From Salinisphaera orenii subsp. halophila YIM 95161 (GTDB lineage: Bacteria > Pseudomonadota > Gammaproteobacteria > Nevskiales > Salinisphaeraceae), in assembly GCF_003732545.1 (NCBI RefSeq), contig NZ_AYKF01000088.1:57340-121339 (forward strand): DNA of 64,000 bases, read 5' to 3'. The position numbers and the translations under genes were made by a program. This document shows, piece after piece, positions 1 to 64,000 of this stretch. The number at the start of each line of letters is the position of its first letter. Positions within the stretch are counted from its first letter, which is position 1. The notes under the pieces are model-generated. The model searched no databases. It was not told the DNA's origin and saw nothing but the letters and a program-made list of their open reading frames with translations.

Positions 1-329
1 GCGCCCAGGCAATAGCCGTTGATGGCGGCCACGGTCAGGCCGCGGAAACGGGCCACGCGGGCCACCGCCGCGGCCAGCAGCCGTGCCAGTTCGCGCGCGC
101 CGGCACGATCGGCGTTGCGGAACATTTCCAGGTCGTCGCCGGCCGAAAAGTATTGATCACCGGCGCCGGTGATCACGATCGCGTCGATCGCACGATCCTG
201 CTCGATACGGGCCAGCCGGCCCTCGAGCCCGGACAGCGCGGTCACGGACAGGGTGTTGGCCGGCGGATGGTCGAGCGTGAGAATCGCGATCCGGCCGCGC
301 GTCTCGATGGTGGGTTCGCCGTTACTCAT
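1..329 (-). CDS. enoyl-CoA hydratase/isomerase family protein (N-terminal part, runs off the left edge)
   Basis: The leftward frame opens with ATG at 329 (MSNGEPTIETRGRIAIL) and stays open to the window edge, showing about 109 residues. The oxyanion-hole region of the crotonase fold is recognisable (GAGDQYFSAGDD), followed by the second conserved stretch ending AAINGYCLGA. The start codon overlaps the stop of the upstream acyl-CoA dehydrogenase in an ATGA arrangement, so the two are translationally coupled. In a valine-type pathway this enzyme would hydrate methacrylyl-CoA; that role is inferred from the neighbours. The active-site acid residue and the C terminus lie outside the window. Confidence 0.85.
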   Translation of the reverse strand, partial: MSNGEPTIETRGRIAILTLDHPPANTLSVTALSGLEGRLARIEQDRAIDAIVITGAGDQYFSAGDDLEMFRNADRAGARELARLLAAAVARVARFRGLTVAAINGYCLG

Positions 330-1486
330 CGAAGTCGGTCTCCGTTGTCGTCCGCCAGTACGCGGCGGGCGATGATCAGTCGCATGATTTCGTTGGTCCC
401 CTCGAGAATCTGGTGCACGCGCACGTCGCGCACGTGCCGCTCGAGCGGGTACTCGCGAATATAGCCGTAGCCGCCGTGGATCTGCAGCGCGGTGTTGCAG
501 ACATCGAAACAGCGGTCCGTGGCCAGGCGCTTGGCCATGGCGCAGAAGGCGGTCGCCTCGGGGTGGCCTTCGTCGAGCCTGGATGCCGCCAGCCACACCA
601 TCTGGCGGGCGGCGATCAGCTCGGTGGCCATGTCGGCGAGCTTGAACTGCAGCGCCTGGAAATCCGCGAGCCGGCGGCCGAACTGTTCGCGCTCGCCCAG
701 ATAGGCCCGCGCCGCGTCGAGCGCGGCCTGGGCGGTGCCGAGCGAGCAGGCGGCGATGTTGATGCGGCCGCCGTCCAGCCCCTTCATGGCGATGGCGAAC
801 CCCTCGCCTTCGGCCCCGAGCCGGTTGGCCGCAGGCACGCGCACACCGTCGAAGGTGATCGTGCGCGTGGCCTGGCTGTTCCAGCCCATCTTGGCTTCCT
901 TGCGGCCGTAGCCGATGCCCTCGGCGTCGGCCGGCACCGCGAACGTACTGATGCCGCCTGCCCCGGCCTCGCCGGTGCGGGCCATGACCACCAGCAGATC
1001 GGTATCGCCCGCGCCGGAGATGAAGCATTTGCTGCCGGTGAGCACGTAGTCGTCGCCGTCGCGCACCGCCTTGGTCTTCAGGGCGGCCGCGTCGGAACCG
1101 GCACCCGGTTCGGTGAGGCAGTAGGAGGCGAGTTTCGTGCCCGCGGCGAGCTCGCCGCACCATAGATCGCGCACGTCATCGCCGCCGAAGGTGGCCACCA
1201 TCCAGGTGGCCATGTTGTGGATGCTGATATAGGCCGCAGTGGAGGTGCAGCCGCCGGCCAGCGCCTCGAATATGAGGGCGCTGTCGAGCCGGGCCAGCCC
1301 GAGCCCGCCCTGGTCCTCCGGCGTGTAGAGGCCGCAGAAACCGAGCTCGCCGGCCCGGGCGATGACCTCGCGAGGGAAGATCGCCTCCGCATCCCAGCGC
1401 GCCGCCTCGGGGGCGAGCGCCTCGCGGGCGAAATCCTGCGCGGCCTCCTGCAGTGCGCGCTGGGTCTCGTCCAGGTCGAAGTTCAT
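326..1486 (-). CDS. acyl-CoA dehydrogenase, probably isobutyryl/branched-chain type
   Basis: A 386-aa soluble FAD flavoprotein of normal family length. The acyl-CoA dehydrogenase signature CLTEPGAGSDAAALKTKA lies near residue 130 and a C-terminal flavin/dimer region reads QIHGGYGYIREYPLERHVRD. The glutamate in LEGTNEIMR is at the position of the catalytic base of short-chain and isobutyryl-CoA dehydrogenases. It removes hydrogens at C2-C3 of an acyl-CoA and passes electrons to ETF. It lies 22 bp after mmsA and overlaps the next hydratase by 4 bp, the usual order of a valine catabolism operon. The substrate is an inference from that context. Confidence 0.88.
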   Translation of the reverse strand: MNFDLDETQRALQEAAQDFAREALAPEAARWDAEAIFPREVIARAGELGFCGLYTPEDQGGLGLARLDSALIFEALAGGCTSTAAYISIHNMATWMVATFGGDDVRDLWCGELAAGTKLASYCLTEPGAGSDAAALKTKAVRDGDDYVLTGSKCFISGAGDTDLLVVMARTGEAGAGGISTFAVPADAEGIGYGRKEAKMGWNSQATRTITFDGVRVPAANRLGAEGEGFAIAMKGLDGGRINIAACSLGTAQAALDAARAYLGEREQFGRRLADFQALQFKLADMATELIAARQMVWLAASRLDEGHPEATAFCAMAKRLATDRCFDVCNTALQIHGGYGYIREYPLERHVRDVRVHQILEGTNEIMRLIIARRVLADDNGDRLR

Positions 1487-1508
1487 CGTGGACCGCCGCC
1501 GACGTCCG

Positions 1509-3035
1509 TCATTTCATGTTGATCGTCATGTTCGGGCCGTCCGGCACGTCGGTCTCCGGCCAGCGCGAGAGCACCGTCTTGGTCTCGGTGTAGAAACGCA
1601 CCGCCTGCTTGCCGTAGGCGTGCAGATCGCCGAAGAAGGAATGCTTGGACCCCGTGAACGAGAAGAACGGCGCCGGCACCGGGATCGGCACGTTGATGCC
1701 GACCTGCCCGACCTCGGTCTCGTGCTGATACTTGCGGGCCGCGGCGCCCGAGCGCGTGAAGATGGAGGTGCCGTTGCCGTAGGGGTTGGCGTTGACCAGC
1801 TCGATCGCTTCCTCGAGCGTGTCGACGTGGATCACGCACAGCGCCGGTCCGAAGATCTCCTCCTGATAGACGCGCATCCCGGTGGTGACGTTGTCGAACA
1901 GCGTCGGCCCGACCCAGTTGCCGTCGGGATAACCCTCGACCACGCAGTCGGCGCCGTCCAGACGCACGTCGGCGCCCTCGACGGCCGCGCCGCGGATGAT
2001 CTCGCGCACGCGATCACGCGCCTTGCGGTTGATCAGCGGCCCGTAGGCGGCGCCGTCGTCCCCGGGCGCGCCCGGGCGGATGTCGGCCAGCGCGGCCTCG
2101 ATGTCGTCGACCCAGTCGCGGGTGGCCTCGCCCACGAGCACGGCCACCGAGATCGCCATGCAGCGCTGCCCCGCCGCACCGCAGGACGAGCCCACGAGCG
2201 CGGAGACGACCTGCGCCTTGTCGGCGTCCGGCATGACGATCATGTGGTTCTTGGCGCCGGCCATCGCCTGGACGCGCTTGAGGTTGTCGGTGCCGCGGCG
2301 ATAGACGTGCTCGGCCACCGGCACCGAGCCGACGAAGGACACCGCCCGGACGTCCGGATGATCGAGCAGGAAATCCACCTGGCGCTTGTCGCCGTGCAGC
2401 ACCTGCAGCAGGCCCTTCGGAAAGCCGGCTTGCGCGAACAGCTCGGTGAGCATGGTGGGCGTGAGCGGGTCCTGCTCGGAGGGCTTGAGAATGAAGGCGT
2501 TGCCGCAGGCCACCGCCAGCGGATACATCCACAGCGGAATCATCGCCGGGAAGTTGAACGGGGTGATGCCGGCACAGACGCCGATCGGGTGAACGTAGCT
2601 GTGAGTGTCGATGTTGCGGGCCACGTTCTCGGTGGTCTCGCCCATCATGTGGGTGGTCATGCCGCAGCCGTGCTCGACCACCTCGATGCCGCGCCAGACG
2701 TCGCCCATGGCGTCGGCGAAGGTCTTGCCGGTCTCCTCCGAGAGCACCGCAGCGATGGCTTGCTGGTGTTCCTTGAGCAGCGCCTGGTAGCGGAACAGAT
2801 AGCGCACGCGCTCGATCGTGGGCACGTCGCGCCATTCGCGGAACGCGGCCCGGGCCGACGCCACCGCCCGCGTCATCTCGTCGTCGGTGGCCACCGGCAC
2901 CTGCGCGATCACGTCCTGCGTCGCGGGGTTGGTCAGCTCGATCCAGTCCGAGGTCTGGCTGTCGACGAATTCACCGTCGATGAAAAGCGGCACCGTGCCC
3001 GCGCTGCGGATACGGTCGATCTGGCTGTCACTCAT
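1509..3035 (-). CDS. mmsA: methylmalonate-semialdehyde dehydrogenase (CoA-acylating)
   Basis: A 508-aa aldehyde dehydrogenase superfamily protein starting [13 protein letters not shown] at 3035; an upstream in-frame ATG at 3095 would add 20 residues with no family similarity and was not chosen. The catalytic cysteine region GQRCMAIS and the nucleotide-binding [13 protein letters not shown] are present, and the sequence reads like MmsA ([13 protein letters not shown] near the N terminus, [15 protein letters not shown] at the C terminus). It converts methylmalonate semialdehyde (valine) or malonate semialdehyde to acyl-CoA. It lies between the solute-binding protein gene and the acyl-CoA dehydrogenase on the same strand. 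Confidence 0.93.
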
Positions 3036-3067
3036 GAAGACTCGCTCGTTGTTGCAATCAAAGGCCT

Positions 3068-3093
3068 GCCCGCCGACACGCAGGCCGGCGGGC
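3068..3093 (-). terminator. intercistronic hairpin between binding-protein gene and mmsA
   Basis: An 8-bp perfect inverted repeat, GCCCGCCG at 3068-3075 and CGGCGGGC at 3086-3093, lies in the 75-bp gap downstream of the solute-binding protein gene. Only a weak T-rich run (CCTTTGATT) follows on the minus strand. It may attenuate transcription so that the binding protein is made in excess of the enzymes; this is inference. Confidence 0.4.
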
Positions 3094-3110
3094 ATCGGGC
3101 GGCGGCCGCG

Positions 3111-4334
3111 CTACTCGGCCACGCGCGGGCAGCCGGATTCGGCCAGCGAGGCGTAGGCGCGGTCGCCGGGAATCGTGCGTTCGATGGTGGCCAGGTCCCA
3201 CCGCCCCTCGGACTCGGACGGCTGCTTGGCCTTGAGCAGATACATGTCGTGCTCGAGCAGGCCGTCGTCGCGGATCGTGCCGCCCTGGGCGAAGAAGTCG
3301 TCGATCGGCTTGTTGCCCATGGCCTCGCGTACCGCATCACTCTCGTCGGTGCCCGCCGCTTCGACCGCTTTCAGATAGGCCATGGTCGCGGAATAGAGCG
3401 CGGCGTGCGGGGAGGTCGGCGTGGTGCCGCCGTTGTCGAGATAGCGCTCGGTCCACTCGCGCGAGTCCTCGTCCCGATCCCAGTACCAGCCGGTGGTGAA
3501 CTGCAGCCCGGCCGTCGTGTCCAGGCCGAGGCTCTGGATGTCGGACAGCAGCACGAGCATGCCGGCCAGCTGCTGGCCGCCCGAGACGATGCCGAACTCG
3601 TTGGCCTGCTTGACCGCGTTGGTGGTGTCCTGACCGGCGTTGGCGAGCCCGATCACCTGCGCGCCCGAACTCTGGGCCTGCAGCAGATAGGACGAGAAGT
3701 CGTTGGTGTTCAACGGCGCGTTCACCGAACCGACGACGCTGCCACCCAGTTCCTCGACCACGGCCCGGGTGTTCTTTTCGAGCGAATGCCCGAAGGCATA
3801 GTCGGCGGTGATGAAGAACCACTTCTTGCCGCCGTTCTTGACGATGGCCGTGGCCGTGCCGACCGGCAGGGCATGGGTGTCGTAGCCGTAGTGGATGCCG
3901 TACTCGGTGCAGGACGCGCCGGTGAGCTCGGAGGTGGCCGAGCCGGTGTTGATGGTGATGATGCCCTTCTCGGAGGCCAGATTCTGGACCGCCAGCCCGA
4001 CCGCGCTGTTGGTCAGATCCATGATGACGTCGACGCCGTCACGATCGATCCAGGCGCGCGCCGTGGCCGAGGCGACATCGGCCTTGTTCTGGTGGTCCGC
4101 CGAGACCACCTCGATCGGCTTGCCGAGGACCTCGCCGCCGAAGTCCTCCGCCGCCATCTCCACCGCGGCGACCGCGCCGTCGCCGGAGAAGCCGCTGGAA
4201 TACACGCCCGACATGTCGCCGAGCACCCCGAGCTTGACCTGACCGTCGTCGTTGCCCGCGGCCTGCGCCGGCAGCCCGACCCCGACCGCCGCCGCCATGA
4301 CGCACCCTGCCAGTACACGTTGCACGCTGACCAT
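3111..4334 (-). CDS. periplasmic solute-binding protein, branched-chain amino acid type (ABC transporter, Peripla_BP_6 family)
   Basis: A 407-aa exported protein. The ATG at 4334 is chosen because AGGAGG lies 7 bases upstream and the product begins with a typical signal peptide (MVSVQRVLAGCVMAAAVGVG, then PAQAAGNDDG). The mature part begins VKLGVLGDMSGVYSSGF, as in type-I periplasmic binding proteins of the Leu/Ile/Val-amide family. No permease or ATPase genes are adjacent, so it is an orphan binding protein or works with a transporter encoded elsewhere. Being first in an operon of CoA-dependent valine-type catabolism, it may bind a branched-chain acid or amino acid; the ligand is unknown. 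Confidence 0.85.
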   Translation of the reverse strand: MVSVQRVLAGCVMAAAVGVGLPAQAAGNDDGQVKLGVLGDMSGVYSSGFSGDGAVAAVEMAAEDFGGEVLGKPIEVVSADHQNKADVASATARAWIDRDGVDVIMDLTNSAVGLAVQNLASEKGIITINTGSATSELTGASCTEYGIHYGYDTHALPVGTATAIVKNGGKKWFFITADYAFGHSLEKNTRAVVEELGGSVVGSVNAPLNTNDFSSYLLQAQSSGAQVIGLANAGQDTTNAVKQANEFGIVSGGQQLAGMLVLLSDIQSLGLDTTAGLQFTTGWYWDRDEDSREWTERYLDNGGTTPTSPHAALYSATMAYLKAVEAAGTDESDAVREAMGNKPIDDFFAQGGTIRDDGLLEHDMYLLKAKQPSESEGRWDLATIERTIPGDRAYASLAESGCPRVAE

Positions 4335-5180
4335 CGCGAACCTCCTCGCACCGTTGTTTTTATGTTGTTGGTTGCACAATGCAGCACGCCGTGTTCGGCG
4401 GCCCATTCAACTTTGGTGGAACAGCCGGCTCCGCGGCGTTCGGCGGACGCGTCACCGCGACAATCGACCGCCGTCGCGGCGGTGTCGCCGCCGTTCAGAA
4501 GACCTGCCACGGCGTGCCGATCACGGCCGCGCCCCGGCGGTCGAAACGGCCGAATCCACGATGGCGGAGGCCGATGCCCGGCGCCCGCACGCAGCGCCGA
4601 GCGGGCCGCGAGACAGACCCCGCCCGCGCGAAGCGAAGCCCTCTGAAACAGGCGGGCCCCGATCGCCGGCACACCGGCCCTTCGCCGCACAGGCCGCACC
4701 CGACCGACCGTTTCCGCGCCCCGCTCGCGCGTCGCAGCGCGGCGGCACCCGGCGGGCTCCGTCGAGCCGCGATGCGACCGGCGCGACCGCCCGGCCCGGC
4801 ATGCCGCCGACGGCGACCGGCTCCGCCGCAGCAGCCCGCGGTGCCAAAACGCCCCGCTTCCCGGCCTGGCGCCGAACGAGCGCGGCCGCGTCGCTCTGCC
4901 CGATGACGCGTGGATGCGCGAGCGCCGCCGCCAGCCCGCCATCGCCGTGGCCGATTGCCCCGCCCCGCTCGCGTGGACCGTCCTCGAGGACGCGCGCGAG
5001 GCCGGCCTGCGGCATCCCGGACAGCACCTCCGCCGTCCGCGGGCCGGGGCGCCGTACCGACATCGCCCCGGGCGGCGCCCGCGTAACATGGACGCATCCG
5101 GTGACGGCCGCCCGCCTTCCGGCCCCACTCCGGCACGGGCACGGCGGCCGTCACCCCGTCCGACCGACACGGAGACACGG
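4335..5180. other. 846-bp divergent intergenic region, no gene supported
   Basis: This very GC-rich stretch separates the leftward catabolic operon from the rightward hydratase. Several long open frames cross it on both strands, but they are rich in Arg, Ala, Gly and Pro, have no recognisable motif and no good ribosome site, and look like GC-driven open frames. It must hold the two divergent promoters. A short AT-richer patch at 4355-4385, just upstream of the binding-protein gene, is the likeliest promoter place for the leftward operon. Confidence 0.5.
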
Positions 5181-5963
5181 ATGAGCGCATCGATCCCGGA
5201 TTTCGAGCACGCCCGGCTGACCTGCGACGACCGCGGCGTCTACACGCTGACGATCGTCGATGCCGGCGCCCTGAACATTCTCGGCACGCCGGTGCTGCGC
5301 GGGCTGACCGACGCGCTGCAGTGGCTGGCCGGACGCACCGATCCGCGCGTGCTGATCCTGCGCGGCAGCGGCGAGCGCGCCTTCGTCGCCGGCGCCAACA
5401 TCCACGAGATGGCCGCACTGGCGCCGGATTCCGCGCGGGCCTTCATCACCCGCGTGCGTGCGCTGTGCGATGCGGTTCGGGCGCTGCCGGTGCCCGTGAT
5501 CGCCCGGGTGCCGGGCCACTGCCTCGGCGCCGGCATGGAGCTGGCCGCGGCCTGCGACATCCGGCTGGCCGCGAGCGCCGCCCGGGTCGGCATGCCCGAA
5601 GTGCGCGTCGGCCTGCCCTCGGTGGTGCACGCCGCGCTGCTGCCGGGCCTGATCGGCCAGGGCGCCAGCGACTGGCTGACGCTGACCGGCGAGACGGTCG
5701 ACGCCGAGCAGGCCCGGACCTGGGGATTCTTCCAGTTCGTCGCGGAGGCGCAGGAGCTGGACGCCCTCGTCGAACAGAGCGCAGCCGCGATCGTCGCCGC
5801 CGGGGCGCGGGCGGTCGGCGCCCAGAAGCGGCTGAACCAGCACTGGGCCGATGCCGATCTCGAGACCGCGCTCGATCACAGCGTGTCGGTCTTCGGCGCG
5901 GCCTTCGAGACCGACGAGCCGGCGCGCTGCATGGCGCCGTTTCTGCGCCGGCGGGACGGGTGA
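5181..5963 (+). CDS. enoyl-CoA hydratase/isomerase family protein
   Basis: A 260-aa crotonase-fold enzyme starting at ATG 5181, preceded by GGAGACACGG. The oxyanion-hole segment GERAFVAGANIHEMAAL and the second segment ARVPGHCLGAGMELAAACD are both clear; the latter holds the Gly-Ala-Gly turn and the first catalytic acid position. It acts on short-chain enoyl-CoAs in the cytoplasm; the substrate cannot be told. The stop codon overlaps the GTG start of the sulfatase-family gene, implying coupling, although no functional link between the two is obvious. Confidence 0.85.
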   Translation: MSASIPDFEHARLTCDDRGVYTLTIVDAGALNILGTPVLRGLTDALQWLAGRTDPRVLILRGSGERAFVAGANIHEMAALAPDSARAFITRVRALCDAVRALPVPVIARVPGHCLGAGMELAAACDIRLAASAARVGMPEVRVGLPSVVHAALLPGLIGQGASDWLTLTGETVDAEQARTWGFFQFVAEAQELDALVEQSAAAIVAAGARAVGAQKRLNQHWADADLETALDHSVSVFGAAFETDEPARCMAPFLRRRDG

Positions 5964-7588
5964 TCGCAACATTGCCGCGCCCTACGCTGCGCGGCCGGGT
6001 CGGCGCGCCGCTGGCCATCGCGCTGAGCTATGCGGTGTTCGCCCTGCCGGCCGCACCCGCCGCGCCGACGGCCTATATCGGCCTGCCGATCGAGCTGGCG
6101 CTGCTCGTGCTCGCGGTCCTGATCATGCCGGCGCCGCTGGCCCGGGCGACGCGCCTGGGGGCGACGCTGGCCGTGGGCCTGCTGCTGCTGTTCAAGCTGG
6201 TCGATCTCGCGACCCGGCTGGCCATCGGCCGCAGCTTCAACCCGGCGCTGGACGCCGCCCTGCCCGGTTTCGGCTGGAACGTGCTCTCGCGGGCGCTCGG
6301 CCCGGGCGTGGCCGCGCTGCTGCTGGCCGCGATCGCACTGCTGTTCCTCGGTCTTCTCTGGCTAATCGCGGCCGGGCTGCGCGGGCTGCAGGACTGGCCG
6401 CGACCACGGCGTCGGGCCGCCGCGATCGCGAGCGCCGGCCTCGCGGTCGCGGGCGCACTCCTGCTGCTGGCGCCCGCAGCCGCGCGAGCGCCGCTGGCGA
6501 GCATCGACAACAGCCGCCTGCTGCTGGCCCGGGTGACCGAGACCCAGCGCGCGCTGCGCGATCTCGCCGTCTTCCGCACGCGCCTGGCCAGGGGACCGGC
6601 AACCGCCGACGACGGCGCCGATTTCGGCCCGCTGGCGGGCAAAAACGTGCTGTTCGTGTTCGTCGAGTCCTATGGCCGCACCGTGTTCGAGCGGCCGCGC
6701 TATGCGGACACGATCGGCCCGCGGCTGGCCGCATTCGAACGCCGGCTCGCCGACGCCGGCTTCGGCGCGCGCAGCGGCTGGCTGACCTCGCCGACCGTGG
6801 GCGGCCAGAGCTGGCTCGCCCACGGCACGCTGTTCTCGGGGCTGTGGGTGGACAACCAGGCGCGCTACGAGCAGCTGGTGGCCAGCGAGCGCGTCTCGCT
6901 CAACCGTCGTTTCCGGGCGGCGGGCTGGCGAACGGTCGCGGTCATGCCCGCCATCACCCGGGCCTGGCCCGAGGGCGAGTGGTTCGGCTACGACCGCGTC
7001 TACGGCGTCGACGATCTGGGCTATGAAGGCCGGCCCTTCAACTGGGTGACCATGCCGGACCAGTACACCCTGGCCGCACTCCAGCGCCGCGAGCTCGCCC
7101 GCGGCGACGACGACCCGGTGATGGCCGAAGTCGCGCTCATCTCCAGCCACGCGCCGTGGACGCCGATTCCGCCGCTGCTGGACTGGTCGGCGGTGGGCGA
7201 CGGCCAGGTGTTCGACGCCTACGCCGACGCCGGCGATCCGCCATCGGTGGTCTGGCAGGACAACGAGCGCGTGCGCGCCCAGTACCGCAAGGCCATCGAC
7301 TACGCGCTGGCGACGCTGGCCTCCTTCGTCGAGACCTACGGCCACGAGGATCTGGTGCTGGTGATCCTCGGCGATCATCAGCCCGCGCCGCTGGTCACCG
7401 GCGACGCGGCGACCCGGGACGTGCCCGTGCATCTGATCGCCGCGGACGCCGACGTGCTGTCGGCGATCGACGGCTGGCAGTGGGCGCGGGGCATGCGGCC
7501 GGGCGCGACGACCCCGGTCTGGCGCATGGACGCCTTCCGCGACCGTTTCCTCGACGCCTTCGAGTCCGGCGACCGCACGGCCCGATAG
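5960..7588 (+). CDS. inner-membrane sulfatase/phosphoethanolamine-transferase-like protein (alkaline phosphatase superfamily)
   Basis: A 542-aa protein from a GTG start at 5960 that overlaps the preceding stop as GTGA. The first 170 residues contain about four hydrophobic segments; the rest is a periplasmic sulfatase-fold domain starting KNVLFVFVESYGRTVF (first metal-binding acidic region). The likely nucleophile is in SPTVGGQSWLAHG, and a late metal site reads VILGDHQPAP. Relatives (LtaS, EptA, OpgB and YejM types) transfer or hydrolyse phosphoglycerol or phosphoethanolamine groups on envelope glycans or lipids. The exact substrate cannot be read from the sequence. It faces pyc tail to tail. 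Confidence 0.8.
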   Translation: MIATLPRPTLRGRVGAPLAIALSYAVFALPAAPAAPTAYIGLPIELALLVLAVLIMPAPLARATRLGATLAVGLLLLFKLVDLATRLAIGRSFNPALDAALPGFGWNVLSRALGPGVAALLLAAIALLFLGLLWLIAAGLRGLQDWPRPRRRAAAIASAGLAVAGALLLLAPAAARAPLASIDNSRLLLARVTETQRALRDLAVFRTRLARGPATADDGADFGPLAGKNVLFVFVESYGRTVFERPRYADTIGPRLAAFERRLADAGFGARSGWLTSPTVGGQSWLAHGTLFSGLWVDNQARYEQLVASERVSLNRRFRAAGWRTVAVMPAITRAWPEGEWFGYDRVYGVDDLGYEGRPFNWVTMPDQYTLAALQRRELARGDDDPVMAEVALISSHAPWTPIPPLLDWSAVGDGQVFDAYADAGDPPSVVWQDNERVRAQYRKAIDYALATLASFVETYGHEDLVLVILGDHQPAPLVTGDAATRDVPVHLIAADADVLSAIDGWQWARGMRPGATTPVWRMDAFRDRFLDAFESGDRTAR

Positions 7589-7640
7589 ACGACCGTCGGC
7601 GCCGCGGCCGCTCGCCCGGCGCCGGGCCGAACCCGTAGCT

Positions 7641-7667
7641 GCCGGGCCGGGCGGCGGCCGGCCCGGC
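7641..7667. terminator. bidirectional hairpin between convergent genes
   Basis: A 10-bp perfect inverted repeat (GCCGGGCCGG and CCGGCCCGGC, 7-nt loop) lies in the 84-bp gap between the convergent sulfatase-family and pyruvate carboxylase genes. It has no T-run, so termination is inferred from position and stem strength. Confidence 0.5.
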
Positions 7668-7672
7668 GTCCG

Positions 7673-10600
7673 CTAGCCGCTCTCCAGGGTCACCAGCAGA
7701 TCGCCCGCCGCGACGGTGACGCCGCTGGAGACGTGCAGCTCGGCGACCCGGCCGGCGTGCGGCGCCGAGATGGTGGTCTCCATCTTCATCGCCTCCAGCC
7801 CGAGCAGCGCCTCGCCGGCGGCGACCTCCTGGCCGACCTGCACGGCGGTATGCACCACCATGCCGGGCATGGGCGCGCCGACGTGATCGGGATTGGCCTT
7901 GTCCGCCTTGGGATGGGCCGCGGCGGCATCGCTGCCGGCCTTGGCGATGCGGATCGGCCGCGGCTGGCCGTTGAGCTCGAAGAACAGCCGCACGATGCCG
8001 GCCTCGTCGGCCTCGGCCTGCCCCTGCAGGCTGATGATCAGCCGCTTGCCGGTCTCGATGTCGACGTGGGTCTCCTCCTCGCCGCGCAGGCCGTAGAAGA
8101 AGACCTGGGTCGACAGGCCGCTGACGTCGCCGTAGCGCTGCCGGTGCGCGACGTAGTCGGCGAAGACCTTCGGATACATCAGATGCGAGGCCAGTTCCGC
8201 GTCCGAGAGCTCGGCGCCGAGCGCGGCTTCCGCGGCCTGCTTCTCCGCGGCCAGGTCCACGGGCTCGAGCAGTGCGCCCGGCCGGTCGGTCAGCGGCGGT
8301 TCGCCGCGCAGCACCTTGGCCTGCAGATCCTTCGGGAAGCCGTCGGCCGGAAAGCCGAGCTCGCCCTTGAACAGCGCGACGACCGAATCGGGAAAGTCGA
8401 TATCGACGTTCGGGTCGGCGATCTCCGCGGCGGTGCGATCATTGGAGACCATGTGCAGGGCCATGTCGCCGACCACCTTGGAGGTCGGCGTGACCTTCAC
8501 GATGTCGCCGAACAGCTGGTTCACCTCGGCATAGGCCTTCGCGATCTCGGGCCAGCGCTCGGCCAGGCCCAGCGCGCGGGCCTGCTCGCGCAGATTGGTG
8601 TACTGCCCGCCCGGCATCTCGTGGCGATAGACGTCGGCCGTGCCCGAGCGCACGTTGGCCTCGAACGGCGCGTAGACGCTGCGCACGCCCTCCCAGTAGT
8701 CGGACAGCGACTGCATGCTTGCACGGTCGAGGCCCGGATCGCGCTCGGTGTGTTCGAGCGCGGCTGCCATCGAGCCGAGATTCGGCTGCGAGGTCAGCCC
8801 GCTCATCGAATCCAGCGCGCCGTCGATGGCGTCCACGCCCGCCTCGACCGCGGCCAGCAGCGTGGAGGCCGCGATGCCGGAGGTGTCGTGGGTGTGGAAG
8901 TGGATCGGCAGACTGATCTCTTCCTTGAGCGCCCGCACGAGCTCGCGCGCCGCCTTCGGCCGGCAGATCCCGGCCATGTCCTTGATGCCCAGCACGTGGG
9001 CCCCGGCGGCCTCCAGCGCCTTCGCCTTGTCGACGTAGTACTTGAGGTTGTATTTCGGCCGGCCTTCGTCGAACAGATCGCCGGTGTAGCAGATCGCGGC
9101 CTCGCAGACGGCGCCGGCCTCGATGACCGCGTCCATGGCCACGCGCATGTTGTCGACCCCGTTGAGCGAGTCGAACACGCGGAAGATATCGATGCCGTTT
9201 TCCGCCGCCTGGGCCACGAAATAGCGCACGACGTTGTCGGGATAGTTGGTGTAGCCGACCGCGTTGGAGGCCCGCAGCAGCATCTGCAGCGGGATGTTGG
9301 GCGCGGCTTCGCGGATGCGGCGCAGCCGGTCCCAGGGGTCCTCCTTGAGAAAGCGCAGGGCGACATCGAAGGTCGCCCCGCCCCAGCATTCCAGCGACAG
9401 CAGCCCCGGCAGCAGACGCGCGTAGTGGGGCGCGACGGCGGCGATGTCGCGGGTGCGCATGCGGGTGGCCAGCAGCGACTGGTGGGCGTCGCGCATGGTG
9501 GTGTCGGTGAGCAGCACGCGTGGCTGGTCGCGCAGCCACTGGCCGAAGGCGGCCGGGCCACGCTCGAGCAGTTCGTCGCGGAGCCCGCGCGGCGGCGGCG
9601 CGGTCAGATCGCAGGCCGGCAGCGGCGCTTCGGGGAAGACGCCGCCGGGCACGCTGCGGCCTTCCATCTGCGGGTGGCCGTTGACGGTGACGTCGCCGAT
9701 GTAGCGCAGCAGCCGCGTGGCCCGATCCTGGCGGGTCTTGAACTCGAACAGCTCCGGCGTGGTGTCGATGAAGCGCGTGGTGTACTCGGCCGCCGCGAAC
9801 TTCGGGTGGCCGATGACGTTCTCGAGGAACTGCAGATTGGTCGACAGCCCACGAATGCGGAACTCGCGCAGCGCGCGATCCATGCGGGCGATGGTGGCGT
9901 CGACCGTGCGCGCCCAGGTCGTGACCTTGACCAGCAGCGAGTCGTAGTAGGGCGTGATCACCGCGCCGGTGTAGGCGGTGCCGCCGTCCAGACGCACGCC
10001 GAAACCGGCGGAACTGCGGTAGGCGGTCAAGCGGCCATGGTCAGGGGCGAAGCCGTTCTCGGGATCCTCCGTGGTCACGCGGCACTGGAGCGCGTGGCCG
10101 TCCATGGTGATGGCGTCCTGGCCCGGCAACGCCTCGTCGGCCCCGATGACGCCGCCCTCGGCGATGCGGATCTGCGCGCGCACGATGTCCACACCGGTGA
10201 CTTCCTCGGTGACCGTGTGCTCGACCTGGATGCGCGGATTGACCTCGATGAAATAGAACGCGCCACTGTCCACGTCGAGCAGGAACTCCACCGTGCCCGC
10301 GCCGACGTAGCCCACCTCGCGGCACAGCCGCAGGGCCGCGTCGCACAGGCCCGCCCGGGTCTCGGCGTCCAGATAGGGCGCGGGCGCGCGCTCGACCACC
10401 TTCTGGTTGCGCCGCTGCACCGAGCAGTCGCGCTCGAACAGGTGCACGACGTTGCCATGGGCGTCGCCCAGGACCTGGACCTCGACGTGGCGGGCGCGCT
10501 CGATGAGCTTTTCCAGATAGACGGCGTCGTTGCCGAACGCCGAGCCCGCCTCGCTGCGCGCGGTGGCCACCTCGCCGAGCAGCGCGTCGGCGCCCTCCAC

Positions 10601-11122
10601 CCGCCGCATGCCGCGGCCGCCGCCGCCCCAGCTGGCCTTGATCATGATCGGGAAACCGACGTCCGCCGCGGCGCGCTCGACCGCGGCGTCGTCATCCGGC
10701 AGCTCCTCCGAGGCCGGCACCACCGGCACCTGTGTGCGCTCGGCGGCATGCCGGGCCGAGACCTTGTCGCCGAAGGCCTCGAGCACCTCGGCCGGCGGCC
10801 CGATGAAGGTGATGCCGGCCTCGGCGCAGGCTCGCGCCAGCGCCGGATTCTCCGACAGAAAACCGTAGCCGGGGTGGATGGCATCCACGCCGGCGGCGCG
10901 GGCGATGTCGACGATGGTCTCGATGTCGAGATAGGCCGCGATGGGCTTTTCGCCCTCGCCGACCAGATAGCTTTCGTCCGCCTTGAAGCGGTGCAGGGCG
11001 AAGCGATCCTCCTGGGCATAGATCGCCACCGTGCGGATGCCCATCTCGTTGGCCGCGCGCATGACGCGAATGGCGATCTCGCCGCGGTTGGCGACGAGCA
11101 GCTTGTGTATCTTTTCCGGCAT
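7673..11122 (-). CDS. pyc: pyruvate carboxylase
   Basis: A 1149-aa single-chain biotin enzyme of full family length. The start MPEKIHKLLVANRGEIAIRV at 11122 follows GGGGGAG; an upstream in-frame ATG would add 74 unrelated residues. Domain order: biotin carboxylase (about 1-450, with MIKASWGGGGRGMR ATP-grasp loop and EVNPRIQVEHTVTE), carboxyltransferase (about 530-830, with TTMRDAHQSLLATRMRT and the metal-site HFHTHDTSG), a conserved linker, and C-terminal biotin carboxyl carrier (EAMKMETTIS, biotin on the Lys). It makes oxaloacetate from pyruvate, HCO3- and ATP for anaplerosis. The single polypeptide architecture distinguishes it from two-subunit forms. Confidence 0.97.
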   Translation of the reverse strand: MPEKIHKLLVANRGEIAIRVMRAANEMGIRTVAIYAQEDRFALHRFKADESYLVGEGEKPIAAYLDIETIVDIARAAGVDAIHPGYGFLSENPALARACAEAGITFIGPPAEVLEAFGDKVSARHAAERTQVPVVPASEELPDDDAAVERAAADVGFPIMIKASWGGGGRGMRRVEGADALLGEVATARSEAGSAFGNDAVYLEKLIERARHVEVQVLGDAHGNVVHLFERDCSVQRRNQKVVERAPAPYLDAETRAGLCDAALRLCREVGYVGAGTVEFLLDVDSGAFYFIEVNPRIQVEHTVTEEVTGVDIVRAQIRIAEGGVIGADEALPGQDAITMDGHALQCRVTTEDPENGFAPDHGRLTAYRSSAGFGVRLDGGTAYTGAVITPYYDSLLVKVTTWARTVDATIARMDRALREFRIRGLSTNLQFLENVIGHPKFAAAEYTTRFIDTTPELFEFKTRQDRATRLLRYIGDVTVNGHPQMEGRSVPGGVFPEAPLPACDLTAPPPRGLRDELLERGPAAFGQWLRDQPRVLLTDTTMRDAHQSLLATRMRTRDIAAVAPHYARLLPGLLSLECWGGATFDVALRFLKEDPWDRLRRIREAAPNIPLQMLLRASNAVGYTNYPDNVVRYFVAQAAENGIDIFRVFDSLNGVDNMRVAMDAVIEAGAVCEAAICYTGDLFDEGRPKYNLKYYVDKAKALEAAGAHVLGIKDMAGICRPKAARELVRALKEEISLPIHFHTHDTSGIAASTLLAAVEAGVDAIDGALDSMSGLTSQPNLGSMAAALEHTERDPGLDRASMQSLSDYWEGVRSVYAPFEANVRSGTADVYRHEMPGGQYTNLREQARALGLAERWPEIAKAYAEVNQLFGDIVKVTPTSKVVGDMALHMVSNDRTAAEIADPNVDIDFPDSVVALFKGELGFPADGFPKDLQAKVLRGEPPLTDRPGALLEPVDLAAEKQAAEAALGAELSDAELASHLMYPKVFADYVAHRQRYGDVSGLSTQVFFYGLRGEEETHVDIETGKRLIISLQGQAEADEAGIVRLFFELNGQPRPIRIAKAGSDAAAAHPKADKANPDHVGAPMPGMVVHTAVQVGQEVAAGEALLGLEAMKMETTISAPHAGRVAELHVSSGVTVAAGDLLVTLESG

Positions 11123-11538
11123 GAACTCCCCCGACACAACGTCGCTGCGTGCCAGCGTACGCTGCCACATGCGTTCTGTAACTGGATGCTGTTTACAGTA
11201 TACGAAACGGCACGACAAGCGCCCGATCGCGCCCAAAAGAGCCCCGATGTCGCGAGGAGTAAAGACATCGGGGCAAGACGAGACATCGACACGACGCAGT
11301 TGCGCGGTCGCCGGCGGTCGAGCGGTCCCCTGACCGCCCGGCAACGCCTGAGTCCATGGCCGCCCGCCACGCGGATCGGACGCACGCGTCGCCGGTCACC
11401 AAGCAAACATCGACCCGCGCCGCGCGCCGCTCGACGCGGTACACAGCGATGGGCGCGATCGGCCGTCGGCGATCGCCCTTGGGCGCATACCGCCTGCGGT
11501 GGCGAACGCCATGCCGAGCGCCCCATGCAGACGAACGC
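11123..11538. other. 416-bp intergenic region upstream of pyc, no gene supported
   Basis: Near pyc lies an AT-richer patch (11175-11210) with AGTATA at 11197-11202, reading TATACT on the minus strand, a possible -10 of the pyc promoter without a clear -35. A strong hairpin at 11241-11274 is annotated separately. The remainder, to the end of the ZIP gene, is GC-rich and shows no coding features. Confidence 0.45.
11241..11274 (-). terminator. strong hairpin with T-rich tail on the minus strand
   Basis: Perfect 11-bp arms GCCCCGATGTC (11241-11251) and GACATCGGGGC (11264-11274) enclose a 12-nt loop. On the minus strand the stem is followed by TCTTTTGGG. It fits a Rho-independent terminator for the zinc operon transcribed from 14.5 kb, about 265 bp after the ZIP stop and before the pyc promoter. 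Confidence 0.6.
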
Positions 11539-12357
11539 TCAGCCGAAGGCGATACGCAGCGCCATCATCAGGCCCATGCCGAGGCCCACCGGCAGCCAGA
11601 TCCGCCAGCCGGGCGACTCGACGGCCGCGCCGCCGGGCCCTTCCAGCGCCACGCATTCCAGGCCGACGTGCAGGAAGACGCCGGCGGCCAGCCCCTGACA
11701 CACCGCGCCCACCGCGGCCGAGGGCGGCAGCACCCCGGCGGCCGTTGCCACCGGCACCGCCACGAGGCCCACCGCACAGGCCGGCAACGCGACGCCGGCC
11801 AGCGCCCCGCCCTGCGCGCGCAGGCGGCGGGCGATGGCGTAACCGGCCGGCAGTTTGTGCGCGACGATGACCGTGCCCAGCCACAGCCCGAGCTCGGGCA
11901 TCTGCCCGTAGAGCATGCCGATGACCACGCCGGCGCCGGCCGAATGCACGGTCAGCGCGATCAGGCTGGATTCGCCCAGCGCACCCGGCCGCCAGGCGCG
12001 TTTCCGACAGGCCCGGTGCAGCGCAAGGCCGAACAGCAGGCCCAGCGCTACGCCCAGACCCGCCAGCGGCGGGTCCAGTTCGATCGCCGCCGGCAGCAGC
12101 AAAACACAGGCCGCCGCGATCATCGCGCCCCCGGCCACGCCGTCGAGGGCCTGCCATGCCGCACTCGAGCCCGTTGCTCGGTAACCAAGCGCGGCGCCGG
12201 CAGACATCGCGGCAAAGGCGGCCAGGGCGATAAGGGCGATCTTGCCGTATCCCGCCAGCGCGCCGAGCGCCACGACGCACATAAAGCTCACGCCAACCGC
12301 ATGACCGGCGCCTCGACCGAGCGGGTCGGCCACGGCACCCGAACCGAAATGGCCCAT
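11539..12357 (-). CDS. ZIP-family metal transporter
   Basis: A 272-aa integral membrane protein with about eight hydrophobic segments. Two ZIP metal-binding helices are visible: HSAGAGVVIGMLY (corresponding to helix 4 of the family) and IVAHKLPAGYAIA (helix 5, the H-K/E-x-P-x-G pattern). ZIP proteins move Zn2+ or other divalent metals into the cytoplasm. The start lies 2 bp after the stop of the TonB receptor gene, so the pair is one operon: outer-membrane receptor plus inner-membrane importer, with a Zur-like box upstream. Zinc specificity is inferred from that box. Confidence 0.82.
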   Translation of the reverse strand: MGHFGSGAVADPLGRGAGHAVGVSFMCVVALGALAGYGKIALIALAAFAAMSAGAALGYRATGSSAAWQALDGVAGGAMIAAACVLLLPAAIELDPPLAGLGVALGLLFGLALHRACRKRAWRPGALGESSLIALTVHSAGAGVVIGMLYGQMPELGLWLGTVIVAHKLPAGYAIARRLRAQGGALAGVALPACAVGLVAVPVATAAGVLPPSAAVGAVCQGLAAGVFLHVGLECVALEGPGGAAVESPGWRIWLPVGLGMGLMMALRIAFG

Positions 12358-12359
12358 GG

Positions 12360-14537
12360 CTAGCCTCCGAACGGCAGACGCACGGTCAGCCGGATATCAC
12401 GCCCCGGCGACAGCGCATAACCCTTGTAGGTATCGAGAAACCCGCGGTAGTCCTCGTCGAGCAGGTTGTTGATCGCCAGGTCGAGATGCACGGTCTGGCC
12501 GGCGATCTGCGGTGAAAACCCGGCGCCGAGATCGACGAGATAGTAGTCGTCGGTCGAAGCCGAGCCGAACGGCGCCTCGTCGAACTGGGCGAACGGCTCG
12601 CCCGGCGCGGCGTCCTTCGACGCGTAATAGCTCAGCTTGACCGAGGCCCGCGGATCGCGCAGCCAGCCTTCGCTGGCGGGCGTGAAATCCGCGCCGAGAC
12701 TGACGCTGTCGGCCGGCAGCAGCGGCAGTTCGTCGCCGTTGTCGCGGCGTTCACCGTCGACCGTCTCGCCGGTCAGCGACAGGGTGACGGCATCGCTCAC
12801 ATCGGCTTCGATCGACAACTCGGCGCCGATCAGCCGTGCATCGGTCTGGTCGTTCGCCAACACCGGCAGGCCGGCCATGGTTTCGCCGGTATCGCGCAGG
12901 AAGATGTAATTATCGATCGTATTACGATAGACGGTGGCCTTGGCCCGCACGGTGTCGGAGGCCCAGCGTAGTGACAGATCGGTATTCAGCGACGTTTCCT
13001 CTTCGAGGTTCGGATCGCCCACCTGGAATGCCGCGACGCCGCCGTGCTGGCCGGCTGCATACAGTTCGAACAGGCTCGGGGCACGAAAGCCGCGGCCGAC
13101 GTTGGCCGCGACCGACAGCCGATCGGTGAGGCTGTAGATGCCGCCCAGCGAGCCGGTGACCACATCGTAGGACTGCTTGTCCGCATCGACCACGCTGGCC
13201 GAGGGGTTGGCCGTCTTGGACGCCTCGCCCTCGACCTTGTGATGGTCGTAGCGCAGCCCGGCCTGCAGCAGCAGATCGCCGATGCCCTTCTCCTCGAACG
13301 CGAAGATCGCAGCGTTGTCGACCGTGCCGCCCGGCGACAGCTGGGTGGTGCCGCGCGAGACCTGGTCCTTGGTCACGTATTCGATACCCACCGTGCCGCC
13401 GTCGAGTCCGAGCACCGGGCCGTGCTGGCCTTCCAGACGTGCCGTGTACTGATCGAATTCGATATCGATGGCGTTGTCGAAACCGGCCACGCGCGGCGTG
13501 CCGGCGGCGTTCGAGCGGCGACGGTTGTTCTGCCAGACCAGCTTGGGCTTCCAGGTGATGCTGCCAACCTGTTTCTCGCCGGCGAGCTCGATCTGTTCGT
13601 TGTCGATGTACTGGCCCACGCCTTCTTCGCCGGCCGCAGGCGCCAGATTGCCGGCCGGCGGCGGCAGCAGGAAGTTGTGTTCGTCGTTGAAGCGCGAATA
13701 GCGTGCGGTCCACTGGCCGCCGTCGTCGTCGCGATAGCCGAGCGCGAAGTCGCCGTTGACCTGGTCGAAGTCGGTATAGCCCAGCTTGCCGGTATAGGCC
13801 GGGGCATCCCTGAACCGTTCGGCCGGCGGCGGCGGGAAATAGGTCGGCTCGTCGGGGGTTTCGATATCGCCCGCGCTGCGGCGAATGATGCCGGCCGCAT
13901 AGCCGAAGCGACCGTTGCCGCCGGTGGCCTTGATGCCGGTATCCCACTGGTCGTTGTTGGTGGAATAGCGGGTGAGCGTTTCGCCTTCGACCGGGGTATC
14001 CCAAGCGATCTCCGGCGGCAGCAGATTGATCGCGCCGCCCAGCGCGCTGGAGCCGTAGAGCACACTCGACGCGCCTCGTACGACTTCCACTCGATCGAGC
14101 AGGAAGGTGTCGGTGGTAGGCATATGGCGCACACCGAACTGCTGGTGATCCACGCCCACGCCGTTGGACAGGATCTTGATACGCTCGCCCGACAGGCCGC
14201 GGATGACCGGCTTGCCCACACTGTTGCCGGTGCTGATCGAATTCACACCGGCCAGCTCGTCGACCGCTTCGCCGAGGTTGGTCGCGCCCTGGGCTTCCAT
14301 CGCATCGGAATCGACGATATCGACATCGGCGGCCTGCGACAGCGGGCTGCCGGGCAGCGGCGCGCCGGTGACCGAAATCGGGCCGAGCGCACGCGCCGTT
14401 GACGGCGCATCGAGGGCCCCGAGCGATTCCGCCGCGGAGCCATCCGCGTCCTGAGCTGCGGCATACGAATGAAATAACGTTGCAGCAACCAGGCCGGCAA
14501 TGCCGACGTGGCGCCGGCGCGTAGGCGATGCCCCCAT
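12360..14537 (-). CDS. TonB-dependent outer-membrane receptor, probable zinc receptor (ZnuD-like)
   Basis: A 725-aa outer-membrane protein with a signal peptide (MGASPTRRRHVGIAGLVAAT onward, cleavage probably after SYAAA), a plug domain (DVDIVDSDAMEAQGATNLGE, RVEVVRGASSVLYGSSALGG) and a beta-barrel ending DIRLTVRLPFGG with the expected C-terminal aromatic/hydrophobic pattern. It would import a metal or metal complex with TonB energy. The operon partner is a ZIP transporter and a Zur-type box lies 47 bp upstream of the ATG, so zinc is the likeliest substrate. AAGGGAA serves as ribosome site. Confidence 0.88.
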   Translation of the reverse strand: MGASPTRRRHVGIAGLVAATLFHSYAAAQDADGSAAESLGALDAPSTARALGPISVTGAPLPGSPLSQAADVDIVDSDAMEAQGATNLGEAVDELAGVNSISTGNSVGKPVIRGLSGERIKILSNGVGVDHQQFGVRHMPTTDTFLLDRVEVVRGASSVLYGSSALGGAINLLPPEIAWDTPVEGETLTRYSTNNDQWDTGIKATGGNGRFGYAAGIIRRSAGDIETPDEPTYFPPPPAERFRDAPAYTGKLGYTDFDQVNGDFALGYRDDDGGQWTARYSRFNDEHNFLLPPPAGNLAPAAGEEGVGQYIDNEQIELAGEKQVGSITWKPKLVWQNNRRRSNAAGTPRVAGFDNAIDIEFDQYTARLEGQHGPVLGLDGGTVGIEYVTKDQVSRGTTQLSPGGTVDNAAIFAFEEKGIGDLLLQAGLRYDHHKVEGEASKTANPSASVVDADKQSYDVVTGSLGGIYSLTDRLSVAANVGRGFRAPSLFELYAAGQHGGVAAFQVGDPNLEEETSLNTDLSLRWASDTVRAKATVYRNTIDNYIFLRDTGETMAGLPVLANDQTDARLIGAELSIEADVSDAVTLSLTGETVDGERRDNGDELPLLPADSVSLGADFTPASEGWLRDPRASVKLSYYASKDAAPGEPFAQFDEAPFGSASTDDYYLVDLGAGFSPQIAGQTVHLDLAINNLLDEDYRGFLDTYKGYALSPGRDIRLTVRLPFGG

Positions 14538-14583
14538 GAAATGTTCCCTTGGCGAGTGGCGGTCCTGAGACGCGATCTATATT

Positions 14584-14596
14584 GTTATATTATCAC
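14584..14596. promoter_or_regulatory. candidate Zur box
   Basis: GTTATATTATCAC matches 12 of 13 positions of the gammaproteobacterial Zur core GTTATANTATAAC. It lies in the only AT-rich patch upstream of the TonB receptor gene, at promoter distance. Zn-loaded Zur would repress the receptor-ZIP operon. No zur gene is in the window; the Fur-family gene at 19.5 kb looks like Fur proper. Confidence 0.65.
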
Positions 14597-14949
14597 GTTT
14601 CAATCAAGCCTCGATCGCGGCGAACGCGCGCCACGCTCGAATAAGGGTTCGGGCAAGGTCCGGGCAGGGCCGGCAGCGCGCCCTCGTTCCCGTTCGGTGA
14701 GCGACCCGACAGTGGTCGCCGGCGCTGGAGACTAAGCGGTACGGGGTGTCGCGACTGCGTTTCCGGCATCGGGGCCGGGCCAGTTTGGCTGCCAGCGTTC
14801 TCCCCATCGGTGGCCCGAGCCGGCGACCCGCGCGAGACGAAGCGCCAGTCGGGGCGCGTCTGCGGCGACGCCATGACCTGGCGACGGCTCATGCGCCCCC
14901 GCGCCGGGTCGCCATCGCGCGGCGGAACGGGATGCAGCACGTGCCGCAC

Positions 14950-15072
14950 GGTCACGTCACGCCAGCGGGCCGCAACGCTGATAGCCGTAGTGTGTTCGTT
15001 TGATGAGGCGCTCGGACGGCCGGGTCGGTCCGCCCATGGGCCATTCGCGAACGGGTACCCGCGGCGTTGCAT
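14950..15072 (+). repeat. diverged copy of the MITE-like dispersed repeat
   Basis: By eye this stretch aligns with the central part of the repeat at 16522-16837 (opposite strand) and 31517-31814 (same strand): shared blocks include CGCAACGCTG, GCCGTAGTGTG versus GCCGTCGTGTC, GGCGCTCGG, and CCGCGGCGTTGC. Its outer ends are not recognisable, so it looks like an old decayed copy. Confidence 0.5.
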
Positions 15073-15162
15073 GTCTTGATCGCGGCGCCGCGGTCGGCGA
15101 CCGCGCCGTGCAGCAGACCGTGCAGTCTCTGACGCAGCGTTCTCGAGACGTGGTGACAGCCG

Positions 15163-15768
15163 CTAGGAACGCGCGCCGACCAGCCCGGCCCGGAACACCT
15201 GCCAGGCCGAATCCAGCCGGCGGCGATACTCCGCCTCGTCGTAGATGAAACGCTCGGTGTAGAGCCCGTCCATCAGGCAGTAGAAGGCATCCGTGAACGT
15301 CCGGCAGGCCAGCCCCGGCCAGACGTTCTCGCGCACGCCCTGAGCGTGCAGCGCCTCCAGCGCCGCGTCGATGCGCGCCTCGCTGCGGGCGTTGATCTCG
15401 CGGATCGCCGCCCGCAGCGGCTCCGGTGGAAACAGCAGGAAGCGTTTGTAGAAACTGCCCTGGTCCTCGGCGAAGATGAAGGCGCCGAGATCCTCGATCA
15501 GGGCGCGCAGGCGTGTCTCGACCGGGGTGTCGGCATGGCGCGCCAGGCTGGCGTCCTGGATCTCGAAAAAGCGCGCCTCGACCCGTTCCACGAGCGCGAG
15601 GAACAGCGCCTCCTTGCTGCGGATATGGTTGTACAACGACGGCTTGCGGATGCCCACGGCATCGGCGATCTGGCCGAGTGTGGTCGCCTCGTAGCCCTGG
15701 CGAGCGAACAGTCGCAGCGCCGTGTCGTGGATGCGATCGGCGGTGGGCACGCGGGTCGAGCTGGACAT
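15163..15768 (-). CDS. TetR-family transcriptional repressor
   Basis: A 201-aa regulator with an N-terminal helix-turn-helix (residues about 10-55; TLGQIADAVGIRKPSLYNHI) and a ligand-binding C-terminal domain. It is divergent from the SMR exporter pair, with a perfect palindrome between them, so it most likely represses the exporters and is released by one of their substrates. The effector is not predictable; lipophilic cations or guanidinium-type compounds are plausible for SMR pairs. Confidence 0.88.
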   Translation of the reverse strand: MSSSTRVPTADRIHDTALRLFARQGYEATTLGQIADAVGIRKPSLYNHIRSKEALFLALVERVEARFFEIQDASLARHADTPVETRLRALIEDLGAFIFAEDQGSFYKRFLLFPPEPLRAAIREINARSEARIDAALEALHAQGVRENVWPGLACRTFTDAFYCLMDGLYTERFIYDEAEYRRRLDSAWQVFRAGLVGARS

Positions 15769-15828
15769 CTCGGCATCTTAACCCGGCCGCGGCCTTGCGG
15801 CCCTTGCAGTTGCCTGTGACGACCCTAT

Positions 15829-15844
15829 ACTAACGACCGTTAGT
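15829..15844. promoter_or_regulatory. TetR operator palindrome overlapping the exporter promoter
   Basis: ACTAACG-AC-CGTTAGT is a perfect 7+7 inverted repeat with a 2-bp spacer, centred between the divergent TetR and SMR genes. It overlaps TATACT (15826-15831), a good -10 for the rightward genes, so bound repressor would block RNA polymerase. The size is typical of TetR-family operators. Confidence 0.75.
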
Positions 15845-15871
15845 TCGTATTCGTTTGATCCGGAGTATGCG

Positions 15872-16195
15872 ATGAGATCCTGGGCATGGCTGGTCGCCGC
15901 CGCGCTCACCGAGGTGGGCTGGGTCGGCGGCCTCAAGGCCGCGGACGGCGCACTCGACTGGCTGGCGACGGCGGCCTGCGTGCTCGCGAGTTTCGCGCTT
16001 GCACTGGGTGCGGCCCGCCGTCTGCCGGCCACCACCGTCTACGTGGTGTTCGTGGGTCTGGGCGCGGCCGGCACCGCCATGCTCGACGCGGCCGTTTTCG
16101 GGCACGCGCTCGGCCCTGCGGCGCTGGCCTGCCTGACCCTGCTGATCGGCGGCGTCATCGGGCTCAAGCTCACGTCCACCGGGGCCCGGCGATGA
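15872..16195 (+). CDS. SMR-family exporter subunit 1
   Basis: A 107-aa protein with four transmembrane helices. The essential membrane glutamate of helix 1 is present (LTEVGWVGGLKAAD, Glu14), and the following WVGGLK resembles the W-x-x-GLK pattern of guanidinium/quaternary-ammonium SMR proteins. GGAG lies 6 bases before the ATG. It overlaps the second SMR gene by ATGA, which means a heterodimeric exporter. It is driven by proton exchange across the inner membrane. Confidence 0.85.
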   Translation: MRSWAWLVAAALTEVGWVGGLKAADGALDWLATAACVLASFALALGAARRLPATTVYVVFVGLGAAGTAMLDAAVFGHALGPAALACLTLLIGGVIGLKLTSTGARR

Positions 16196-16506
16196 GCTGG
16201 CTGTTGCTGCTCGCCGCGGGCGGCTTCGAGATCGTGGGCGTGGCCGGCTTCGAGCGCCTGACCCGGCGCCGATACGCCACCGGCCTGGTCCTCGGCGGCC
16301 TCGGCTTCGGCCTCGGCCTGACCTGCCTGCGACTCGCGATGGCCGATATTCCCATGGCCGTGGCCTACGGTGTGTTCACGGGCATCGGCGCGCTCGGCAG
16401 CACTGTCGTCGGCATCGTCTGCTGGGGCGATTCCGCGCGCCCGGCGCGACTGGCCTGCATCGCGGCGATCGTGATCGCGGTGGCCGGCCTGAAGGCCACG
16501 GTCTGA
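16192..16506 (+). CDS. SMR-family exporter subunit 2
   Basis: A 104-aa four-helix protein with the helix-1 glutamate (GGFEIVGVAGFERL, Glu13). The ATG overlaps the stop of subunit 1, so the two are made together; paired SMR proteins (EbrAB, MdtIJ, YkkCD types) insert in opposite orientations and form one antiporter. The substrate is unknown; control by the adjacent TetR repressor is likely. Confidence 0.85.
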   Translation: MSWLLLLAAGGFEIVGVAGFERLTRRRYATGLVLGGLGFGLGLTCLRLAMADIPMAVAYGVFTGIGALGSTVVGIVCWGDSARPARLACIAAIVIAVAGLKATV

Positions 16507-16521
16507 GGCCGGGCGCAGTGC

Positions 16522-16837
16522 CAGGGTATGTTGACGTATCGTCCGAACGCTTTGGTTTCCGACCGCAAATCGTGTCCGGCAAGGCGCGAGCCGCCGGCTC
16601 TGGGCGTGCCGCGGCACAGGCTCGCAACGCCGCCGGGCGCCCCTGGTCGATCTTTCATGAGCGGCCCAATCCTTCGGGACGAGCGCCCGGAAAATCAACG
16701 ACACGACGGCAATCCAGCGTTGTCGCACGCTGGTGCAGAGTGACTGCACGGCGCGCACTACGCCTCCTCTTGCCGCCCATGATCAAATTTTCAGGAAGCG
16801 CTTGGCGCGGATTCGTACAAAACGTCAACAGGCCCTA
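16522..16837 (-). mobile_element. 316-bp MITE-like element with imperfect terminal inverted repeats
   Basis: The ends are inverted repeats: AGGGTATGTTGACGT at 16523-16537 and ACGTCAACAGGCCCT at 16822-16836; the inner 9 bp are an exact match. The interior is noncoding and aligns over about 290 bp with 31517-31814. There is no transposase frame, as expected of a miniature inverted-repeat element mobilised in trans. It fills the gap between the SMR pair and the Trm112-like gene. Confidence 0.65.
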
Positions 16838-16872
16838 GAATCCGCACATCACCCGACCGCTCAGGCCGTTTC

Positions 16873-17127
16873 GTGGACAAGCAACTGCTCGACATCCTCG
16901 TCTGCCCCGCCACCGGCGCGGCGGTCGCACCGGCCGAAGCCGGGACGCTGTCCCGCCTGAACGCGGCGATCGAGGCCGGCCGCGCCCACTATGCCGACGG
17001 CAGCCCGGTGGATCGCCCCCTGCAGGCCGCGCTGATCACCGCCGACGGGATCACCGCCTATCGCGTGGACGACGACCTGCCGGTGATGCTGCCCGAGCGC
17101 GGCATCGACCTCTCCGACGCGGTGTGA
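16873..17127 (+). CDS. Trm112/UPF0434-family small protein
   Basis: An 84-aa protein from a GTG start, reading MDKQLLDILVCPATGAAV, the hallmark N terminus of the Trm112-like (YcaR) family, with a C-terminal LPVMLPERGIDL that matches the family ending. Only one Cys of the usual zinc-knuckle pairs is obvious. In bacteria these proteins are of uncertain role; eukaryotic relatives activate methyltransferases. Its end overlaps the next start by 4 bp. Confidence 0.75.
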   Translation: MDKQLLDILVCPATGAAVAPAEAGTLSRLNAAIEAGRAHYADGSPVDRPLQAALITADGITAYRVDDDLPVMLPERGIDLSDAV

Positions 17128-17978
17128 AGCCGGGCGACACCGTCGATCTGTTCGTCGAGCAGGTCACCCACATCGACTGCGGGGTTCTGGATCCGGACAC
17201 CGGCCTCGACGGCCGCACCTGGCTGGTCGACGCCCGCCTGTCGGGCACGCGCGACGCCCACGGCATGCTGTTCGACTTCGGTCCCGCCCGGCGTCTGCTC
17301 AAGCGGGCGATCGACGAACGCCTCGACCACCGGCTGCTGGTCCCGCTGCGGGCGCCGGGGCTGTCACGTCACGGCGATGACCTGCGTCTGACGACCACCC
17401 GCGGCGCCCACATCGATTACGCCGGCCCGGCCGAGGGCGTGGCGCTGCTCAACGCCGAGCGCATCGGCCCGGCGCTGCTCGCGGACTGGCTCACCGACCG
17501 CATCGCGCCGCTGCTGCCGGACAACATCGACGATCTGCAGCTGTCGCTGCGGGCCGAGGCCATCGACGGCGCCGCCTACCACTACTGCCACGGGCTGCGC
17601 AGCCACGACGGCAACTGCCAGCGCATGGGGCACGGCCATCGCTGCCGGCTGGCGATCGCGGTCGACGGCCGCGACGACCCGGCGCGGGCCCGACGCTGGG
17701 CCGAGGACTGGCAGGGGGTGTTCATCGGCGACCGCGCGGATCTCGCCCGCCGCGACGCCGACGGCCGCCACCACTTCGACTACGTCGCGCCGCAGGGACG
17801 CTTCGCGCTGACGATCGACGCCGGGCGCTGCGTGCTCCTCGACGGGCCGCCAACGGTCGAGAACATCGCCGCGCACATCGCCGACGCACTCGCCGCCGAG
17901 CTGCCCGACCGACACCTCGAGGTCCGCGCCTACGAAGGCGTCGGCAAGGGCGCGATCGTGTGCCGCGGTCCGGCGTGA
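17124..17978 (+). CDS. 6-pyruvoyl-tetrahydropterin synthase/QueD-like domain protein
   Basis: A 284-aa protein from a GTG start overlapping the preceding stop. The central part reads HYCHGLRSHDG then NCQRMGHGHRCRLAI, resembling the Cys and His-Gly-His zinc site of the PTPS/QueD fold, and the C-terminal LEVRAYEGVGKGAI resembles the Glu-containing closing strand. The Cys to HGH spacing is one longer than in QueD. The N-terminal 110 residues are probably a degenerate second copy of the fold (VEQVTHIDCGVLDPDTG). It may act on a pterin; substrate and activity are unknown. Confidence 0.6.
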   Translation: MKPGDTVDLFVEQVTHIDCGVLDPDTGLDGRTWLVDARLSGTRDAHGMLFDFGPARRLLKRAIDERLDHRLLVPLRAPGLSRHGDDLRLTTTRGAHIDYAGPAEGVALLNAERIGPALLADWLTDRIAPLLPDNIDDLQLSLRAEAIDGAAYHYCHGLRSHDGNCQRMGHGHRCRLAIAVDGRDDPARARRWAEDWQGVFIGDRADLARRDADGRHHFDYVAPQGRFALTIDAGRCVLLDGPPTVENIAAHIADALAAELPDRHLEVRAYEGVGKGAIVCRGPA

Positions 17979-18049
17979 ACGCGCACGCCCTGCCGCGACC
18001 CCGCGGCGGGCGCTAAACTGAGCCCCGCCATACGACGAGCGCTGCCGCC

Positions 18050-19384
18050 ATGAGCGATTATCTGATCACCAACGCCTGCCTGGTCAACGAGGGCGAACGC
18101 CGCGAGGCCGATGTGCTGATCGGCAACGGCCGCATCGAGAAGATCGCCGCCGCCATCGATGCCCCGGCCGGGGTCGAGGTCATCGACGCCGCGGGCCGGT
18201 TCCTGCTGCCCGGCATGATCGACGACCAGGTCCATTTCCGCGAGCCCGGCCTCACCGACAAGGCCGACCTGGCCAGCGAGTCGGCCGCGGCGGTGGTCGG
18301 CGGCATCACCAGCTTCATGGACATGCCCAACGTCAAGCCGCCGACCGTGGATCACGACGCGCTGGTGGCCAAGCACGCGCTGGCCGCGGGCCGCTGCAGC
18401 GCGAACTACGGCTTCCACTTCGGCGCCACCAACGACAACATCGAGCAGATCAAGGCGCTCGACACCTCGCTCGCCGCGGGCGTGAAGATCTTCATGGGGG
18501 CCTCCACCGGCCGGATGCTGGTCGATGACGACACAGCACTCGAACAGATCTTCGAACATTCGCCGCTGACCGTGCTGACCCACTGCGAGGACACGCCGAT
18601 GATCGAGGCCAACGCCGCGCGGGCCCGCGATCACTACGGCGAGGACGTGCCCATGAGCCAGCATCCGGTGATCCGCTCGCGCGAGGCCTGCTACGCCTCC
18701 TCCTCGAAGGCGGTCGACCTGGCGCGCCGGCACGGCACGAATCTGCACATCCTCCACATCACCACCGCGGACGAGCTCGACCTGTTCGCGCCCGGACCGA
18801 TGGCCGGCAAACAGATCACCGCCGAGGCCTGCGTGCATCATCTGTTCTTCGACGACAGCGACTACGCCCCGCGCGGCACGCTGATCAAGTGCAACCCGGC
18901 GATCAAGACCGCCGCCGATCGCGCGGCACTGTTGAAAGCCGTGGCCGAAGACCGCATCGATGTGCTGGCGACGGATCACGCCCCGCATCAGGCCGAGGAG
19001 AAGGCCAACGCCTACTTCAAGGCACCGGCGGGCCTGCCGCTGGTCCAGCATGCGCTGATCTCGCTGCTGGATCACGTCTCGGCCGGTCACTTCAGCCTGG
19101 AGCAGCTGGTCGCCAAGGCCGCGCACAACCCCGCCGAGCGTTTCGGGGTGGCCGGGCGCGGCTACCTCCGCGAAGGCTACTGGGCGGATCTGGTGCTGGT
19201 GGACATGGCCGGCCGGACCGCGGTGGACGACGAGCCCATCCACGCCAAATGCGGCTGGTCGCCGTTCGCGGGACACGTCTTCACAAGCCGTGTCACGAGC
19301 ACTTTCGTATCTGGCCAACTGGCCTATCATGAAGGTAAACTTAGCCGAGGCTGTATCGGTCGCGCGCTGACGTACGATCGATGA
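18050..19384 (+). CDS. pyrC: dihydroorotase, class I (long form)
   Basis: A 444-aa amidohydrolase. The HxH-type metal motif appears as DDQVHFREPG, followed by MDMPNVKPPT, a lysine in AGVKIFMGASTG at the carbamylated-Lys position, histidines in LTHCEDTP and LHILHITT, and the catalytic aspartate in ATDHAPHQ. It closes carbamoyl aspartate to dihydroorotate in pyrimidine synthesis. The length and motif set are those of the long PyrC-type enzyme rather than the 350-aa E. coli form. It stands alone, 72 bp after the PTPS-like gene. Confidence 0.88.
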   Translation: MSDYLITNACLVNEGERREADVLIGNGRIEKIAAAIDAPAGVEVIDAAGRFLLPGMIDDQVHFREPGLTDKADLASESAAAVVGGITSFMDMPNVKPPTVDHDALVAKHALAAGRCSANYGFHFGATNDNIEQIKALDTSLAAGVKIFMGASTGRMLVDDDTALEQIFEHSPLTVLTHCEDTPMIEANAARARDHYGEDVPMSQHPVIRSREACYASSSKAVDLARRHGTNLHILHITTADELDLFAPGPMAGKQITAEACVHHLFFDDSDYAPRGTLIKCNPAIKTAADRAALLKAVAEDRIDVLATDHAPHQAEEKANAYFKAPAGLPLVQHALISLLDHVSAGHFSLEQLVAKAAHNPAERFGVAGRGYLREGYWADLVLVDMAGRTAVDDEPIHAKCGWSPFAGHVFTSRVTSTFVSGQLAYHEGKLSRGCIGRALTYDR

Positions 19385-19463
19385 GCCCGGCTGAATCCGA
19401 ATCATTCAGCGCCGCGGCGGTCCAACGATGCGCGACCGCCCGCCACATTCGAGGTGTTGAGCC

Positions 19464-19901
19464 ATGCAATCCAGCGATCTGCGCAAAGCCGGACTCAAAG
19501 CGACGCTGCCGCGCCTGAAAATCCTGGAAGTGCTCCAGAGCAACAAGCAGGACCACCTGTCCGCGGAGGACGTGTATCGCCTGCTCATGGAGGACGAGGA
19601 GGACATCGGCCTGGCCACCATCTATCGCGTGCTGTCGCAGTTCGAGGACGCCGGGCTCGTCATCCGCCACCACTTCGAGGACGGCCATGCCCTGTTCGAG
19701 CTCGAGCAGGGCCCGCACGATCACCTGATCTGCGTGAAGTGCGGCAAGATCGAGGAATTCTTCGACGACGAGATGCAGCAGCGCCAGCGCGACGTCGCGC
19801 AGAAATCCGGCTTCGACCTGTCCAAGCACACGCTCGTGCTCTACGGCGAATGCCAGGCGGACAACTGCGAGAATAACACCAGCAAGAAGAAGCCCTCCTG
19901 A
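19464..19901 (+). CDS. fur: ferric uptake regulator Fur
   Basis: A 145-aa metalloregulator. The winged helix covers residues about 5-80 (LKATLPRLKILEVLQ, LATIYRVLSQFEDAGLV); the regulatory site follows as HHFEDGHALFELEQGPHDHL, and ICVKCG provides the first structural CxxC. The second Cys pair is represented by CQADNCENN near the C terminus. The HDHL motif and overall sequence favour Fur over Zur. With Fe2+ it would repress iron-uptake genes. Confidence 0.92.
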   Translation: MQSSDLRKAGLKATLPRLKILEVLQSNKQDHLSAEDVYRLLMEDEEDIGLATIYRVLSQFEDAGLVIRHHFEDGHALFELEQGPHDHLICVKCGKIEEFFDDEMQQRQRDVAQKSGFDLSKHTLVLYGECQADNCENNTSKKKPS

Positions 19902-19957
19902 GGCCGCCCGGCCGGCGCCGCCCGCCGGCTTGCGTTAGAATCCGTCCCGTTCAGACG

Positions 19958-19983
19958 AAAGCGCGGTCCGGCCGCGCTTTTTC
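19958..19983 (+). terminator. Rho-independent terminator after fur
   Basis: Nine-bp arms AAAGCGCGG and CCGCGCTTT with a 4-5-nt loop are followed by TTTTC. It lies 57 bp after the fur stop and ahead of sat. Confidence 0.8.
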
Positions 19984-20046
19984 TCGTGCCGGCGGGGCGG
20001 ACCCGCGGCGGGCGCGGGCTCCATTCATCAACGCAGACGCGATGCC

Positions 20047-21231
20047 ATGATCAAACCGCACGGTTCCGACACGCTCAATCCGCTTTTCGTGGCCGACGAG
20101 ACCGCCCACGGCCAGCTGCTCCAGGAAGCGCACGAGCTGCCGTCGATCACGCTGTCCTCGGCCGCGGCCGCCAATGCCGTCATGCTCGGCGCAGGCTACT
20201 TCAACCCGCTGACGGGCTACATGAGCAAGGCCGATGCGCTGTCGGTCGGCGAACACATGCGCACCACCGACGGCCTGTTCTGGCCGGTGCCGGTGCTCAA
20301 CGTCGCCGACGACATCGAACCCATCAAGGGCGCGGCCCGCATCGCCCTGCGCGACCCCAACGTCGAGGGCGAGCCGGTGATCGCGGTGCAGGACATCGAG
20401 GGCATCGACGAATTCAGCGACGCCGAGCTGGAAACCCTGACAGGCCAGATCTTTGCCACCAACGACCCGGCGCACCCCGGGGTGGCGACGTTCAACGGCC
20501 TGGGCCGCTACGTCATCCACGGCCCGATCCAGGTGCTGAACTTCAGCTACTTCGAGACCGAATTCCACGAGACCTTCCGCACCGCGGGCTCGATCCGCGA
20601 GGAATTCGCCGAACGCGGCTGGGACAAGGTCGTGGCCTTCCAGACCCGCAACCCCATGCACCGCGCCCACGAGGAGCTGTGCAAGATGGCGCTGGAGGCC
20701 ACCGGCGCCGACGGCATCCTCATCCACATGCTGCTCGGCAAGCTCAAGCCCGGGGACATCCCGGCGGGCGTGCGCAACGCCGCCATCCGCAAGATGGTGG
20801 ACGTCTACTTCCCGCCGAACACGGTGATGATCACCGGCTACGGCTTCGACATGCTCTATGCCGGCCCCCGCGAGGCCGTGCTGCATGCCGTGTTCCGCCA
20901 GAACGCCGGCTGCTCCTATCTCATCGTCGGCCGCGACCATGCCGGCGTGGGCGATTTCTACGGCCCCTTCGACGCCCAGACCATCTTCGAGGAACGGGTG
21001 CCGGACGACGCGCTGGAGATCGAGATCTTCGCCGCCGACCACACTGCCTTCTCCAAGAAGCTCGGCAAGGTCGTGATGATGCGCGACGTGCCCGACCACA
21101 CGAAGGACGACTTCGTGCTGCTCTCCGGCACCGCGGTGCGCGAGATGCTGGGCCGCGGCGAGGCTCCGCCGGCGGAATTCTCCCGGCCCGAGGTCGCAGA
21201 GATCCTGATGGACTACTACCAGAGCAAGTAG
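20047..21231 (+). CDS. sat: sulfate adenylyltransferase (ATP sulfurylase), homomeric type
   Basis: A 394-aa enzyme of normal length. The ATP-binding motif QTRNPMHRAHEELCK lies near residue 200 and GRDHAGVGDFYGPFDAQ near residue 300; both are signatures of the homomeric Sat family, unrelated to heterodimeric CysDN. It makes adenosine 5'-phosphosulfate from ATP and sulfate. There are no dissimilatory sulfur genes nearby, so an assimilatory role is the simplest reading. Confidence 0.94.
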   Translation: MIKPHGSDTLNPLFVADETAHGQLLQEAHELPSITLSSAAAANAVMLGAGYFNPLTGYMSKADALSVGEHMRTTDGLFWPVPVLNVADDIEPIKGAARIALRDPNVEGEPVIAVQDIEGIDEFSDAELETLTGQIFATNDPAHPGVATFNGLGRYVIHGPIQVLNFSYFETEFHETFRTAGSIREEFAERGWDKVVAFQTRNPMHRAHEELCKMALEATGADGILIHMLLGKLKPGDIPAGVRNAAIRKMVDVYFPPNTVMITGYGFDMLYAGPREAVLHAVFRQNAGCSYLIVGRDHAGVGDFYGPFDAQTIFEERVPDDALEIEIFAADHTAFSKKLGKVVMMRDVPDHTKDDFVLLSGTAVREMLGRGEAPPAEFSRPEVAEILMDYYQSK

Positions 21232-21241
21232 CCCGGCGCGG

Positions 21242-21269
21242 GCGGCGGGTCGTCATGGCCCGCCGCTTT
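21242..21269 (+). terminator. hairpin terminator after sat
   Basis: Arms GCGGCGGG and CCCGCCGC (8 bp, 9-nt loop) followed by TTTC, 10 bp after the sat stop and in front of a convergent small gene. Confidence 0.6.
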
Positions 21270-21342
21270 CATCCGCGTGGAAACCGGGGCCGCCGCGTTC
21301 GGCCGTACGCCTGCCGAGCTGGCGGCGGCTGGCGGCGGGGCG

Positions 21343-21534
21343 TCACGCCGTATCGTCGGCGCCGGCCGCCAGCACGCTCTCCAGATCCAGGCGGCGCATG
21401 GTGCTGATCGCCACCTCGAGGGCGCCCTCGCCGCACAGCCCGGACACCGCCGCGTCCTCGTAGCCTTCCAGCGCGGCAGCGATACAGGCCTCGCGGATAC
21501 GTTCGGCAAGCGCCAGACGTTCTGAGTCGTTCAT
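21343..21534 (-). CDS. conserved small hypothetical protein, 63 aa
   Basis: A short acidic helical protein starting MNDSERLALAERIREACIAA and ending with a Leu/Ala-rich tail. The start is supported by GGAGGAGG 6 bases upstream, the strongest ribosome site in this region. Sequences of this pattern (an EAYEDA-like centre, then GLCGEGALEVAISTMRRLDL) occur as small unannotated genes in gammaproteobacteria; no function is known to me. It faces sat tail to tail. Confidence 0.7.
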   Translation of the reverse strand: MNDSERLALAERIREACIAAALEGYEDAAVSGLCGEGALEVAISTMRRLDLESVLAAGADDTA

Positions 21535-22078
21535 CGCGTTCCTCCTCCTTCGGCATGCACCGTGTTCCCGGGCGACCGCGGGCCGACGCCAGAACGCCGC
21601 CCCGGCGCGGCCCCGACGGATGATCCGGCGCCTGCGCCCGCCCGGCTCCATCTCGCGGTCATCCGCGGCCTGGCCCCGACCCGCGCGGATCGCATTGCCA
21701 CAGGCTCCGTGATCCCGCCAGACCCACGGCGCCGTCCCTGTTCGGCGCCCGGGACGAACCACCCGACACCGCCGGGCACGATTTCGGAGGCAACCCGCAG
21801 GGCCGCTCGTGTGGTACCGGCTACCGGGATCGCCTCTGGCTCCGGCAGCACGACGGCACGACGCGCCCGGCGACCTGTGCTGCACGAGCGTCGTCTGCCG
21901 GCGCGCCATACGCGGGTCGCGCCGACAGACTCTCACGCGCCGTGGCGCGCGTTCGCGGCATGCATCCCGGCTGACTGTTCGCGTCGGGCAGGGCGCGGTA
22001 TCGGGGCTCATGGCCGTGGCTGAGGTGCCATAATGCGAAACACGCCGGAAACAATACGATGAATCGTGCGACAGGGCA
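21535..22078. other. 544-bp intergenic region, no gene supported
   Basis: GC-rich DNA between the small gene and the end of the CDF exporter gene. No coding signature was found on either strand. A short AT-richer patch at 22028-22070 follows the CDF stop on the minus strand. It should contain the promoter of the 63-aa gene near 21.55 kb. Confidence 0.45.
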
Positions 22079-23074
<996 letters not shown>

Positions 23075-23079
23075 GGCTA

Positions 23080-23394
23080 CTACTCCTCGTCGCTGTGCTC
23101 GACCATGTCGCGCAGCACGCGTTGCACATGCGCGTCGGCGGCGACATAGAACACCTGCTTGCCGCGGCGCTCCGCGCGCAACAGGCGTGCAGAGCGCAAC
23201 AGCCGCAGGTGATGGCTTGCCAGCGACATCGAGATATCGATATCGGCCGCCAGCGTCTGCACGCTTTGCGGCTCTTCGAGGCAGGCATAGACCAGCGACA
23301 GGCGGTTGGGCTCGCCCAACAGGCGAAACATCTCGGCCAGGCGCGATGTCTGGCCGGTGCTCAGAACCTGCAGTTCAAGATAAGTGGTCGTCAT
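23080..23394 (-). CDS. ArsR/SmtB-family metal-sensing repressor
   Basis: A 104-aa winged-helix regulator with the recognition segment MSLASHHLRLLRSARLLRAE and a C-terminal helix AADAHVQRVLRDMVEH whose Asp/His/His/Glu residues resemble the alpha-5 zinc site of SmtB/CzrA. It lies immediately upstream of the CDF exporter. Metal binding should release it from the shared operator and induce export. Confidence 0.88.
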   Translation of the reverse strand: MTTTYLELQVLSTGQTSRLAEMFRLLGEPNRLSLVYACLEEPQSVQTLAADIDISMSLASHHLRLLRSARLLRAERRGKQVFYVAADAHVQRVLRDMVEHSDEE

Positions 23395-23412
23395 GCGTAC
23401 CTCGACAATTGA

Positions 23413-23423
23413 ACAAGCATTGT
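23413..23423. promoter_or_regulatory. candidate ArsR/SmtB operator
   Basis: ACAA-GCA-TTGT is a short inverted repeat 19 bp upstream of the regulator start. It lies within AT-rich GAACAAGCATTGTAT, partly like the SmtB consensus (TGAACA-TGTTCA). Confidence 0.45.
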
Positions 23424-23484
23424 ATCGACCACACCGCTGTTATGGTATTGCGCCTTTCATTGCCTGCCGCCGCGCCCCGAAGCC

Positions 23485-24174
23485 ATGCGTTCGCACTATC
23501 GGCTGCTGAGCTTCGACGGCGACATGACGCTGTGGGATTTCGAGGCGGGCATGCGCGCCTCGCTCGACGCCACGCGGCGACTGCTTATCGAGCGGCGGCC
23601 GCAGATGGCCGATACGCTCGCCGATATCCAGCCGATGATCGCCATCCGCGATCGGCTGCTCGCCGATCCAGGCGCTGCGGGCCTGTCGTTCGCCGAGATC
23701 CGCCGCCGCGCGTTCCAGACATTGCTCGCCGAATACGACGCCCCGGATGACGCGCTCGCCGCCGAGCTCTATGACGCCTATCTGCAACATCGGTTCGACA
23801 CCACGCCGCTATATGCCGATACGGCCGCGCTTTTCACGAGCCTCGATCCCGCCCTGTGCCTGGCGTTGCTTTCCAACGGCAATACACACCCGAAGCATCT
23901 GGGCATTGCCGATCGCTTCGACGTGATCGCGTTCGCGGACGACACGCATCGCCCCAAGCCCGCGCCCGATCTGTTCGAATATGCCTTCGAACGGCTCGGA
24001 TGCCGGGCCGACGAAACGATGCATATCGGCGATTCGCTGGAAACCGATATCGCCGGGGCCAACACCGTGGGCGCGACCTCGGTCTGGCTCAATCGCGACG
24101 GTCGGCCCAACGATACCGCGATCGTGCCCGATCACACGGTCGCCAGCCTCGCCGAACTGGACGCGCTGCGCTAG
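23485..24174 (+). CDS. HAD-superfamily hydrolase
   Basis: A 229-aa phosphatase-type protein. Motif I is LSFDGDMTLWDF, motif II is LLSNGNTHPK, motif III contains RPKPAPDLFEYA, and motif IV is HIGDSLETDIAGAN; all four motifs of the HAD fold are intact. An alpha-helical cap lies between I and II (subfamily IA). The substrate is unknown; general phosphate-ester hydrolysis is likely. It converges on gltX with only 16 bp between them. Confidence 0.85.
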   Translation: MRSHYRLLSFDGDMTLWDFEAGMRASLDATRRLLIERRPQMADTLADIQPMIAIRDRLLADPGAAGLSFAEIRRRAFQTLLAEYDAPDDALAAELYDAYLQHRFDTTPLYADTAALFTSLDPALCLALLSNGNTHPKHLGIADRFDVIAFADDTHRPKPAPDLFEYAFERLGCRADETMHIGDSLETDIAGANTVGATSVWLNRDGRPNDTAIVPDHTVASLAELDALR

Positions 24175-24190
24175 CCCACTCCGCGCTGCT

Positions 24191-25633
24191 CTAGCCTTTC
24201 AACGCCGCGAATTCGGAGACCGCGGCATCGAGGCGCGTGAGCGTTTCATCGCGGCCGAGCAACGCCAGCGTATCGTCGATCGAGGGCGAAACCGGGCCAC
24301 CAGTCACCGCGATCCGGATCGGCTGGGCGACCTTGCCCATGCCGACCTCGTTATCGGTCGCCACCTGTTTGACCGCGGCACTTGCCGCCTCGCCGTTCCA
24401 GTCGTCGAGGGCGGCCAGGCCGTCGCGGACCTGGGCGAGCAGGTCGGGCGTCGCGGTCTTGATATGTTTCTTGACCGCCTTGGGCTCGTATTCGGTCACC
24501 GGCTGGAACACGAACAGGCTTTGCTCGGCCATCTCCCGCACGGTCTTGCAGCGGCCCTTCTGGATCGCCGCGATCTCGGTCAGACGGGCGTCGTCCACGC
24601 CGTCGATGCCCAGGCGCGCGAGATGCCAGCGCAGCTCACCGACCAGGTCTTGCGGCGCGGTCATCTTCAGATGTTCCTGGTTCACCCACAGCAGCTTGTC
24701 AGGGTCGAAGGTCGAGGCCCCGCCCTGTACGTTTTCGATATCGAAATGCGCGAGCATCTGCTCGCGGGTGAAGATTTCCTGATCGCCGTGCGCCCAGCCC
24801 AGGCGCACCAGATAGTTGAGCAGCGCTTCGGGCAGATAGCCCTCTTCGCGATAGCGCATCACGCCGACCGCGCCGTGGCGCTTGGACAGACGCTTGCCAT
24901 CCGAGCCGAGAATCATTGGCACATGGGCATAAACCGGCAGATCACCGTCGTCACCCACGAGCGCTTTCAGGATATTGATCTGGCGCGGCGTGTTGTTCAC
25001 ATGGTCGTCGCCGCGAATGACATGGGTGATGCCCATATCCATATCATCAACAACGACACAGAAGTTGTAAGTGGGCGAGCCGTCGGCGCGGGCTATGACC
25101 AGATCGTCCAGTTCGGTGTTGCTGATGGTGATATCGCCTTTCACCAGGTCGTGGATCACCGTATGGCCGTCCAGCGGCGTGGCAAAACGGATCACCGGAT
25201 CGACCCCGGCCGGCGGCTCGGGCAGCGTCTTGCCCGGCATCGGCCGCCAGGTGCCGTCGTATTTCGGCTTTTCGCCTTTCGCACGCGCGGCCTCGCGCAT
25301 GGCCTCGACTTCTTCCGCGCTCGAGTAGCAGCGATACGCCTTGCCTTCGTCGATCAGCCGGTCGATGACGTCGGCATAACGATCGAAGCGCCGGGTCTGG
25401 TAATAGATCTCGCCGTCGTGTTCGAGATTCAGCCAGGCCATGGCATCGAGAATCGCCTGGACGGCTTCATCGGTGGAGCGCTCGCGGTCGGTATCCTCGA
25501 TACGCAGCACGAATCGTCCATCGCCGGGGCCACCGCTGGCCCTGGCGTGCAGCCAGGAATACAGCGCGGTACGCGCACCGCCGATATGCAGATAACCGGT
25601 CGGGGACGGGGCGAAACGGGTGACGACGCTCAT
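24191..25633 (-). CDS. gltX: glutamate-tRNA ligase
   Basis: A 480-aa class I aminoacyl-tRNA synthetase. The HIGH motif is PTGYLHIGGARTALYSW at residue 11, and the KMSKS motif is GKRLSKRHGAVGV near residue 250. It charges tRNA-Glu. The Cys-based zinc insertion of the E. coli enzyme is not seen (CYSSAEEVEAMREAARA region), as in many GltX proteins. It is transcribed alone. Confidence 0.96.
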   Translation of the reverse strand: MSVVTRFAPSPTGYLHIGGARTALYSWLHARASGGPGDGRFVLRIEDTDRERSTDEAVQAILDAMAWLNLEHDGEIYYQTRRFDRYADVIDRLIDEGKAYRCYSSAEEVEAMREAARAKGEKPKYDGTWRPMPGKTLPEPPAGVDPVIRFATPLDGHTVIHDLVKGDITISNTELDDLVIARADGSPTYNFCVVVDDMDMGITHVIRGDDHVNNTPRQINILKALVGDDGDLPVYAHVPMILGSDGKRLSKRHGAVGVMRYREEGYLPEALLNYLVRLGWAHGDQEIFTREQMLAHFDIENVQGGASTFDPDKLLWVNQEHLKMTAPQDLVGELRWHLARLGIDGVDDARLTEIAAIQKGRCKTVREMAEQSLFVFQPVTEYEPKAVKKHIKTATPDLLAQVRDGLAALDDWNGEAASAAVKQVATDNEVGMGKVAQPIRIAVTGGPVSPSIDDTLALLGRDETLTRLDAAVSEFAALKG

Positions 25634-25675
25634 CGATACACCTTGGGCAACGGGGCGTGAAAGGCGCGTAGTTTA

Positions 25676-25714
25676 GCAACCGGCGCCCGGGGCCCGCGCC
25701 CGGGCGCCGGTTGC
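25676..25714 (-). terminator. 16-bp perfect stem-loop abutting the LysR stop codon
   Basis: GCAACCGGCGCCCGGG at 25676-25691 and its exact complement at 25699-25714 enclose a 7-nt loop. The stem touches the TGA of the leftward LysR gene and lies 43 bp upstream of the gltX start. There is no T-run; the stem alone is exceptionally strong. Confidence 0.6.
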
Positions 25715-26638
25715 TCATGTCGACATTCGATCCGCCTGCGCGGTGCCCGCGAGCTGCTGCACGACGTCGCCCCGGGCGAAGCCGTCGATCAACAGATCGC
25801 GCACCGCACGCATGCGCGCCACCCGGCGCAGGTCGGGGTGGATCAAAAGCCAGAGATCGGTCGCGAGCGCCGCGATGGGCGCGCCGATACGCACCAGCGT
25901 CGGATCGGCGTCGCCCAGATAACAGGGCAATACGGCGCGTGCATCGCTGTGTCGCAGGGCGGACTGCATGGCCTGCATGGTGTCGAGGCGATAATCGCAG
26001 CGCGCGTGGGCGCCCTGGGCCTGCATCCAGGCGTTCAACGCCGGAAAACTCACGCTGTCGTCCAGGCCGATCCATTGCGAGGCTGCGTTTTCGTCCGCAT
26101 CGCGCGCCCGGTAGACCGCCAGCGCCACGCGGGCCAGGCGGTAAGCGATCAGCGCCTCGGGCGGCTCGGCGATCGGCCGGATCGCCATATCCGCATCGCG
26201 ACGCGATAGATTGAAAGTCTCGTTGGAGATCGCGACTTCGAGCGCGATCTGCGGATACTCGGCCCGGCAACGGCCGAGCATCGGCGCGACCAGACCCTCG
26301 AACAGCGTATCGGTGGTGGTCAGCCGCACGGTGCCCGACGGGCGCAGATCCCGGCCCACGACACGGCGCTCCACGCCGAGCACCTCCTGCTCCATGCGCG
26401 CGCCGGCGGCGGCCATATCCTCGCCGGCGGGCGTGGGCGTATAGCCGCCACGTGCGCGTTCGAACAGCCGTACGCCAATGCGTTTTTCCAATGATTCGAG
26501 GCGCCGAAAAATCGTCGCGTGACTTACGTCCAGTGCGCGCGCCGCGCCCGCAAGCGAACCGCTGCGCACGATGGCCAGCGTCAACCGCAGCTCCTCCCAG
26601 CCCAGGCTATCTTGCATTTCTGCAAACCCATTTTTCAT
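25715..26638 (-). CDS. LysR-family transcriptional regulator
   Basis: A 307-aa regulator. The N-terminal winged helix (residues about 12-70) reads LRLTLAIVRSGSLAGAARAL and HATIFRRLESLEKRIGVRLF; the rest is the effector-binding domain. MQDSLGWEEL at 26617 is an alternative start. It is divergent from an NAD(P)H oxidoreductase with 71 bp between them, the usual layout for a LysR regulator and its target, so it probably controls that gene. The inducer is unknown. Confidence 0.88.
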   Translation of the reverse strand: MKNGFAEMQDSLGWEELRLTLAIVRSGSLAGAARALDVSHATIFRRLESLEKRIGVRLFERARGGYTPTPAGEDMAAAGARMEQEVLGVERRVVGRDLRPSGTVRLTTTDTLFEGLVAPMLGRCRAEYPQIALEVAISNETFNLSRRDADMAIRPIAEPPEALIAYRLARVALAVYRARDADENAASQWIGLDDSVSFPALNAWMQAQGAHARCDYRLDTMQAMQSALRHSDARAVLPCYLGDADPTLVRIGAPIAALATDLWLLIHPDLRRVARMRAVRDLLIDGFARGDVVQQLAGTAQADRMST

Positions 26639-26709
26639 TCATCGGCAATTCCACTGCACGGATGATAAGCCCATCGTTGCAGTCCCACTTCAACCGACAA
26701 TGAACCGCC

Positions 26710-27459
26710 ATGCATGCCCTGATCGTTCACAGCCACCCCGAGCCGCGCTCGTTCAACGCCGCCCTCACCGCGACGGCAAGGCAGACGCTCGCCGACAACG
26801 GCGCCCGCGTGACTGTATCCGACCTGTACGCCGAAGGCTTCGACCCGCTCGAAAGCCCGCGTCACTACGGCCCGCGCGCCGATCCGGACTACTTCTCGGC
26901 GCTGACCGAACAACGCTATGCCGGCACCAGTCACAGCCGCCCCGCCGACGTGCAGCGCGAGATCGACCGGCTCGAAGCAGCCGATCTGGTCATCCTGCAA
27001 TTCCCGCTCTGGTGGCATGCCCAGCCCGCGATCCTCAAGGGCTGGTTCGACCGCGTGTTCGTCTACGGCGAGCTCTACACCGGGCGCAAGCGCTACGACG
27101 AAGGCCACTTCCGCGGCATACGCGCCCTGCTGTCGGTGACCACCGGCGGCCCGACCGAGACGTTCTCGCGCTACGGCCGCGGCGGGCCGATCGAGCGCCT
27201 GCTCTGGCCCATCCACTACTCGTTGCATTACATGGGCTTCGACGTGCTGCCGCCCTTCGTCACCCACGGCGTTCAGGGCGGCGGGATCGCCTATGCACAA
27301 CGCGACGCCTTCGAACGGCATCTCGAAGAGCGCAAGAACGCGTGGGCCGAGCGGCTGAACACGCTCGACGGGACCACACCGATCCCGTTTACCGGCTGGC
27401 GGGACTGGGATGACGACGGCGTGCTGCGGGCGGATCATCCGCTGCGTTGGGGGCCGTGA
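26710..27459 (+). CDS. NAD(P)H dehydrogenase (quinone), flavodoxin-like fold
   Basis: A 249-aa protein of the NQO1/MdaB/YwrO family. It starts MHALIVHSHPEPRSFNAAL (FMN/FAD phosphate-binding region); LVILQFPLWWHAQPAILKGW is the family hallmark, and LLSVTTGGPTETFSRYG the second flavin contact. It performs two-electron reduction of quinones or similar electrophiles and probably belongs to a detoxification response under the divergent LysR gene. Confidence 0.88.
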   Translation: MHALIVHSHPEPRSFNAALTATARQTLADNGARVTVSDLYAEGFDPLESPRHYGPRADPDYFSALTEQRYAGTSHSRPADVQREIDRLEAADLVILQFPLWWHAQPAILKGWFDRVFVYGELYTGRKRYDEGHFRGIRALLSVTTGGPTETFSRYGRGGPIERLLWPIHYSLHYMGFDVLPPFVTHGVQGGGIAYAQRDAFERHLEERKNAWAERLNTLDGTTPIPFTGWRDWDDDGVLRADHPLRWGP

Positions 27460-27511
27460 CTAGCAGCCGAGGCGACGCCGTATTCAGGCGTATACGCACA
27501 GAACTAACGTG

Positions 27512-27557
27512 TTGCCGGCCCACACGCAGTACGTATAATCGTACGGACAGTCCGTAC
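27512..27557 (+). promoter_or_regulatory. yefM-yoeB promoter with overlapping operator palindrome
   Basis: A -35-like TTGCCG (27512) and a consensus -10 TATAAT (27534-27539) are 16 bp apart. Immediately after the -10 lies GTACGGAC-A-GTCCGTAC (27541-27557), a perfect 8+8 inverted repeat covering the expected transcription start. YefM-type antitoxins bind palindromes with GTAC cores, so this is the likely autorepression site. Confidence 0.75.
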
Positions 27558-27571
27558 ATCTAAATTCGAGA

Positions 27572-27844
27572 ATGGATTCAATCAGCGTCAACCGCTTTCG
27601 CGACAATCTCAAGTCGCTGGTCGATCGCGTGACGACCGAACACAACCCACTCAAGGTCACACGGCGCGGCGGCGAAAGCTTCGTGGTCATCAGTGCCGAA
27701 GACTGGGAGCGCGAGCAGGAAAGTCTCTACGTGCTCCAGAACAGCGACCTCATGCGTCAGATTGGCGAATCGCTTGAGACGCATACGCAAGGCAAGGGCT
27801 ATACGCCCAGCGCGGACGAGATGCGTGAGATCACTGGTCTTTGA
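27572..27844 (+). CDS. yefM: antitoxin, Phd/YefM family
   Basis: A 90-aa antitoxin. The N-terminal DNA-binding part MDSISVNRFRDNLKSLVDRV and VTRRGGESFVVISAEDWERE are characteristic of YefM; the C-terminal half is a flexible toxin-binding tail. It overlaps the toxin gene by 20 bp, ensuring coupled translation. It would neutralise YoeB and repress the promoter at 27512-27557. Confidence 0.9.
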   Translation: MDSISVNRFRDNLKSLVDRVTTEHNPLKVTRRGGESFVVISAEDWEREQESLYVLQNSDLMRQIGESLETHTQGKGYTPSADEMREITGL

Positions 27845-28103
27845 AGGCCGCACTTGGCTCGCCTATGAAACGATGCGCGCCGAGGACAAGCGCCTGCATC
27901 GCAGGCTGTGCCGTATTCTCAAGGAACTGATCCGAACCGACGATCCCACGACCGGTACGGGCAAACCGGAGGCGCTCAAACACAACTTGAGCGGCCTTTG
28001 GTCACGGCGGCTGTCGCAGAAAGATCGCCTGATCTATCGCTTCGATGATGAAGCGATCTATATCCTTGCGATCGGCGGCCATTACGACCGTATCGACGGA
28101 TGA
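27825..28103 (+). CDS. yoeB: mRNA interferase toxin YoeB
   Basis: A 92-aa toxin from a GTG start inside the antitoxin's 3' end. Conserved elements are GTGKPEALKHNLSGLWSRRL (Glu49 and Arg residues matching catalytic E46 and R65 of E. coli YoeB) and the C-terminal GGHYDRIDG (His86-Tyr87, matching H83-Y84). It would cleave mRNA in the ribosomal A site. The catalytic set is complete, so the toxin looks functional. Confidence 0.92.
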   Translation: MRSLVFEGRTWLAYETMRAEDKRLHRRLCRILKELIRTDDPTTGTGKPEALKHNLSGLWSRRLSQKDRLIYRFDDEAIYILAIGGHYDRIDG

Positions 28104-28139
28104 TCGATGACGCTGACGAATACCCCGCCGCAGGGGAAA

Positions 28140-28161
28140 CCGCCCCGGCTAACCGGGGCGG
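28140..28161 (-). terminator. metE terminator
   Basis: A perfect 9-bp stem CCGCCCCGG / CCGGGGCGG with a 4-nt loop lies 44 bp downstream of the metE stop on the minus strand and is followed there by TTTCCCC. It may also stop read-through from yoeB. Confidence 0.65.
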
Positions 28162-28204
28162 CAGCGCTACGATCCGACCTGCCCCCGCGACAGGTCTTTT
28201 CAGA

Positions 28205-30478
28205 TCAGGCGGCCCTGTCGCGCAGCTCGCGGGCGGCGTCGACCATGTGCCGCAGCGCGGGCTCGACCTCGGCCCAGCCGCGGGTCTTGAGGCCGCAGTC
28301 GGGGTTCACCCACACCCGCTCGGCGGGCAGCACCTTGGTGGCCTTTTTAAGCAGGTCGATCATCTCCTGCTTTTCCGGCACGCGCGGGCTGTGGATGTCG
28401 TAGACGCCCGGGCCGATTTCGTTCGGGTACTGGAAGGCCACGAACGCATCCAGCAGCTCCATCTGCGAGCGCGAGGTTTCGATGGAAATGCAGTCGGCAT
28501 CCATGTCGGCGATCGCCTCGATGATGTCGTTGAACTCCGAGTAGCACATATGGGTATGGATCTGGGTGTCGTCGGCCACGCCGCAGGACGCAATCCGGAA
28601 CGATTCCACCGCCCATTTCAGGTAGGCATCCCAGTCCGCGCGGCGTAGCGGCAGGCCTTCGCGGAACGCGGCCTCGTCGATCTGGATCGCGGCCAGCCCG
28701 GCGGCTTCCAGATCCACCACCTCGTCGCGGATCGCGAGTGCGACCTGCTTGACGGTCTCGGACCGTGGCTGGTCGTCGCGCACGAACGCCCACTGCACCA
28801 TCGTCACCGGGCCGGTGAGCATGCCCTTCATGGGTTTATCCGTTAGCGACTGGGCATATTTCGACCATTTCACGGTCATCGGCTCGGGCCGCGACACGTC
28901 GCCGAAGATGATCGGCGGCTTCACGTAACGCGAGCCGTAGCTCTGCACCCAGCCGAACTTGGTAAACGCATAGCCGGCCAGCTGCTCGCCGAAGTACTCG
29001 ACCATGTCGTTACGCTCGAATTCGCCGTGTACGAGCATGTCGAAGCCCATGTCTTCCTGCATTTTCACGGCTTCGGCGATCTTGGCTTCCAGGAAGGCGT
29101 CGTACTCGGCATCCGACATGCGCCCCTTCTTGTGGGCGGCGCGGGCCTTGCGCACTTCCTGGGTCTGAGGAAACGAGCCGATGGTGGTCGTGGGATAGGC
29201 CGGCAGGTTCATCTTGGCGTGCTGTTTCTTCGCGCGTTCGGCGTAGGGCGAGCCGCGCTGGCGGTCCTTGTCGGCGACCGCGGCGGCGCGGCGCTTGACC
29301 GCGGCGTCGTGGATGCGCGCGGAGTCCGCACGATCGGCCATCGCCTGCTTGTTGTCCGCCAGCATGGTCTTGTCGAGCTTGCTGTCGGCGGCGTTGGCCA
29401 GGAACACGATCTCGTCGAGTTTTTCTTCGGCGAAGGCGAGCCAGTTCTTGAACTCGTCGTCGAGCTTGGTTTCGCTGCGCAGGGTGACCGGCGAATGCAG
29501 CAACGAACAGCTCGGGCCCACGATCAGACGCCCCGCGCCAATCTCGCCCTTGATGGTCTCGATCGTGGCGAGCGCGCGTTCCAGATCGGTCTTCCAGATA
29601 TTGCGACCATCGATGATGCCGACGGACAGATATTTCTCGTCGTCCAGCCGCGCAGCGACGACTTCGGCCTCCTTGATACCGCGCACCGCGTCGATATGCA
29701 GTGCTTCGACCGGCAGCGACGTGAACAGCTCCATGTTGTCGGCAAGCTCGCCGAAGTAGTTCGCCACCATGATCTTGATGCCGTCGACCTGCGCGAGCCG
29801 CGCATAAGCCTTCTCGATGACCGCGCGCTGGGCGTCGTTCAGGTCCAGCGAAAAGATCGGCTCGTCGATCTGCAGCCATTCGGCGCCGTCCGCGGCCAGT
29901 TTCTCGGCGATCTGGACATAGACCTCGATGAGCGAATCGGCCAGATCGAACTTGTCCAGATTCGAGCCGTCGGTGACCTTGCCGAGTGTCAGATAAGTGG
30001 CCGGGCCAACCATCACCGGCTTGGTGACGATGCCCTGTGCCTTGGCCTCGGCAAACTCGTCGAAGATCTTCGAGCCGACGAGCTCAAACGTCGTGTTCTT
30101 GGTGAACTCGGGGACGATGTAGTGGTAGTTGGTATCGAACCACTTGGTCATCTCGCAGGCGATCGCGCCCTGAGTGCCGCGCGCCATGTCGAAGGCGACG
30201 TCGATATTCATGTCGCGGCCGTTCCAGCCGAAACGCTCGGGCACGTTGCCGATCAGACACGACAGGCCCAGGACCTGATCGTAGAAGGAGAAATCGTTGG
30301 ACGGGATCAGATCGATGCCGGCCGCCTGCTGCTTGGCCCAGTTGGCGCGGCGCAGTTCCGCGCCCGCGGCCTCGAGCCCGGCGTAATCGAGATCGCCCTT
30401 CCAGTAGGCCTCGGTCGCCTTCTTGAGTTCGCGGCGTTCGCCGATACGGGGGAAGCCCAGGTTGTGGGATACGGTCAT
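28205..30478 (-). CDS. metE: cobalamin-independent methionine synthase
   Basis: A 757-aa enzyme with two (beta/alpha)8 barrels. The start [20 protein letters not shown] at 30478 is chosen over an in-frame ATG 14 codons upstream because the conserved N terminus begins here. C-terminal zinc ligands are visible in [11 protein letters not shown] and in [25 protein letters not shown] carries the conserved acid. It transfers a methyl group from 5-methyl-tetrahydropteroyl-triglutamate to homocysteine. It is divergent from metR, its usual activator. Confidence 0.96.
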
Positions 30479-30634
30479 AAGACCCTCTGCAGCGTGGCGT
30501 ATCGAGCGCGCCGCGGCCACGAGTGGATCCGAGAGCGCTCAGCAATGGAGGCGGACAGCGTAGACTGCGTCATGCATGAATAAAAATGCTTTATAATACT
30601 AGTTCAATTATATTCGCTCATATTTTGCCCGGCC
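30479..30634. promoter_or_regulatory. divergent metE/metR promoter region
   Basis: The 156-bp gap becomes strikingly AT-rich at 30574-30626, unlike the surroundings. TATAAT at 30592-30597 is a good -10 for metR. The patch TGAATAAAAATG and GAATATAATTGAAC (minus strand) resemble MetR half-sites (TGAA...TTCA), but no copy is convincing enough to name as a site. Confidence 0.55.
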
Positions 30635-31519
30635 ATGATCGAACGCATGCACCTCAACATCCTGCGCCAGATCGAACGCGAAGGTTCGATCACGGCCGCG
30701 GCCCGCCGACTGCATCTGACGCAGTCGGCGCTCAGCCACGCGATCAAGAAACTGGAGAATCAGTCCGGCACGCGGATCTGGATGCGGGAGGGACGCCGCG
30801 TGCGTCTCACCGCCGCCGGCGAATACCTGCTGGCGGAAGCCGGCCGCCTGGTGCCGCAGTTCGAGCGCCTGGACGCCACGCTCGCCGAGTACGCGGCCGG
30901 CAAGCAGGGCGCACTGCGCGTCGGGATGGAATGCCACCCCTGCTATCAGTGGCTCCTGAAGGTCGTCGAGCCGTATCTGAGAGACTGGCCGGGCGTCGAT
31001 ATCGACGTTTTCCAACAGTTCCGGTTCGGCGGCATGGACGCCCTGTCCAATCACGACATCGACATCCTCGTCACACCGGATCCGGTGGACACGGCCGGCG
31101 TGCTGTTCGAACCGGTCTTCGACTACGAGCAGGTGCTGGCGGTGGCCCGCGATCATCCACTGGCGCGGCGCGAATTCATCGATGCGGCCGATCTCACCGA
31201 CCAGGTGCTGTTCGCCTATCCGGTGAACCCGGCGCGGCTGGACATCTACACCTATCTGCTCACGCCCGGTGGCAGCGGGCCGCGCGAGCACAAGACGGTC
31301 GAATCCACTGACATCATGCTGCAGCTGGTCGCGGCCGGACGCGGCGTGGCCGCACTGCCGAAGTGGCTGATCGACGAATACGCGAACCGGCTGTCGATCG
31401 CCACGGTGCCTCTCGGGCGGCACGGCATCCCCAAGCAGATCCATCTGGGCGTGCGTGCGGCGGACCGCAGCAACCAGCATGTGGACGCATTTCTGGAACT
31501 GGCCCGCGAGACCGCGTAG
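30635..31519 (+). CDS. metR: LysR-type activator MetR
   Basis: A 294-aa regulator beginning MIERMHLNILRQIEREGSIT; the helix-turn-helix includes AARRLHLTQSALSHAIKKLE, a pattern typical of MetR. The effector domain would bind homocysteine. Position divergent to metE supports the name. Its stop codon coincides with the first bases of a dispersed repeat copy, so the gene end is at the edge of a mobile-element remnant. Confidence 0.92.
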   Translation: MIERMHLNILRQIEREGSITAAARRLHLTQSALSHAIKKLENQSGTRIWMREGRRVRLTAAGEYLLAEAGRLVPQFERLDATLAEYAAGKQGALRVGMECHPCYQWLLKVVEPYLRDWPGVDIDVFQQFRFGGMDALSNHDIDILVTPDPVDTAGVLFEPVFDYEQVLAVARDHPLARREFIDAADLTDQVLFAYPVNPARLDIYTYLLTPGGSGPREHKTVESTDIMLQLVAAGRGVAALPKWLIDEYANRLSIATVPLGRHGIPKQIHLGVRAADRSNQHVDAFLELARETA

Positions 31520-31814
31520 GGCCGGCTAACGCTTCATGCGAGCCCGCACCAAGCTCTTTCTGAAATTGACTATGCGGGCAAGAGGCCGGGCGTCCTGCGC
31601 GCCGCGCAGTCATTCTGCGCCAGCGTGCGACAACGCTGCATTGGCGCCACAGCGCTCGGCTCGCCGGGTTGGGCCGCAGATGAACGATCGACCATGGGCG
31701 CGCTGCGGCGTTGCGGCTTTGCCGGCCTCGACGATCGTGGCGCGCCACGATCAGCGACTCGCGCCGTGCCGCACACGATGTGCGGTCGCCGACGCGGCGT
31801 CCGCACGACGCGTC
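31517..31814 (+). repeat. third copy of the MITE-like repeat, cut at its right end by the prophage
   Basis: From TAGGGCC (which includes the metR stop) onward this stretch aligns with the reverse complement of 16522-16837: matching blocks include CAAGC-CTTTCTGAAA, GGGCAAGAGG, CGCGCCG, CAGCGTGCGACAACGCTG, TTGGGCCGC, GATCGACCA, GGCGTTGCG and ACACGATTTGCGGTCG. Similarity stops after CGTC at 31814, within the terminal repeat of the element. The likely cause is insertion of the Mu-type prophage here. Confidence 0.6.
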
Positions 31815-32556
31815 TGTGCGGGGACACGGGGTTTGAGAGCTGAGGGATAGGCGAGATATACCGATAACTACCGATATTTTGGGTGCGGATAATTTGGCGT
31901 TGGCTGGTATTGGATTTGCCGTGAGCCGCACCAATGCGCATGGCGCGGGCGGCGTTATCGCGTAGGGCGTCAACGCAGCGGGATGGGGCCCAGAATACCG
32001 ACAGAGCGCTCAAGCACGCCGTATGACAGGCATTTGCGGCGAACCGTCGGCACTGCGCCATCAACCCATCGAGCTGCGCCTGCTGCCGGTGCAGGACGCT
32101 CCAGAGGCAATAACCCGCGTAGCTCGCCTGTTCGACGTGGCGCATTGCAGGCCCAGGGCTGCCGGCGTCGCTTTCACGCTGTGCCGGCCGCGCATCTTGG
32201 TTTGCGACTCGCGCATTGATAGCGGATTTTCGCCAATTGAATTGAGAATGACCGGCGCGCCTTTCCGCCGCGTTTAACAGATCTTCAATTCGGCTCGAAT
32301 TGGCCCGCACCTCATCGATGATGTCCCGGCCCCACGCCGGCGGCTCATCGTCATCCGCTGAATCCTGATCGGCCATCTCGTTCGATGGGGCGCTGTCGCC
32401 GCCGATCACGATCGTCACGGCACTGCCGGCCTTTATATCGCCGATGCTGACGTCGCCGATCGTGCGGTCGGTTTGCGCCGGTGGCGGGCCCGCCGCCGCG
32501 TCAGCGCTGGAAATAAGCGCCTCAATCGTCTCCTTGCGTTGTGTCCGTCCCTTCAC
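31570..32556 (-). CDS. possible leftward phage gene whose frame runs out through the left end
   Basis: An open frame begins at ATG 32556, 34 bp inside the 3' end of the repressor gene, and reads MKGRTQRKETIEALISSADA. The first 100 residues look coding: acidic, with IGDVSIGDIKAGSAVTIVIG. Beyond about 32.2 kb the composition is less convincing. The frame has no stop before the inferred phage end at 31815 and closes only in host DNA at 31570, so the true product is either a host-phage fusion or the real gene ends by a frame change not visible here. Confidence 0.35.
   Translation of the reverse strand: MKGRTQRKETIEALISSADAAAGPPPAQTDRTIGDVSIGDIKAGSAVTIVIGGDSAPSNEMADQDSADDDEPPAWGRDIIDEVRANSSRIEDLLNAAERRAGHSQFNWRKSAINARVANQDARPAQRESDAGSPGPAMRHVEQASYAGYCLWSVLHRQQAQLDGLMAQCRRFAANACHTACLSALSVFWAPSRCVDALRDNAARAMRIGAAHGKSNTSQRQIIRTQNIGSYRYISPIPQLSNPVSPHRRVVRTPRRRPHIVCGTARVADRGAPRSSRPAKPQRRSAPMVDRSSAAQPGEPSAVAPMQRCRTLAQNDCAARRTPGLLPA
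31858..31945. repeat. possible transposase-binding repeats near the phage left end
   Basis: An AT-rich stretch contains TACCGATA twice with 10-bp periodicity (31859 and 31869), and TTGGGTGCGG (31879) whose core recurs inverted near 31930-31937 (CCGCACCAA). Mu ends carry several transposase sites in mixed orientation; these could be such sites. Weak evidence. Confidence 0.3.
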
Positions 32557-33076
32557 TGATCCCCTCGACTATGGCCGTGACGAGCTTGAGCACCCGGGCC
32601 CGGTCCTCGGCGGTGGGCTGCTCCTCCTCGATCAAGTACTGATAGATCTGCGCGGCGATACGGGCTTCGTGGGCCGGCTGCCAGCGCCGCCGGGTGCGAT
32701 CCTGGCGGGCGCGTAGCGCGGCGAGCACGTCGGCCAGAATGTCGGCATCAATGACGGTATCGACTTGCGTGGCCGGTGCTTGACCCGTGGCGTAGCTGGT
32801 GTCCGCGTCGCGAGCGCCGGTGCCGGTCGCCAGCCATTCAAGGTTGATCCGCGCCTCAGAGCACAGGCGTGCCATCGGGAGAAAGCGAGGCTCATTGTCT
32901 TCCCTGATATAGCGAGCGAGCTGGTCTGGCGTAATGCCGGCGGCGGCCGCAGCTTTTTTTCTAGTTCCTATCCGCTCGCTGGCTGCGGAAATTCTAGTTC
33001 CGATTCCGGTTAGCTGAATCGGAACCGCGTTCTTTTTCTCTGAATCCGGTTCCGATTCTCTGTTTTTATTTTTCAT
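32522..33076 (-). CDS. probable phage repressor (XRE-type helix-turn-helix)
   Basis: A 184-aa protein transcribed leftward from the early switch region, the position of Mu c. After a charged N terminus (MKNKNRESEPDSEKK) it shows a repressor-like helix-turn-helix (AAAAAGITPDQLARYIRED, MARLCSEARINLEWLATG) at residues about 40-85, then a linker and a helical C terminus probably for oligomerisation. No protease domain is seen. Copies of one operator-like motif lie in its promoter and in its own first 120 bp, suggesting autoregulation. Confidence 0.72.
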   Translation of the reverse strand: MKNKNRESEPDSEKKNAVPIQLTGIGTRISAASERIGTRKKAAAAAGITPDQLARYIREDNEPRFLPMARLCSEARINLEWLATGTGARDADTSYATGQAPATQVDTVIDADILADVLAALRARQDRTRRRWQPAHEARIAAQIYQYLIEEEQPTAEDRARVLKLVTAIVEGISEGTDTTQGDD

Positions 33077-33136
33077 AACAACGCCTTATAAAAATATAGA
33101 ACATCTGCAGCGGGAATCGAGAATCGGAACTAGAAA
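32959..33136. promoter_or_regulatory. array of five operator-like motifs across the repressor 5' end
   Basis: The motif GAATCGGAACTAGAA or its complement recurs: TTCTAGTTCC (32959-32968), ATTCTAGTTCCGATTCC (32991-33007), GAATCGGAACC (33016-33026), GGTTCCGATTCTC (33049-33060) and GAGAATCGGAACTAGAAA (33119-33136). Four copies lie inside the repressor coding sequence and one in the gap before Ner. Mixed orientation and spacing of about 25-30 bp fit cooperative repressor binding. Confidence 0.65.
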
Positions 33137-33178
33137 AAGTGCTTGCACAGCTAGAATATGTGCCGTAGCTTTGTACCC

Positions 33179-33499
33179 ATGACGAAGCGAACTACCTCAA
33201 AAAAACCAGCCCGCGGGGACTGGCATCCGGCCGACATCAAGGCGGCGCTCGAGAAGGCGGGCTGGAGCCTGCGTCGCCTGTCCGTGCATCACGGGCTCGG
33301 GGCGCAATCGCTGCAGAAATGCCTGCACCAGCCGTGGCCTCGCGCCGAGCGCCTGGTGGCCGCCGCCATTGGTCGTCAGCCGCGCCAGGTCTGGCCCAGC
33401 CGCTACCACGCCGACGGCACCCCAAAGCGCGGCCGCTCGCCGAAATATACCAATTGTGGTGCGCCGTCGCCGGCGGATGCGCAGGAAAGTGCGGCATGA
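33179..33499 (+). CDS. ner: Ner/Nlp-family regulator
   Basis: A 106-aa DNA-binding protein if started at ATG 33179; an ATG at 33158 would add 7 residues. The family core DWHPADIKAALEKAGWSLRR then LGAQSLQKCL and WPRAERLVAAAIG is typical of Mu Ner (helix-turn-helix, about residues 15-75). It is the first rightward early gene, divergent from the repressor, and should shut down early and repressor transcription as in Mu. No strong Shine-Dalgarno is seen. Confidence 0.85.
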   Translation: MTKRTTSKKPARGDWHPADIKAALEKAGWSLRRLSVHHGLGAQSLQKCLHQPWPRAERLVAAAIGRQPRQVWPSRYHADGTPKRGRSPKYTNCGAPSPADAQESAA

Positions 33500-33605
33500 G
33501 GCACTCAGTTGTGTGTGTACGCCCTCAATATCGCGCGGCTTTGGGCGGCCGGATAGATGCAGCCGCGCCCCGGCGTTTTGCGCCGGCCTTTCAGAGGAGC
33601 CTCCA

Positions 33606-34094
33606 ATGACCGCCAAGCGTTGGAAGAAACGGCAGCCGAACTCCATGCAGGAAGCCCTTCGGCTCTGCCTGGACTACGCCGCCCACAAGCACAATCGCTC
33701 CGTGCAGCGAGTGGCCGACCTCAACGGCATCTCGGAATGGGTGATCTACAAGTGGATGAGCGACGGCTCGATCCCGTCGCGTCGCATCCCGCCGTTCGAG
33801 ATGGCCTGCGACTGCCACTACGTGACCGCCTTTCTGGCGCACAGCGCCCACAAGCTGCTCGTCGACATCCCCCGCGGGAGCGCGACCTCCCGGGATGACC
33901 TGCTCGACCTGCAGAACCAGCTCAACGACGCCGTGCAGCAGCTGCGCGGCTTCACCGAGGCGCCCACCGAAGACGCCTCCAACGCCACCATCCGCGCGCT
34001 GACCGAAGCCATGACCGCGCTGGCCGGACACCGGGCGAACGTGCAGAAGGCCGTCGCCCAGGAGCTGGCGCTGTTCGACGGGGGTGACGCATGA
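33606..34094 (+). CDS. early phage DNA-binding protein, 162 aa
   Basis: AGAGGAG lies 7 bases before the ATG at 33606. The N-terminal half reads like a helix-turn-helix (SVQRVADLNGISEWVIYKWM, then GSIPSRRIPPFEMACDCHYV), similar in plan to XRE-like regulators of Mu-type phages. The C-terminal half is helical and Ala/Leu-rich, probably for oligomerisation. Its specific role is unknown. It overlaps the next gene by ATGA. Confidence 0.7.
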   Translation: MTAKRWKKRQPNSMQEALRLCLDYAAHKHNRSVQRVADLNGISEWVIYKWMSDGSIPSRRIPPFEMACDCHYVTAFLAHSAHKLLVDIPRGSATSRDDLLDLQNQLNDAVQQLRGFTEAPTEDASNATIRALTEAMTALAGHRANVQKAVAQELALFDGGDA

Positions 34095-34393
34095 GCCAGC
34101 TCAACGATATCGCCCACGAGACGGCCCACCGAATCGTCGAACAAGCCGGCGGGCCGACCGCGTCCTTCGATGCGATGAGCGCCGCGTTCAAGCAACTCAT
34201 CGTCGATGGCCACCTTCCGATCGGTTGGCCACCCGGGGGTCGAGCGTTCCACGTCGCGCATGCGGCGATGTGGTCCGAAGTTATTCGGCTACAACTGGCC
34301 GCACTCGAACCGAACGAAGCGTCGCGGCGCGCGATGGCGCTTAGCGCGCATTTGGATTATCTCCATCGCGGCACGCTGAGCGGAGATCGCTGA
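34091..34393 (+). CDS. early phage hypothetical protein, 100 aa
   Basis: It starts MSQLNDIAHETAHRIVEQAG with the ATG overlapping the preceding stop. Helical, no recognisable domain. Its 3' end overlaps the end of a leftward gene (34341-34601). Confidence 0.6.
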   Translation: MSQLNDIAHETAHRIVEQAGGPTASFDAMSAAFKQLIVDGHLPIGWPPGGRAFHVAHAAMWSEVIRLQLAALEPNEASRRAMALSAHLDYLHRGTLSGDR

Positions 34394-34601
34394 TGGCTTT
34401 CTCGGCTCTCAAGCGCGTCATGTCATTGCCCGACTGGGCCTCATGCGACAGCGACTCGATGAGCGCTTCGGTCGATACGTCGCCTGTGGCCGCGATCAGC
34501 CGGACGGCGTGCTCGCCAATGGCACGCGTCGCTTGTTGCTCGGTCATGCCGCGTATCTCTTTTTCTACGCTCTCAAGCGCTTTGCGGTCTTTCTCTTTCA
34601 C
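34341..34601 (-). CDS. leftward hypothetical gene inside the early operon, 86 aa
   Basis: A GTG start at 34601 is preceded by GGGAG with 8-base spacing; an upstream in-frame ATG at 34637 is possible. The product VKEKDRKALESVEKEIRGMT onward is charged and helical and looks like a real protein, whereas the opposite strand translates to Ser/Cys-rich nonsense. It opposes the surrounding early operon, so it may be expressed in lysogeny. Confidence 0.55.
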   Translation of the reverse strand: MKEKDRKALESVEKEIRGMTEQQATRAIGEHAVRLIAATGDVSTEALIESLSHEAQSGNDMTRLRAEKAISDLRSACRDGDNPNAR

Positions 34602-34688
34602 TGGTGGCACTCCCTTCGTGCTCGGTCTGGTTGGCACCGCCGACTATAGCGAAGGCGGGTGCCGCCCCCCATCGACCGGGGCGTGCTC

Positions 34689-34994
34689 ATGAGCGATGTG
34701 ACCATCCGGCAGATCGCCGATGCGCTCGGTCGCGATCGCAGTGCAATTAGCAGGCGCGCTAAGAAAGAGGGCTGGCCATACATAGAAGAAAAGGCCCGCG
34801 GCGGCGCGCGGCGTGAATACGTGTTCGCGCAATTGCCGCCGAGTATCCAGAAAGCATTGCATGGGGACGTCGTGGCGTCTCTGGTAGCCGAATCCGATGC
34901 GCTAGTCGCGGATTTGGTTCAGGTACGCCAGCGCATTGCAGCCCTCGATGCGGAAATCGCAGCGATGCTAAAGCTGAGAGGGGGCGATCAATGA
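34689..34994 (+). CDS. standalone MuA-type DNA-binding domain protein, 101 aa
   Basis: MSDVTIRQIADALGRDRSAI followed by SRRAKKEGWPYIEEKARGG and REYVFAQLPPSIQKAL is the Mu transposase/repressor N-terminal winged helix-turn-helix (Mu_DNA_bind) as a separate protein. A coiled tail (LVADLVQVRQRIAALDAEIA) follows. The next gene, the transposase, begins with a second version of the same domain. It may bind the same operator or end sites. It overlaps the transposase start by 4 bp. Confidence 0.7.
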   Translation: MSDVTIRQIADALGRDRSAISRRAKKEGWPYIEEKARGGARREYVFAQLPPSIQKALHGDVVASLVAESDALVADLVQVRQRIAALDAEIAAMLKLRGGDQ

Positions 34995-37006
34995 TTGGCG
35001 AGCAGCAGTGGTTTTCTGCGGCCGATCTGGCGGGGCTGCCCGGTATGCCTGGCAGTACACGCGGCGTGAACAAAGCAGCCGCTCGGGAAGGCTGGTCCAG
35101 CCGTAAGCGCCGCAAAGGCAAAGGTTACGAATATGCCTTTGACGACCTGCCGGCCGAAACGCAGGCCGCAATTCTGAAACACTCTTGCGCTGCGTCGCCC
35201 CAGGGTGCCGCGCTCCCAGCCGATACTGCCCACGACGCACCCGCCGCCGCGGCGTTCACCTACGACCGGGACGAGCTCTGGGCGCAGTACGAACGCAAGG
35301 CCAAGGGCCCGAAGGGCAAGGCGCAGCAACGCCTGGCACTGCTCGACCAGGTCATGCGCCTGGTCGACGCCGGCCAGCCCATCAAGGACGCGTTCCGCAA
35401 CGTCGGCCAGGCCAACGGCACGAGCTGGCGCACGATCAGCGGCTGGTATTACGGCACCAACGGCAAGCCCGGCGCACGTGACTTCGAGCGCGCCGACTGG
35501 CTGGCCGCACTCGTGCCCGGCTACGTCGGCCGCACCGTGACGGCCGAGTGCAGCCCCGGCGCCTGGGAATACTTCAAGGCCGACTACCTGCGTCTGGCCC
35601 AGCCGGCGGCCACGGCCTGCTACGAGCGCCTGCAGCGGATCGCGCCGCAGAAGGGCTGGACCGTGCCGTCGCTCAAGACACTGGAGCGGCGCATCGAGCG
35701 CGAGATCGCGCCGGGCGCGCTCATCCTGGCACGGCAGGGTCGCGAGGCGCTGGCGCAGAGCTACCCGGCCCAGCAGCGCGACCGTTCGGTCTTCCACGCG
35801 CTCGAAGCCGTCAACGCCGACGGCCACAAGTTCGACGTATTCGTGCGCTGGCCGGACGGCGACGTGACGCGCCCCATGATGGTCGCCTGGCAATGCCTTT
35901 ACAGCGGCAAGCTGCTGGGCTGGCGCATCGACCGGAGCGAGAACGCCGACAGCTATCGGTTGTCGTTCGGCGACGTCGTCGAGAGATACGGCATCCCCGA
36001 GCATGCCTACCTCGACAACGGCCGCGGCATCGCCTCGAAGATGCTCACCGGCGGCGCGCCGACGCGCTATCGCTTCAAGATCAAGGACGAAGACCCGGTC
36101 GGCATCCTGCCGCAGATGGGCACAACGCCGCACTGGACCACGCCGTATCACGGCCAGGCCAAGCCCATCGAGCGCGCCTTCCGGGATCTGTGCGAGTACG
36201 TCGCCAAACACCCTGCACTGGAGGGCGCCTACACCGGCAACAGCCCGATGGCCAAGCCGGAGAACTACGGTTCGCGGGCCGTCGATTTGGCCGACTTCCT
36301 CGCTGTGCTGGACACCGAAATCAAGGCCCACAACGCCCGCGAAGGCCGGCGGTCCACGGTCTGCGCCGGCCGCAGCTTCGACGAGACTTTCGCCGAGTCG
36401 TACGCCCGGTCCGAGATCCGCCGCGCCACCGCCGGCCAACGCCGACTCTGGCTGCTCGCGGCCGAAGGCGTGCGCGCCTCGCGCCAGACCGGCGCGATCA
36501 CCCTCATGGACAACACCTACTGGTCGGACTGCCTGGCGCGGCACAAGGGCGACAAGCTCATTGTCCGGTTCGACCCGGACCATCTGCACGAAGCGGTCTA
36601 CGCCTACACGCTCGACGGCCGGTTCATCGGCGCCATCGAGTGCGCCCAGGCCGCCGGCTTCAACGACACCCGCGCCGCGCGCGAACACGCCCGCCTGCGC
36701 AAGCAGTTCGTCAACGCCAACCGCACCGCGCTCGAGCGTGAAAAGCAGCTGTCGGCAGCGGACGCGGCGCGGCAGTTGCCGACTGAAACCGACGACGCCG
36801 ATCCGCCCGAGCGGCGCGTGGTGCGCGGCACGTTCAAACAGACCCGGCAGGTGGTCAACGGCGCGCCGCTGACCGAGCCCTCCGACGAGACCGAGGAAAG
36901 CCAGGCGGAGACCCGCTTCGGCTGGCACGACGTGATGGACCGCGGTCTCGACCACCTGCGCAGCACCCACCTGGGCGGGCCCACCCACGACGACACCGAG
37001 ACCTAG
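34991..37006 (+). CDS. Mu-type transposase A (DDE recombinase)
   Basis: A 671-aa transposase, close to MuA's 663. Residues about 5-65 form a MuA-like DNA-binding domain (WFSAADLAGLPGMPGSTRGV). The catalytic core follows with Asp277 (AVNADGHKFDVF), Asp342 (HAYLDNGRG) and Glu394 (AKPIERAFRDL); spacings match MuA D269-D336-E392. A beta-barrel and a basic C terminus end the protein. It cuts and joins phage ends during integration and replicative transposition, together with MuB. The active site is intact. Confidence 0.95.
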   Translation: MIGEQQWFSAADLAGLPGMPGSTRGVNKAAAREGWSSRKRRKGKGYEYAFDDLPAETQAAILKHSCAASPQGAALPADTAHDAPAAAAFTYDRDELWAQYERKAKGPKGKAQQRLALLDQVMRLVDAGQPIKDAFRNVGQANGTSWRTISGWYYGTNGKPGARDFERADWLAALVPGYVGRTVTAECSPGAWEYFKADYLRLAQPAATACYERLQRIAPQKGWTVPSLKTLERRIEREIAPGALILARQGREALAQSYPAQQRDRSVFHALEAVNADGHKFDVFVRWPDGDVTRPMMVAWQCLYSGKLLGWRIDRSENADSYRLSFGDVVERYGIPEHAYLDNGRGIASKMLTGGAPTRYRFKIKDEDPVGILPQMGTTPHWTTPYHGQAKPIERAFRDLCEYVAKHPALEGAYTGNSPMAKPENYGSRAVDLADFLAVLDTEIKAHNAREGRRSTVCAGRSFDETFAESYARSEIRRATAGQRRLWLLAAEGVRASRQTGAITLMDNTYWSDCLARHKGDKLIVRFDPDHLHEAVYAYTLDGRFIGAIECAQAAGFNDTRAAREHARLRKQFVNANRTALEREKQLSAADAARQLPTETDDADPPERRVVRGTFKQTRQVVNGAPLTEPSDETEESQAETRFGWHDVMDRGLDHLRSTHLGGPTHDDTET

Positions 37007-37008
37007 CC

Positions 37009-37308
37009 ATGACGGATTACTGGCGAATCATGACCCAGACCCTGCGCGAGGGCGCGGACTTGCTCGACGAAATGCTCGAGGAAAAAGCCCCGCTGCTGGA
37101 GCGCAACGCCCATTCGTTCGAAGAGCGTCTGGACCAGGAATTCTGGCGCGGCCGCTGCCACCAGGCCCGCGATGTGATGAACGGCCTGGACCGGCTGCTC
37201 GGTGCCGTCGGCGAATCGCGCGAGCCGCGCGGCCCGAGCAGTTCGCAGGACCGGCCGCACCTGTCGGTGGTGGTCGACAACACCCAGCGCGACCACGCCA
37301 CGAAATAG
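37009..37308 (+). CDS. early hypothetical protein between transposase A and B, 99 aa
   Basis: It starts 2 bp after the transposase stop. The N-terminal 65 residues are helical (MTDYWRIMTQTLREGADLLD, RCHQARDVMNGLDRLLGAVG); the C terminus is polar. No family recognised. The position implies expression with the transposition genes. Confidence 0.65.
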   Translation: MTDYWRIMTQTLREGADLLDEMLEEKAPLLERNAHSFEERLDQEFWRGRCHQARDVMNGLDRLLGAVGESREPRGPSSSQDRPHLSVVVDNTQRDHATK

Positions 37309-37389
37309 CCCCCACCGAGCAGCCACTCGGCAGGGGCCCATGACGCGGGCGGATGCCCGCACCACAACGACGAAAAGGAAGCATAGCAA

Positions 37390-38352
37390 ATGAGTGAATC
37401 CAACGTAGTGTCCCTTAACCCCAGCGAGCAGGCCGACCTGATGGCGGCCGTCCGCGACGAGATGGAGGCCGGCAGCCTGAGTCAGGCCGCCGTCGCCCGC
37501 GAGACCGGCCTGTCCGCATCGGCGCTCAACCAGCGTTTGAAGGGCGTGTATCGCGGCGATAACGCGGCCGTGGACGCCAAGCTGTCCCGCTGGCTCGACG
37601 CCCGCCGGGAGCGCCGCAGCGCCGACGCCCAGATGCCCGAGGCGCCGGCCTGGGTGCAGACGCCCAGCGCCCGCCGCATCCGCTCCGCGCTGTCCTACGC
37701 CCAGATCGCCGGCGACATCGCCGTGATCTACGGCGGCGCCGGTGTGGGCAAGACGTCCACCGCCCACGAATACCAGCGCCAGGCCCCCAACGTCTGGATC
37801 GTGACCATGACCCCGGCCACGGCCGTTGTCGGCGCCGCGCTCGAGCGCATCGCCCTGGCCATCGGCCTGCGCCCGTCCGGCCGCGCCTCGCGCATCGAGG
37901 GCGAGATCATCGAGCGCCTCCAGGGTACGCAGGGGCTGCTCATCATCGACGAGGCCCAGCACCTCGCGCCACGTGCCCTTGAGGCCATCCGGTCGCTGCA
38001 GGACGCCACCGGCGTCGGCGTCGCGATCCTCGGAAACCAGGTCGTCTACACCCAGCTCACCGGCGGCAATCGCTCGATCGGATTCGCGCAGCTGTTCTCG
38101 CGCATCGGCAAGCGCGTGTCGCTCAATCGGCCGACCCAGGCCGACGTCGACGCCCTGGCCACGGCCTGGGGCGTGACCGCCACCGACGCGGTCCGGCTGC
38201 TGCGCGATATCGCCAAGAAGCCGGGCGCGTTGCGGGCCGTCACCAAGACCATGCGGCTCGCCTCCATGTTCGCCGCCGGCGCCGATGCCGATGCCGATCA
38301 GCCCACGCTCGAGCACATCCGCTCGGCCTACCGCGACCTCGGGGGCGACTAG
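37390..38352 (+). CDS. MuB-type AAA+ ATPase, target DNA activator
   Basis: A 320-aa protein. The N terminus has a helix-turn-helix (SQAAVARETGLSASALNQRL, residues about 31-50). Walker A is GGAGVGKT at 115-122 and Walker B LLIIDEAQ with Asp187-Glu188; a C-terminal helical domain follows. MuB binds target DNA, delivers it to the transposase and gives immunity around the phage. AAGGAAG precedes the start. Confidence 0.93.
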   Translation: MSESNVVSLNPSEQADLMAAVRDEMEAGSLSQAAVARETGLSASALNQRLKGVYRGDNAAVDAKLSRWLDARRERRSADAQMPEAPAWVQTPSARRIRSALSYAQIAGDIAVIYGGAGVGKTSTAHEYQRQAPNVWIVTMTPATAVVGAALERIALAIGLRPSGRASRIEGEIIERLQGTQGLLIIDEAQHLAPRALEAIRSLQDATGVGVAILGNQVVYTQLTGGNRSIGFAQLFSRIGKRVSLNRPTQADVDALATAWGVTATDAVRLLRDIAKKPGALRAVTKTMRLASMFAAGADADADQPTLEHIRSAYRDLGGD

Positions 38353-38354
38353 TC

Positions 38355-38576
38355 ATGGCACGCATCACCCGAATCCAGGATCACCAGAGCCAATGGACGC
38401 GCCTGCGGGCCGTGTTCGCACCGCGGCCGAACGACGTCCAGTGCCCCGTGCTGGGCGCCATCACGCCGGTCCAGTGCCAGTACCACCGCAATCGTCCGTT
38501 CGTCCCGACGAACGAGTCGCGCGCCCAGCTCGCCCGCACATGCCCCGCGTGCCCGAACAACCCGGAGGCCTCGTAA
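38355..38576 (+). CDS. small Cys-containing early protein, 73 aa
   Basis: It starts 2 bp after MuB. Four Cys and one His in VQCPV, VQCQYH and TCPAC suggest a zinc-binding fold. Basic and Arg-rich. Function unknown. Confidence 0.6.
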   Translation: MARITRIQDHQSQWTRLRAVFAPRPNDVQCPVLGAITPVQCQYHRNRPFVPTNESRAQLARTCPACPNNPEAS

Positions 38577-38932
38577 TGCCCGCCACCCGAGACACCACCT
38601 GCGACCTGATCGAGCGGCCGGCGGCCCCGCGCCCGCGGCGCAGCCCGCTGCAATCGCTGCCGCACGGCGTGGCCCTGATGGAACAGCTGGCCACCGCGCG
38701 TATCGCCGTCGATGCGCTCACCGGCATGGGCTGCCTGATCCGCGCCATCCAGATCACCCCGGACGGCGCCACCATCGCGCTGCACCGCGCCCCGCCGGCC
38801 GGCGTGCTCGAACGCCACGGCGCGCTGGACTACGGCCGGCACGACGCCACCGCCGGCGAGGCCGTGCGCGGCCTGTGCTGGCGCGGCGTGTTCGTCGAAT
38901 GGCCGGTACCGGCGAGCGAGGTGCCGGCATGA
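38576..38932 (+). CDS. early hypothetical protein, 118 aa
   Basis: The ATG overlaps the preceding stop as TAATG. It has a basic N terminus and a central region ALTGMGCLIRAIQITPDGAT, then ALHRAPPAGVLERH; compact and globular-looking. No family recognised. Confidence 0.6.
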   Translation: MPATRDTTCDLIERPAAPRPRRSPLQSLPHGVALMEQLATARIAVDALTGMGCLIRAIQITPDGATIALHRAPPAGVLERHGALDYGRHDATAGEAVRGLCWRGVFVEWPVPASEVPA

Positions 38933-39939
38933 CTGCCCCCGACGTCCGCCAACGCATCTTCGATGCGATCCGGCTCGAGGTGCGCGACGTGCTACACGAC
39001 GCGCCGCGGCCGCTGTCGCCCACCCAGATCGCCGCGCACTGCGAATCCGCGGCCGACGTCAGCGACGTGCGGCCCGTGCTGGCGGCGATGGTCGCCGCCA
39101 ACGAAGCGCGCGCAACGGCAAACGGAGACGGCCACGCCTACAGCGCCCGCACGGTCGCGCCGCAATCGCCGGCCCCCGCGCCCACCGGGCGCCCGCCGAC
39201 CGACATCGGCCAGGCCGTCATCAACGGCATCGCCGACCACAACGCCTGGCTCACCATCGAGGAGCTCGAACGTCGCCTGGATCTCTTTCGCGAGCAGATC
39301 CGCAACGTTGTGCGGAACTCGAAGCGTCTCGTCGGCCGGCCGCGCGCCGGCGCGGCCAATGGCGCTCACGAGTACGGCCTAGCCGAGTGGGCGGCCGAGG
39401 CGCCGGCGACCGACGCACCGGCCGCCGATGCCGAGGCCGCCCCGGCGGCGCCGGCTGCGGAAAAGAAGCCCTCGACCGAACCCAACGGCCGCGCGGCCCG
39501 CGTGATAGCGGCCATCACCGAGGCCGGTGACTTCATCGGCCTCGACGAGCTCGATGCCGCACTCCCCGAGGACGCACGCCAGAAGATCAGCGAAAGCACG
39601 TGTGACCTCGTGACGCGCGGCCGGCTGTTGCGGCGCTACAACGCGGCCGCGAACCGGAGAATCTACGGCCTGCCGGACTGGCCGGAGGTGGCGGATCTTG
39701 CTGTCGCCACGGCCGACGACGCCGAACGCGACGCCCCGGCGGCGCCGATCGAGCCGGGCGAGGCCCGCCTGGGCCACCGTTTCGGGCTCTGGAGCGACGG
39801 CACGCTCGCCATCGAGACCGCCGCCGGCGAGCTCGACCTCCCGCCGGCCGTCACGCACGACCTGATCGCCTACCTCATCCGTGAGCGCGCCCAGGTCATC
39901 CATCTGTTCGACACCGAACTGGAGACCCGCGATGCCTGA
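38929..39939 (+). CDS. early protein with three winged-helix-like repeats, 336 aa
   Basis: ATG 38929 overlaps the preceding stop (ATGA). By eye, three related segments of about 60 residues occur: VRQRIFDAIRLEVRDVLHDA (about 5-70), IGQAVINGIADHNAWLTIEE (about 90-155) and AARVIAAITEAGDFIGLDEL (about 195-260), each a helix-turn-helix-like unit ending in an aromatic Y-x-L/S motif, linked by Ala/Pro-rich spacers. A C-terminal alpha/beta part follows. It may bind DNA at several sites. Function unknown. Confidence 0.6.
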   Translation: MTAPDVRQRIFDAIRLEVRDVLHDAPRPLSPTQIAAHCESAADVSDVRPVLAAMVAANEARATANGDGHAYSARTVAPQSPAPAPTGRPPTDIGQAVINGIADHNAWLTIEELERRLDLFREQIRNVVRNSKRLVGRPRAGAANGAHEYGLAEWAAEAPATDAPAADAEAAPAAPAAEKKPSTEPNGRAARVIAAITEAGDFIGLDELDAALPEDARQKISESTCDLVTRGRLLRRYNAAANRRIYGLPDWPEVADLAVATADDAERDAPAAPIEPGEARLGHRFGLWSDGTLAIETAAGELDLPPAVTHDLIAYLIRERAQVIHLFDTELETRDA

Positions 39940-40282
39940 ACATCTGATCACCCGCGACCGCGTGCTCGAGGCGCTCGCCGGCCACATCGGCGCCGAGCGC
40001 GCCGCGCACGCCGAGGATCTCGTAATCGAGATCACCGAATCGGCCGACGGCATCGATGCCGGCACGCGCCGGCTGCGGCGTGTCGTCGAAGAGCTGCGCA
40101 ACGACGGCCACCACGTCTGCGGCCTGCCGGCGCACGGCTACTACATGGCCGCCGACGAGTCGGATCTGAACGCGACCTGCCAGTACCTCTACAGCCGGTC
40201 GATGACCACGCTGCGCCAGGTCGCCGCGATGAAGCGCGTCTCGCTGCCGGACCTGCGCGGCCAGCTGCGGTTGCCGTCATGA
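39932..40282 (+). CDS. early hypothetical protein, winged-helix-like, 116 aa
   Basis: It starts MPEHLITRDRVLEALAGHIG and contains VVEELRNDGHHVCGLPAHGY followed by YMAADESDLNATCQYLYSRS, the look of a winged helix in a DNA-binding protein. It overlaps its neighbours at both ends. Function unknown. Confidence 0.6.
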   Translation: MPEHLITRDRVLEALAGHIGAERAAHAEDLVIEITESADGIDAGTRRLRRVVEELRNDGHHVCGLPAHGYYMAADESDLNATCQYLYSRSMTTLRQVAAMKRVSLPDLRGQLRLPS

Positions 40283-40425
40283 GGCTGCTCATCGCCGCCA
40301 TCACGCTCACGATGTTCGCGCTCGGCGCGGGCGCGGCCATACAGACGATCGCCTGGGCCACCGGCCACGGTACGCCGACCCAGCACATCCACATCGTCAA
40401 CACCCGCAGCGGGTGCCGGCTGTGA
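40279..40425 (+). CDS. small membrane protein, 48 aa
   Basis: MRLLIAAITLTMFALGAGAA is a single hydrophobic helix; the short tail contains HIHIVNTRSGCRL. ATG overlaps the preceding stop as ATGA and the end overlaps the next GTG, which supports translation despite its small size. Confidence 0.5.
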   Translation: MRLLIAAITLTMFALGAGAAIQTIAWATGHGTPTQHIHIVNTRSGCRL

Positions 40426-40589
40426 CCGGCGCGACCTACCACCTGCGCCGCCGCCACGACGGCCGCGAGGCCGGCACAGTGCGTGTCCGCGCCGACAGCC
40501 CGCGCGCCGCGTTCGAGCGCGTGCGCCGCGAACGGCCGGCCTACGCCCGCGACCAGCTGATCCTGTGCGGAGTGGAGGCGGCGCGATGA
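40422..40589 (+). CDS. small basic protein, 55 aa
   Basis: A GTG start overlaps the preceding stop (GTGA) and the stop overlaps the next ATG (ATGA). MTGATYHLRRRHDGREAGTV onward; basic, no family recognised. Confidence 0.45.
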   Translation: MTGATYHLRRRHDGREAGTVRVRADSPRAAFERVRRERPAYARDQLILCGVEAAR

Positions 40590-41152
40590 AAGCCTGCTGC
40601 CCGACCTGCGGCCAGATCGGCGACCTGATGCAGTTCGTGGCCGAGGGCGACGCCCGCAAGACGATGGCGCTCGCGCTCAAGTGGCCCGCGCCGCTCGCCG
40701 ACGCGCTCGTGCGCTACCTGCAGCTGTTCCAGCCGCCACAGCGCGCGCTCGCATGGAGCCGCGCGCACCGGCTCATGGCCGAGCTGCACGCCGACATCGA
40801 GCGCGGCGCCATCGAACGCCACGGCCGCACCTGGGCCGCGCCCCAGCCGGTCTGGCAGACCGCGTTGCAGACCGTTGTCGCCCGGCGCGACGAGCTCACG
40901 CTGCCGCTCAAGGACCACGCCTACCTCTACGAAATCATCTGCCGCGGCGCGAACAAGGCCGAGGCAGAGACCGAGGACGCACGCGAAAAGCAACGCCGCA
41001 ACCGCGGCGCCCGTGCGGCCGCGGAGCGACGCGAAGCCGATCAGCACGGCGCGCCGGTACCGGCCAAGCCGCCCGGCGGCTCGCTCAAGAACGCGCTCGC
41101 CGAGGCGCGAGCGGCCACGCAATCACCCACGACCGAGGGCAGCGACTCATGA
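40586..41152 (+). CDS. early hypothetical protein with N-terminal zinc ribbon half, 188 aa
   Basis: It starts MKACCPTCGQIGDLMQF (CxxC), followed by a helical middle (ALVRYLQLFQPPQRALAWSR) and a charged, basic C terminus. The layout recalls accessory replication or structural proteins of transposable phages, but no assignment is possible. Confidence 0.6.
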   Translation: MKACCPTCGQIGDLMQFVAEGDARKTMALALKWPAPLADALVRYLQLFQPPQRALAWSRAHRLMAELHADIERGAIERHGRTWAAPQPVWQTALQTVVARRDELTLPLKDHAYLYEIICRGANKAEAETEDAREKQRRNRGARAAAERREADQHGAPVPAKPPGGSLKNALAEARAATQSPTTEGSDS

Positions 41153-41394
41153 CCGACATCACAGAAAGCCGAATCAGCCTCGTGCCGCGCAGCCGCGCGA
41201 ATCGGCTGATCGCCGAGCTGATTAAAGACGCCGAAGCGTCGGGCAATCCGGAGCGCTACTGGACGGACATCCTCGCGCTGGTCGGCAGCTCGATGGCCGC
41301 GCATGTCTCGCACGACGCTGCGATTCGCGCTCAGGCCGGCGTAATCGAGGTCGCGCGCATCCATCGCGACCAGCTTCAAGCCACGAACCACTGA
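41149..41394 (+). CDS. early hypothetical protein, 81 aa
   Basis: ATG overlaps the preceding stop. MTDITESRISLVPRSRANRL then a helical region with LALVGSSMAAHVSHDAAIRA. No family recognised. Confidence 0.55.
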   Translation: MTDITESRISLVPRSRANRLIAELIKDAEASGNPERYWTDILALVGSSMAAHVSHDAAIRAQAGVIEVARIHRDQLQATNH

Positions 41395-41407
41395 ACGGAG
41401 CACCAAG

Positions 41408-42025
41408 ATGTCCGCACAGACGACCGTCCCCGACGGCTACATGCAGAACGCCGCGGGTCATCTGGTCCCCGAAGACCAGGTCCGCGATCACGACAAGCTG
41501 CGCGACAGCGTGGCCACCGACCTCGCCACCCAGGCCATCGCACTGCACGAGCAGCTGCGCCAGTACAAGTGGCAGGCGCTCAGCGACCTGGCCGACCTGG
41601 TCTCGACGGCCGCCACCGAGTACGACGTCAAGATCGGCGGCGACAAGGGCAACCTGTCGATCACCACCTTCGACGGCGCGTACAAGATCCAGCGCGCCGT
41701 CGCCGAGCGCATCGAGTTCACCGAAGAGATCCACGCCGCCAAGGCCATCTTCGACGACTGCATCAAGCGCTGGTCCGAGGGCGCCAACGCCAACCTGCGC
41801 GTGCTGGTCGACCGGGCCTTCCGGACCGACAAGCAAGGCCAGCTCAAGACCACGGCCATCCTCGAGCTGCTGCGCATCGAGATCGAGGACGCCGACTGGC
41901 AGCGCGGCGTCGAGGCGCTCAAGGACAGCATTCAAGTGTCCGGTACCGTGACGTATATCCGCGTTTACAAGCGGGTTAGAGGCGACCGCTACGAGCCGGT
42001 CCCGCTCGATCTGGCGGCGGTTTAG
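41408..42025 (+). CDS. DUF3164-family phage protein
   Basis: A 205-aa protein beginning MSAQTTVPDGYMQNAAGHLV, with the family-typical YKIQRAVAERIEFTEEIHAA and LLRIEIEDADWQRGVEALKD near the end. DUF3164 proteins are common in the early operon of Mu-like phages; their role is unknown. CGGAG lies 10 bases before the ATG. Confidence 0.8.
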   Translation: MSAQTTVPDGYMQNAAGHLVPEDQVRDHDKLRDSVATDLATQAIALHEQLRQYKWQALSDLADLVSTAATEYDVKIGGDKGNLSITTFDGAYKIQRAVAERIEFTEEIHAAKAIFDDCIKRWSEGANANLRVLVDRAFRTDKQGQLKTTAILELLRIEIEDADWQRGVEALKDSIQVSGTVTYIRVYKRVRGDRYEPVPLDLAAV

Positions 42026-42027
42026 CC

Positions 42028-42213
42028 ATGAGCGACCCCATCGAACGCAGTCATTTCTGGGTCTTCGACGACGAGCAGCTCGAGGCCGCGCTCGCCGAGC
42101 ACTGGCCGAACCAGCCCGAGGCCCACGAGCCGCAGAACCTGCCGGACATCGTCCGCGGGTTCCTGCACTCCGCGGCCTGCCAGCGGCGCGACATGCGTCG
42201 CGGCGGCGACTGA
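42028..42213 (+). CDS. small acidic early protein, 61 aa
   Basis: It starts 2 bp after the DUF3164 gene: MSDPIERSHFWVFDDEQLEA. Acidic, with a C-terminal RRDMRRGGD tail. No family recognised. Confidence 0.55.
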   Translation: MSDPIERSHFWVFDDEQLEAALAEHWPNQPEAHEPQNLPDIVRGFLHSAACQRRDMRRGGD

Positions 42214-42373
42214 GCAGAACCGGCCCGGGCGGTCTGAACCCGGGGCTCGTCCAGCCGGCGGTGATGGGCTCATGAAACAACACCGGCAGCCGGGGCGCAG
42301 TGACTCCTTCGCTGCGTGACTCGGCCGTCTGGCCCACGAAACGGGCCACCCATTTGAACCACGGCGACACGAC

Positions 42374-42637
42374 ATGATTGATACCCACGACGAAACCAAG
42401 CCCACGCGCGTCTGGTGCTGCGGCGAATGCGGCGAGCCGCATCGATGGCAAGACGCTGCTGTCGAGTGCTGCACCAATCCGCCCTACGAGGCCTGGGCCT
42501 GCGGCCGCTGCGGCGAGCCGCATACCGAGCACGACAACGCGCGCCTGTGTTGCGTCGACGAACGCGGCGAGCCGCTGCCGCCGAGCGCGGCCGAGCTCGA
42601 GGCCCGGGGCCAGCAGCGATTACCTCTGCCGGCCTAA
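42374..42637 (+). CDS. Cys-rich protein with two zinc-knuckle-like units, 87 aa
   Basis: Two similar units occur: WCCGECGEPHRWQDAAVECC and WACGRCGEPHTEHDNARLCC, each with a CxxCGEPH core and a following Cys pair, so an internal duplication of a metal-binding module. The 160-bp gap before it holds no gene I can support. Function unknown; possibly nucleic-acid binding. Confidence 0.6.
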   Translation: MIDTHDETKPTRVWCCGECGEPHRWQDAAVECCTNPPYEAWACGRCGEPHTEHDNARLCCVDERGEPLPPSAAELEARGQQRLPLPA

Positions 42638-42723
42638 GCGAAACGGTCCCCGAGCACGGCTCGGGCGGCCGTCTGCCGGGCGTGGTGGCCCGGTACTGAT
42701 GAGCAGCCAAACGCGAGCCCGAT

Positions 42724-43239
42724 ATGAGCACACAGCCTACAGCCGAACAGTGGAAAGCCCTCGAAGAAGGACTCTACGGCCCGTTCGGCCGCGCCGAGCT
42801 CGAATGCGACGGCTACACGCTGAGTCTGTGTAAGTTACAGGTCGCAGAGAACCGGCTTGCGATCCAGGTTTTCGTCGACGGTCTATATCGCAGCGAATGG
42901 CACCACACGGACTGCGAGCAGCGGCGCCGGTTCTTTTGCCCGGAGCAGCATGCGGTCTACACCGGCCAATATCGCAAGGCGCTGGCCCGGATGAGCAAGC
43001 GCGCCCGCAAAGACGCGGGCATCGATATCGACGAGAAGTGGACCTCCTACGCAGCCACGTGGCCCCGGTTCGCACCGCTACGTCAGCACCTCAAGCGCGA
43101 GAACGCATCGATCGCGATCGCGAGCGTCAATGGCGCCGCCGCGGCGGCCGCGGTGGCGTTTCGGGCGGAATACGTGCGGTGCCGGCAGACCGGCGAACGG
43201 TTCGACCCGACGTGCATGGATGGGTGGAACGCGCGATGA
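42724..43239 (+). CDS. early hypothetical protein, 171 aa
   Basis: It starts MSTQPTAEQWKALEEGLYGP. A central alpha/beta part (CKLQVAENRLAIQVFVDGLY) is followed by basic helical sequence with MSKRARKDAGIDIDEKWTSY. No domain recognised. It overlaps the next gene by 4 bp. Confidence 0.6.
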   Translation: MSTQPTAEQWKALEEGLYGPFGRAELECDGYTLSLCKLQVAENRLAIQVFVDGLYRSEWHHTDCEQRRRFFCPEQHAVYTGQYRKALARMSKRARKDAGIDIDEKWTSYAATWPRFAPLRQHLKRENASIAIASVNGAAAAAAVAFRAEYVRCRQTGERFDPTCMDGWNAR

Positions 43240-43517
43240 GCACTCGCGACAACATCATCTCGCTGTCCGAGGTTCGCTGGAAATACCACGGCTGCCAGCA
43301 CAAGCGCCTGCGTGTCGACGAGCAGCTCGCGACCGTCGAATGCCGGGACTGCGGCGAGAAGCTTAATCCGGTCCACGTGATCGCGCGCATGGCGAAAGAG
43401 GAATCGCTATGGCGGCGCCGGCTCGACGCGTTGCGCGCGGTGCGCCAGAAGCTCGAAAAACGCCAGCGCTGCAAGTGCGACCACTGCGGCCGAATGACGA
43501 GGATCCACGTCCGATGA
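43236..43517 (+). CDS. small double zinc-ribbon protein, 93 aa
   Basis: MSTRDNIISLSEVRWKYHGC then CQHKRLRVDEQLATVECRDC (C/H and CxxC), and a second pair CKCDHCGRM at the C terminus. The middle is a basic helix. Likely metal-binding; role unknown. Overlaps both neighbours. Confidence 0.6.
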   Translation: MSTRDNIISLSEVRWKYHGCQHKRLRVDEQLATVECRDCGEKLNPVHVIARMAKEESLWRRRLDALRAVRQKLEKRQRCKCDHCGRMTRIHVR

Positions 43518-43942
43518 GCACCCGCAACGCCACGCTCGCCAAGATCCATATCGCCAAGAAAGACCTGGCGTTGGACGACGCGGTCTACCGCGAGATCCTC
43601 TGGACGGTCGCGCGCGTTCGCTCGGCGAAGGATCTGGACGCCCACGGCCGCGATGCCGTGCTGTCGCATTTCAGGTCGCGCGGCTGGAAGCCGAAGGTCG
43701 CGAAGCGGGCGGGCAAGGTGCCGCACAACCGCGATCGCGAGCCGATGCTTCGCAAGATCGAGGCATTGCTGACCGATCAGGGCCTGCCGTGGTCCTACGC
43801 CGACGCGATTGCGCAGCAGATGTTTTCCGTCGAACGCCTCGCGTGGTTGCGCGATGAACAGCAGCTTCGAGCCGTGATCGCAGCACTGGACAAGCGCCGC
43901 CGCCGTATCCCGGACCGCGGCCCCGAGCCGCCCGCCGCATGA
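43514..43942 (+). CDS. gemA: GemA-family protein (Mu gp16, DUF1018)
   Basis: A 142-aa protein reading TRNATLAKIHIAKKDLALDD then YREILWTVARVRSAKDLDAH, the GemA hallmark; RDREPMLRKIEALLTDQGLP and SYADAIAQQMFSVERLAWL match the C-terminal part. GemA modulates host gene expression and DNA topology in Mu. It lies directly before the Mor-type activator, as in Mu. Confidence 0.88.
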   Translation: MSTRNATLAKIHIAKKDLALDDAVYREILWTVARVRSAKDLDAHGRDAVLSHFRSRGWKPKVAKRAGKVPHNRDREPMLRKIEALLTDQGLPWSYADAIAQQMFSVERLAWLRDEQQLRAVIAALDKRRRRIPDRGPEPPAA

Positions 43943-44334
43943 ACACACCGATCGACACCGACTATCTGCCGACCGTCGCCCGCGAGATCGCGGCGGTCAT
44001 CGGCATGGCGGCGACCTGCGACCTGATCGCCGCGCGCGGCGGGACGCGGCTGTACGTGCCGGCGCAGCTCACGCCCGAGCACGCGCTGAACCGCGAGATC
44101 GGCGCCGAGGCCGCCGCCAAGCTCGTCGAGATTTACGGCGGTGATACCCTCGACATGCCGCGCGCCCACGCTGCGACGCGCGCCGCGTTGCACCGCACGA
44201 TCGTGGCCCGCTATATTGACGGCGCCTCGGCCGCCCAGCTGGCCCGCGACTACGGCGTCACGGAGCGCTGGGTCTACGCGCTCGCCGCCCGCCGGCGCGA
44301 GGCCCTCGCCAGCCGCCAGGATTCGCTGTTCTAG
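43939..44334 (+). CDS. Mor/C-family middle/late transcription activator
   Basis: A 131-aa protein. The dimerisation part reads LYVPAQLTPEHALNREIGAE, and the C-terminal helix-turn-helix VARYIDGASAAQLARDYGVT with ERWVYALAARRREAL is typical of Mor. It would bind a dyad just upstream of -10 elements lacking a -35 and recruit RNA polymerase. Two identical dyads (44345 and 53789) lie before the two late blocks; the first starts 11 bp after this gene. Confidence 0.88.
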   Translation: MNTPIDTDYLPTVAREIAAVIGMAATCDLIAARGGTRLYVPAQLTPEHALNREIGAEAAAKLVEIYGGDTLDMPRAHAATRAALHRTIVARYIDGASAAQLARDYGVTERWVYALAARRREALASRQDSLF

Positions 44335-44344
44335 CACGGCCCCG

Positions 44345-44364
44345 CTGAACCCCTTCAGCTAATC
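44345..44364 (+). promoter_or_regulatory. late promoter element 1 (Plys-like), dyad CTGAA-CCCC-TTCAG
   Basis: CTGAACCCCTTCAGCTAATC is repeated base for base at 53789-53808. The dyad CTGAA/TTCAG with a 4-bp spacer is followed by CTAATC, a possible -10 part. No -35 is evident, as expected of an activator-dependent Mu-type promoter. Position: directly before the lysozyme gene. Confidence 0.75.
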
Positions 44365-44396
44365 CCGCCCCGGGCTCGGCGCCGACACTGGCGCCC

Positions 44397-44969
44397 ATGC
44401 AGCAGACCAGTCTCACCGTCATCGCCAAGCGCCTCGGGCGCGAATACGACATCCCCGCGGCCATCGTGCTCGGCGTGATTCAGGTCGAATCCGCAGGCAA
44501 CGAATGGGCGACGCGCTTCGAGCGGCACTATCGCTGGTGCTGGGATGTCCGCGCCGGCAAGCCGTTCACGGCCTCCGCCGCGGCCGCACGCCGGACCGAC
44601 GCGCCCGACGGTTTCCACGGCACGAACGATGCCCACGGCGGCTATTACAGCTCCGCGGACACCGAGTGGAACCAGCAGAAGACGAGCTGGGGCCCGATGC
44701 AGATCATGGGCGCGGTCGCCCGCGAGCACGGCTACGACGGCCCGCTGCCACGGCTGTGCGATCCACTGATCGGCATCGACTACGGCTGCCGCCATCTCGC
44801 CCGCCTGCGGGATCGATTCATCGATCGCCACGGCTGGGCCGGCGTGCTGGACGCCTACAACGACGGCACCGCCCGCATCGAGCGCCCCCACGACTACCCG
44901 CACAAGGTCGCCGCGACCAGTCCAGGCGCCGAGGCCGAGATATTCCCAAAAGCCCGGGGCGCGTCGTGA
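44397..44969 (+). CDS. phage lysozyme/lytic transglycosylase (endolysin)
   Basis: A 190-aa SLT-type enzyme: the catalytic glutamate is in GVIQVESAGNEWATR, the following SWGPMQIMGAVAREHGYDG is the conserved second motif, and VLDAYNDGTARIERP the third. It cleaves peptidoglycan at lysis. There is no signal peptide, so export depends on the holin-like proteins encoded next. First gene after late promoter element 1. Confidence 0.88.
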   Translation: MQQTSLTVIAKRLGREYDIPAAIVLGVIQVESAGNEWATRFERHYRWCWDVRAGKPFTASAAAARRTDAPDGFHGTNDAHGGYYSSADTEWNQQKTSWGPMQIMGAVAREHGYDGPLPRLCDPLIGIDYGCRHLARLRDRFIDRHGWAGVLDAYNDGTARIERPHDYPHKVAATSPGAEAEIFPKARGAS

Positions 44970-45032
44970 TGCACGGCGCGCCCTGGCTGACGCGGCTCTG
45001 GTCTGTATTCGAGCGCCCGAGCGGTGGCCGCC

Positions 45033-45218
45033 ATGACTGAGCTCATCGCATGGCTCGTCGCGTGGCTTGTCGCGCTCGGCGCGCCGTCGCTGCTGATCAT
45101 CTGTGCCCGGCCGGGCGACGACCGCGCCGCGCTGGTGGGGCTGGCGCTGTGGTGCTACGGCGTCGTGGCGCTGGCCGCCGGGGCCGTGCTGCGGCTGGCC
45201 TGGTGGGCCGTCACATGA
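45033..45218 (+). CDS. holin-like small membrane protein, 61 aa
   Basis: MTELIAWLVAWLVALGAPSL and LVGLALWCYGVVALAAGAVL form two transmembrane helices with a short charged loop. Position after the endolysin fits a holin or antiholin. A GTG at 45024 is an alternative start. Confidence 0.6.
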   Translation: MTELIAWLVAWLVALGAPSLLIICARPGDDRAALVGLALWCYGVVALAAGAVLRLAWWAVT

Positions 45219-45313
45219 CCGCCCTGGGGCTGATCGTCCGGCTGCCGCGCATTGCCCATGCGGCCCTGATCGCGTTGTGCACGCTTTTCCATGCCGCCGT
45301 GAGCGGCCCTTGA
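45215..45313 (+). CDS. very small hydrophobic peptide, 32 aa
   Basis: ATG overlaps the preceding stop (ATGA). MTALGLIVRLPRIAHAALIA contains one hydrophobic stretch. It lies within the lysis block; expression is uncertain. Confidence 0.35.
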   Translation: MTALGLIVRLPRIAHAALIALCTLFHAAVSGP

Positions 45314-45325
45314 ACGGAGCTCACT

Positions 45326-45562
45326 ATGAATGCAGACCTCATCAACCAGCTTGCGCCCTACGTCGTCCTGGCCGTGGGCCTCGCGCGTCTGGCCAATCAG
45401 ATGCTCGCCCGTGTCGCCGGCGTGACCTCGACCACGCGCGACGACGAGATCAGCTCGATGCTCGGTATCTGGATCCGGCGGGTCCAGGGCGTGCTCGACA
45501 CCATCGGCCTGATGTCCGACGCGCCCGCGAAGGCGGCCGAGAAGAAGAAGCAGCGCGGCTGA
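45326..45562 (+). CDS. lysis-block protein with one membrane helix, 78 aa
   Basis: It starts MNADLINQLAPYVVLAVGLA (hydrophobic), then a polar amphipathic region and a basic KKKQRG tail. ACGGAG lies 8 bases upstream of the ATG. It may be a holin; with the preceding gene it could form a holin/antiholin pair. Confidence 0.55.
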   Translation: MNADLINQLAPYVVLAVGLARLANQMLARVAGVTSTTRDDEISSMLGIWIRRVQGVLDTIGLMSDAPAKAAEKKKQRG

Positions 45563-45563
45563 C

Positions 45564-45785
45564 GTGGGCTGGCGCGCGGTCGTCGAACTACTCAACCGGG
45601 CCGGGCGTTGGATCGACGCCTGGCTGCGCCGTCGGCGGGCGTCGACACGCCAGGCCGAGCGCGATCGTCTCGAGGCTGATCCTGGCGACTGGTATCGCGA
45701 TCACTTCGGCGGCGTGCACGACGACGCCGAGCCGCAGTCCGGCACCGACGGCACCGACGCTGACGATCGACGCGAATCCGAATAG
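45564..45785 (+). CDS. possible inner-membrane spanin (Rz-like), 73 aa
   Basis: GTG start 1 bp after the previous stop. MGWRAVVELLNRAGRWIDAW is amphipathic, followed by a basic and then acidic polar tail. The assignment rests on position and on the lipoprotein frame nested inside it (45676-45870), as in Rz/Rz1 pairs. It lacks a clear membrane helix, so this is tentative. Confidence 0.4.
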   Translation: MGWRAVVELLNRAGRWIDAWLRRRRASTRQAERDRLEADPGDWYRDHFGGVHDDAEPQSGTDGTDADDRRESE

Positions 45786-45870
45786 CGCCGGCGGGATCTG
45801 TCTCGACCGCGCAGACGCAATCGCGCTCGGCGCCTACATCCAGGCCCTGGAGAACCGCACCGCGCCATGA
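45676..45870 (+). CDS. nested lipoprotein, Rz1-like outer-membrane spanin
   Basis: In the +1 frame of the preceding gene a signal sequence with lipobox (LILATGIAITSAAC, lipid-modified Cys at 45715) is followed by TTTPSRSPAPTAPTLTIDAN, the Pro/Thr-rich style of Rz1. Its stop overlaps the next gene's ATG (ATGA), strong evidence that the frame is used. No ATG, GTG or TTG precedes the signal peptide closely; CTG at 45676 is used here only as a placeholder start. Confidence 0.5.
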   Translation: MILATGIAITSAACTTTPSRSPAPTAPTLTIDANPNSAGGICLDRADAIALGAYIQALENRTAP

Positions 45871-46097
45871 GTGATATCGCCGACGACGCACAGCCCGAGT
45901 CCGATCAGTTGCTCGACTACGGCCTGGCCGCGCACCGGCGCCGCCAGATCGCCGAATCGGCGCTGCCGATCAACTGGCGCGGCCTGTGCCACGACTGCGA
46001 CGAGTACATCGCGCCGGATCGTCTGGAGGCCAACCCGCGGGTCTTTCGGTGCTTTGGCTGCCAGACCGCGCTCGAGGCGCGGGAGCGGCGGGCATGA
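45867..46097 (+). CDS. TraR/DksA-type zinc finger protein
   Basis: A 76-aa protein with CHDCDEYIAPDRLEANPRVF followed by RCFGCQ: the four-Cys finger of TraR/DksA family proteins, after an acidic N-terminal helix. Such proteins bind RNA polymerase in its secondary channel. It sits between lysis and packaging genes, where Mu-like phages carry it. Confidence 0.82.
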   Translation: MSDIADDAQPESDQLLDYGLAAHRRRQIAESALPINWRGLCHDCDEYIAPDRLEANPRVFRCFGCQTALEARERRA

Positions 46098-46432
46098 GCT
46101 GGGACTACGAGGGCATCCGCACGGTGATCAGCGCGCTGTCGCTGCTCGGCGCCGTGGCCGCGGCGGTCTACAGCTGGTGGACCGCACGCAACAAGACGAC
46201 GCGGCAGGCGATCTCGAAACTCGGCGAGCGGATCGACGGCGTCGAGCGCCGCACGACGGCGGTGGAACACCAGCTGAAGTACGTGCCCGGCACCGCCGAG
46301 ATCAAGGAGCTGCACGGTGAGCTGAGCGACCTGCGCGGCGACATGCGCGAGATCAGCGGCGCGCTGGGCGGACTCAAGCGCGCGGTCGATCTGATGAATC
46401 AGCACTTGCTGAGCCACGAGAAAAACAGCTAG
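46094..46432 (+). CDS. DUF2730-type phage protein (Mu gp25-like)
   Basis: A 112-aa protein with an N-terminal membrane helix (TVISALSLLGAVAAAVYSWW) and a long coiled coil (LGERIDGVERRTTAVEHQLK, then LHGELSDLRGDMREI). This plan, located before gp26/gp27, matches Mu gp25/DUF2730. It could equally serve as an inner-membrane spanin. Confidence 0.7.
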   Translation: MSWDYEGIRTVISALSLLGAVAAAVYSWWTARNKTTRQAISKLGERIDGVERRTTAVEHQLKYVPGTAEIKELHGELSDLRGDMREISGALGGLKRAVDLMNQHLLSHEKNS

Positions 46433-46442
46433 CGAGGCGCCC

Positions 46443-46754
46443 ATGCCCCCTCTGACCTATTCGCAGCGCTGGACCGAGGACCGCCGCCTGGTGATCCTGC
46501 GCGTGCTGCGCGACGCCCCGGACTACACCGCCAACAGCAGCATCCTGCGCGGCCTGCTCGAAGAGATCGGCCACCGCGCCAGCCGCGACGTGATCGCCGG
46601 CGATGTGGACTGGTTGGCCGAACAGGGGCTTGTGACGGTCGCCGACCTCGCCGTCCCCGGCCTGCGCATGATCACCCTGACCCAGCGCGGTGACGACGTC
46701 GCCGGCGGCGCCACCGTGCTGTCGGGCGTCGCCCGCCCCAGCCCGAGCGCATGA
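46443..46754 (+). CDS. Mu gp26-like winged-helix protein
   Basis: A 103-aa protein: MPPLTYSQRWTEDRRLVILR, then NSSILRGLLEEIGHRASRDV and GDVDWLAEQGLVTVADLAVP, a winged-helix fold common at this position in Mu-like phages. Likely DNA-binding, role unknown. Confidence 0.75.
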   Translation: MPPLTYSQRWTEDRRLVILRVLRDAPDYTANSSILRGLLEEIGHRASRDVIAGDVDWLAEQGLVTVADLAVPGLRMITLTQRGDDVAGGATVLSGVARPSPSA

Positions 46755-46758
46755 CCCG

Positions 46759-47310
46759 ATGGGGCGTCGATCCTCGATCAAGAGCCTGCCGGAGCCGGTG
46801 CGCGCGGCCATCGACGCGGAGATCCGCGCCGATCGGCTGACGCTGGACGAGATCCTGGATTCGGTCGCCGATACGTTCGGCGACCAGTATGGCGACGAGG
46901 CCGTGCCGTCGCGCGCCGCGCTCGGCCGGTACCGGAAATCCGAGCGCGAGCGCATGCAGGACGTCATCCAGGCCGAGGACACGGCCCGCGTCTGGGCCTC
47001 CGAGCTGGGCAACACACCGCAATCGCAGATGGGCAAAGTGCTCCAGCAACTGCTGACCACGCTCGCGTGGAAGAGCACCCAGAAAGCGCTGGACGCGGAC
47101 GACGTACCGACCGACGAGATCGCGAAGCTGGCGCGCGCCTACCGCGCCGTCGAGGAAGCCGGCCAGATCAGCGACAAGCGCGAGCGCGAGCTGCGCGAGC
47201 AGACGCTCGCCGAAGCCGAGGAGCGTGTCGAGGCCTTGAGCGACGGGGCGCGCCAACCCGATACCGAGACGCTCAAGCTCGTGCGCGCCGCCATCCGTGG
47301 CGAGGCCTAG
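46759..47310 (+). CDS. terminase small subunit (Mu gp27, DUF3486)
   Basis: A 183-aa protein starting MGRRSSIKSLPEPVRAAIDA with a helix-turn-helix at residues 20-55 and a coiled-coil C-terminal half (AEEAGQIS-like helices, EREQTLAEAEERV pattern). DUF3486 proteins are the small packaging subunit of Mu-like phages. It ends 3 bp before the large subunit. Confidence 0.83.
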   Translation: MGRRSSIKSLPEPVRAAIDAEIRADRLTLDEILDSVADTFGDQYGDEAVPSRAALGRYRKSERERMQDVIQAEDTARVWASELGNTPQSQMGKVLQQLLTTLAWKSTQKALDADDVPTDEIAKLARAYRAVEEAGQISDKRERELREQTLAEAEERVEALSDGARQPDTETLKLVRAAIRGEA

Positions 47311-47313
47311 CCG

Positions 47314-48690
47314 GTGGGTATCGTTCGCCTTCATACACGCCAGGCGGCCTACGTTGACGATCGCGCCCGCTTCAAGGCCGCGATGTTCTCGCGTCAGACC
47401 GGCAAGACGTTTGGCTCCACGCTCGAGGTCGTCGATGACTGCCTGGACGCCGAGTCCCAAGGCCGCAGCGAGCGCTGGGTGATCCTCTCGCGCGGCGAAC
47501 GCCAGGCGCGCGAGGCCATCAACGAAGGCGTGCGGGTGCATCTGGACAATTACCAGACCGCGTTCGAGGCGCTCGAGTACGATTGGCAGGCCCAGCATCG
47601 GGCGCTCGAAGTCGTGCTGCCGGGCGGCTCGCGGATCACCGCGCTGCCGGCCAACCCGGACACCGCTCGCGGCTTTTCAGCCAACGTGCTGCTCGACGAG
47701 TTCGCCTTTCATCAGGACAGCCGTGCGATCTGGCAGGCGCTGTTTCCGGTCGTGTCCAAACCGGGGCTCAAGCTGCGCGTGATCAGTACGCCCAACGGCA
47801 AGGGCAACAAGTTCTATGAGCTGATGACGATGGGCGATGAGCAGGCCCTGCGCGAGCGTGGCCACATCGAGGCCGAGGGCTGGAGCCTGCACTGCTGCGA
47901 TATCTACCAGGCCGTCGAAGGCGGGCTGGATCGCGACCCGGTCGAGCTCAAGAAAGCGATCGGCGACCCGGAAGCCTGGGCCCAGGAGTTCGAACTCCAG
48001 TGGCTCGACAGCGCCCACGCCTGGCTACCGTTCGATCTGATCGACGCGGCTGAACACGCCGATGCCGGCGATCCGGCCGGCTATGCCGGGGGCATCGCCT
48101 ACGTCGGCATCGATATCGCCGCCCGCAAGGATCTATTCGTGATCACCGTGGTCGAGCCGCGCGGCGATGTCGCCTGGGTGCGCGAGATCATCGAGCGCCG
48201 CGGCGCGACGTTCGCCGAGCAGGGCGCACTGCTGGACGACGTCATGCGTCGCTATACCGTGGGCCGCGTCTGCATCGACCAGACCGGCATGGGCGAAAAG
48301 CCCGTGGAAGACGCGAAGCGTCGATACGGCGAGTACCGCGTCGAGGGCGTGATGTTCACGGGGGCCAGCAAGCAGCTGCTCGCCACGACCGCCCGCGAGC
48401 AATTCGAGGACCGGCGCGTGCGCATCCCGGCCGGGCATCCGGAGCTGCGCGCGGACCTGCACAGCCTCAAGCGCATTCAGCTGCCCGGCGGCAATATCCG
48501 CTTCGACGCCGATCGCGATGCCGGCAGCCATGCCGACCGCACGTGGTCGCTGTTCCTCGCGCTGCATGCCGCGGATAACAGCGACTATCAGCCCTATGCC
48601 TACCAGCCGGTGCGAGCCGATCGAGACCTCGAGAACGGTCGGCCGATCGCGACGACCGGCGGCTTTGGTACCCAACGAGGCGCCTGGTAA
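47314..48690 (+). CDS. terminase large subunit (Mu gp28)
   Basis: A 458-aa packaging motor from a GTG start. The ATPase has a Walker A-like SRQTGKT at residues 26-32 and Walker B VLLDEFAF, followed by the coupling motif VISTPNGKGNKFYEL. The nuclease domain shows acidic residues in YVGIDIAARKDLFVI, CIDQTGMGEKP and GSHADRTWSL. It packages phage DNA into proheads and cuts it in host sequence after the right end. Confidence 0.9.
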   Translation: MGIVRLHTRQAAYVDDRARFKAAMFSRQTGKTFGSTLEVVDDCLDAESQGRSERWVILSRGERQAREAINEGVRVHLDNYQTAFEALEYDWQAQHRALEVVLPGGSRITALPANPDTARGFSANVLLDEFAFHQDSRAIWQALFPVVSKPGLKLRVISTPNGKGNKFYELMTMGDEQALRERGHIEAEGWSLHCCDIYQAVEGGLDRDPVELKKAIGDPEAWAQEFELQWLDSAHAWLPFDLIDAAEHADAGDPAGYAGGIAYVGIDIAARKDLFVITVVEPRGDVAWVREIIERRGATFAEQGALLDDVMRRYTVGRVCIDQTGMGEKPVEDAKRRYGEYRVEGVMFTGASKQLLATTAREQFEDRRVRIPAGHPELRADLHSLKRIQLPGGNIRFDADRDAGSHADRTWSLFLALHAADNSDYQPYAYQPVRADRDLENGRPIATTGGFGTQRGAW

Positions 48691-50297
48691 TGGCCGAATC
48701 CCCCATCCTGCAACGCGACGGCCGGCCGTTCGAGACCACCGAGCTGACCGAGGAGCTGGCCGCCCCGACGCTCACCGGCGTCCGCAGCGTCTGGACGCAG
48801 GGCGTGGCGGCCGGCATGACGCCGGCGCGGCTGGCTTCGATCCTACAGGCCGCGGCCGACGGCAACGCGCACGACTACCTGACGCTGGCCGAGGAGATGG
48901 AAGAGCGCGACCCGCACTACGCGGCCGTGCTCGGCACCCGCAAGCGCGCCGTCTCCGGCCTGCCGGTGCACGTGGAGGCGGCCAGCGATGACGGGCCCGG
49001 CGTGAAGCTGGCGGATGCCGTGCGCGAACTGGTGCGCCGGCCGGCGTTCGGCTATCTCGTCGATGATCAGCTCGACGCCCTGGGCAAGGGCTATTCGGTC
49101 AGCGAGATCCTATGGGACCGCTCGGGCGCCACCTGGGAGCCGATGGCGTACAAGCACCGCGACCCGCGCTTTTTCGAGTTCACGGACGCCAGCGGCCTGG
49201 AGAAGCTGGGCCTACTGGACGACAGCCAGCCCGGCCAGCCCTTGCCGATGCCCGGCTACAAGTTCGTCACGCACGTGCCGCGCCTCAAGAGCGGCATCCC
49301 GCTGCGCGGCGGGCTGGCGCGGCTGGTGGCCTTCGGCTGGATCTGCAAGGCCTACACGATGAAGGACTGGATCGCCTTCGCGGAGGTCTACGGCATGCCC
49401 CTGCGCCTGGGCCGCTACGGCCCGGGGGCGAGCGAGCGCGACGTGTCCATTCTGCGGCAGGCGGTGGCCAACATCGGCTCGGACGCGGCCGCGGTGCTGC
49501 CACGCTCGATGGAGATCGAGTTCCAGGACGTGGCCAGCGGCGGCGGCAGCGGCAACACGGATCTGTTCGAGCGGCTGGCCGACTGGGTGGACCGGCAGAC
49601 GTCCAAGGGCGTGCTGGGCCAGACCATGACCACCGACGCGCAGTCGGCCGGCCTGGGCAGCAACCAGGCCGGCGTGCACAACGAAGTCCGCGGCGACATC
49701 CTGGCCGCCGATGCCAAGCAGCTGAGCGACACGCTCAACCGCGACCTGGTGCGGCCGTACATCGACCTGAACTTCGGCCCGCAGCCGGCGTATCCGCGCA
49801 TCGAGCTGCAGGTGATCGAGCCGGAGGACATCGAAGGGCTGACCAAGGCGCTCGAGCGGCTGGTCCCGCTCGGGCTGCGCGTGGGCGGCTCGACCATGCG
49901 CGACAAGCTGGGCCTGCCGGATCCGGATGACGACGAGGAGGTGCTGACCCCGCCGCAGGGCGCGCCGAGCGGCCCGCCGCCGGCATTGAACCGCCGTTCA
50001 ACGCGCGATCGAAGCGGCCTCGAAACGGCGTTGAACCGGACCGACGCGCCCGCCCCGGCGGATGCCATCGACGACCTGACCGAGGCGCTCGCCGGCGACG
50101 ACGAGTGGGAAGAACAGCTGGAACCCCTGATCGACCCGATCGAGCAGCTGGCGGCCGAGGTGGATTCGCCGGAGGCGTTTCGCGCCCGGCTACCGGAGCT
50201 GCTGGAGCGGATGGACGCCGGCGAACTCCTCGAAAAGCTCGCCAATGCGACGTTTCGGGCGAGAGGATTGGGTGACGCGAACGACGGCGATAACTGA
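48690..50297 (+). CDS. portal protein (Mu gp29, DUF935)
   Basis: A 535-aa protein; start overlaps the terminase stop (TAATG). Typical DUF935 sequences include YKHRDPRFFEFTDASGLEKL, FAEVYGMPLRLGRYGPGASE and TTDAQSAGLGSNQAGVHNEV. The C terminus is a low-complexity acidic tail. It forms the dodecameric DNA gate at one head vertex. Its stop overlaps the MuF gene start (TGATG). Confidence 0.92.
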   Translation: MAESPILQRDGRPFETTELTEELAAPTLTGVRSVWTQGVAAGMTPARLASILQAAADGNAHDYLTLAEEMEERDPHYAAVLGTRKRAVSGLPVHVEAASDDGPGVKLADAVRELVRRPAFGYLVDDQLDALGKGYSVSEILWDRSGATWEPMAYKHRDPRFFEFTDASGLEKLGLLDDSQPGQPLPMPGYKFVTHVPRLKSGIPLRGGLARLVAFGWICKAYTMKDWIAFAEVYGMPLRLGRYGPGASERDVSILRQAVANIGSDAAAVLPRSMEIEFQDVASGGGSGNTDLFERLADWVDRQTSKGVLGQTMTTDAQSAGLGSNQAGVHNEVRGDILAADAKQLSDTLNRDLVRPYIDLNFGPQPAYPRIELQVIEPEDIEGLTKALERLVPLGLRVGGSTMRDKLGLPDPDDDEEVLTPPQGAPSGPPPALNRRSTRDRSGLETALNRTDAPAPADAIDDLTEALAGDDEWEEQLEPLIDPIEQLAAEVDSPEAFRARLPELLERMDAGELLEKLANATFRARGLGDANDGDN

Positions 50298-52585
50298 TGG
50301 CTGAAACCCGCAACCCCGGCCCAGTCCCCCAGGACGCGCTCGACTACTGGCGCGGCAAGGACGTGCGCCCGGGCTTTTCCCATGAGGACGTCTGGGGCGA
50401 CGAGCACGCGCACGCGTTCACCGTGGCCAAGATGACCAAGCTGGATCTGCTCGAGGACACGCGGGCCAGCCTCGAGGACGCCCTGGCCGAGGGCAAGACG
50501 TTCCGGCAGTGGTCCAACGAGATCCGGCCGCGGATGCAGGCCAAGGGCTGGTGGGGCGTCAAGGAGCAGATCGACCCGGCGACCGGGCTGCCCGAACGCG
50601 TGCAGCTGGGCAGCCCGCGCCGCTTGAAGACCATCTACCGCGCGAACATGCGCAGCGCCCGCGCCGCCGGCCAGTGGCAGCGGATCCAGCGGACGAAGGA
50701 GAGCCGCCCGTACCTGGTCTATCTGCTCGGGCCCAGCGAAGAACACCGCGCCGAACACGTCGATCTGCAGGGCCTGACGCTGCCGGTGGACGATCCGACC
50801 TGGGGCGAGATCTACCCGCCCAACGGGTACGGTTGTTTTTCCACGGATACGCTGGTGCGCTGCAACGCGCAGCTCGGGCTAAAAACCTGGTACGCGGGTG
50901 AAATGGTGGAGCTGCACTCGGCTCGTGGGAACCACTTCACCGCGACCGCTAACCATCCCGTACTCACCGCGCGGGGCTGGGTCGCCGCCGGCGACCTCCG
51001 CGAAGGCGATCAGTTGATCGATGCAGGTGTTGGTGTGGATGCCGGCATCGTCGGGGTCGTAGACGACGAACAGACGCCAGCCCGCGCCGACGATCTCTTC
51101 GATGCGCTCGCGCGCGAGCGACTTCGCGTCGTTCCAATGGCGGCGCACGATTTCTACGGCGACACGGTCGGCCGGCAGCCCGAAATCCAGGTTGCGAGTG
51201 CCGATGGCGATCTGATGGATCGCGTCGACGCCTCGGCGGATGAACGCATCCGCGAAGTGACTTTCGGTCGCGGTCTGCATCGCGGTGTTGAAGCCGCCAA
51301 CATTGCCCTGGGCTCGTCGCAGGCTACGTCGGTCGTCGGTAATACCGCGCAAACGCAGCATGCGGCCGACGCCCGGCTTGGACATGCCCAGACGGCGGGC
51401 AATCTCGGCCTGGCTGGTCAGGCCGGCGCGGTAGAGGGAGATGACACGACGTTCGGTCGCATCGTTCGTGGCATCTGCCGCCTGCCACGCCGCGCCCAGC
51501 AGCTGCTCGGTCTCGCCCCGCGCCTTGACACCGACCCAACGCTGCGCCGCTGCCGTGCTTCGGCCGCGCCGCTCAATGCCGTGCCGGTCGAGGATGCGAC
51601 CCAACGCGCCCCGGCTGACGCCCAGCTCTTTGGCCAGCTGCTGCAGCGGAATACCGGACTGGTAGCGACGGACGAAGTCCGCCTCGTTCGCAAGTTCGAG
51701 TGGTCGGGTCATGTGTACGACTTTGCTACGGATACCGGCTTGATCGTAGCCGGCGGCATTGTGGTAAGCAACTGCAAGTGCTACGTCAACCAGATCGACC
51801 AGGCGACGCGCGATCGCTACGTCGAGGACGGCGTGCCTGACGCCACGGCTGCCCAGGAGATCGACCCCGAGAGCGGCCTGCCGACCGGCCGGCGCGTCAC
51901 GCGTCAGGTGCCGGCGAAGACCGAGCGCCCCGAGCTCAAGCGCCGGCGCTACAAGAGCAAGCGCACCGGGCGCGAGCAGTACGCGCCCGAGGGCGTGCAT
52001 CCCGCCTGGGCCAACAACTCCGGCCAGGCGCGGGTGCGCACCCTGCGCGAAGCCCTCGCGGGCAAGATCGAAACAGCCGACCAGCAGCTGGCCCGCGAGT
52101 CCGTCAAGCGCGTGGTCGATAGCCCGGCGCTGACGCAGTTTCTGGACGAGGCGGACGCACACAAGGCGGTGCTGGCCCGCACGGCCGACGATATCGACGA
52201 GGCCGCGCGCCGGCGCATCATCGACGGCATCGGCGACCTGCCGGTGGCCTACGCCGACCGCGAGCTGGCCGAGCATGTCGGCAGCCAGACGCAGCTGGTG
52301 CGGATGTCGGCCGAGACGGCGGGCAAGCAGCTCGTGACGCATGCGGATCTGGTCAGCGGCGACTACCGGAATCTGGACGCACTGCTGGCCACCGGCGAGG
52401 TGTTGCGCGAAAGCGCGCGCGAGGTCGTGGTGTTCGGCGAGATCGAAGGCGAACTGTATCGCGCGGTGCTCAAACGGGCCGGCACGGACAATCGCGAGCT
52501 GTTCTTGAGCACCTTCCATCGCGCGAAGGCCAAGCAACATGGAAAGGCCCGCGAGGCGATGAAGCGCCTGCGGGCCTCGCGATGA
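50297..52585 (+). CDS. MuF/SPP1 gp7-type head morphogenesis protein (Mu gp30) interrupted by an intein
   Basis: A 762-codon precursor. Residues 1-179 and 493-762 are the exteins (449 aa after splicing, near the usual MuF length). The MuF core includes LKTIYRANMRSARAAGQWQR and YLVYLLGPSEEHRAEHVDLQ, then PPNGYG joined to CKCYVNQI, the conserved cysteine motif at the end of the domain. Residues 180-492 are an intein inserted exactly before that Cys. MuF proteins are minor head proteins acting at the portal. The reading frame is open throughout, so the protein is usable only if splicing works. Confidence 0.92.
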   Translation: MAETRNPGPVPQDALDYWRGKDVRPGFSHEDVWGDEHAHAFTVAKMTKLDLLEDTRASLEDALAEGKTFRQWSNEIRPRMQAKGWWGVKEQIDPATGLPERVQLGSPRRLKTIYRANMRSARAAGQWQRIQRTKESRPYLVYLLGPSEEHRAEHVDLQGLTLPVDDPTWGEIYPPNGYGCFSTDTLVRCNAQLGLKTWYAGEMVELHSARGNHFTATANHPVLTARGWVAAGDLREGDQLIDAGVGVDAGIVGVVDDEQTPARADDLFDALARERLRVVPMAAHDFYGDTVGRQPEIQVASADGDLMDRVDASADERIREVTFGRGLHRGVEAANIALGSSQATSVVGNTAQTQHAADARLGHAQTAGNLGLAGQAGAVEGDDTTFGRIVRGICRLPRRAQQLLGLAPRLDTDPTLRRCRASAAPLNAVPVEDATQRAPADAQLFGQLLQRNTGLVATDEVRLVRKFEWSGHVYDFATDTGLIVAGGIVVSNCKCYVNQIDQATRDRYVEDGVPDATAAQEIDPESGLPTGRRVTRQVPAKTERPELKRRRYKSKRTGREQYAPEGVHPAWANNSGQARVRTLREALAGKIETADQQLARESVKRVVDSPALTQFLDEADAHKAVLARTADDIDEAARRRIIDGIGDLPVAYADRELAEHVGSQTQLVRMSAETAGKQLVTHADLVSGDYRNLDALLATGEVLRESAREVVVFGEIEGELYRAVLKRAGTDNRELFLSTFHRAKAKQHGKAREAMKRLRASR
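50834..51772 (+). other. intein in the MuF head protein (313 codons)
   Basis: Block A starts with Cys1 (CFSTDTLVRC). Block B has the TxxH motif in ATANHPVLTARGW (Thr38, His41), then DLREGDQL. Block F reads HVYDFATDTGLIVAGGIVV and the end is SN, followed by Cys+1 of the C-extein. The usual penultimate His is Ser, and the block F His is absent, so it belongs to the non-canonical inteins whose last step uses other residues. Between blocks B and F lie about 220 codons with no endonuclease in frame; that DNA encodes an endonuclease on the opposite strand. Confidence 0.9.
50879..51712 (-). CDS. antisense-nested homing endonuclease candidate: double HTH plus Vsr/DUF559-like nuclease
   Basis: A 277-aa frame from ATG 51712 lies wholly inside the intein on the opposite strand, with codons in exact register. 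Two helix-turn-helix motifs are clear: LQQLAKELGVSRGALGRIL (residues about 23-41) and QAEIARRLGMSKPGVGRML (about 101-119). The nuclease core at about 150-222 reads IHQIAIGTRNLDFGL, VAVEIVRRHWND and GAGWRLFVVYD, the Vsr/PD-(D/E)XK pattern with Asp176, Glu187, His192 as candidate active residues. Codons 9-230 nearly all end in G or C; the last 45 do not, because there intein block B governs the sequence. No Shine-Dalgarno is evident. It is the presumed mobility enzyme of the intein. Confidence 0.8.
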   Translation of the reverse strand: MTRPLELANEADFVRRYQSGIPLQQLAKELGVSRGALGRILDRHGIERRGRSTAAAQRWVGVKARGETEQLLGAAWQAADATNDATERRVISLYRAGLTSQAEIARRLGMSKPGVGRMLRLRGITDDRRSLRRAQGNVGGFNTAMQTATESHFADAFIRRGVDAIHQIAIGTRNLDFGLPADRVAVEIVRRHWNDAKSLARERIEEIVGAGWRLFVVYDPDDAGIHTNTCIDQLIAFAEVAGGDPAPRGEYGMVSGRGEVVPTSRVQLHHFTRVPGF

Positions 52586-52766
52586 GCGTGCACGTGGCCG
52601 GGACTGGAAACCCCCGGCGATCCGCCTTAATCCGCGCTCTTGCGAAACGCGAACGGCTGCGGTGTCCAGATTCTCCGCATGACGCGTGCAGAATTAGAAT
52701 AACGCACGGCCCGGCTGCTCGCATCCGCCGTGTCGCCGGAGCGCCTGTGCGCCGCTGTGAGGAATC

Positions 52767-52801
52767 AAAAGGCCGCGCCCTCATGTTGGGTCGGCGCGGC
52801 C
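52767..52801 (-). terminator. terminator of the leftward accessory cassette
   Basis: GGCCGCGCC (52771-52779) and GGCGCGGCC (52793-52801) form a perfect 9-bp stem with a 13-nt loop; on the minus strand TTTT follows. It lies 53 bp beyond the stop of the leftward 174-aa gene. The rest of the 268-bp gap 52586-52853 is AT-richer than the phage average and contains no gene I can support. Confidence 0.75.
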
Positions 52802-52853
52802 GCAATGTCTCGTTAGAAACGTTTATCGAACATTTTAACGGCGTACCAGCGGG

Positions 52854-53378
52854 CTACGCGTCCACGAAAAATGCTTCGGGGTTCGTGAATCCGATCATGG
52901 CCAGCCCGAAGTAGGCGCGCAGCTTGTCCTCTTCACTGAGCCCTTGCCCGCGTTTGACACGAGAGACGAGGCCCGACGAATGGAAGATGCCGTTGTCCCA
53001 GGCGCGATCGGAAAAGCCGAACGCCTCCATGAACTCGAGATCGAGGGTGGACCGGGAAAGCGGCGCGGTCGAGGCCCGTGGGTTCGTGGGCGTCCAGCTG
53101 GCGTTGTCAGCCCAGACGTCGCGGCGCGGCACTAACGGCAGATCGAACTGATGCGCGTAGGCCACTTCGAAGAACCGTTTGCGCTCGAACGCGAACCACT
53201 CGCGGGGCGCGCCCAGCACGCCGCGCAGGCAGTCGGCGTCATCCATATCCAGCCACTTGCCGAACAGTGGTTTGGTGCCCTTCCCGCTGTAGAGCACCAG
53301 TCGGGCCGTATTGATCAGCGCGAACACTTCGTCGTCGCTTTTGTCCGATACGTCGATGGCGATAGGTGCGTCGCTCAT
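52854..53378 (-). CDS. leftward accessory (moron-like) hypothetical protein, 174 aa
   Basis: It starts MSDAPIAIDVSDKSDDEVFA and reads as a compact soluble protein with many aromatics (REWFAFERKRFFEVAYAHQF, LEFMEAFGFSDRAWDNGIFH, DKLRAYFGLAMIGFTNPEAF). I do not recognise the family. It is the second gene of a leftward pair inserted between the MuF and protease/scaffold genes, where Mu has late structural genes on the other strand. The C-terminal part resembles the DUF2384-type toxin-binding style only loosely; no toxin or antitoxin role can be claimed. Confidence 0.7.
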   Translation of the reverse strand: MSDAPIAIDVSDKSDDEVFALINTARLVLYSGKGTKPLFGKWLDMDDADCLRGVLGAPREWFAFERKRFFEVAYAHQFDLPLVPRRDVWADNASWTPTNPRASTAPLSRSTLDLEFMEAFGFSDRAWDNGIFHSSGLVSRVKRGQGLSEEDKLRAYFGLAMIGFTNPEAFFVDA

Positions 53379-53381
53379 GGC

Positions 53382-53552
53382 TTAGCCTCGGTTGGATGCG
53401 TGGCGGGCTTGGCTGGCCTGGCGATCGTCGAGCCGATCGCAGTTGCGCGCCGCCTCGTCGAGGGCGAGATCGGTCAGTGCGGCGTAGGCATCGCGGACTT
53501 CGCGGGCGCGATCGATGGAATCGCGGATATTGAGGGTGTCGGATTTAGGCAT
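53382..53552 (-). CDS. small leftward protein of the accessory cassette, 56 aa
   Basis: Begins MPKSDTLNIRDSIDRAREVR, then DAYAALTDLALDEAARNCDR; a charged helical protein. TGGAGG lies 6 bases before the ATG. Its stop is 3 bp before the 174-aa gene, so they form one unit. A small helical protein ahead of a larger unknown partner recalls two-gene accessory or toxin-antitoxin units, without sequence proof. Confidence 0.65.
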   Translation of the reverse strand: MPKSDTLNIRDSIDRAREVRDAYAALTDLALDEAARNCDRLDDRQASQARHASNRG

Positions 53553-53560
53553 GACTGCCT

Positions 53561-53672
53561 CCAGTTGGTTTTACTAGAACGCAAGGTGGCCGGGACGCTA
53601 GTAACCGCAACTGGACGGCCCTGGGTATTCCCCGCATATCGCGGGTGTTGTATTTCCCAGGACGCCCGGCCA
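53561..53672 (-). promoter_or_regulatory. structured leader of the accessory cassette that can occlude its ribosome site
   Basis: Two overlapping inverted-repeat systems lie upstream of the 56-aa gene. One pairs 53598-53614 with 53561-53577 (CCAGTTG/CAACTGG plus TTACTAG/CTAGTAA), which involves CAACTGG directly joined to the GGAGG Shine-Dalgarno. The other nests TGGCCGGG/CCCGGCCA (53587/53665), CCTGGG/CCCAGG (53620/53656) and CCCGC/GCGGG (53631/53641). The two folds share bases and look mutually exclusive. TTACTAG occurs again at 53733. Confidence 0.5.
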
Positions 53673-53788
53673 TAAATCGTGGACACAAAAAAACCGCCTC
53701 TTTCGGGTGCGGGTGAACCGCCAGCTGTGGAGTTACTAGCTCCGTCAGGTAGGATTGTTATCTCGACGCGCGAGACGTGTCAATTCCC

Positions 53789-53808
53789 CTGAACCCCTTC
53801 AGCTAATC
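53789..53808 (+). promoter_or_regulatory. late promoter element 2 (PI-like), dyad CTGAA-CCCC-TTCAG
   Basis: Identical over 20 bases to the element at 44345-44364. It lies 31 bp upstream of the protease/scaffold gene, the equivalent of gene I in Mu, which also has a C-dependent promoter there. Confidence 0.75.
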
Positions 53809-53839
53809 GCCCACGGCCGCGGTCGCCAGACTGCACGGC

Positions 53840-54859
53840 ATGGACGAGTTGATCGCTGCCCTGTGCTTCCAGATACCGGCGCCCGCTGACGAAAGCGAGA
53901 GCGTCGACGGTTGGCGCGTGCTCATTCCGGCCCCCGATGCCAACGGCATGATCCGCGGCGACGACGGTCGCGCCTGGAAGATGAGCGATCCCGACGCGGT
54001 GGTCGCCACCTACACCGGTCCGCGCCCCATCGACGTGAACCACGCCGAGGATCTACAGGCCGCCGCCGGCAACCCCGCGCCGGCGTCCGGCTGGATCGAG
54101 GAGATTCGGGCCAACAACGGCGCGATCGAAGGCCGGCTGGCGTTCAACGCCCGCGGCGCCGCCTCCGTGCGCGATCGCGAGTACCGCTACCTCTCGCCGG
54201 CGTTCCGGTTTCATCCCGAGACGAAAGAGATCAAGCGGATCGATTCCGCGTCGCTCGTCAACACCCCGAACTTCGCGCTGGCGCTGAACCGGCGCGGCGC
54301 ACCCGACGCCAACGACAACCCCGAGGCCAACGCTATGGACCTGCTCGCCGAGCTGCGCACAGCGCTCAATCTCAAGGACGACGCGACCGAGGCGGATGCG
54401 CTCGCGGCCGTGAAGACCCAGGGCACCGAACTCGAGACCGCCCGCAACCGCCCGACCGATACGCCGCCGCTCGACAAGTTCGTGCCGCGGGGCGACTACG
54501 ACGCGCTCGAGCAGGCCAAGAACCGCGCCGAGACGCAGCTCGCCGAGCGGGACCAGGCCGATCACAAGGCGAAGGTGGACGCCGCGATCACCGCGGCCAA
54601 GGCCGCCGGCAAGATCACGCCGGCGACCGAGGACTACCACCGGGCCAACTGCCGCACGGCCGAGGGCCTGGAGGCGTTCCAGACGTACGTGGCGGCCGCG
54701 CCGGAGATCGGCGCCGACACCGGGCTGGACGGCAAGACGCCGGGCAGCGGCGCCGGCGAGGCGCTCACCGACGAGGAGAAGGCCGCCTGCCGCGCGATCG
54801 GCGTGGACGAGGCGACGTTCGCCGAACGCCGCGACGCCGACGCGAAGGCCTACGGCTGA
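53840..54859 (+). CDS. head maturation protease and scaffold (Mu gpI/Z-like)
   Basis: A 339-aa protein. The N-terminal half (to about residue 160) is the Mu I-type protease: WRVLIPAPDANGMIRGDDGR, RPIDVNHAEDLQAAAGNPAP (conserved His), YRYLSPAFRFHPETKEI. The C-terminal half is helical and acidic, a scaffold. In Mu the scaffold Z is also made from an internal start in the same frame, and a candidate start exists here at 54335. The protease trims the head proteins and scaffold during maturation. Confidence 0.88.
   Translation: MDELIAALCFQIPAPADESESVDGWRVLIPAPDANGMIRGDDGRAWKMSDPDAVVATYTGPRPIDVNHAEDLQAAAGNPAPASGWIEEIRANNGAIEGRLAFNARGAASVRDREYRYLSPAFRFHPETKEIKRIDSASLVNTPNFALALNRRGAPDANDNPEANAMDLLAELRTALNLKDDATEADALAAVKTQGTELETARNRPTDTPPLDKFVPRGDYDALEQAKNRAETQLAERDQADHKAKVDAAITAAKAAGKITPATEDYHRANCRTAEGLEAFQTYVAAAPEIGADTGLDGKTPGSGAGEALTDEEKAACRAIGVDEATFAERRDADAKAYG
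54335..54859 (+). CDS. internal-start scaffold protein (Mu gpZ-like)
   Basis: An in-frame ATG at 54335 (MDLLAELRTALNLKDDATEA) with GAGG 9 bases upstream would give a separate 174-aa scaffold identical to the C-terminal half of the protease precursor. It follows the Ala/Asn-rich linker after the protease domain. Assigned by analogy to Mu I/Z. Confidence 0.55.
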   Translation: MDLLAELRTALNLKDDATEADALAAVKTQGTELETARNRPTDTPPLDKFVPRGDYDALEQAKNRAETQLAERDQADHKAKVDAAITAAKAAGKITPATEDYHRANCRTAEGLEAFQTYVAAAPEIGADTGLDGKTPGSGAGEALTDEEKAACRAIGVDEATFAERRDADAKAYG

Positions 54860-54903
54860 GCCGGGCCGCCATCCCTGACTGAATCGAATCCGGAGACGAG
54901 CCG

Positions 54904-55833
54904 ATGATTATCACCCCGCAGACCATCAAGGCGCTGTTCACGAATTTTCGCCAGGAGTTCCAGGGGGCGCTGACGGTCGCCCCGTCCGCATGGAACCAGG
55001 TGGCGATGATGGTGCCGTCGAGCACGCGCACGAATACCTACGGCTTTCTCGGTCAGTTTCCGCAGCTGCGCGAGTGGGTGGGTGAGCGTGTCATCAAGGA
55101 CATGGCCGCGCAGAGCTACGCGATCGAGAACAAGACGTACGAGTCGACCGTGGGCATCTCGCGCGACGACATGGAGGACGACAACCTCGGCATCTACTCG
55201 CCGATGGTCCAGGAGATGGGCCGCGCGGCGGGCGTGTTCCCCGACGAGAATCTGGTCTTCCCCCTGTTCGACAAGGGGTTCACCACCGCCTGCTACGACG
55301 GCCAGAACTTCTTCGACACCGAGCACCCGGTCTACGCCAACACCGACGGTACCGGGTCCGTTACGAGCGTATCGAACTACACCGCCGGCCCGACCGACGG
55401 CGATGGCAACCCGACGAATCCGCGCTGGTATCTGCTGGACATGAGCCGCGCGCTCAAGCCGTTCATCTATCAGCGCCGCGAGGCGCCGAACTTCACCCAG
55501 ATGACCGGCATGACCGACGAAGCCGTGTTCATGGAAAACCAGTTCCGCATGGGCGTACGGGCGCGTGGCAACGGTGGGTTCGGCCTCTGGCAGCTGGCGC
55601 ACGCCTGTGACCTGGAGCTGACGCCGGACAACTTCCGCACGGTCTACGACCGGATGCGCACGGTGAAGGCCGACGGCGGCCGGCCGCTGGGCATCAACCC
55701 GACGCTGCTGGTCTGCCCGCCCGAGCTGGAAAAGCAGGCCGAGCAGATCCTCAAGATCGACACATTGGCCGGCGGTGGCGGCAACCCGAACTACAACAAG
55801 GCGGACGTGCTCTCAACGGTCTGGCTCGGATAA
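54904..55833 (+). CDS. major capsid protein (Mu gpT-like)
   Basis: A 309-aa HK97-fold protein: MIITPQTIKALFTNFRQEFQ, YGFLGQFPQLREWVGERVIK, YESTVGISRDDMEDDNLGIY and RPLGINPTLLVCPPELEKQA are all typical of the Mu major head subunit family. It directly follows the scaffold gene (GGAGACGAGCCG before the ATG). Confidence 0.93.
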   Translation: MIITPQTIKALFTNFRQEFQGALTVAPSAWNQVAMMVPSSTRTNTYGFLGQFPQLREWVGERVIKDMAAQSYAIENKTYESTVGISRDDMEDDNLGIYSPMVQEMGRAAGVFPDENLVFPLFDKGFTTACYDGQNFFDTEHPVYANTDGTGSVTSVSNYTAGPTDGDGNPTNPRWYLLDMSRALKPFIYQRREAPNFTQMTGMTDEAVFMENQFRMGVRARGNGGFGLWQLAHACDLELTPDNFRTVYDRMRTVKADGGRPLGINPTLLVCPPELEKQAEQILKIDTLAGGGGNPNYNKADVLSTVWLG

Positions 55834-56037
55834 CGCGCCAGCCGCCCACCGAGTCGCCGTGGGTAGGGGACGCCGCCGAATCCAGGCGTGACCCCGGGGA
55901 GAGTCCCGCTCTATTGCAGAGGCCTCTGACCCGCTCGTCTGCCGGTGCGGGACGGATCAGGCGACTACGAGCCGGCACTGATTCCGATGGCTGGGCGGCG
56001 CAGCCGAAACCGCGCCGCGAACATGGAGCCACCCGAC
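55834..56037 (+). other. 204-bp untranslated stretch between capsid and gp35-like genes
   Basis: No convincing gene. The sequence is rich in short complementary GC blocks (GGGGACGCC with GGCGTGACCCC; GCCGG with CCGGC) and could form a structured RNA after the highly expressed capsid gene. Not assignable to a known RNA family by eye. Confidence 0.35.
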
Positions 56038-56400
56038 ATGAGCCACACCATCGACGGTTACCGGATCACCGCGACCCGCACGCTGTATCGGCGCGCGGGG
56101 CTGGATCTGCGCGCGCCGGTGACGCTGTCGGCCGAGGCGCTGACCGCGGACCAGATCGCAACCCTCAAGGCGGACCCGGTCGTGCATATCGAGCCAGCCG
56201 ACGTACCGGCCGACGCGGACGCGCCGGCCGACGGTGAGCCGCTCACCCCGGCGGCCACCGCCAAAGAGTTGATCGAGCGAATCAAGCACGTCGAGGACGA
56301 AGCCAGCCTGGATGCGCTGGTCGACGGCGGCGAGAACCGCAAGAGCGTGCTCGAGGCGATCAGCGCCCAGCGCGCCACGATCCAGGGCCAGGCTGAGTAA
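56038..56400 (+). CDS. Mu gp35/HI1506-like head protein
   Basis: A 120-aa protein from ATG 56038 (MSHTIDGYRITATRTLYRRA); an ATG at 56023 is possible. N-terminal domain LTADQIATLKADPVVHIEPA, acidic Ala/Pro linker, then a helical C-terminal domain LIERIKHVEDEASLDALVDG. This layout is that of the gp35-type proteins found after the capsid gene in Mu-like phages. Confidence 0.75.
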   Translation: MSHTIDGYRITATRTLYRRAGLDLRAPVTLSAEALTADQIATLKADPVVHIEPADVPADADAPADGEPLTPAATAKELIERIKHVEDEASLDALVDGGENRKSVLEAISAQRATIQGQAE

Positions 56401-56406
56401 CCCCCG

Positions 56407-56877
56407 ATGGCCTATGTGACCGTCCAGGATCTGATCGACCGGCTCGGCGAGGACGAGGTACATGTCCTCGCCGACCGCGATCGCGATGGCGAGCTGGACC
56501 AGGCCGCGATCGACGACGCTGCGGCAGATGCCGCGGCCGAGATCGACGCGTACCTGGGCAAGCGCTACACCGTGCCGCTGGATGCGACGAGCGTCCCGCG
56601 CATCGTCAAGCGCATCGCCATCGACCTGACGGTCTATCGCCTGGCCGACATCGGCGGCGTCGGCGGCACGGATCCGCGCCGCCAGCGTTACGAGGACGCG
56701 ATCGCGTTGCTCAAGCGCCTGGCGTCGGGCGAGATCTCGCTCGGGCTCGGCGGCGACGATGGCAATGGCGATGCGGCCGGCGAGTCCACGCCGGAAATCA
56801 TCGGTGATGCGATCACCGACGAGAACAATCCGCCGCGCATCTTCGGCCGGCGCAACCGCAGCGGGTGGCCGGTATGA
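56407..56877 (+). CDS. head-tail connector (Mu gp36, DUF1320)
   Basis: A 156-aa protein: MAYVTVQDLIDRLGEDEVHV, AEIDAYLGKRYTVPLDATSV and VKRIAIDLTVYRLADIGGVG are DUF1320 hallmarks. These proteins join the portal to the tail. Overlaps the next gene by ATGA. Confidence 0.88.
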   Translation: MAYVTVQDLIDRLGEDEVHVLADRDRDGELDQAAIDDAAADAAAEIDAYLGKRYTVPLDATSVPRIVKRIAIDLTVYRLADIGGVGGTDPRRQRYEDAIALLKRLASGEISLGLGGDDGNGDAAGESTPEIIGDAITDENNPPRIFGRRNRSGWPV

Positions 56878-57320
56878 GCGGCGCCTTGATCGAACTGGAC
56901 CGGGCCGACTGGGCCCGTTTCCAGCGGATTCTGGACCGCCTGATCGACGCCAAGCCGCGCGACTTGCTCGAGCAGCTGGTCGGCGGCGTGGAAGGCCAGA
57001 CCCGCGAGCGCATCGCGCACACCAAGGAGTCGCCGACCGGCGGGCCCTGGCCGCAGTGGTCGGGCCGCTATGCCAGGACACGCCACCGCGGCCAGGCCCT
57101 GCTGCAGAGCGAAGGCGATCTGGTTGATTCGATCACCGGCGAGGTCGAATCCGACCGCGCCGAGGTCGGCTCGAATCTGGTCTACGCCGCCACGCACCAG
57201 TTCGGCGACGCCGATCGGAACATTCCGGCCCGGCCCTATCTGGGCCTGTCGGCCGAGAACGTCGACGCGCTGGAGTCGCTGACCGAGCACTGGGCGGAGG
57301 CGCTGATTCATGGATCTTAA
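56874..57320 (+). CDS. phage virion morphogenesis protein (gpG/P2 gpS-like tail completion)
   Basis: A 148-aa protein with TRERIAHTKESPTGGPWPQW, GQALLQSEGDLVDSITGEVE and THQFGDADRNIPARPYLGLS, the well-known pattern of the morphogenesis/tail completion family (Mu G, P2 S). Overlaps the following gene. Confidence 0.88.
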   Translation: MSGALIELDRADWARFQRILDRLIDAKPRDLLEQLVGGVEGQTRERIAHTKESPTGGPWPQWSGRYARTRHRGQALLQSEGDLVDSITGEVESDRAEVGSNLVYAATHQFGDADRNIPARPYLGLSAENVDALESLTEHWAEALIHGS

Positions 57321-57858
57321 AACGCTCCGTGAAGCGGTCGTAACGCATCTTCAAGCCGCCGTGCCCGACGACGTGCATTGCGACGCGACGCCCGGCCGGT
57401 TCGATCTGCGCGAGTTCCAGCGCCGCTCCGTGCGGGCGCCGGCGGTGCGGGTCGCGTGCATGGATATGGATATCGAGCACGTGGGCTCGGGCCTGGGCGT
57501 GAGCGCCACGGTCGACATGGCGGCGTTCGTGATCATGGCCGGCGATCGCCACATGGCCGGCGACGAGCGCGCCCTGCTGATTCTGTCCGCCCTGCTGCCG
57601 GCCGTTTCGATGGCCACCTGGGGCATCGAATGCGAGCCGGCGATGGACGTGCGCGGCCGCAACCTCTATTCGACCGAGATCGCCGACAAGGCCGGCGTGG
57701 CGCTGGCCGCGGTGACCTGGCGTCAGACGATCGAACTGGGCGTCGAGGACATCGCGCCCGGCGATGCCGTGCGCGACGTGTGGATCGGATTCCAGCCCGA
57801 AGAATTTCCCGAGGACTACGTCCACGTGATCCACACGGAGGGCAGCGACGATGCCTGA
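57310..57858 (+). CDS. Mu gp37-like tail/connector protein (DUF1834)
   Basis: A 182-aa protein beginning MDLKTLREAVVTHLQAAVPD; RVACMDMDIEHVGSGLGVSA and AMDVRGRNLYSTEIADKAGV fit the gp37/DUF1834 family, which sits between the morphogenesis protein and the sheath in Mu-like phages. Probably part of the tail terminator. Confidence 0.78.
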   Translation: MDLKTLREAVVTHLQAAVPDDVHCDATPGRFDLREFQRRSVRAPAVRVACMDMDIEHVGSGLGVSATVDMAAFVIMAGDRHMAGDERALLILSALLPAVSMATWGIECEPAMDVRGRNLYSTEIADKAGVALAAVTWRQTIELGVEDIAPGDAVRDVWIGFQPEEFPEDYVHVIHTEGSDDA

Positions 57859-58588
57859 TATCGAAACGCGCCTGGCCGACATCGAGCGGCGCATCGCCCG
57901 GATGATCCAGACCGGCGTGATCGTCGCGGCGGACTACGACGCGGCCCGCGTGCGCGTGGCCATCGACGCGCGCACCAGCCCCTGGCTGCCCTGGGCGACC
58001 CGCCGCGCCGGGCCCGACGTGGACTGGTGGGCGCCGGAAGTCGGCGAGCAGGTCGATTTGCTGTGCCCGAACGGCGAGATGAACGGCGCGCGCGTGATCC
58101 CGGCGTTCTATTCCGACCAGGTGCCGGCGCCGGCGAACAGCCCGGCGATCCGGCTGATCCGCTTTGCCAACGGCACGGAGATCGTGCACGACCGCGAAAC
58201 CAACCGGCTGTCGATCGACACGCCCGACGATATCGACCTGACCGTGGGCGGCAATGTGACCGCAGCGGTTGCGGGCAACGTGACCGAGACGGTGGCCGGA
58301 TCGGCCGACCTCACCGTGCAGGGCCCGGCCTCGGTCACCGCGCCGAGCGGTCTCACCATTACGGCGCCGCTCACGCGCGTCAATGGCGCGCTGACCGTCA
58401 CCGGCCTGCTGACCTACTCGGGCGGCCTGAGCGGCTCGGGCGGATCCGGCGCAGCCGCGAAGATCGACGGCGACGTGCAGTCGACCGGCCGCATGGACGC
58501 CGATGGCGACGTGACCGCCGGCGGCACCTCGCTACAGCAACACACCCACCCGGGCGACTCGGGTGGCACGACCGGAGGCCCGAAATGA
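57851..58588 (+). CDS. baseplate spike protein (P2 gpV/Mu gp45-like)
   Basis: A 245-aa protein. N-terminal OB-fold: IARMIQTGVIVAADYDAARV and DWWAPEVGEQVDLLCPNGEM; then a repetitive beta-helix (VTAAVAGNVTETVAGSADLT). The C terminus QQHTHPGDSGGTTGG carries the His-x-His tip that binds iron in P2 gpV. It is the cell-puncturing spike. In P2 it belongs to the baseplate block; here it lies ahead of the sheath gene. Confidence 0.9.
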   Translation: MPDIETRLADIERRIARMIQTGVIVAADYDAARVRVAIDARTSPWLPWATRRAGPDVDWWAPEVGEQVDLLCPNGEMNGARVIPAFYSDQVPAPANSPAIRLIRFANGTEIVHDRETNRLSIDTPDDIDLTVGGNVTAAVAGNVTETVAGSADLTVQGPASVTAPSGLTITAPLTRVNGALTVTGLLTYSGGLSGSGGSGAAAKIDGDVQSTGRMDADGDVTAGGTSLQQHTHPGDSGGTTGGPK

Positions 58589-58779
58589 TGGCCCAGACCC
58601 AGACGACACAGACCTATTACGCGCTCCGGCCGTTTGCGCACGGCGGCTGCGTGATTCCCGCCGGCCAGCCGGTGCGGCTGCATCCGAAGCAGGCCAAGTA
58701 TCTGCTGGGGTCGCATTTGTCGGCCGAGAAGCCGCCGAACAAGGCCGCGGCGAAGTCCACGACGAAGGGTGACCAGTAA
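58585..58779 (+). CDS. DUF2635-type protein (Mu gp38-like)
   Basis: A 64-aa protein starting MMAQTQTTQTYYALRPFAHG, then VIPAGQPVRLHPKQAKYLLG; short proteins of this kind (DUF2635/gp38) directly precede the sheath gene in Mu-like phages. Overlaps both neighbours by 1-4 bp. Confidence 0.7.
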   Translation: MMAQTQTTQTYYALRPFAHGGCVIPAGQPVRLHPKQAKYLLGSHLSAEKPPNKAAAKSTTKGDQ

Positions 58780-60008
58780 TGGCAGCGAGCGATTTCTTCC
58801 ACGGGATCCAGATCAAGACGGTCACCGACGGGATCCGATCCGTCGAGACGGCGGCCGCGTCGATCATCGGCGTCATCGGCACCGCGCCGGAGGCCGATGA
58901 CGCGATCTGGCCGATCAATACGCCGGTGCTGGTGCTGGGCGAGTCCGACCTGGACAAGGTGGCCGCGCTCGGTACCGGCGGCACGCTCTACGATGCGATC
59001 GACAGCGACATCCTGGGCGTGACCAACGCCACGATCGTGGCGGTGCGCGTGGAGGACGGCGCCGACATCGAGACGACCCAGGCCAACCTGCTGGCGGGCA
59101 CGGATCCGGACACCGGCAAACGCCAGGGCATCGACGTATTCCGGGCCGCCGAGTCCCAGGTGGGCGCGAAGCCGCGGCTGCTGTGCGCGCCCGGATTCAC
59201 CCATCAGCGGGCCGAAGACCCGGAGAACAGCGGCAGCTTTTTGGCCAACCCCGTAGCCACGGCGCTGAACAACATGGGCGGCCGGCTGCGGGCGGTGGCC
59301 GTGATCGACGGGCCGAACACGAACGACGCGGAGGCTGTGGCCGCCGCCGGCGATTTCGGCAGCAAGCGGGTGTTCCTGCACGACCCGTTCTATACGGTGT
59401 TCGATGCCGAATCCGCCGCGTATGTCCAGCGGCCGGCGAGCGCGCGGATCTGCGGGCTGATCGCGCTCAACGACCAGCGCCGCGGCTGGCATACGTCGCC
59501 CTCGAACGTGGTCGTGCCGGGCATCTCCGGCCTGGCGCGCGAGATCGATTACGCCGCCGAGGATCCGGACTGCCGGGCCAACTTCCTGAACGCGTCCAAC
59601 GTGGCCACGACCATCCGGGACGACGGCTTCCGGCTGTGGGGCAACCGCACGACCAGCCAGGATCAGCGCTTCGCCTTCCTGGCGCATGTGCGGATCCAGG
59701 ACATACTGAACGACAGCCTGGCCGCGGCGCACCGCTGGGCGCGCGATCGCAACATCACGACCACCTACGTGGAGGACGTGACGGGCTCGGTGAACGCGTT
59801 CATCGCGCGGCTGAAGGCCGAGCGCCGGATCGCCGGCGGGCGCTGCTATGCGCCGCCGGAGCTCAACAAGCCGGCGGACCAGATGGCCGGGCGCGTGGTA
59901 TTCGCCTTCGAGTTCAGCCCCTACGGCATCGCCGAGAACATCACGTTCAAGAGCGCGATGGTCAACGACTACCTCGAGGACGTGGTCGCCGACGCGGCCG
60001 CGGCCTAA
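58779..60008 (+). CDS. contractile tail sheath protein
   Basis: A 409-aa protein. MAASDFFHGIQIKTVTDGIR is the classic N terminus of P2 FI/Mu L-type sheaths, with SIIGVIGTAPEADDAIWPIN; the C-terminal half has VWG-like core RLWGNRTTSQDQRFAFLAHV and FEFSPYGIAENITFKSAMVN. It contracts to drive the tube into the cell. Length fits P2 FI (396 aa) rather than Mu L (495 aa). Confidence 0.93.
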   Translation: MAASDFFHGIQIKTVTDGIRSVETAAASIIGVIGTAPEADDAIWPINTPVLVLGESDLDKVAALGTGGTLYDAIDSDILGVTNATIVAVRVEDGADIETTQANLLAGTDPDTGKRQGIDVFRAAESQVGAKPRLLCAPGFTHQRAEDPENSGSFLANPVATALNNMGGRLRAVAVIDGPNTNDAEAVAAAGDFGSKRVFLHDPFYTVFDAESAAYVQRPASARICGLIALNDQRRGWHTSPSNVVVPGISGLAREIDYAAEDPDCRANFLNASNVATTIRDDGFRLWGNRTTSQDQRFAFLAHVRIQDILNDSLAAAHRWARDRNITTTYVEDVTGSVNAFIARLKAERRIAGGRCYAPPELNKPADQMAGRVVFAFEFSPYGIAENITFKSAMVNDYLEDVVADAAAA

Positions 60009-60026
60009 CCCACCGGAGGCAACGCA

Positions 60027-60530
60027 ATGCCCAAGATTCGAGACGTACTGCGCGACGTGACGTTCTTCGCCGACGGCGAGAGCTACGCCGGCCAGTGCAA
60101 CCAGGTGACGCTGCCGAGCCTGCAGCTGCAAACCGAGGAGATGCGCGCCGGCGGCATGGATGCGCCCAAGCAGATGGACATGGGCATGCAGTCACTCTCC
60201 GCGAGCGCGCAGTTCAACAACGTGCCGGTCGGGATCATGCGGCTGTTCGGCAAGGACGGCGTGGAGTTCGTGGCCCGGGGCCGGCTGATCACGTCCAACG
60301 GCGAGGACAAGGGCGCGACCGCGCGTCTGGTCGGGCGCATCACCGAGGATGCGCCGGGCGACTGGCAGCCGGGCTCGCCGGCGAGCAAGTCGATCACCAT
60401 CGCGGTGGACGTCTACAAGCTGAGCGTGGACGGCGAGGAAGTCCATCACGTGGATATCGAGAACTACATCCGCGTGATCGACGGCGTCGACATGCTCGAG
60501 CGCGCGCGCCAGATCCTGGGCATCGGCTAA
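60027..60530 (+). CDS. tail tube protein (P2 FII-like)
   Basis: A 167-aa protein: MPKIRDVLRDVTFFADGESY, EMRAGGMDAPKQMDMGMQSL and SITIAVDVYKLSVDGEEVHH, HVDIENYIRVIDGVD match the P2 FII tube family. It forms the inner tube under the sheath. Confidence 0.92.
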   Translation: MPKIRDVLRDVTFFADGESYAGQCNQVTLPSLQLQTEEMRAGGMDAPKQMDMGMQSLSASAQFNNVPVGIMRLFGKDGVEFVARGRLITSNGEDKGATARLVGRITEDAPGDWQPGSPASKSITIAVDVYKLSVDGEEVHHVDIENYIRVIDGVDMLERARQILGIG

Positions 60531-60567
60531 CGCCGGGCCCGCTCCACCCCACTAGACCGAGGCGACG

Positions 60568-60930
60568 ATGGAACAAGTCAACGATGTGACCGTGCGGTTC
60601 GAACGCGACGAGGAGATCGACCGCGAGCAGCTCAAGGTGGCCCTGCCGGCGACGATCGTCGTCGGGTTGATCAGCCCGAAGGAGTTCGGCGGCGAACGCC
60701 GCACGGAGCTGACCTTCGAGGAGGCCACCGGCGAGCACATCGAGAAGATCAACAAGGCCGGCAACGAGCGGGCCCAGCACGAGGTGGCGATGCGCGTGAT
60801 CGGCGAGTGCTGCGGCCTGGGGCCGAACGAGGTGAAGGCTCTGGGCGGCCGCGACATCGCGCGGCTGTCGGATGTGCTCGGCTATTTTTTGGGATCCGAA
60901 TCGGCCCCGACGGACTCGGCCGGGCGGTAG
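60568..60930 (+). CDS. tail assembly chaperone gpE
   Basis: A 120-aa P2 gpE-like protein: VALPATIVVGLISPKEFGGE and EVAMRVIGECCGLGPNEVKA. Near its end a slippery T-TTT-TTG lets some ribosomes shift into the -1 frame to make a longer product. gpE and gpE+E' bind the tape measure while the tube is assembled. Confidence 0.87.
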   Translation: MEQVNDVTVRFERDEEIDREQLKVALPATIVVGLISPKEFGGERRTELTFEEATGEHIEKINKAGNERAQHEVAMRVIGECCGLGPNEVKALGGRDIARLSDVLGYFLGSESAPTDSAGR

Positions 60931-61082
60931 AGGACGTCCGGGCGGCGATCACGGTGATCGCCTACGTGTTCCATTGGCCGCCCGACTGGCTGATGGACCG
61001 CCCGTTTTCGGAGCTCATGGACTGGCGTGATCGCGCGCGGGCGATCCACCAGGAGGCCCACGCCGCGCCCGAGGAGGACTGA
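60568..61082 (+). CDS. tail assembly chaperone gpE+E' (programmed -1 frameshift product)
   Basis: The E frame to codon TTG (60889-60891, 108 codons) continues after a -1 shift with GGG at 60891: GIRIGPDGLGRAVEDV, then VIAYVFHWPPDWLMDRPFSE and LMDWRDRARAIHQEAHAAP, giving 171 aa. The FHWPP...SELMDWRDRA segment is exactly the E' signature of P2-like phages. The E' part has no own good start. It ends 2 bp before the tape measure gene, as in P2. Confidence 0.85.
60885..60891 (+). promoter_or_regulatory. -1 ribosomal frameshift slippery heptamer T TTT TTG
   Basis: In the E frame the codons read TAT TTT TTG; with the preceding T they form the canonical X-XXY-YYZ heptamer. Slippage gives TTT TTT, then GGG in the E' frame, which is open and encodes the expected E' domain. 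Confidence 0.88.
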
Positions 61083-61084
61083 AC

Positions 61085-63562
61085 ATGGCAGGCGATGCCC
61101 AGATGGCCGTGTCGGTGCTGCTCAACGCCCGCGACCGGCTGACCGGCTCGGTGGCTGGGGCCCGGCGCATGACACAGCGCCTGGGCGATACGGTGACGCG
61201 CATCGGGCGCAACGCGGGCTTCGACCGGCTGCGGCGGCGCATCGACCGCACCCGCACGGCGGCCGGCGGCCTGGTGCGTTCGGTCGGCCGGGTATCCGGC
61301 CGGCTGGCGGCCGTGGCCGGCGGCGCGACGGCGGCGCTGGTGGGCGCGACGACGTCGGTGGCCGATCACGGCGATTCCGTGGCCAAGATGGCCGACCAGT
61401 ACGGCATCGGGATCGAGTCGCTGCAGGAGTATCAGTTCGCGGCCGAGCGCATGGGCGTGTCGCAGTCCACGTTCAACCAGGGCATCAGCGCGTTCGCCAA
61501 GCGCGTGGGCGAGGCGCGCCAGGGCATGGGCCGGCTGCAGAGTCAGCTCAAGGACCAGAACCCCGAGCTGCTGAAGAATCTGAAGAACACGAAGAGCGTC
61601 GACGAGGCGCTGCGTCTGTATCTGCAGGCCATCGACCAGGCCCCGGACGCGATCGACAAGACGGCGCTGGCCAGCGCGGGCTTTTCGCGCGGGGCGCAGG
61701 ATATGTCGCGGATCGTGCGTGACGGCATGGGCGAGGTGGACCGGCTGCGCGAACGCGCCCAGGAACTCGGCGTGGTGTTGTCCGAGGACGCCGCGCGGGA
61801 TGCCGAGGCCTTTCAGGATTCGATGACGAACATGCAGGGCAGCGTGACCGGGCTGAAGAACCTGGTGGGCGGCGCCCTGCTGCCGGTGATCACCTCGACG
61901 ATGGACCGGATCACGGCGTACGTGGTGGGCAATCGCGATGCGGTGCGCGACTGGGCCGAGGGCTTCGCCGCCAAGCTGCCGGGCCGGCTGCAGATGCTGC
62001 GCGACGGATTCGCGAGCGCGGTCGAGAGCGCGTCGAACCTGATCGACCGGGCGCAGCCGCTGATCGACGTGGTGCGGTCCATCGCGGACCGGTTCGGGGC
62101 GATGAACACGGCCGTGGCCGGCGTGGCGGCGATACTGGCCGCGCCCATCCTGGCGCCGCTGGTGAGTCTGACGGCGTCGCTGGTCATGCTGGGCAGCACG
62201 ACCGTTGGCATCACCGCGAAGCTGCTATCGATGGCCGGGGCCGGCACCGTCGTCAAGGCCGGATTCACCGCGATCGCGGCGGGCATCCGGGCCGCCGGGG
62301 CGGCGGTGCTGGCCAACCCGATCGTGGCCACCATCGCGCTCATCGCCGGCGCGGCGTATCTGATCTACCGCAACTGGGACACCATCGCACCGTACGTGCA
62401 GGGCGTCTGGGACGCGGTCACGGGCATTGTGTCGGACGCGCATGCCGCGATCACCGGCTGGCTCGGCTTCGACCCGGTGGCGTGGATGCGGCCGCTGTGG
62501 GACGGCATGACGCAATACGTCGGCGGCATCATGGCGGCGATCCGCACGATCGTATCCGGCGATATGTCGGGCATCGGCGATCTGCTTCTGGCGCTGAGTC
62601 CGTTGAACATCCTGAAACCGGCGTTCAAGCAAGCCTATGACTGGCTGTCGAGCATCGACTGGTCCGCAGCCGGACGAAAATTGCTGGGCACGGTTGTCGA
62701 CGGGCTTAAGCGCGCGGGCGGCGCGGCCAAGGATGCGGTGCAAGACTCGCTATCGAAGACCTACGACTGGCTGTCGAATATCGACTGGTCGGCGGCCGGC
62801 AAGAAGCTGCTGGGCACGTTCGTTGACGGGCTGACGAGCGCGGGCGGCGCGGTCGTCGACTCCGTCAAGGGGGTGTTCTCGGGCGTAATGGACTACTTCC
62901 CCGGATCCGACGCCAAGCGCGGGCCTCTGTCGAATCTGACGCGTTCCGGGCGCGCCCTGCCGGCGACCTTCGCCGGCGGCGTGGCCGACAACGGGCGGGC
63001 GCTTGTGGGCGCCGTGGACCGGGTGATGGCTGCCGCGAACGACTCGCTGGCCACGCCGCTACGCGGGCCGACCATCGAGGCCGGCAACGCGGCCGTGGCA
63101 CCGGGCCGGGCCCCGGCGCCACCCCGCCCGGCCCGCGCGGCCGAACGCGCCGTCGAAGGCGCGCGCGTGGTGCCGTTGCGCCTGCCGGCGGCCGCGCAGA
63201 TGCCGGCAGCCGAGGCGGCGATCGACGGATTGGCCGAGCGCCTGACGCGGGCCATACCGGCGCCGGCGGCCAGTCACACCACCGAGCGCGAGCGGGTAGT
63301 CGAACGCGAGGCGGCGCGCGAACAGCCCCGGGCGGCGCTGCTGGGCGCGGCCGGTGGCGGTACCGCGCCGGCCGAGGGCCGGGCGCGGACCCGCCGGGGT
63401 GTTCACGTCGAACGGGTGGAGTTCGCACCGCAGGTGACGATCCAGGCGGGCGAGGAGGCCTCGGCCGTGGACATCGCCGACGAGTTCGACCGCCGGATGG
63501 CCGGCTGGCGCGATGCCGACCTGTGGGGCGGCGTGCAGGATTTGCCTGGGGAGGATGCCTGA
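61085..63562 (+). CDS. tail tape measure protein
   Basis: An 825-aa protein. N terminus VSVLLNARDRLTGSVAGARR is typical of tape measures of P2-like phages; a coiled-coil region follows, then hydrophobic helices (MNTAVAGVAAILAAPILAPL; AGAAVLANPIVATIALIAGA), and two near-identical repeats of about 40 residues with YDWLSSIDWSAAGRKLLGT and YDWLSNIDWSAAGKKLLGT. The last 200 residues are Ala/Pro/Arg-rich. Its length sets tail length; at roughly 1.5 A per residue the tail would be about 120 nm, near Mu/P2 size. Confidence 0.9.
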   Translation: MAGDAQMAVSVLLNARDRLTGSVAGARRMTQRLGDTVTRIGRNAGFDRLRRRIDRTRTAAGGLVRSVGRVSGRLAAVAGGATAALVGATTSVADHGDSVAKMADQYGIGIESLQEYQFAAERMGVSQSTFNQGISAFAKRVGEARQGMGRLQSQLKDQNPELLKNLKNTKSVDEALRLYLQAIDQAPDAIDKTALASAGFSRGAQDMSRIVRDGMGEVDRLRERAQELGVVLSEDAARDAEAFQDSMTNMQGSVTGLKNLVGGALLPVITSTMDRITAYVVGNRDAVRDWAEGFAAKLPGRLQMLRDGFASAVESASNLIDRAQPLIDVVRSIADRFGAMNTAVAGVAAILAAPILAPLVSLTASLVMLGSTTVGITAKLLSMAGAGTVVKAGFTAIAAGIRAAGAAVLANPIVATIALIAGAAYLIYRNWDTIAPYVQGVWDAVTGIVSDAHAAITGWLGFDPVAWMRPLWDGMTQYVGGIMAAIRTIVSGDMSGIGDLLLALSPLNILKPAFKQAYDWLSSIDWSAAGRKLLGTVVDGLKRAGGAAKDAVQDSLSKTYDWLSNIDWSAAGKKLLGTFVDGLTSAGGAVVDSVKGVFSGVMDYFPGSDAKRGPLSNLTRSGRALPATFAGGVADNGRALVGAVDRVMAAANDSLATPLRGPTIEAGNAAVAPGRAPAPPRPARAAERAVEGARVVPLRLPAAAQMPAAEAAIDGLAERLTRAIPAPAASHTTERERVVEREAAREQPRAALLGAAGGGTAPAEGRARTRRGVHVERVEFAPQVTIQAGEEASAVDIADEFDRRMAGWRDADLWGGVQDLPGEDA

Positions 63563-63666
63563 TGCGTCACGAGCGACTTTTTCAGCCGCCGAGGCGCTGG
63601 GAGGGCTCGGCGGCGTCGTGCCGGCAAATCGCCTCGCACCAGCACATGCCTGGGAAGGAGGGCTAG
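63562..63666 (+). CDS. very small frame between tape measure and gpU, 34 aa
   Basis: ATG overlaps the tape measure stop (TGATG) and the stop lies 2 bp before the next gene. MRHERLFQPPRRWEGSASSC onward, no family. The tight junctions suggest use, but a spacer is equally possible. Confidence 0.35.
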   Translation: MRHERLFQPPRRWEGSAASCRQIASHQHMPGKEG

Positions 63667-63668
63667 CA

Positions 63669-64000
63669 GTGGCGGACATCATTACGGATCTGCGCCGCGG
63701 GGCGCGCCGCGTGACGGACACGGGCCTGGGCCCGCTGGCGACCCAGATGCCCACGCGCGAGCGCGTGATGATGATGCTGGGGCAGTTCATGTTCTCGGTC
63801 GCCTCGGCCGCGCCGCAGCAGGTGGGGCGCCGGGCGCGTTATCGCTGGCCGGCGCAGCACGTCATCGGCCGCCGGCCGGTGCTGCAGCACACCGGACCCG
63901 GCGAGGAGTCGTTCACGCTGCCAGGGCGGATCTATCCGCACTACAAGGGCGGGCTGCGCCAGCTCGACGCGATGCGCGAGCTGGCGGGCCTGGGCGACGT
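63669..64000 (+). CDS. P2 gpU-like tail protein (N-terminal part, runs off the right edge)
   Basis: A GTG start at 63669 is preceded by GGAGGG. The sequence shows FMFSVASAAPQQVGRRARYR then WPAQHVIGRRPVLQHTGPGE and IYPHYKGGLRQLDAMRELAG, the gpU signature (R-x-W, P-x-x-Q-x-x-G, G-x-I-Y-P). About 110 residues are visible. It follows the tape measure gene as T-U in P2; gene D is expected next. Confidence 0.88.
   Translation, partial: MADIITDLRRGARRVTDTGLGPLATQMPTRERVMMMLGQFMFSVASAAPQQVGRRARYRWPAQHVIGRRPVLQHTGPGEESFTLPGRIYPHYKGGLRQLDAMRELAGLGD

Follow-up and report, generated by a model that had tools for sequence, protein, structure and literature searches.

An opposite-strand gene for a probable homing endonuclease within the predicted intein of a prophage MuF-like head gene

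The window, a 64,000-nucleotide stretch of Salinisphaera orenii subsp. halophila YIM 95161 (contig NZ_AYKF01000088.1, positions 57,340 to 121,339), carries the head operon of a Mu-like prophage on its plus strand, the order of the head genes being read from a Pfam scan of the window (Table 1). The gene of the MuF-like minor head protein is interrupted in frame at GYG|CKC by a predicted intein, and a second gene is read from the minus strand of this insertion.

Table 1. Features of the head operon, the predicted intein and the minus-strand gene (positions within the window)
Feature	Position	Strand	Basis or remark
Terminase	47314-48690	+	
Portal	48690-50297	+	
MuF-like minor head protein gene including intein, 762 aa precursor	50297..52585	+	Phage_Mu_F E 1.5e-14; Intein_splicing E 1.1e-3 (below cut-off)
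Predicted intein, 939 bp, 313 codons	50834..51772	+	Between GYG and CKC, MuF CxC motif; Cys1, terminal Asn followed by Cys
N-terminal splicing part (Cys1; TANHPVL block)	50834..51028	+	Residues 21-60 among the best-predicted of the sense model
Read-through sense spacer without confident structure	51029..51661	+	pLDDT <50 at residues 64-89 and 91-277, mostly 20-25
C-terminal splicing part (GHVYDF ... GGIVVSN)	51662..51772	+	Sequence, alignment, sense model
Antisense gene of predicted nuclease, 277 aa + TAG, from ATG	50879..51712	-	ATG = reverse complement of CAT in GHVYDF
First helix-turn-helix, residues about 10-44	51584..51685	-	HTH_7 5.3e-8, HTH_23 3.4e-7; helices in model
Second helix-turn-helix, residues about 85-121	51350..51460	-	HTH_24 2.8e-7, MarR_2 2.6e-7
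Predicted Vsr-like nuclease domain, residues 147-243 (E150, D176, E187)	50984..51274	-	
Nuclease C-tail over sense block B	50882..50983	-	No favoured wobble base: antisense position 1 vs 3 = 51 vs 41, P 0.35
Protease	53840-54859	+	
Major head protein	54904-55833	+	

Class 1 inteins are marked by a nucleophile at residue 1, a block B with TxxH, a terminal Asn and a +1 Cys, and all of these residues (C1, TANH, N313, +1 Cys) are present in the window, within the blocks Cys1, TANHPVL and GHVYDF...VVSN. Among 19 aligned inteins, C1 was found in 18 (L023 has Ala1), H41 and N313 were invariant and T38 was kept in at least 90%. Block B resembled that of the Mtu RecA mini-intein (E 1e-4). The family PF14890 scored 21.6 bits on the window intein against a cut-off of 35.8, and exceeded this cut-off in the relatives L145 (38.2 bits) and L150 (37.8 bits). 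The residue preceding the terminal Asn is Ser instead of the usual His, which was counted against the reading proposed below, as were the below-cut-off PF14890 score of the window intein and the structural model of the sense product (9-row alignment), poor overall with a mean pLDDT of 35.6. Foldseek returned Mtu RecA mini-inteins as best matches of this low-confidence model, over ~50-80 columns; because the model is poor, the fold evidence adds little weight. The two short intein ends are predicted to form the splicing (Hint) domain, and what lies between them in the sense product is likely mere stop-free filler.

The minus-strand gene starts at intein codon 293 and stops at codon 16, with its codons in exact register with the sense codons, and the extent given by the first-pass annotation (277 aa, 50879-51712, codons 16-293 of the 939-bp MuF intein) proved exact; the open frame continues into the extein, measuring 553 aa overall. 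The two helix-turn-helix (HTH) motifs reported there were recovered as two Pfam HTH regions (residues 11-44 and 85-120). The Vsr/DUF559-like core it had proposed was supported: a fold match to Vsr and I-Bth0305I was obtained and DUF559 matched 3 of 19 relatives, but no nuclease family was among the Pfam matches of the window protein itself at E <= 0.01. PF18741 (MTES_1575) matched 12 of 19 family members (best 5.8e-9; E <= 0.01). Sequence searches of the PDB returned almost solely DNA-binding proteins with the nuclease alignment, none at E <= 0.001, and one regulator (E 0.29) with the single window protein; a fold search was needed to see the likeness to nucleases. The AlphaFold model of the antisense protein (pLDDT 74) resembled I-Bth0305I and Vsr, its predicted structure matching the catalytic-domain fold of Vsr / EDxHD homing endonucleases; the best fold match had E 7.4e-3 and none reached E 1e-3, which was counted against. 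The catalytic set of these enzymes is E-D-x-H-D. Candidate catalytic residues were found at E150 (18 of 19 members), D176 and E187 (19 of 19 each), and the lower occupancy of His192 (10/19) and Asp195 (6/19) was counted against the nuclease reading. On the strength of the model, the 277-residue protein is predicted to carry a Vsr/I-Bth0305I-like nuclease domain.

A protein search with the window protein gave 15 proteins at E <= 1e-3, 13 of them 50-61% identical. Loci were collected from IMG/VR (8), GTDB genomes (2), phage records and one plasmid record; phage-record matches at E <= 1e-3 numbered 40 with the window protein and 129 with the distant member L016 as query. Inspected records comprised 13 phage records reached via the window protein, 1 plasmid, 9 reached via DNA similarity and 7 via the L016 protein. 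This gave 32 distinct family loci: the window, L002-L008 and L011-L025 (23 up to this point), L114, L009 and L144-L150, with L010 (a duplicate of L003) and L001 (the window itself) left out of all counts. Close relatives (L004/L005, L006/L007, L012/L024/L025, L021/L022, L019/L114) are included, so the loci are not all independent, and every locus was sampled by nuclease similarity, a route by which decayed or nuclease-less MuF inteins would escape.

The nuclease frame lay antisense, in exact codon register and inside a predicted intein, in 30 of the 32 distinct loci, and the minus frame was unbroken in all 30, again as sampled by nuclease similarity. One exception, L146 from Acinetobacter phage IME285, stands free and faces a MuF gene that is uninterrupted and has its CKC intact, the opposite strand across the nuclease gene being full of stops. 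The other, L009, is a distant relative (28% over residues 150-217) present as an in-frame domain in the intein of a UDG-family gene. From these exceptions it follows that the nested form is a state and not a property of the nuclease family. Host genes were mostly of the MuF type: in a Pfam scan of 20, 17 matched Phage_Mu_F, including the uninterrupted L146 gene, and those of L016 and L023 matched VG15 and Phage_min_cap2, respectively. The host gene of L149 (Virus Rctr197k, annotated head morphogenesis) matched dCMP deaminase PF00383 (5e-11). Hosts included Pseudomonadota, Gordonia, Rhodococcus and a Chloroflexota plasmid, and the nested architecture extended to loci of 42-53% GC. A survey of genomes of the same class gave a match in 39 of 369, the only full-model match among the matches listed being the window's own genome and the others being partial; neither of two genomes of the same genus gave a match.

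The codon register places the antisense wobble base at sense position 1, and antisense position 1 holds that of the sense strand. Among nine close inteins, differences per site at antisense positions 1 and 3, respectively, were 0.581 and 0.208 at the block F/G end, 0.245 and 0.395 in the nuclease part, and 0.522 and 0.220 at the block A end. Seven pairs, with sites within a pair treated as independent, gave 89 vs 27 differences (antisense position 1 vs 3, P 6e-9) in the ends outside the nuclease gene and 286 vs 442 (P 8e-9) in the interior; the window pair alone had a modest interior bias (85 vs 116). This switch of the favoured wobble base indicates that sense coding constrains the splicing ends and antisense coding the middle. 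Over the HTH and nuclease parts, identity was higher in the antisense than in the sense translation, and the nuclease tail over block B (Table 1) would fit constraint on both strands. Across related inteins the minus frame was kept and the sense codons were relaxed in the middle; with this and the fold matches, the checks that the first-pass annotation had proposed turned out in its favour.

In the nuclease frame, each TTA, CTA or TCA codon would place a stop in the sense frame, and their expected number was taken from the codon usage of neighbouring genes. Over 23 loci 72.5 such codons were expected and 0 were seen (log10 P -34.9 if independent; when near-identical groups were reduced to one locus each, leaving 18 loci, -28.5), and six further nested loci likewise contained 0, with 1.1-10.8 expected in each. 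Most of this weight stems from low-GC phages, as the values for Vibrio (P 5e-8), Idiomarinaceae (3e-6) and Aaphi23 (4e-6) make clear. As controls, the free-standing relative contained 12 would-be sense stops in 297 codons and the in-frame domain of L009 contained 9 in 90 codons. For the window taken by itself, openness is weak evidence (P 0.2; 3 of 56 control windows open); the argument is a comparative one.

In 17 of 23 loci the nuclease start lay 20 codons ahead of the end of the intein, and in L014 at codon 21. The start codon and the His codon of a GHVYD-like motif are reverse complements of each other, the His codon being CAT (giving ATG) in 17 of 18 loci and CAC (giving GTG) in one; the test excluded L018 and L020-L023, whose starts were hand-chosen and uncertain. 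Measured against extein His usage, the excess of CAT at this His had a log10 P of -8.2, with the 18 loci treated as independent, and CAC was commoner than CAT in 16 of 23 exteins. GGAG or GAGG was found within 20 nt upstream of the start in 9 of 23 loci and, on visual inspection, in all 6 loci of the later set. Neither motif precedes the window's own nuclease start and no sigma-70-like promoter for the minus gene was found in 50700-52700, both of which were counted against.

Signs of mobility were sought in empty sites and in the relatedness of inteins and exteins. The Gordonia phages Bibwit, Shivanishola and Jabberwocky have an uninterrupted INCRC, exact at INC|RC. With the Vivi2 MuF gene, intein included, as query, 7 of 110 Gordonia records covered at least 80%, some of the others holding another intein, and with the coliphage gene 4 of 183 records did so. 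The nearest uninterrupted coliphage, BEU33, has a junction one codon shorter and is not an exact empty allele, which was counted against. Nuclease and extein were 96% and 79% identical, respectively, between L004 and L005, and the nuclease of L002 was closest to that of L011 (67%), while its extein shared 37% with L011 vs 59% with L006. A scan of MuF genes in viral contigs, seeded partly with the uninterrupted motif and hence biased to empty sites, found this motif by a strict pattern in 68 of the best 80 of 583 loci; the other 12 were unmatched by that pattern, L082 among them having a variant motif. Patchy presence, empty sites and intein/extein incongruence were counted for mobility. A metagenome study reports that an intein in a phage minor head gene varies within a population (PMC7468147); this intein may belong to the present family.

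The Gordonia phages Lennon, Thing3, Barsten and SchottB carry a different, 275-codon intein at the same MuF site, in two distinct versions, whose antisense in-register frame encodes 196 aa and begins MKLDPVAAAYVAAFIDGEGTVTV. Pfam gave no match to this 196-aa protein. Its PDB search returned I-MsoI (E 1.3e-3), PHROG 5046 (labelled HNH endonuclease) matched it at 2e-15, and a homologue carries the LAGLIDADG families PF00961 and PF14528. Between the two versions, antisense codons 1-130 differed at 7/2/40 sites at positions 1/2/3, with the flanks reversed (19/13/8 and 15/4/4). Since a second, LAGLIDADG-like antisense gene occupies the same site, nesting cannot be put down to chance in a single family. 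The first-pass annotation had not foreseen that the arrangement is widespread, extends beyond MuF and involves two nuclease families.

The minus-strand protein is very probably the homing endonuclease of this very intein, encoded on the strand that the intein does not use. This reading is drawn from the 30 of 32 nested loci, the strand switch and the avoidance of sense stops, from nuclease matches of the antisense model while the sense spacer has no confident fold, and from the CAT bias at the start codon, the signs of mobility and the second antisense intein nuclease. We infer splicing, expression, cleavage and homing of the element along the following lines. The head gene would be translated on the plus strand straight through the intein, the two short ends would form the Hint domain and splice out the intein, so that the CKC motif is whole again, and the sense middle would serve as stop-free filler only. 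The nuclease would be made separately from the minus strand, bind an intein-less MuF site via its HTH motifs and cut there, and repair templated by the copy with the intein would carry the element, along with both readings, into the cut site.

That the antisense protein is real but now acts as a DNA-binding regulator or is a decayed nuclease, the intein being inherited with the phage and unmoved, is an unlikely alternative: profile matches dominated by HTH families, the incomplete His192 and Asp195 and the modest interior bias of the window pair would suit it, but D176 and E187 are present in every member examined, presence is patchy, with empty sites and incongruence of intein and extein, and a second, LAGLIDADG-like family sits in the same position. 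Far less credible is the reading of the minus ORF as spurious, an antisense frame in a GC-rich gene that looks conserved because the sense protein is. Neighbouring genes often have an open antisense frame in that register (269 of 1244 control windows of the same length, the windows overlapping) and the minus frame runs on into the extein; against this, the interior varies more at the antisense wobble position, the antisense translation is the better conserved of the two over the HTH and nuclease parts, the same architecture recurs at 42-53% GC and a free-standing relative exists. This explanation, like one invoking a sense-strand domain, was rejected on the wobble switch together with stop avoidance. 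A group I intron or other RNA-level insertion has a negligible probability, even if antisense endonuclease genes are known from some nuclear group I introns: the sense frame is open and has intein blocks, and no Rfam family reached its gathering score in 50000-53000 (0 matches), on which null the group I intron was rejected.

In the textbook intein, a single polypeptide within the host protein combines the splicing domain with an endonuclease in the same frame; the nuclease of canonical mobile inteins lies between blocks B and F. Antisense endonuclease genes occur in some nuclear group I introns, and we know of none in inteins; among the matches listed from the open PMC literature, as far as the text available from them extends, no report of an antisense endonuclease in an intein was found. 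I-Bth0305I, which resides in a group I intron, would share with the window protein the predicted catalytic fold and separate DNA-binding modules (3r3p), but the catalytic residues are partly matched and the window gene is antisense in an intein. In 'fractured genes', a Vsr-like free-standing nuclease is said to lie between split-intein halves; these share with the window the association of such a nuclease with an intein, whereas the window intein is continuous and overlapped antisense. Canonical mobile inteins, as described in the available part of PMC3943268, share with the window the splicing blocks, insertion at a conserved motif and precise empty sites. Their nuclease is described there as translated in fusion with the intein, whereas in the window it has a gene of its own on the opposite strand, and the sense middle is likely just filler. 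The ShiLan-type insertion likewise hides a nuclease in an insertion that keeps the host frame open; in the part of PMC11855218 available, this is an HNH gene in the third frame of the same strand, with a GTG start early in the insertion and no splicing domain detected by its authors, whereas the window has intein blocks and its nuclease on the opposite strand. The minor-head intein of coliphage KMB36 is reported, in the portion of PMC11162368 available, without an antisense gene. The claim to novelty is qualified by a preprint of Gosselin et al. 2025 (bioRxiv 10.1101/2025.01.02.630785), which by its title treats actinobacteriophage inteins of 'non-canonical architecture' and may already cover the Gordonia cases.

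We lean slightly towards a broader view, in which such elements would form a separate intein class with splicing and mobility on opposite strands, the reverse complement of HVY(N/D)L supplying the nuclease with its ribosome-binding site and start codon. Such a class would have arisen on two or more occasions from unrelated nucleases (Vsr-like, LAGLIDADG-like), at several MuF places and in at least one other gene (dCMP-deaminase-like), in phages of several bacterial phyla, with a free-standing nuclease gene facing an uninterrupted MuF gene as the likely precursor. If true, it would break the rule that an intein endonuclease is made as part of the intein, one stretch of DNA being read in both directions for two jobs. 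Production of the endonuclease would be uncoupled from that of the capsid protein, as the first-pass annotation had suggested, so that it could be regulated independently, e.g. produced when the late head genes are not, and a folded nuclease would not have to be part of the splicing precursor. The long in-register overlaps would also allow two conserved products to be separated base by base, and the natural series of free-standing neighbour, antisense-nested and in-frame forms bears on how homing endonucleases join splicing elements. The antisense-frame gene was annotated in 0 of the inspected annotated records with a nested copy, and such genes therefore stay hidden. The record of Salmonella phage PK2 has further hypothetical proteins annotated under the match.

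In four Gordonia phage loci (L107-L110), the MuF site used by the intein with the Vsr-like nuclease was found to be occupied by a distinct intein, which carries a LAGLIDADG-like gene antisense and in register. For phage Snoke, the intein was annotated by the depositors and the antisense gene was left out.

In Acinetobacter phage IME285 a relative of the nuclease, deposited as a hypothetical protein, is free-standing and faces a MuF gene without interruption, possibly a precursor state. In an uncultured virus, a UDG-family gene holds an intein within which a Vsr-like domain is read in the sense frame. The gene at L149, annotated as a head morphogenesis protein and matching dCMP deaminase, contains an intein-like insertion with a nuclease relative on its antisense strand.

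Intein residue 1 is Ala, not Cys, in Rhodococcus phage REQ3, and the nuclease frame of this phage is devoid of the HTH part. The C-terminal MuF exteins of L004 and L008 terminate in PBECR3 and PBECR2 nuclease-like domains, respectively; the MuF proteins hosting the intein therefore have variable tails.

Antisense to the head operon of the window lies a 174-aa ORF, for which Pfam and PHROG returned no match at E <= 1. A terminator-like hairpin directly precedes the intein insertion point on its 5' side, and 4 terminator-like sites were observed in window 50700-52700, vs 1.1 in shuffles.

Coordinates of the features, within each locus or the window
Locus	Feature	Position (strand)
L107	Intein, antisense LAGLIDADG-like gene	1074-1898
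L108	Likewise	
L109	Likewise	1064-1888
L110	Likewise	
L147	Snoke, region with the annotated intein	1587-3446
L146	IME285, nuclease relative	455-1348
L146	IME285, MuF gene	1342-2055
L009	UDG-family gene	5089-7317
L149	dCMP deaminase-like gene	616-1968
L023	REQ3, intein	2767-3441
L004	MuF, PBECR3	5167-7563
L008	MuF, PBECR2	5137-7599
Window	174-aa ORF	52854-53378 (-)
Window	Hairpin	50813-50829 (+)
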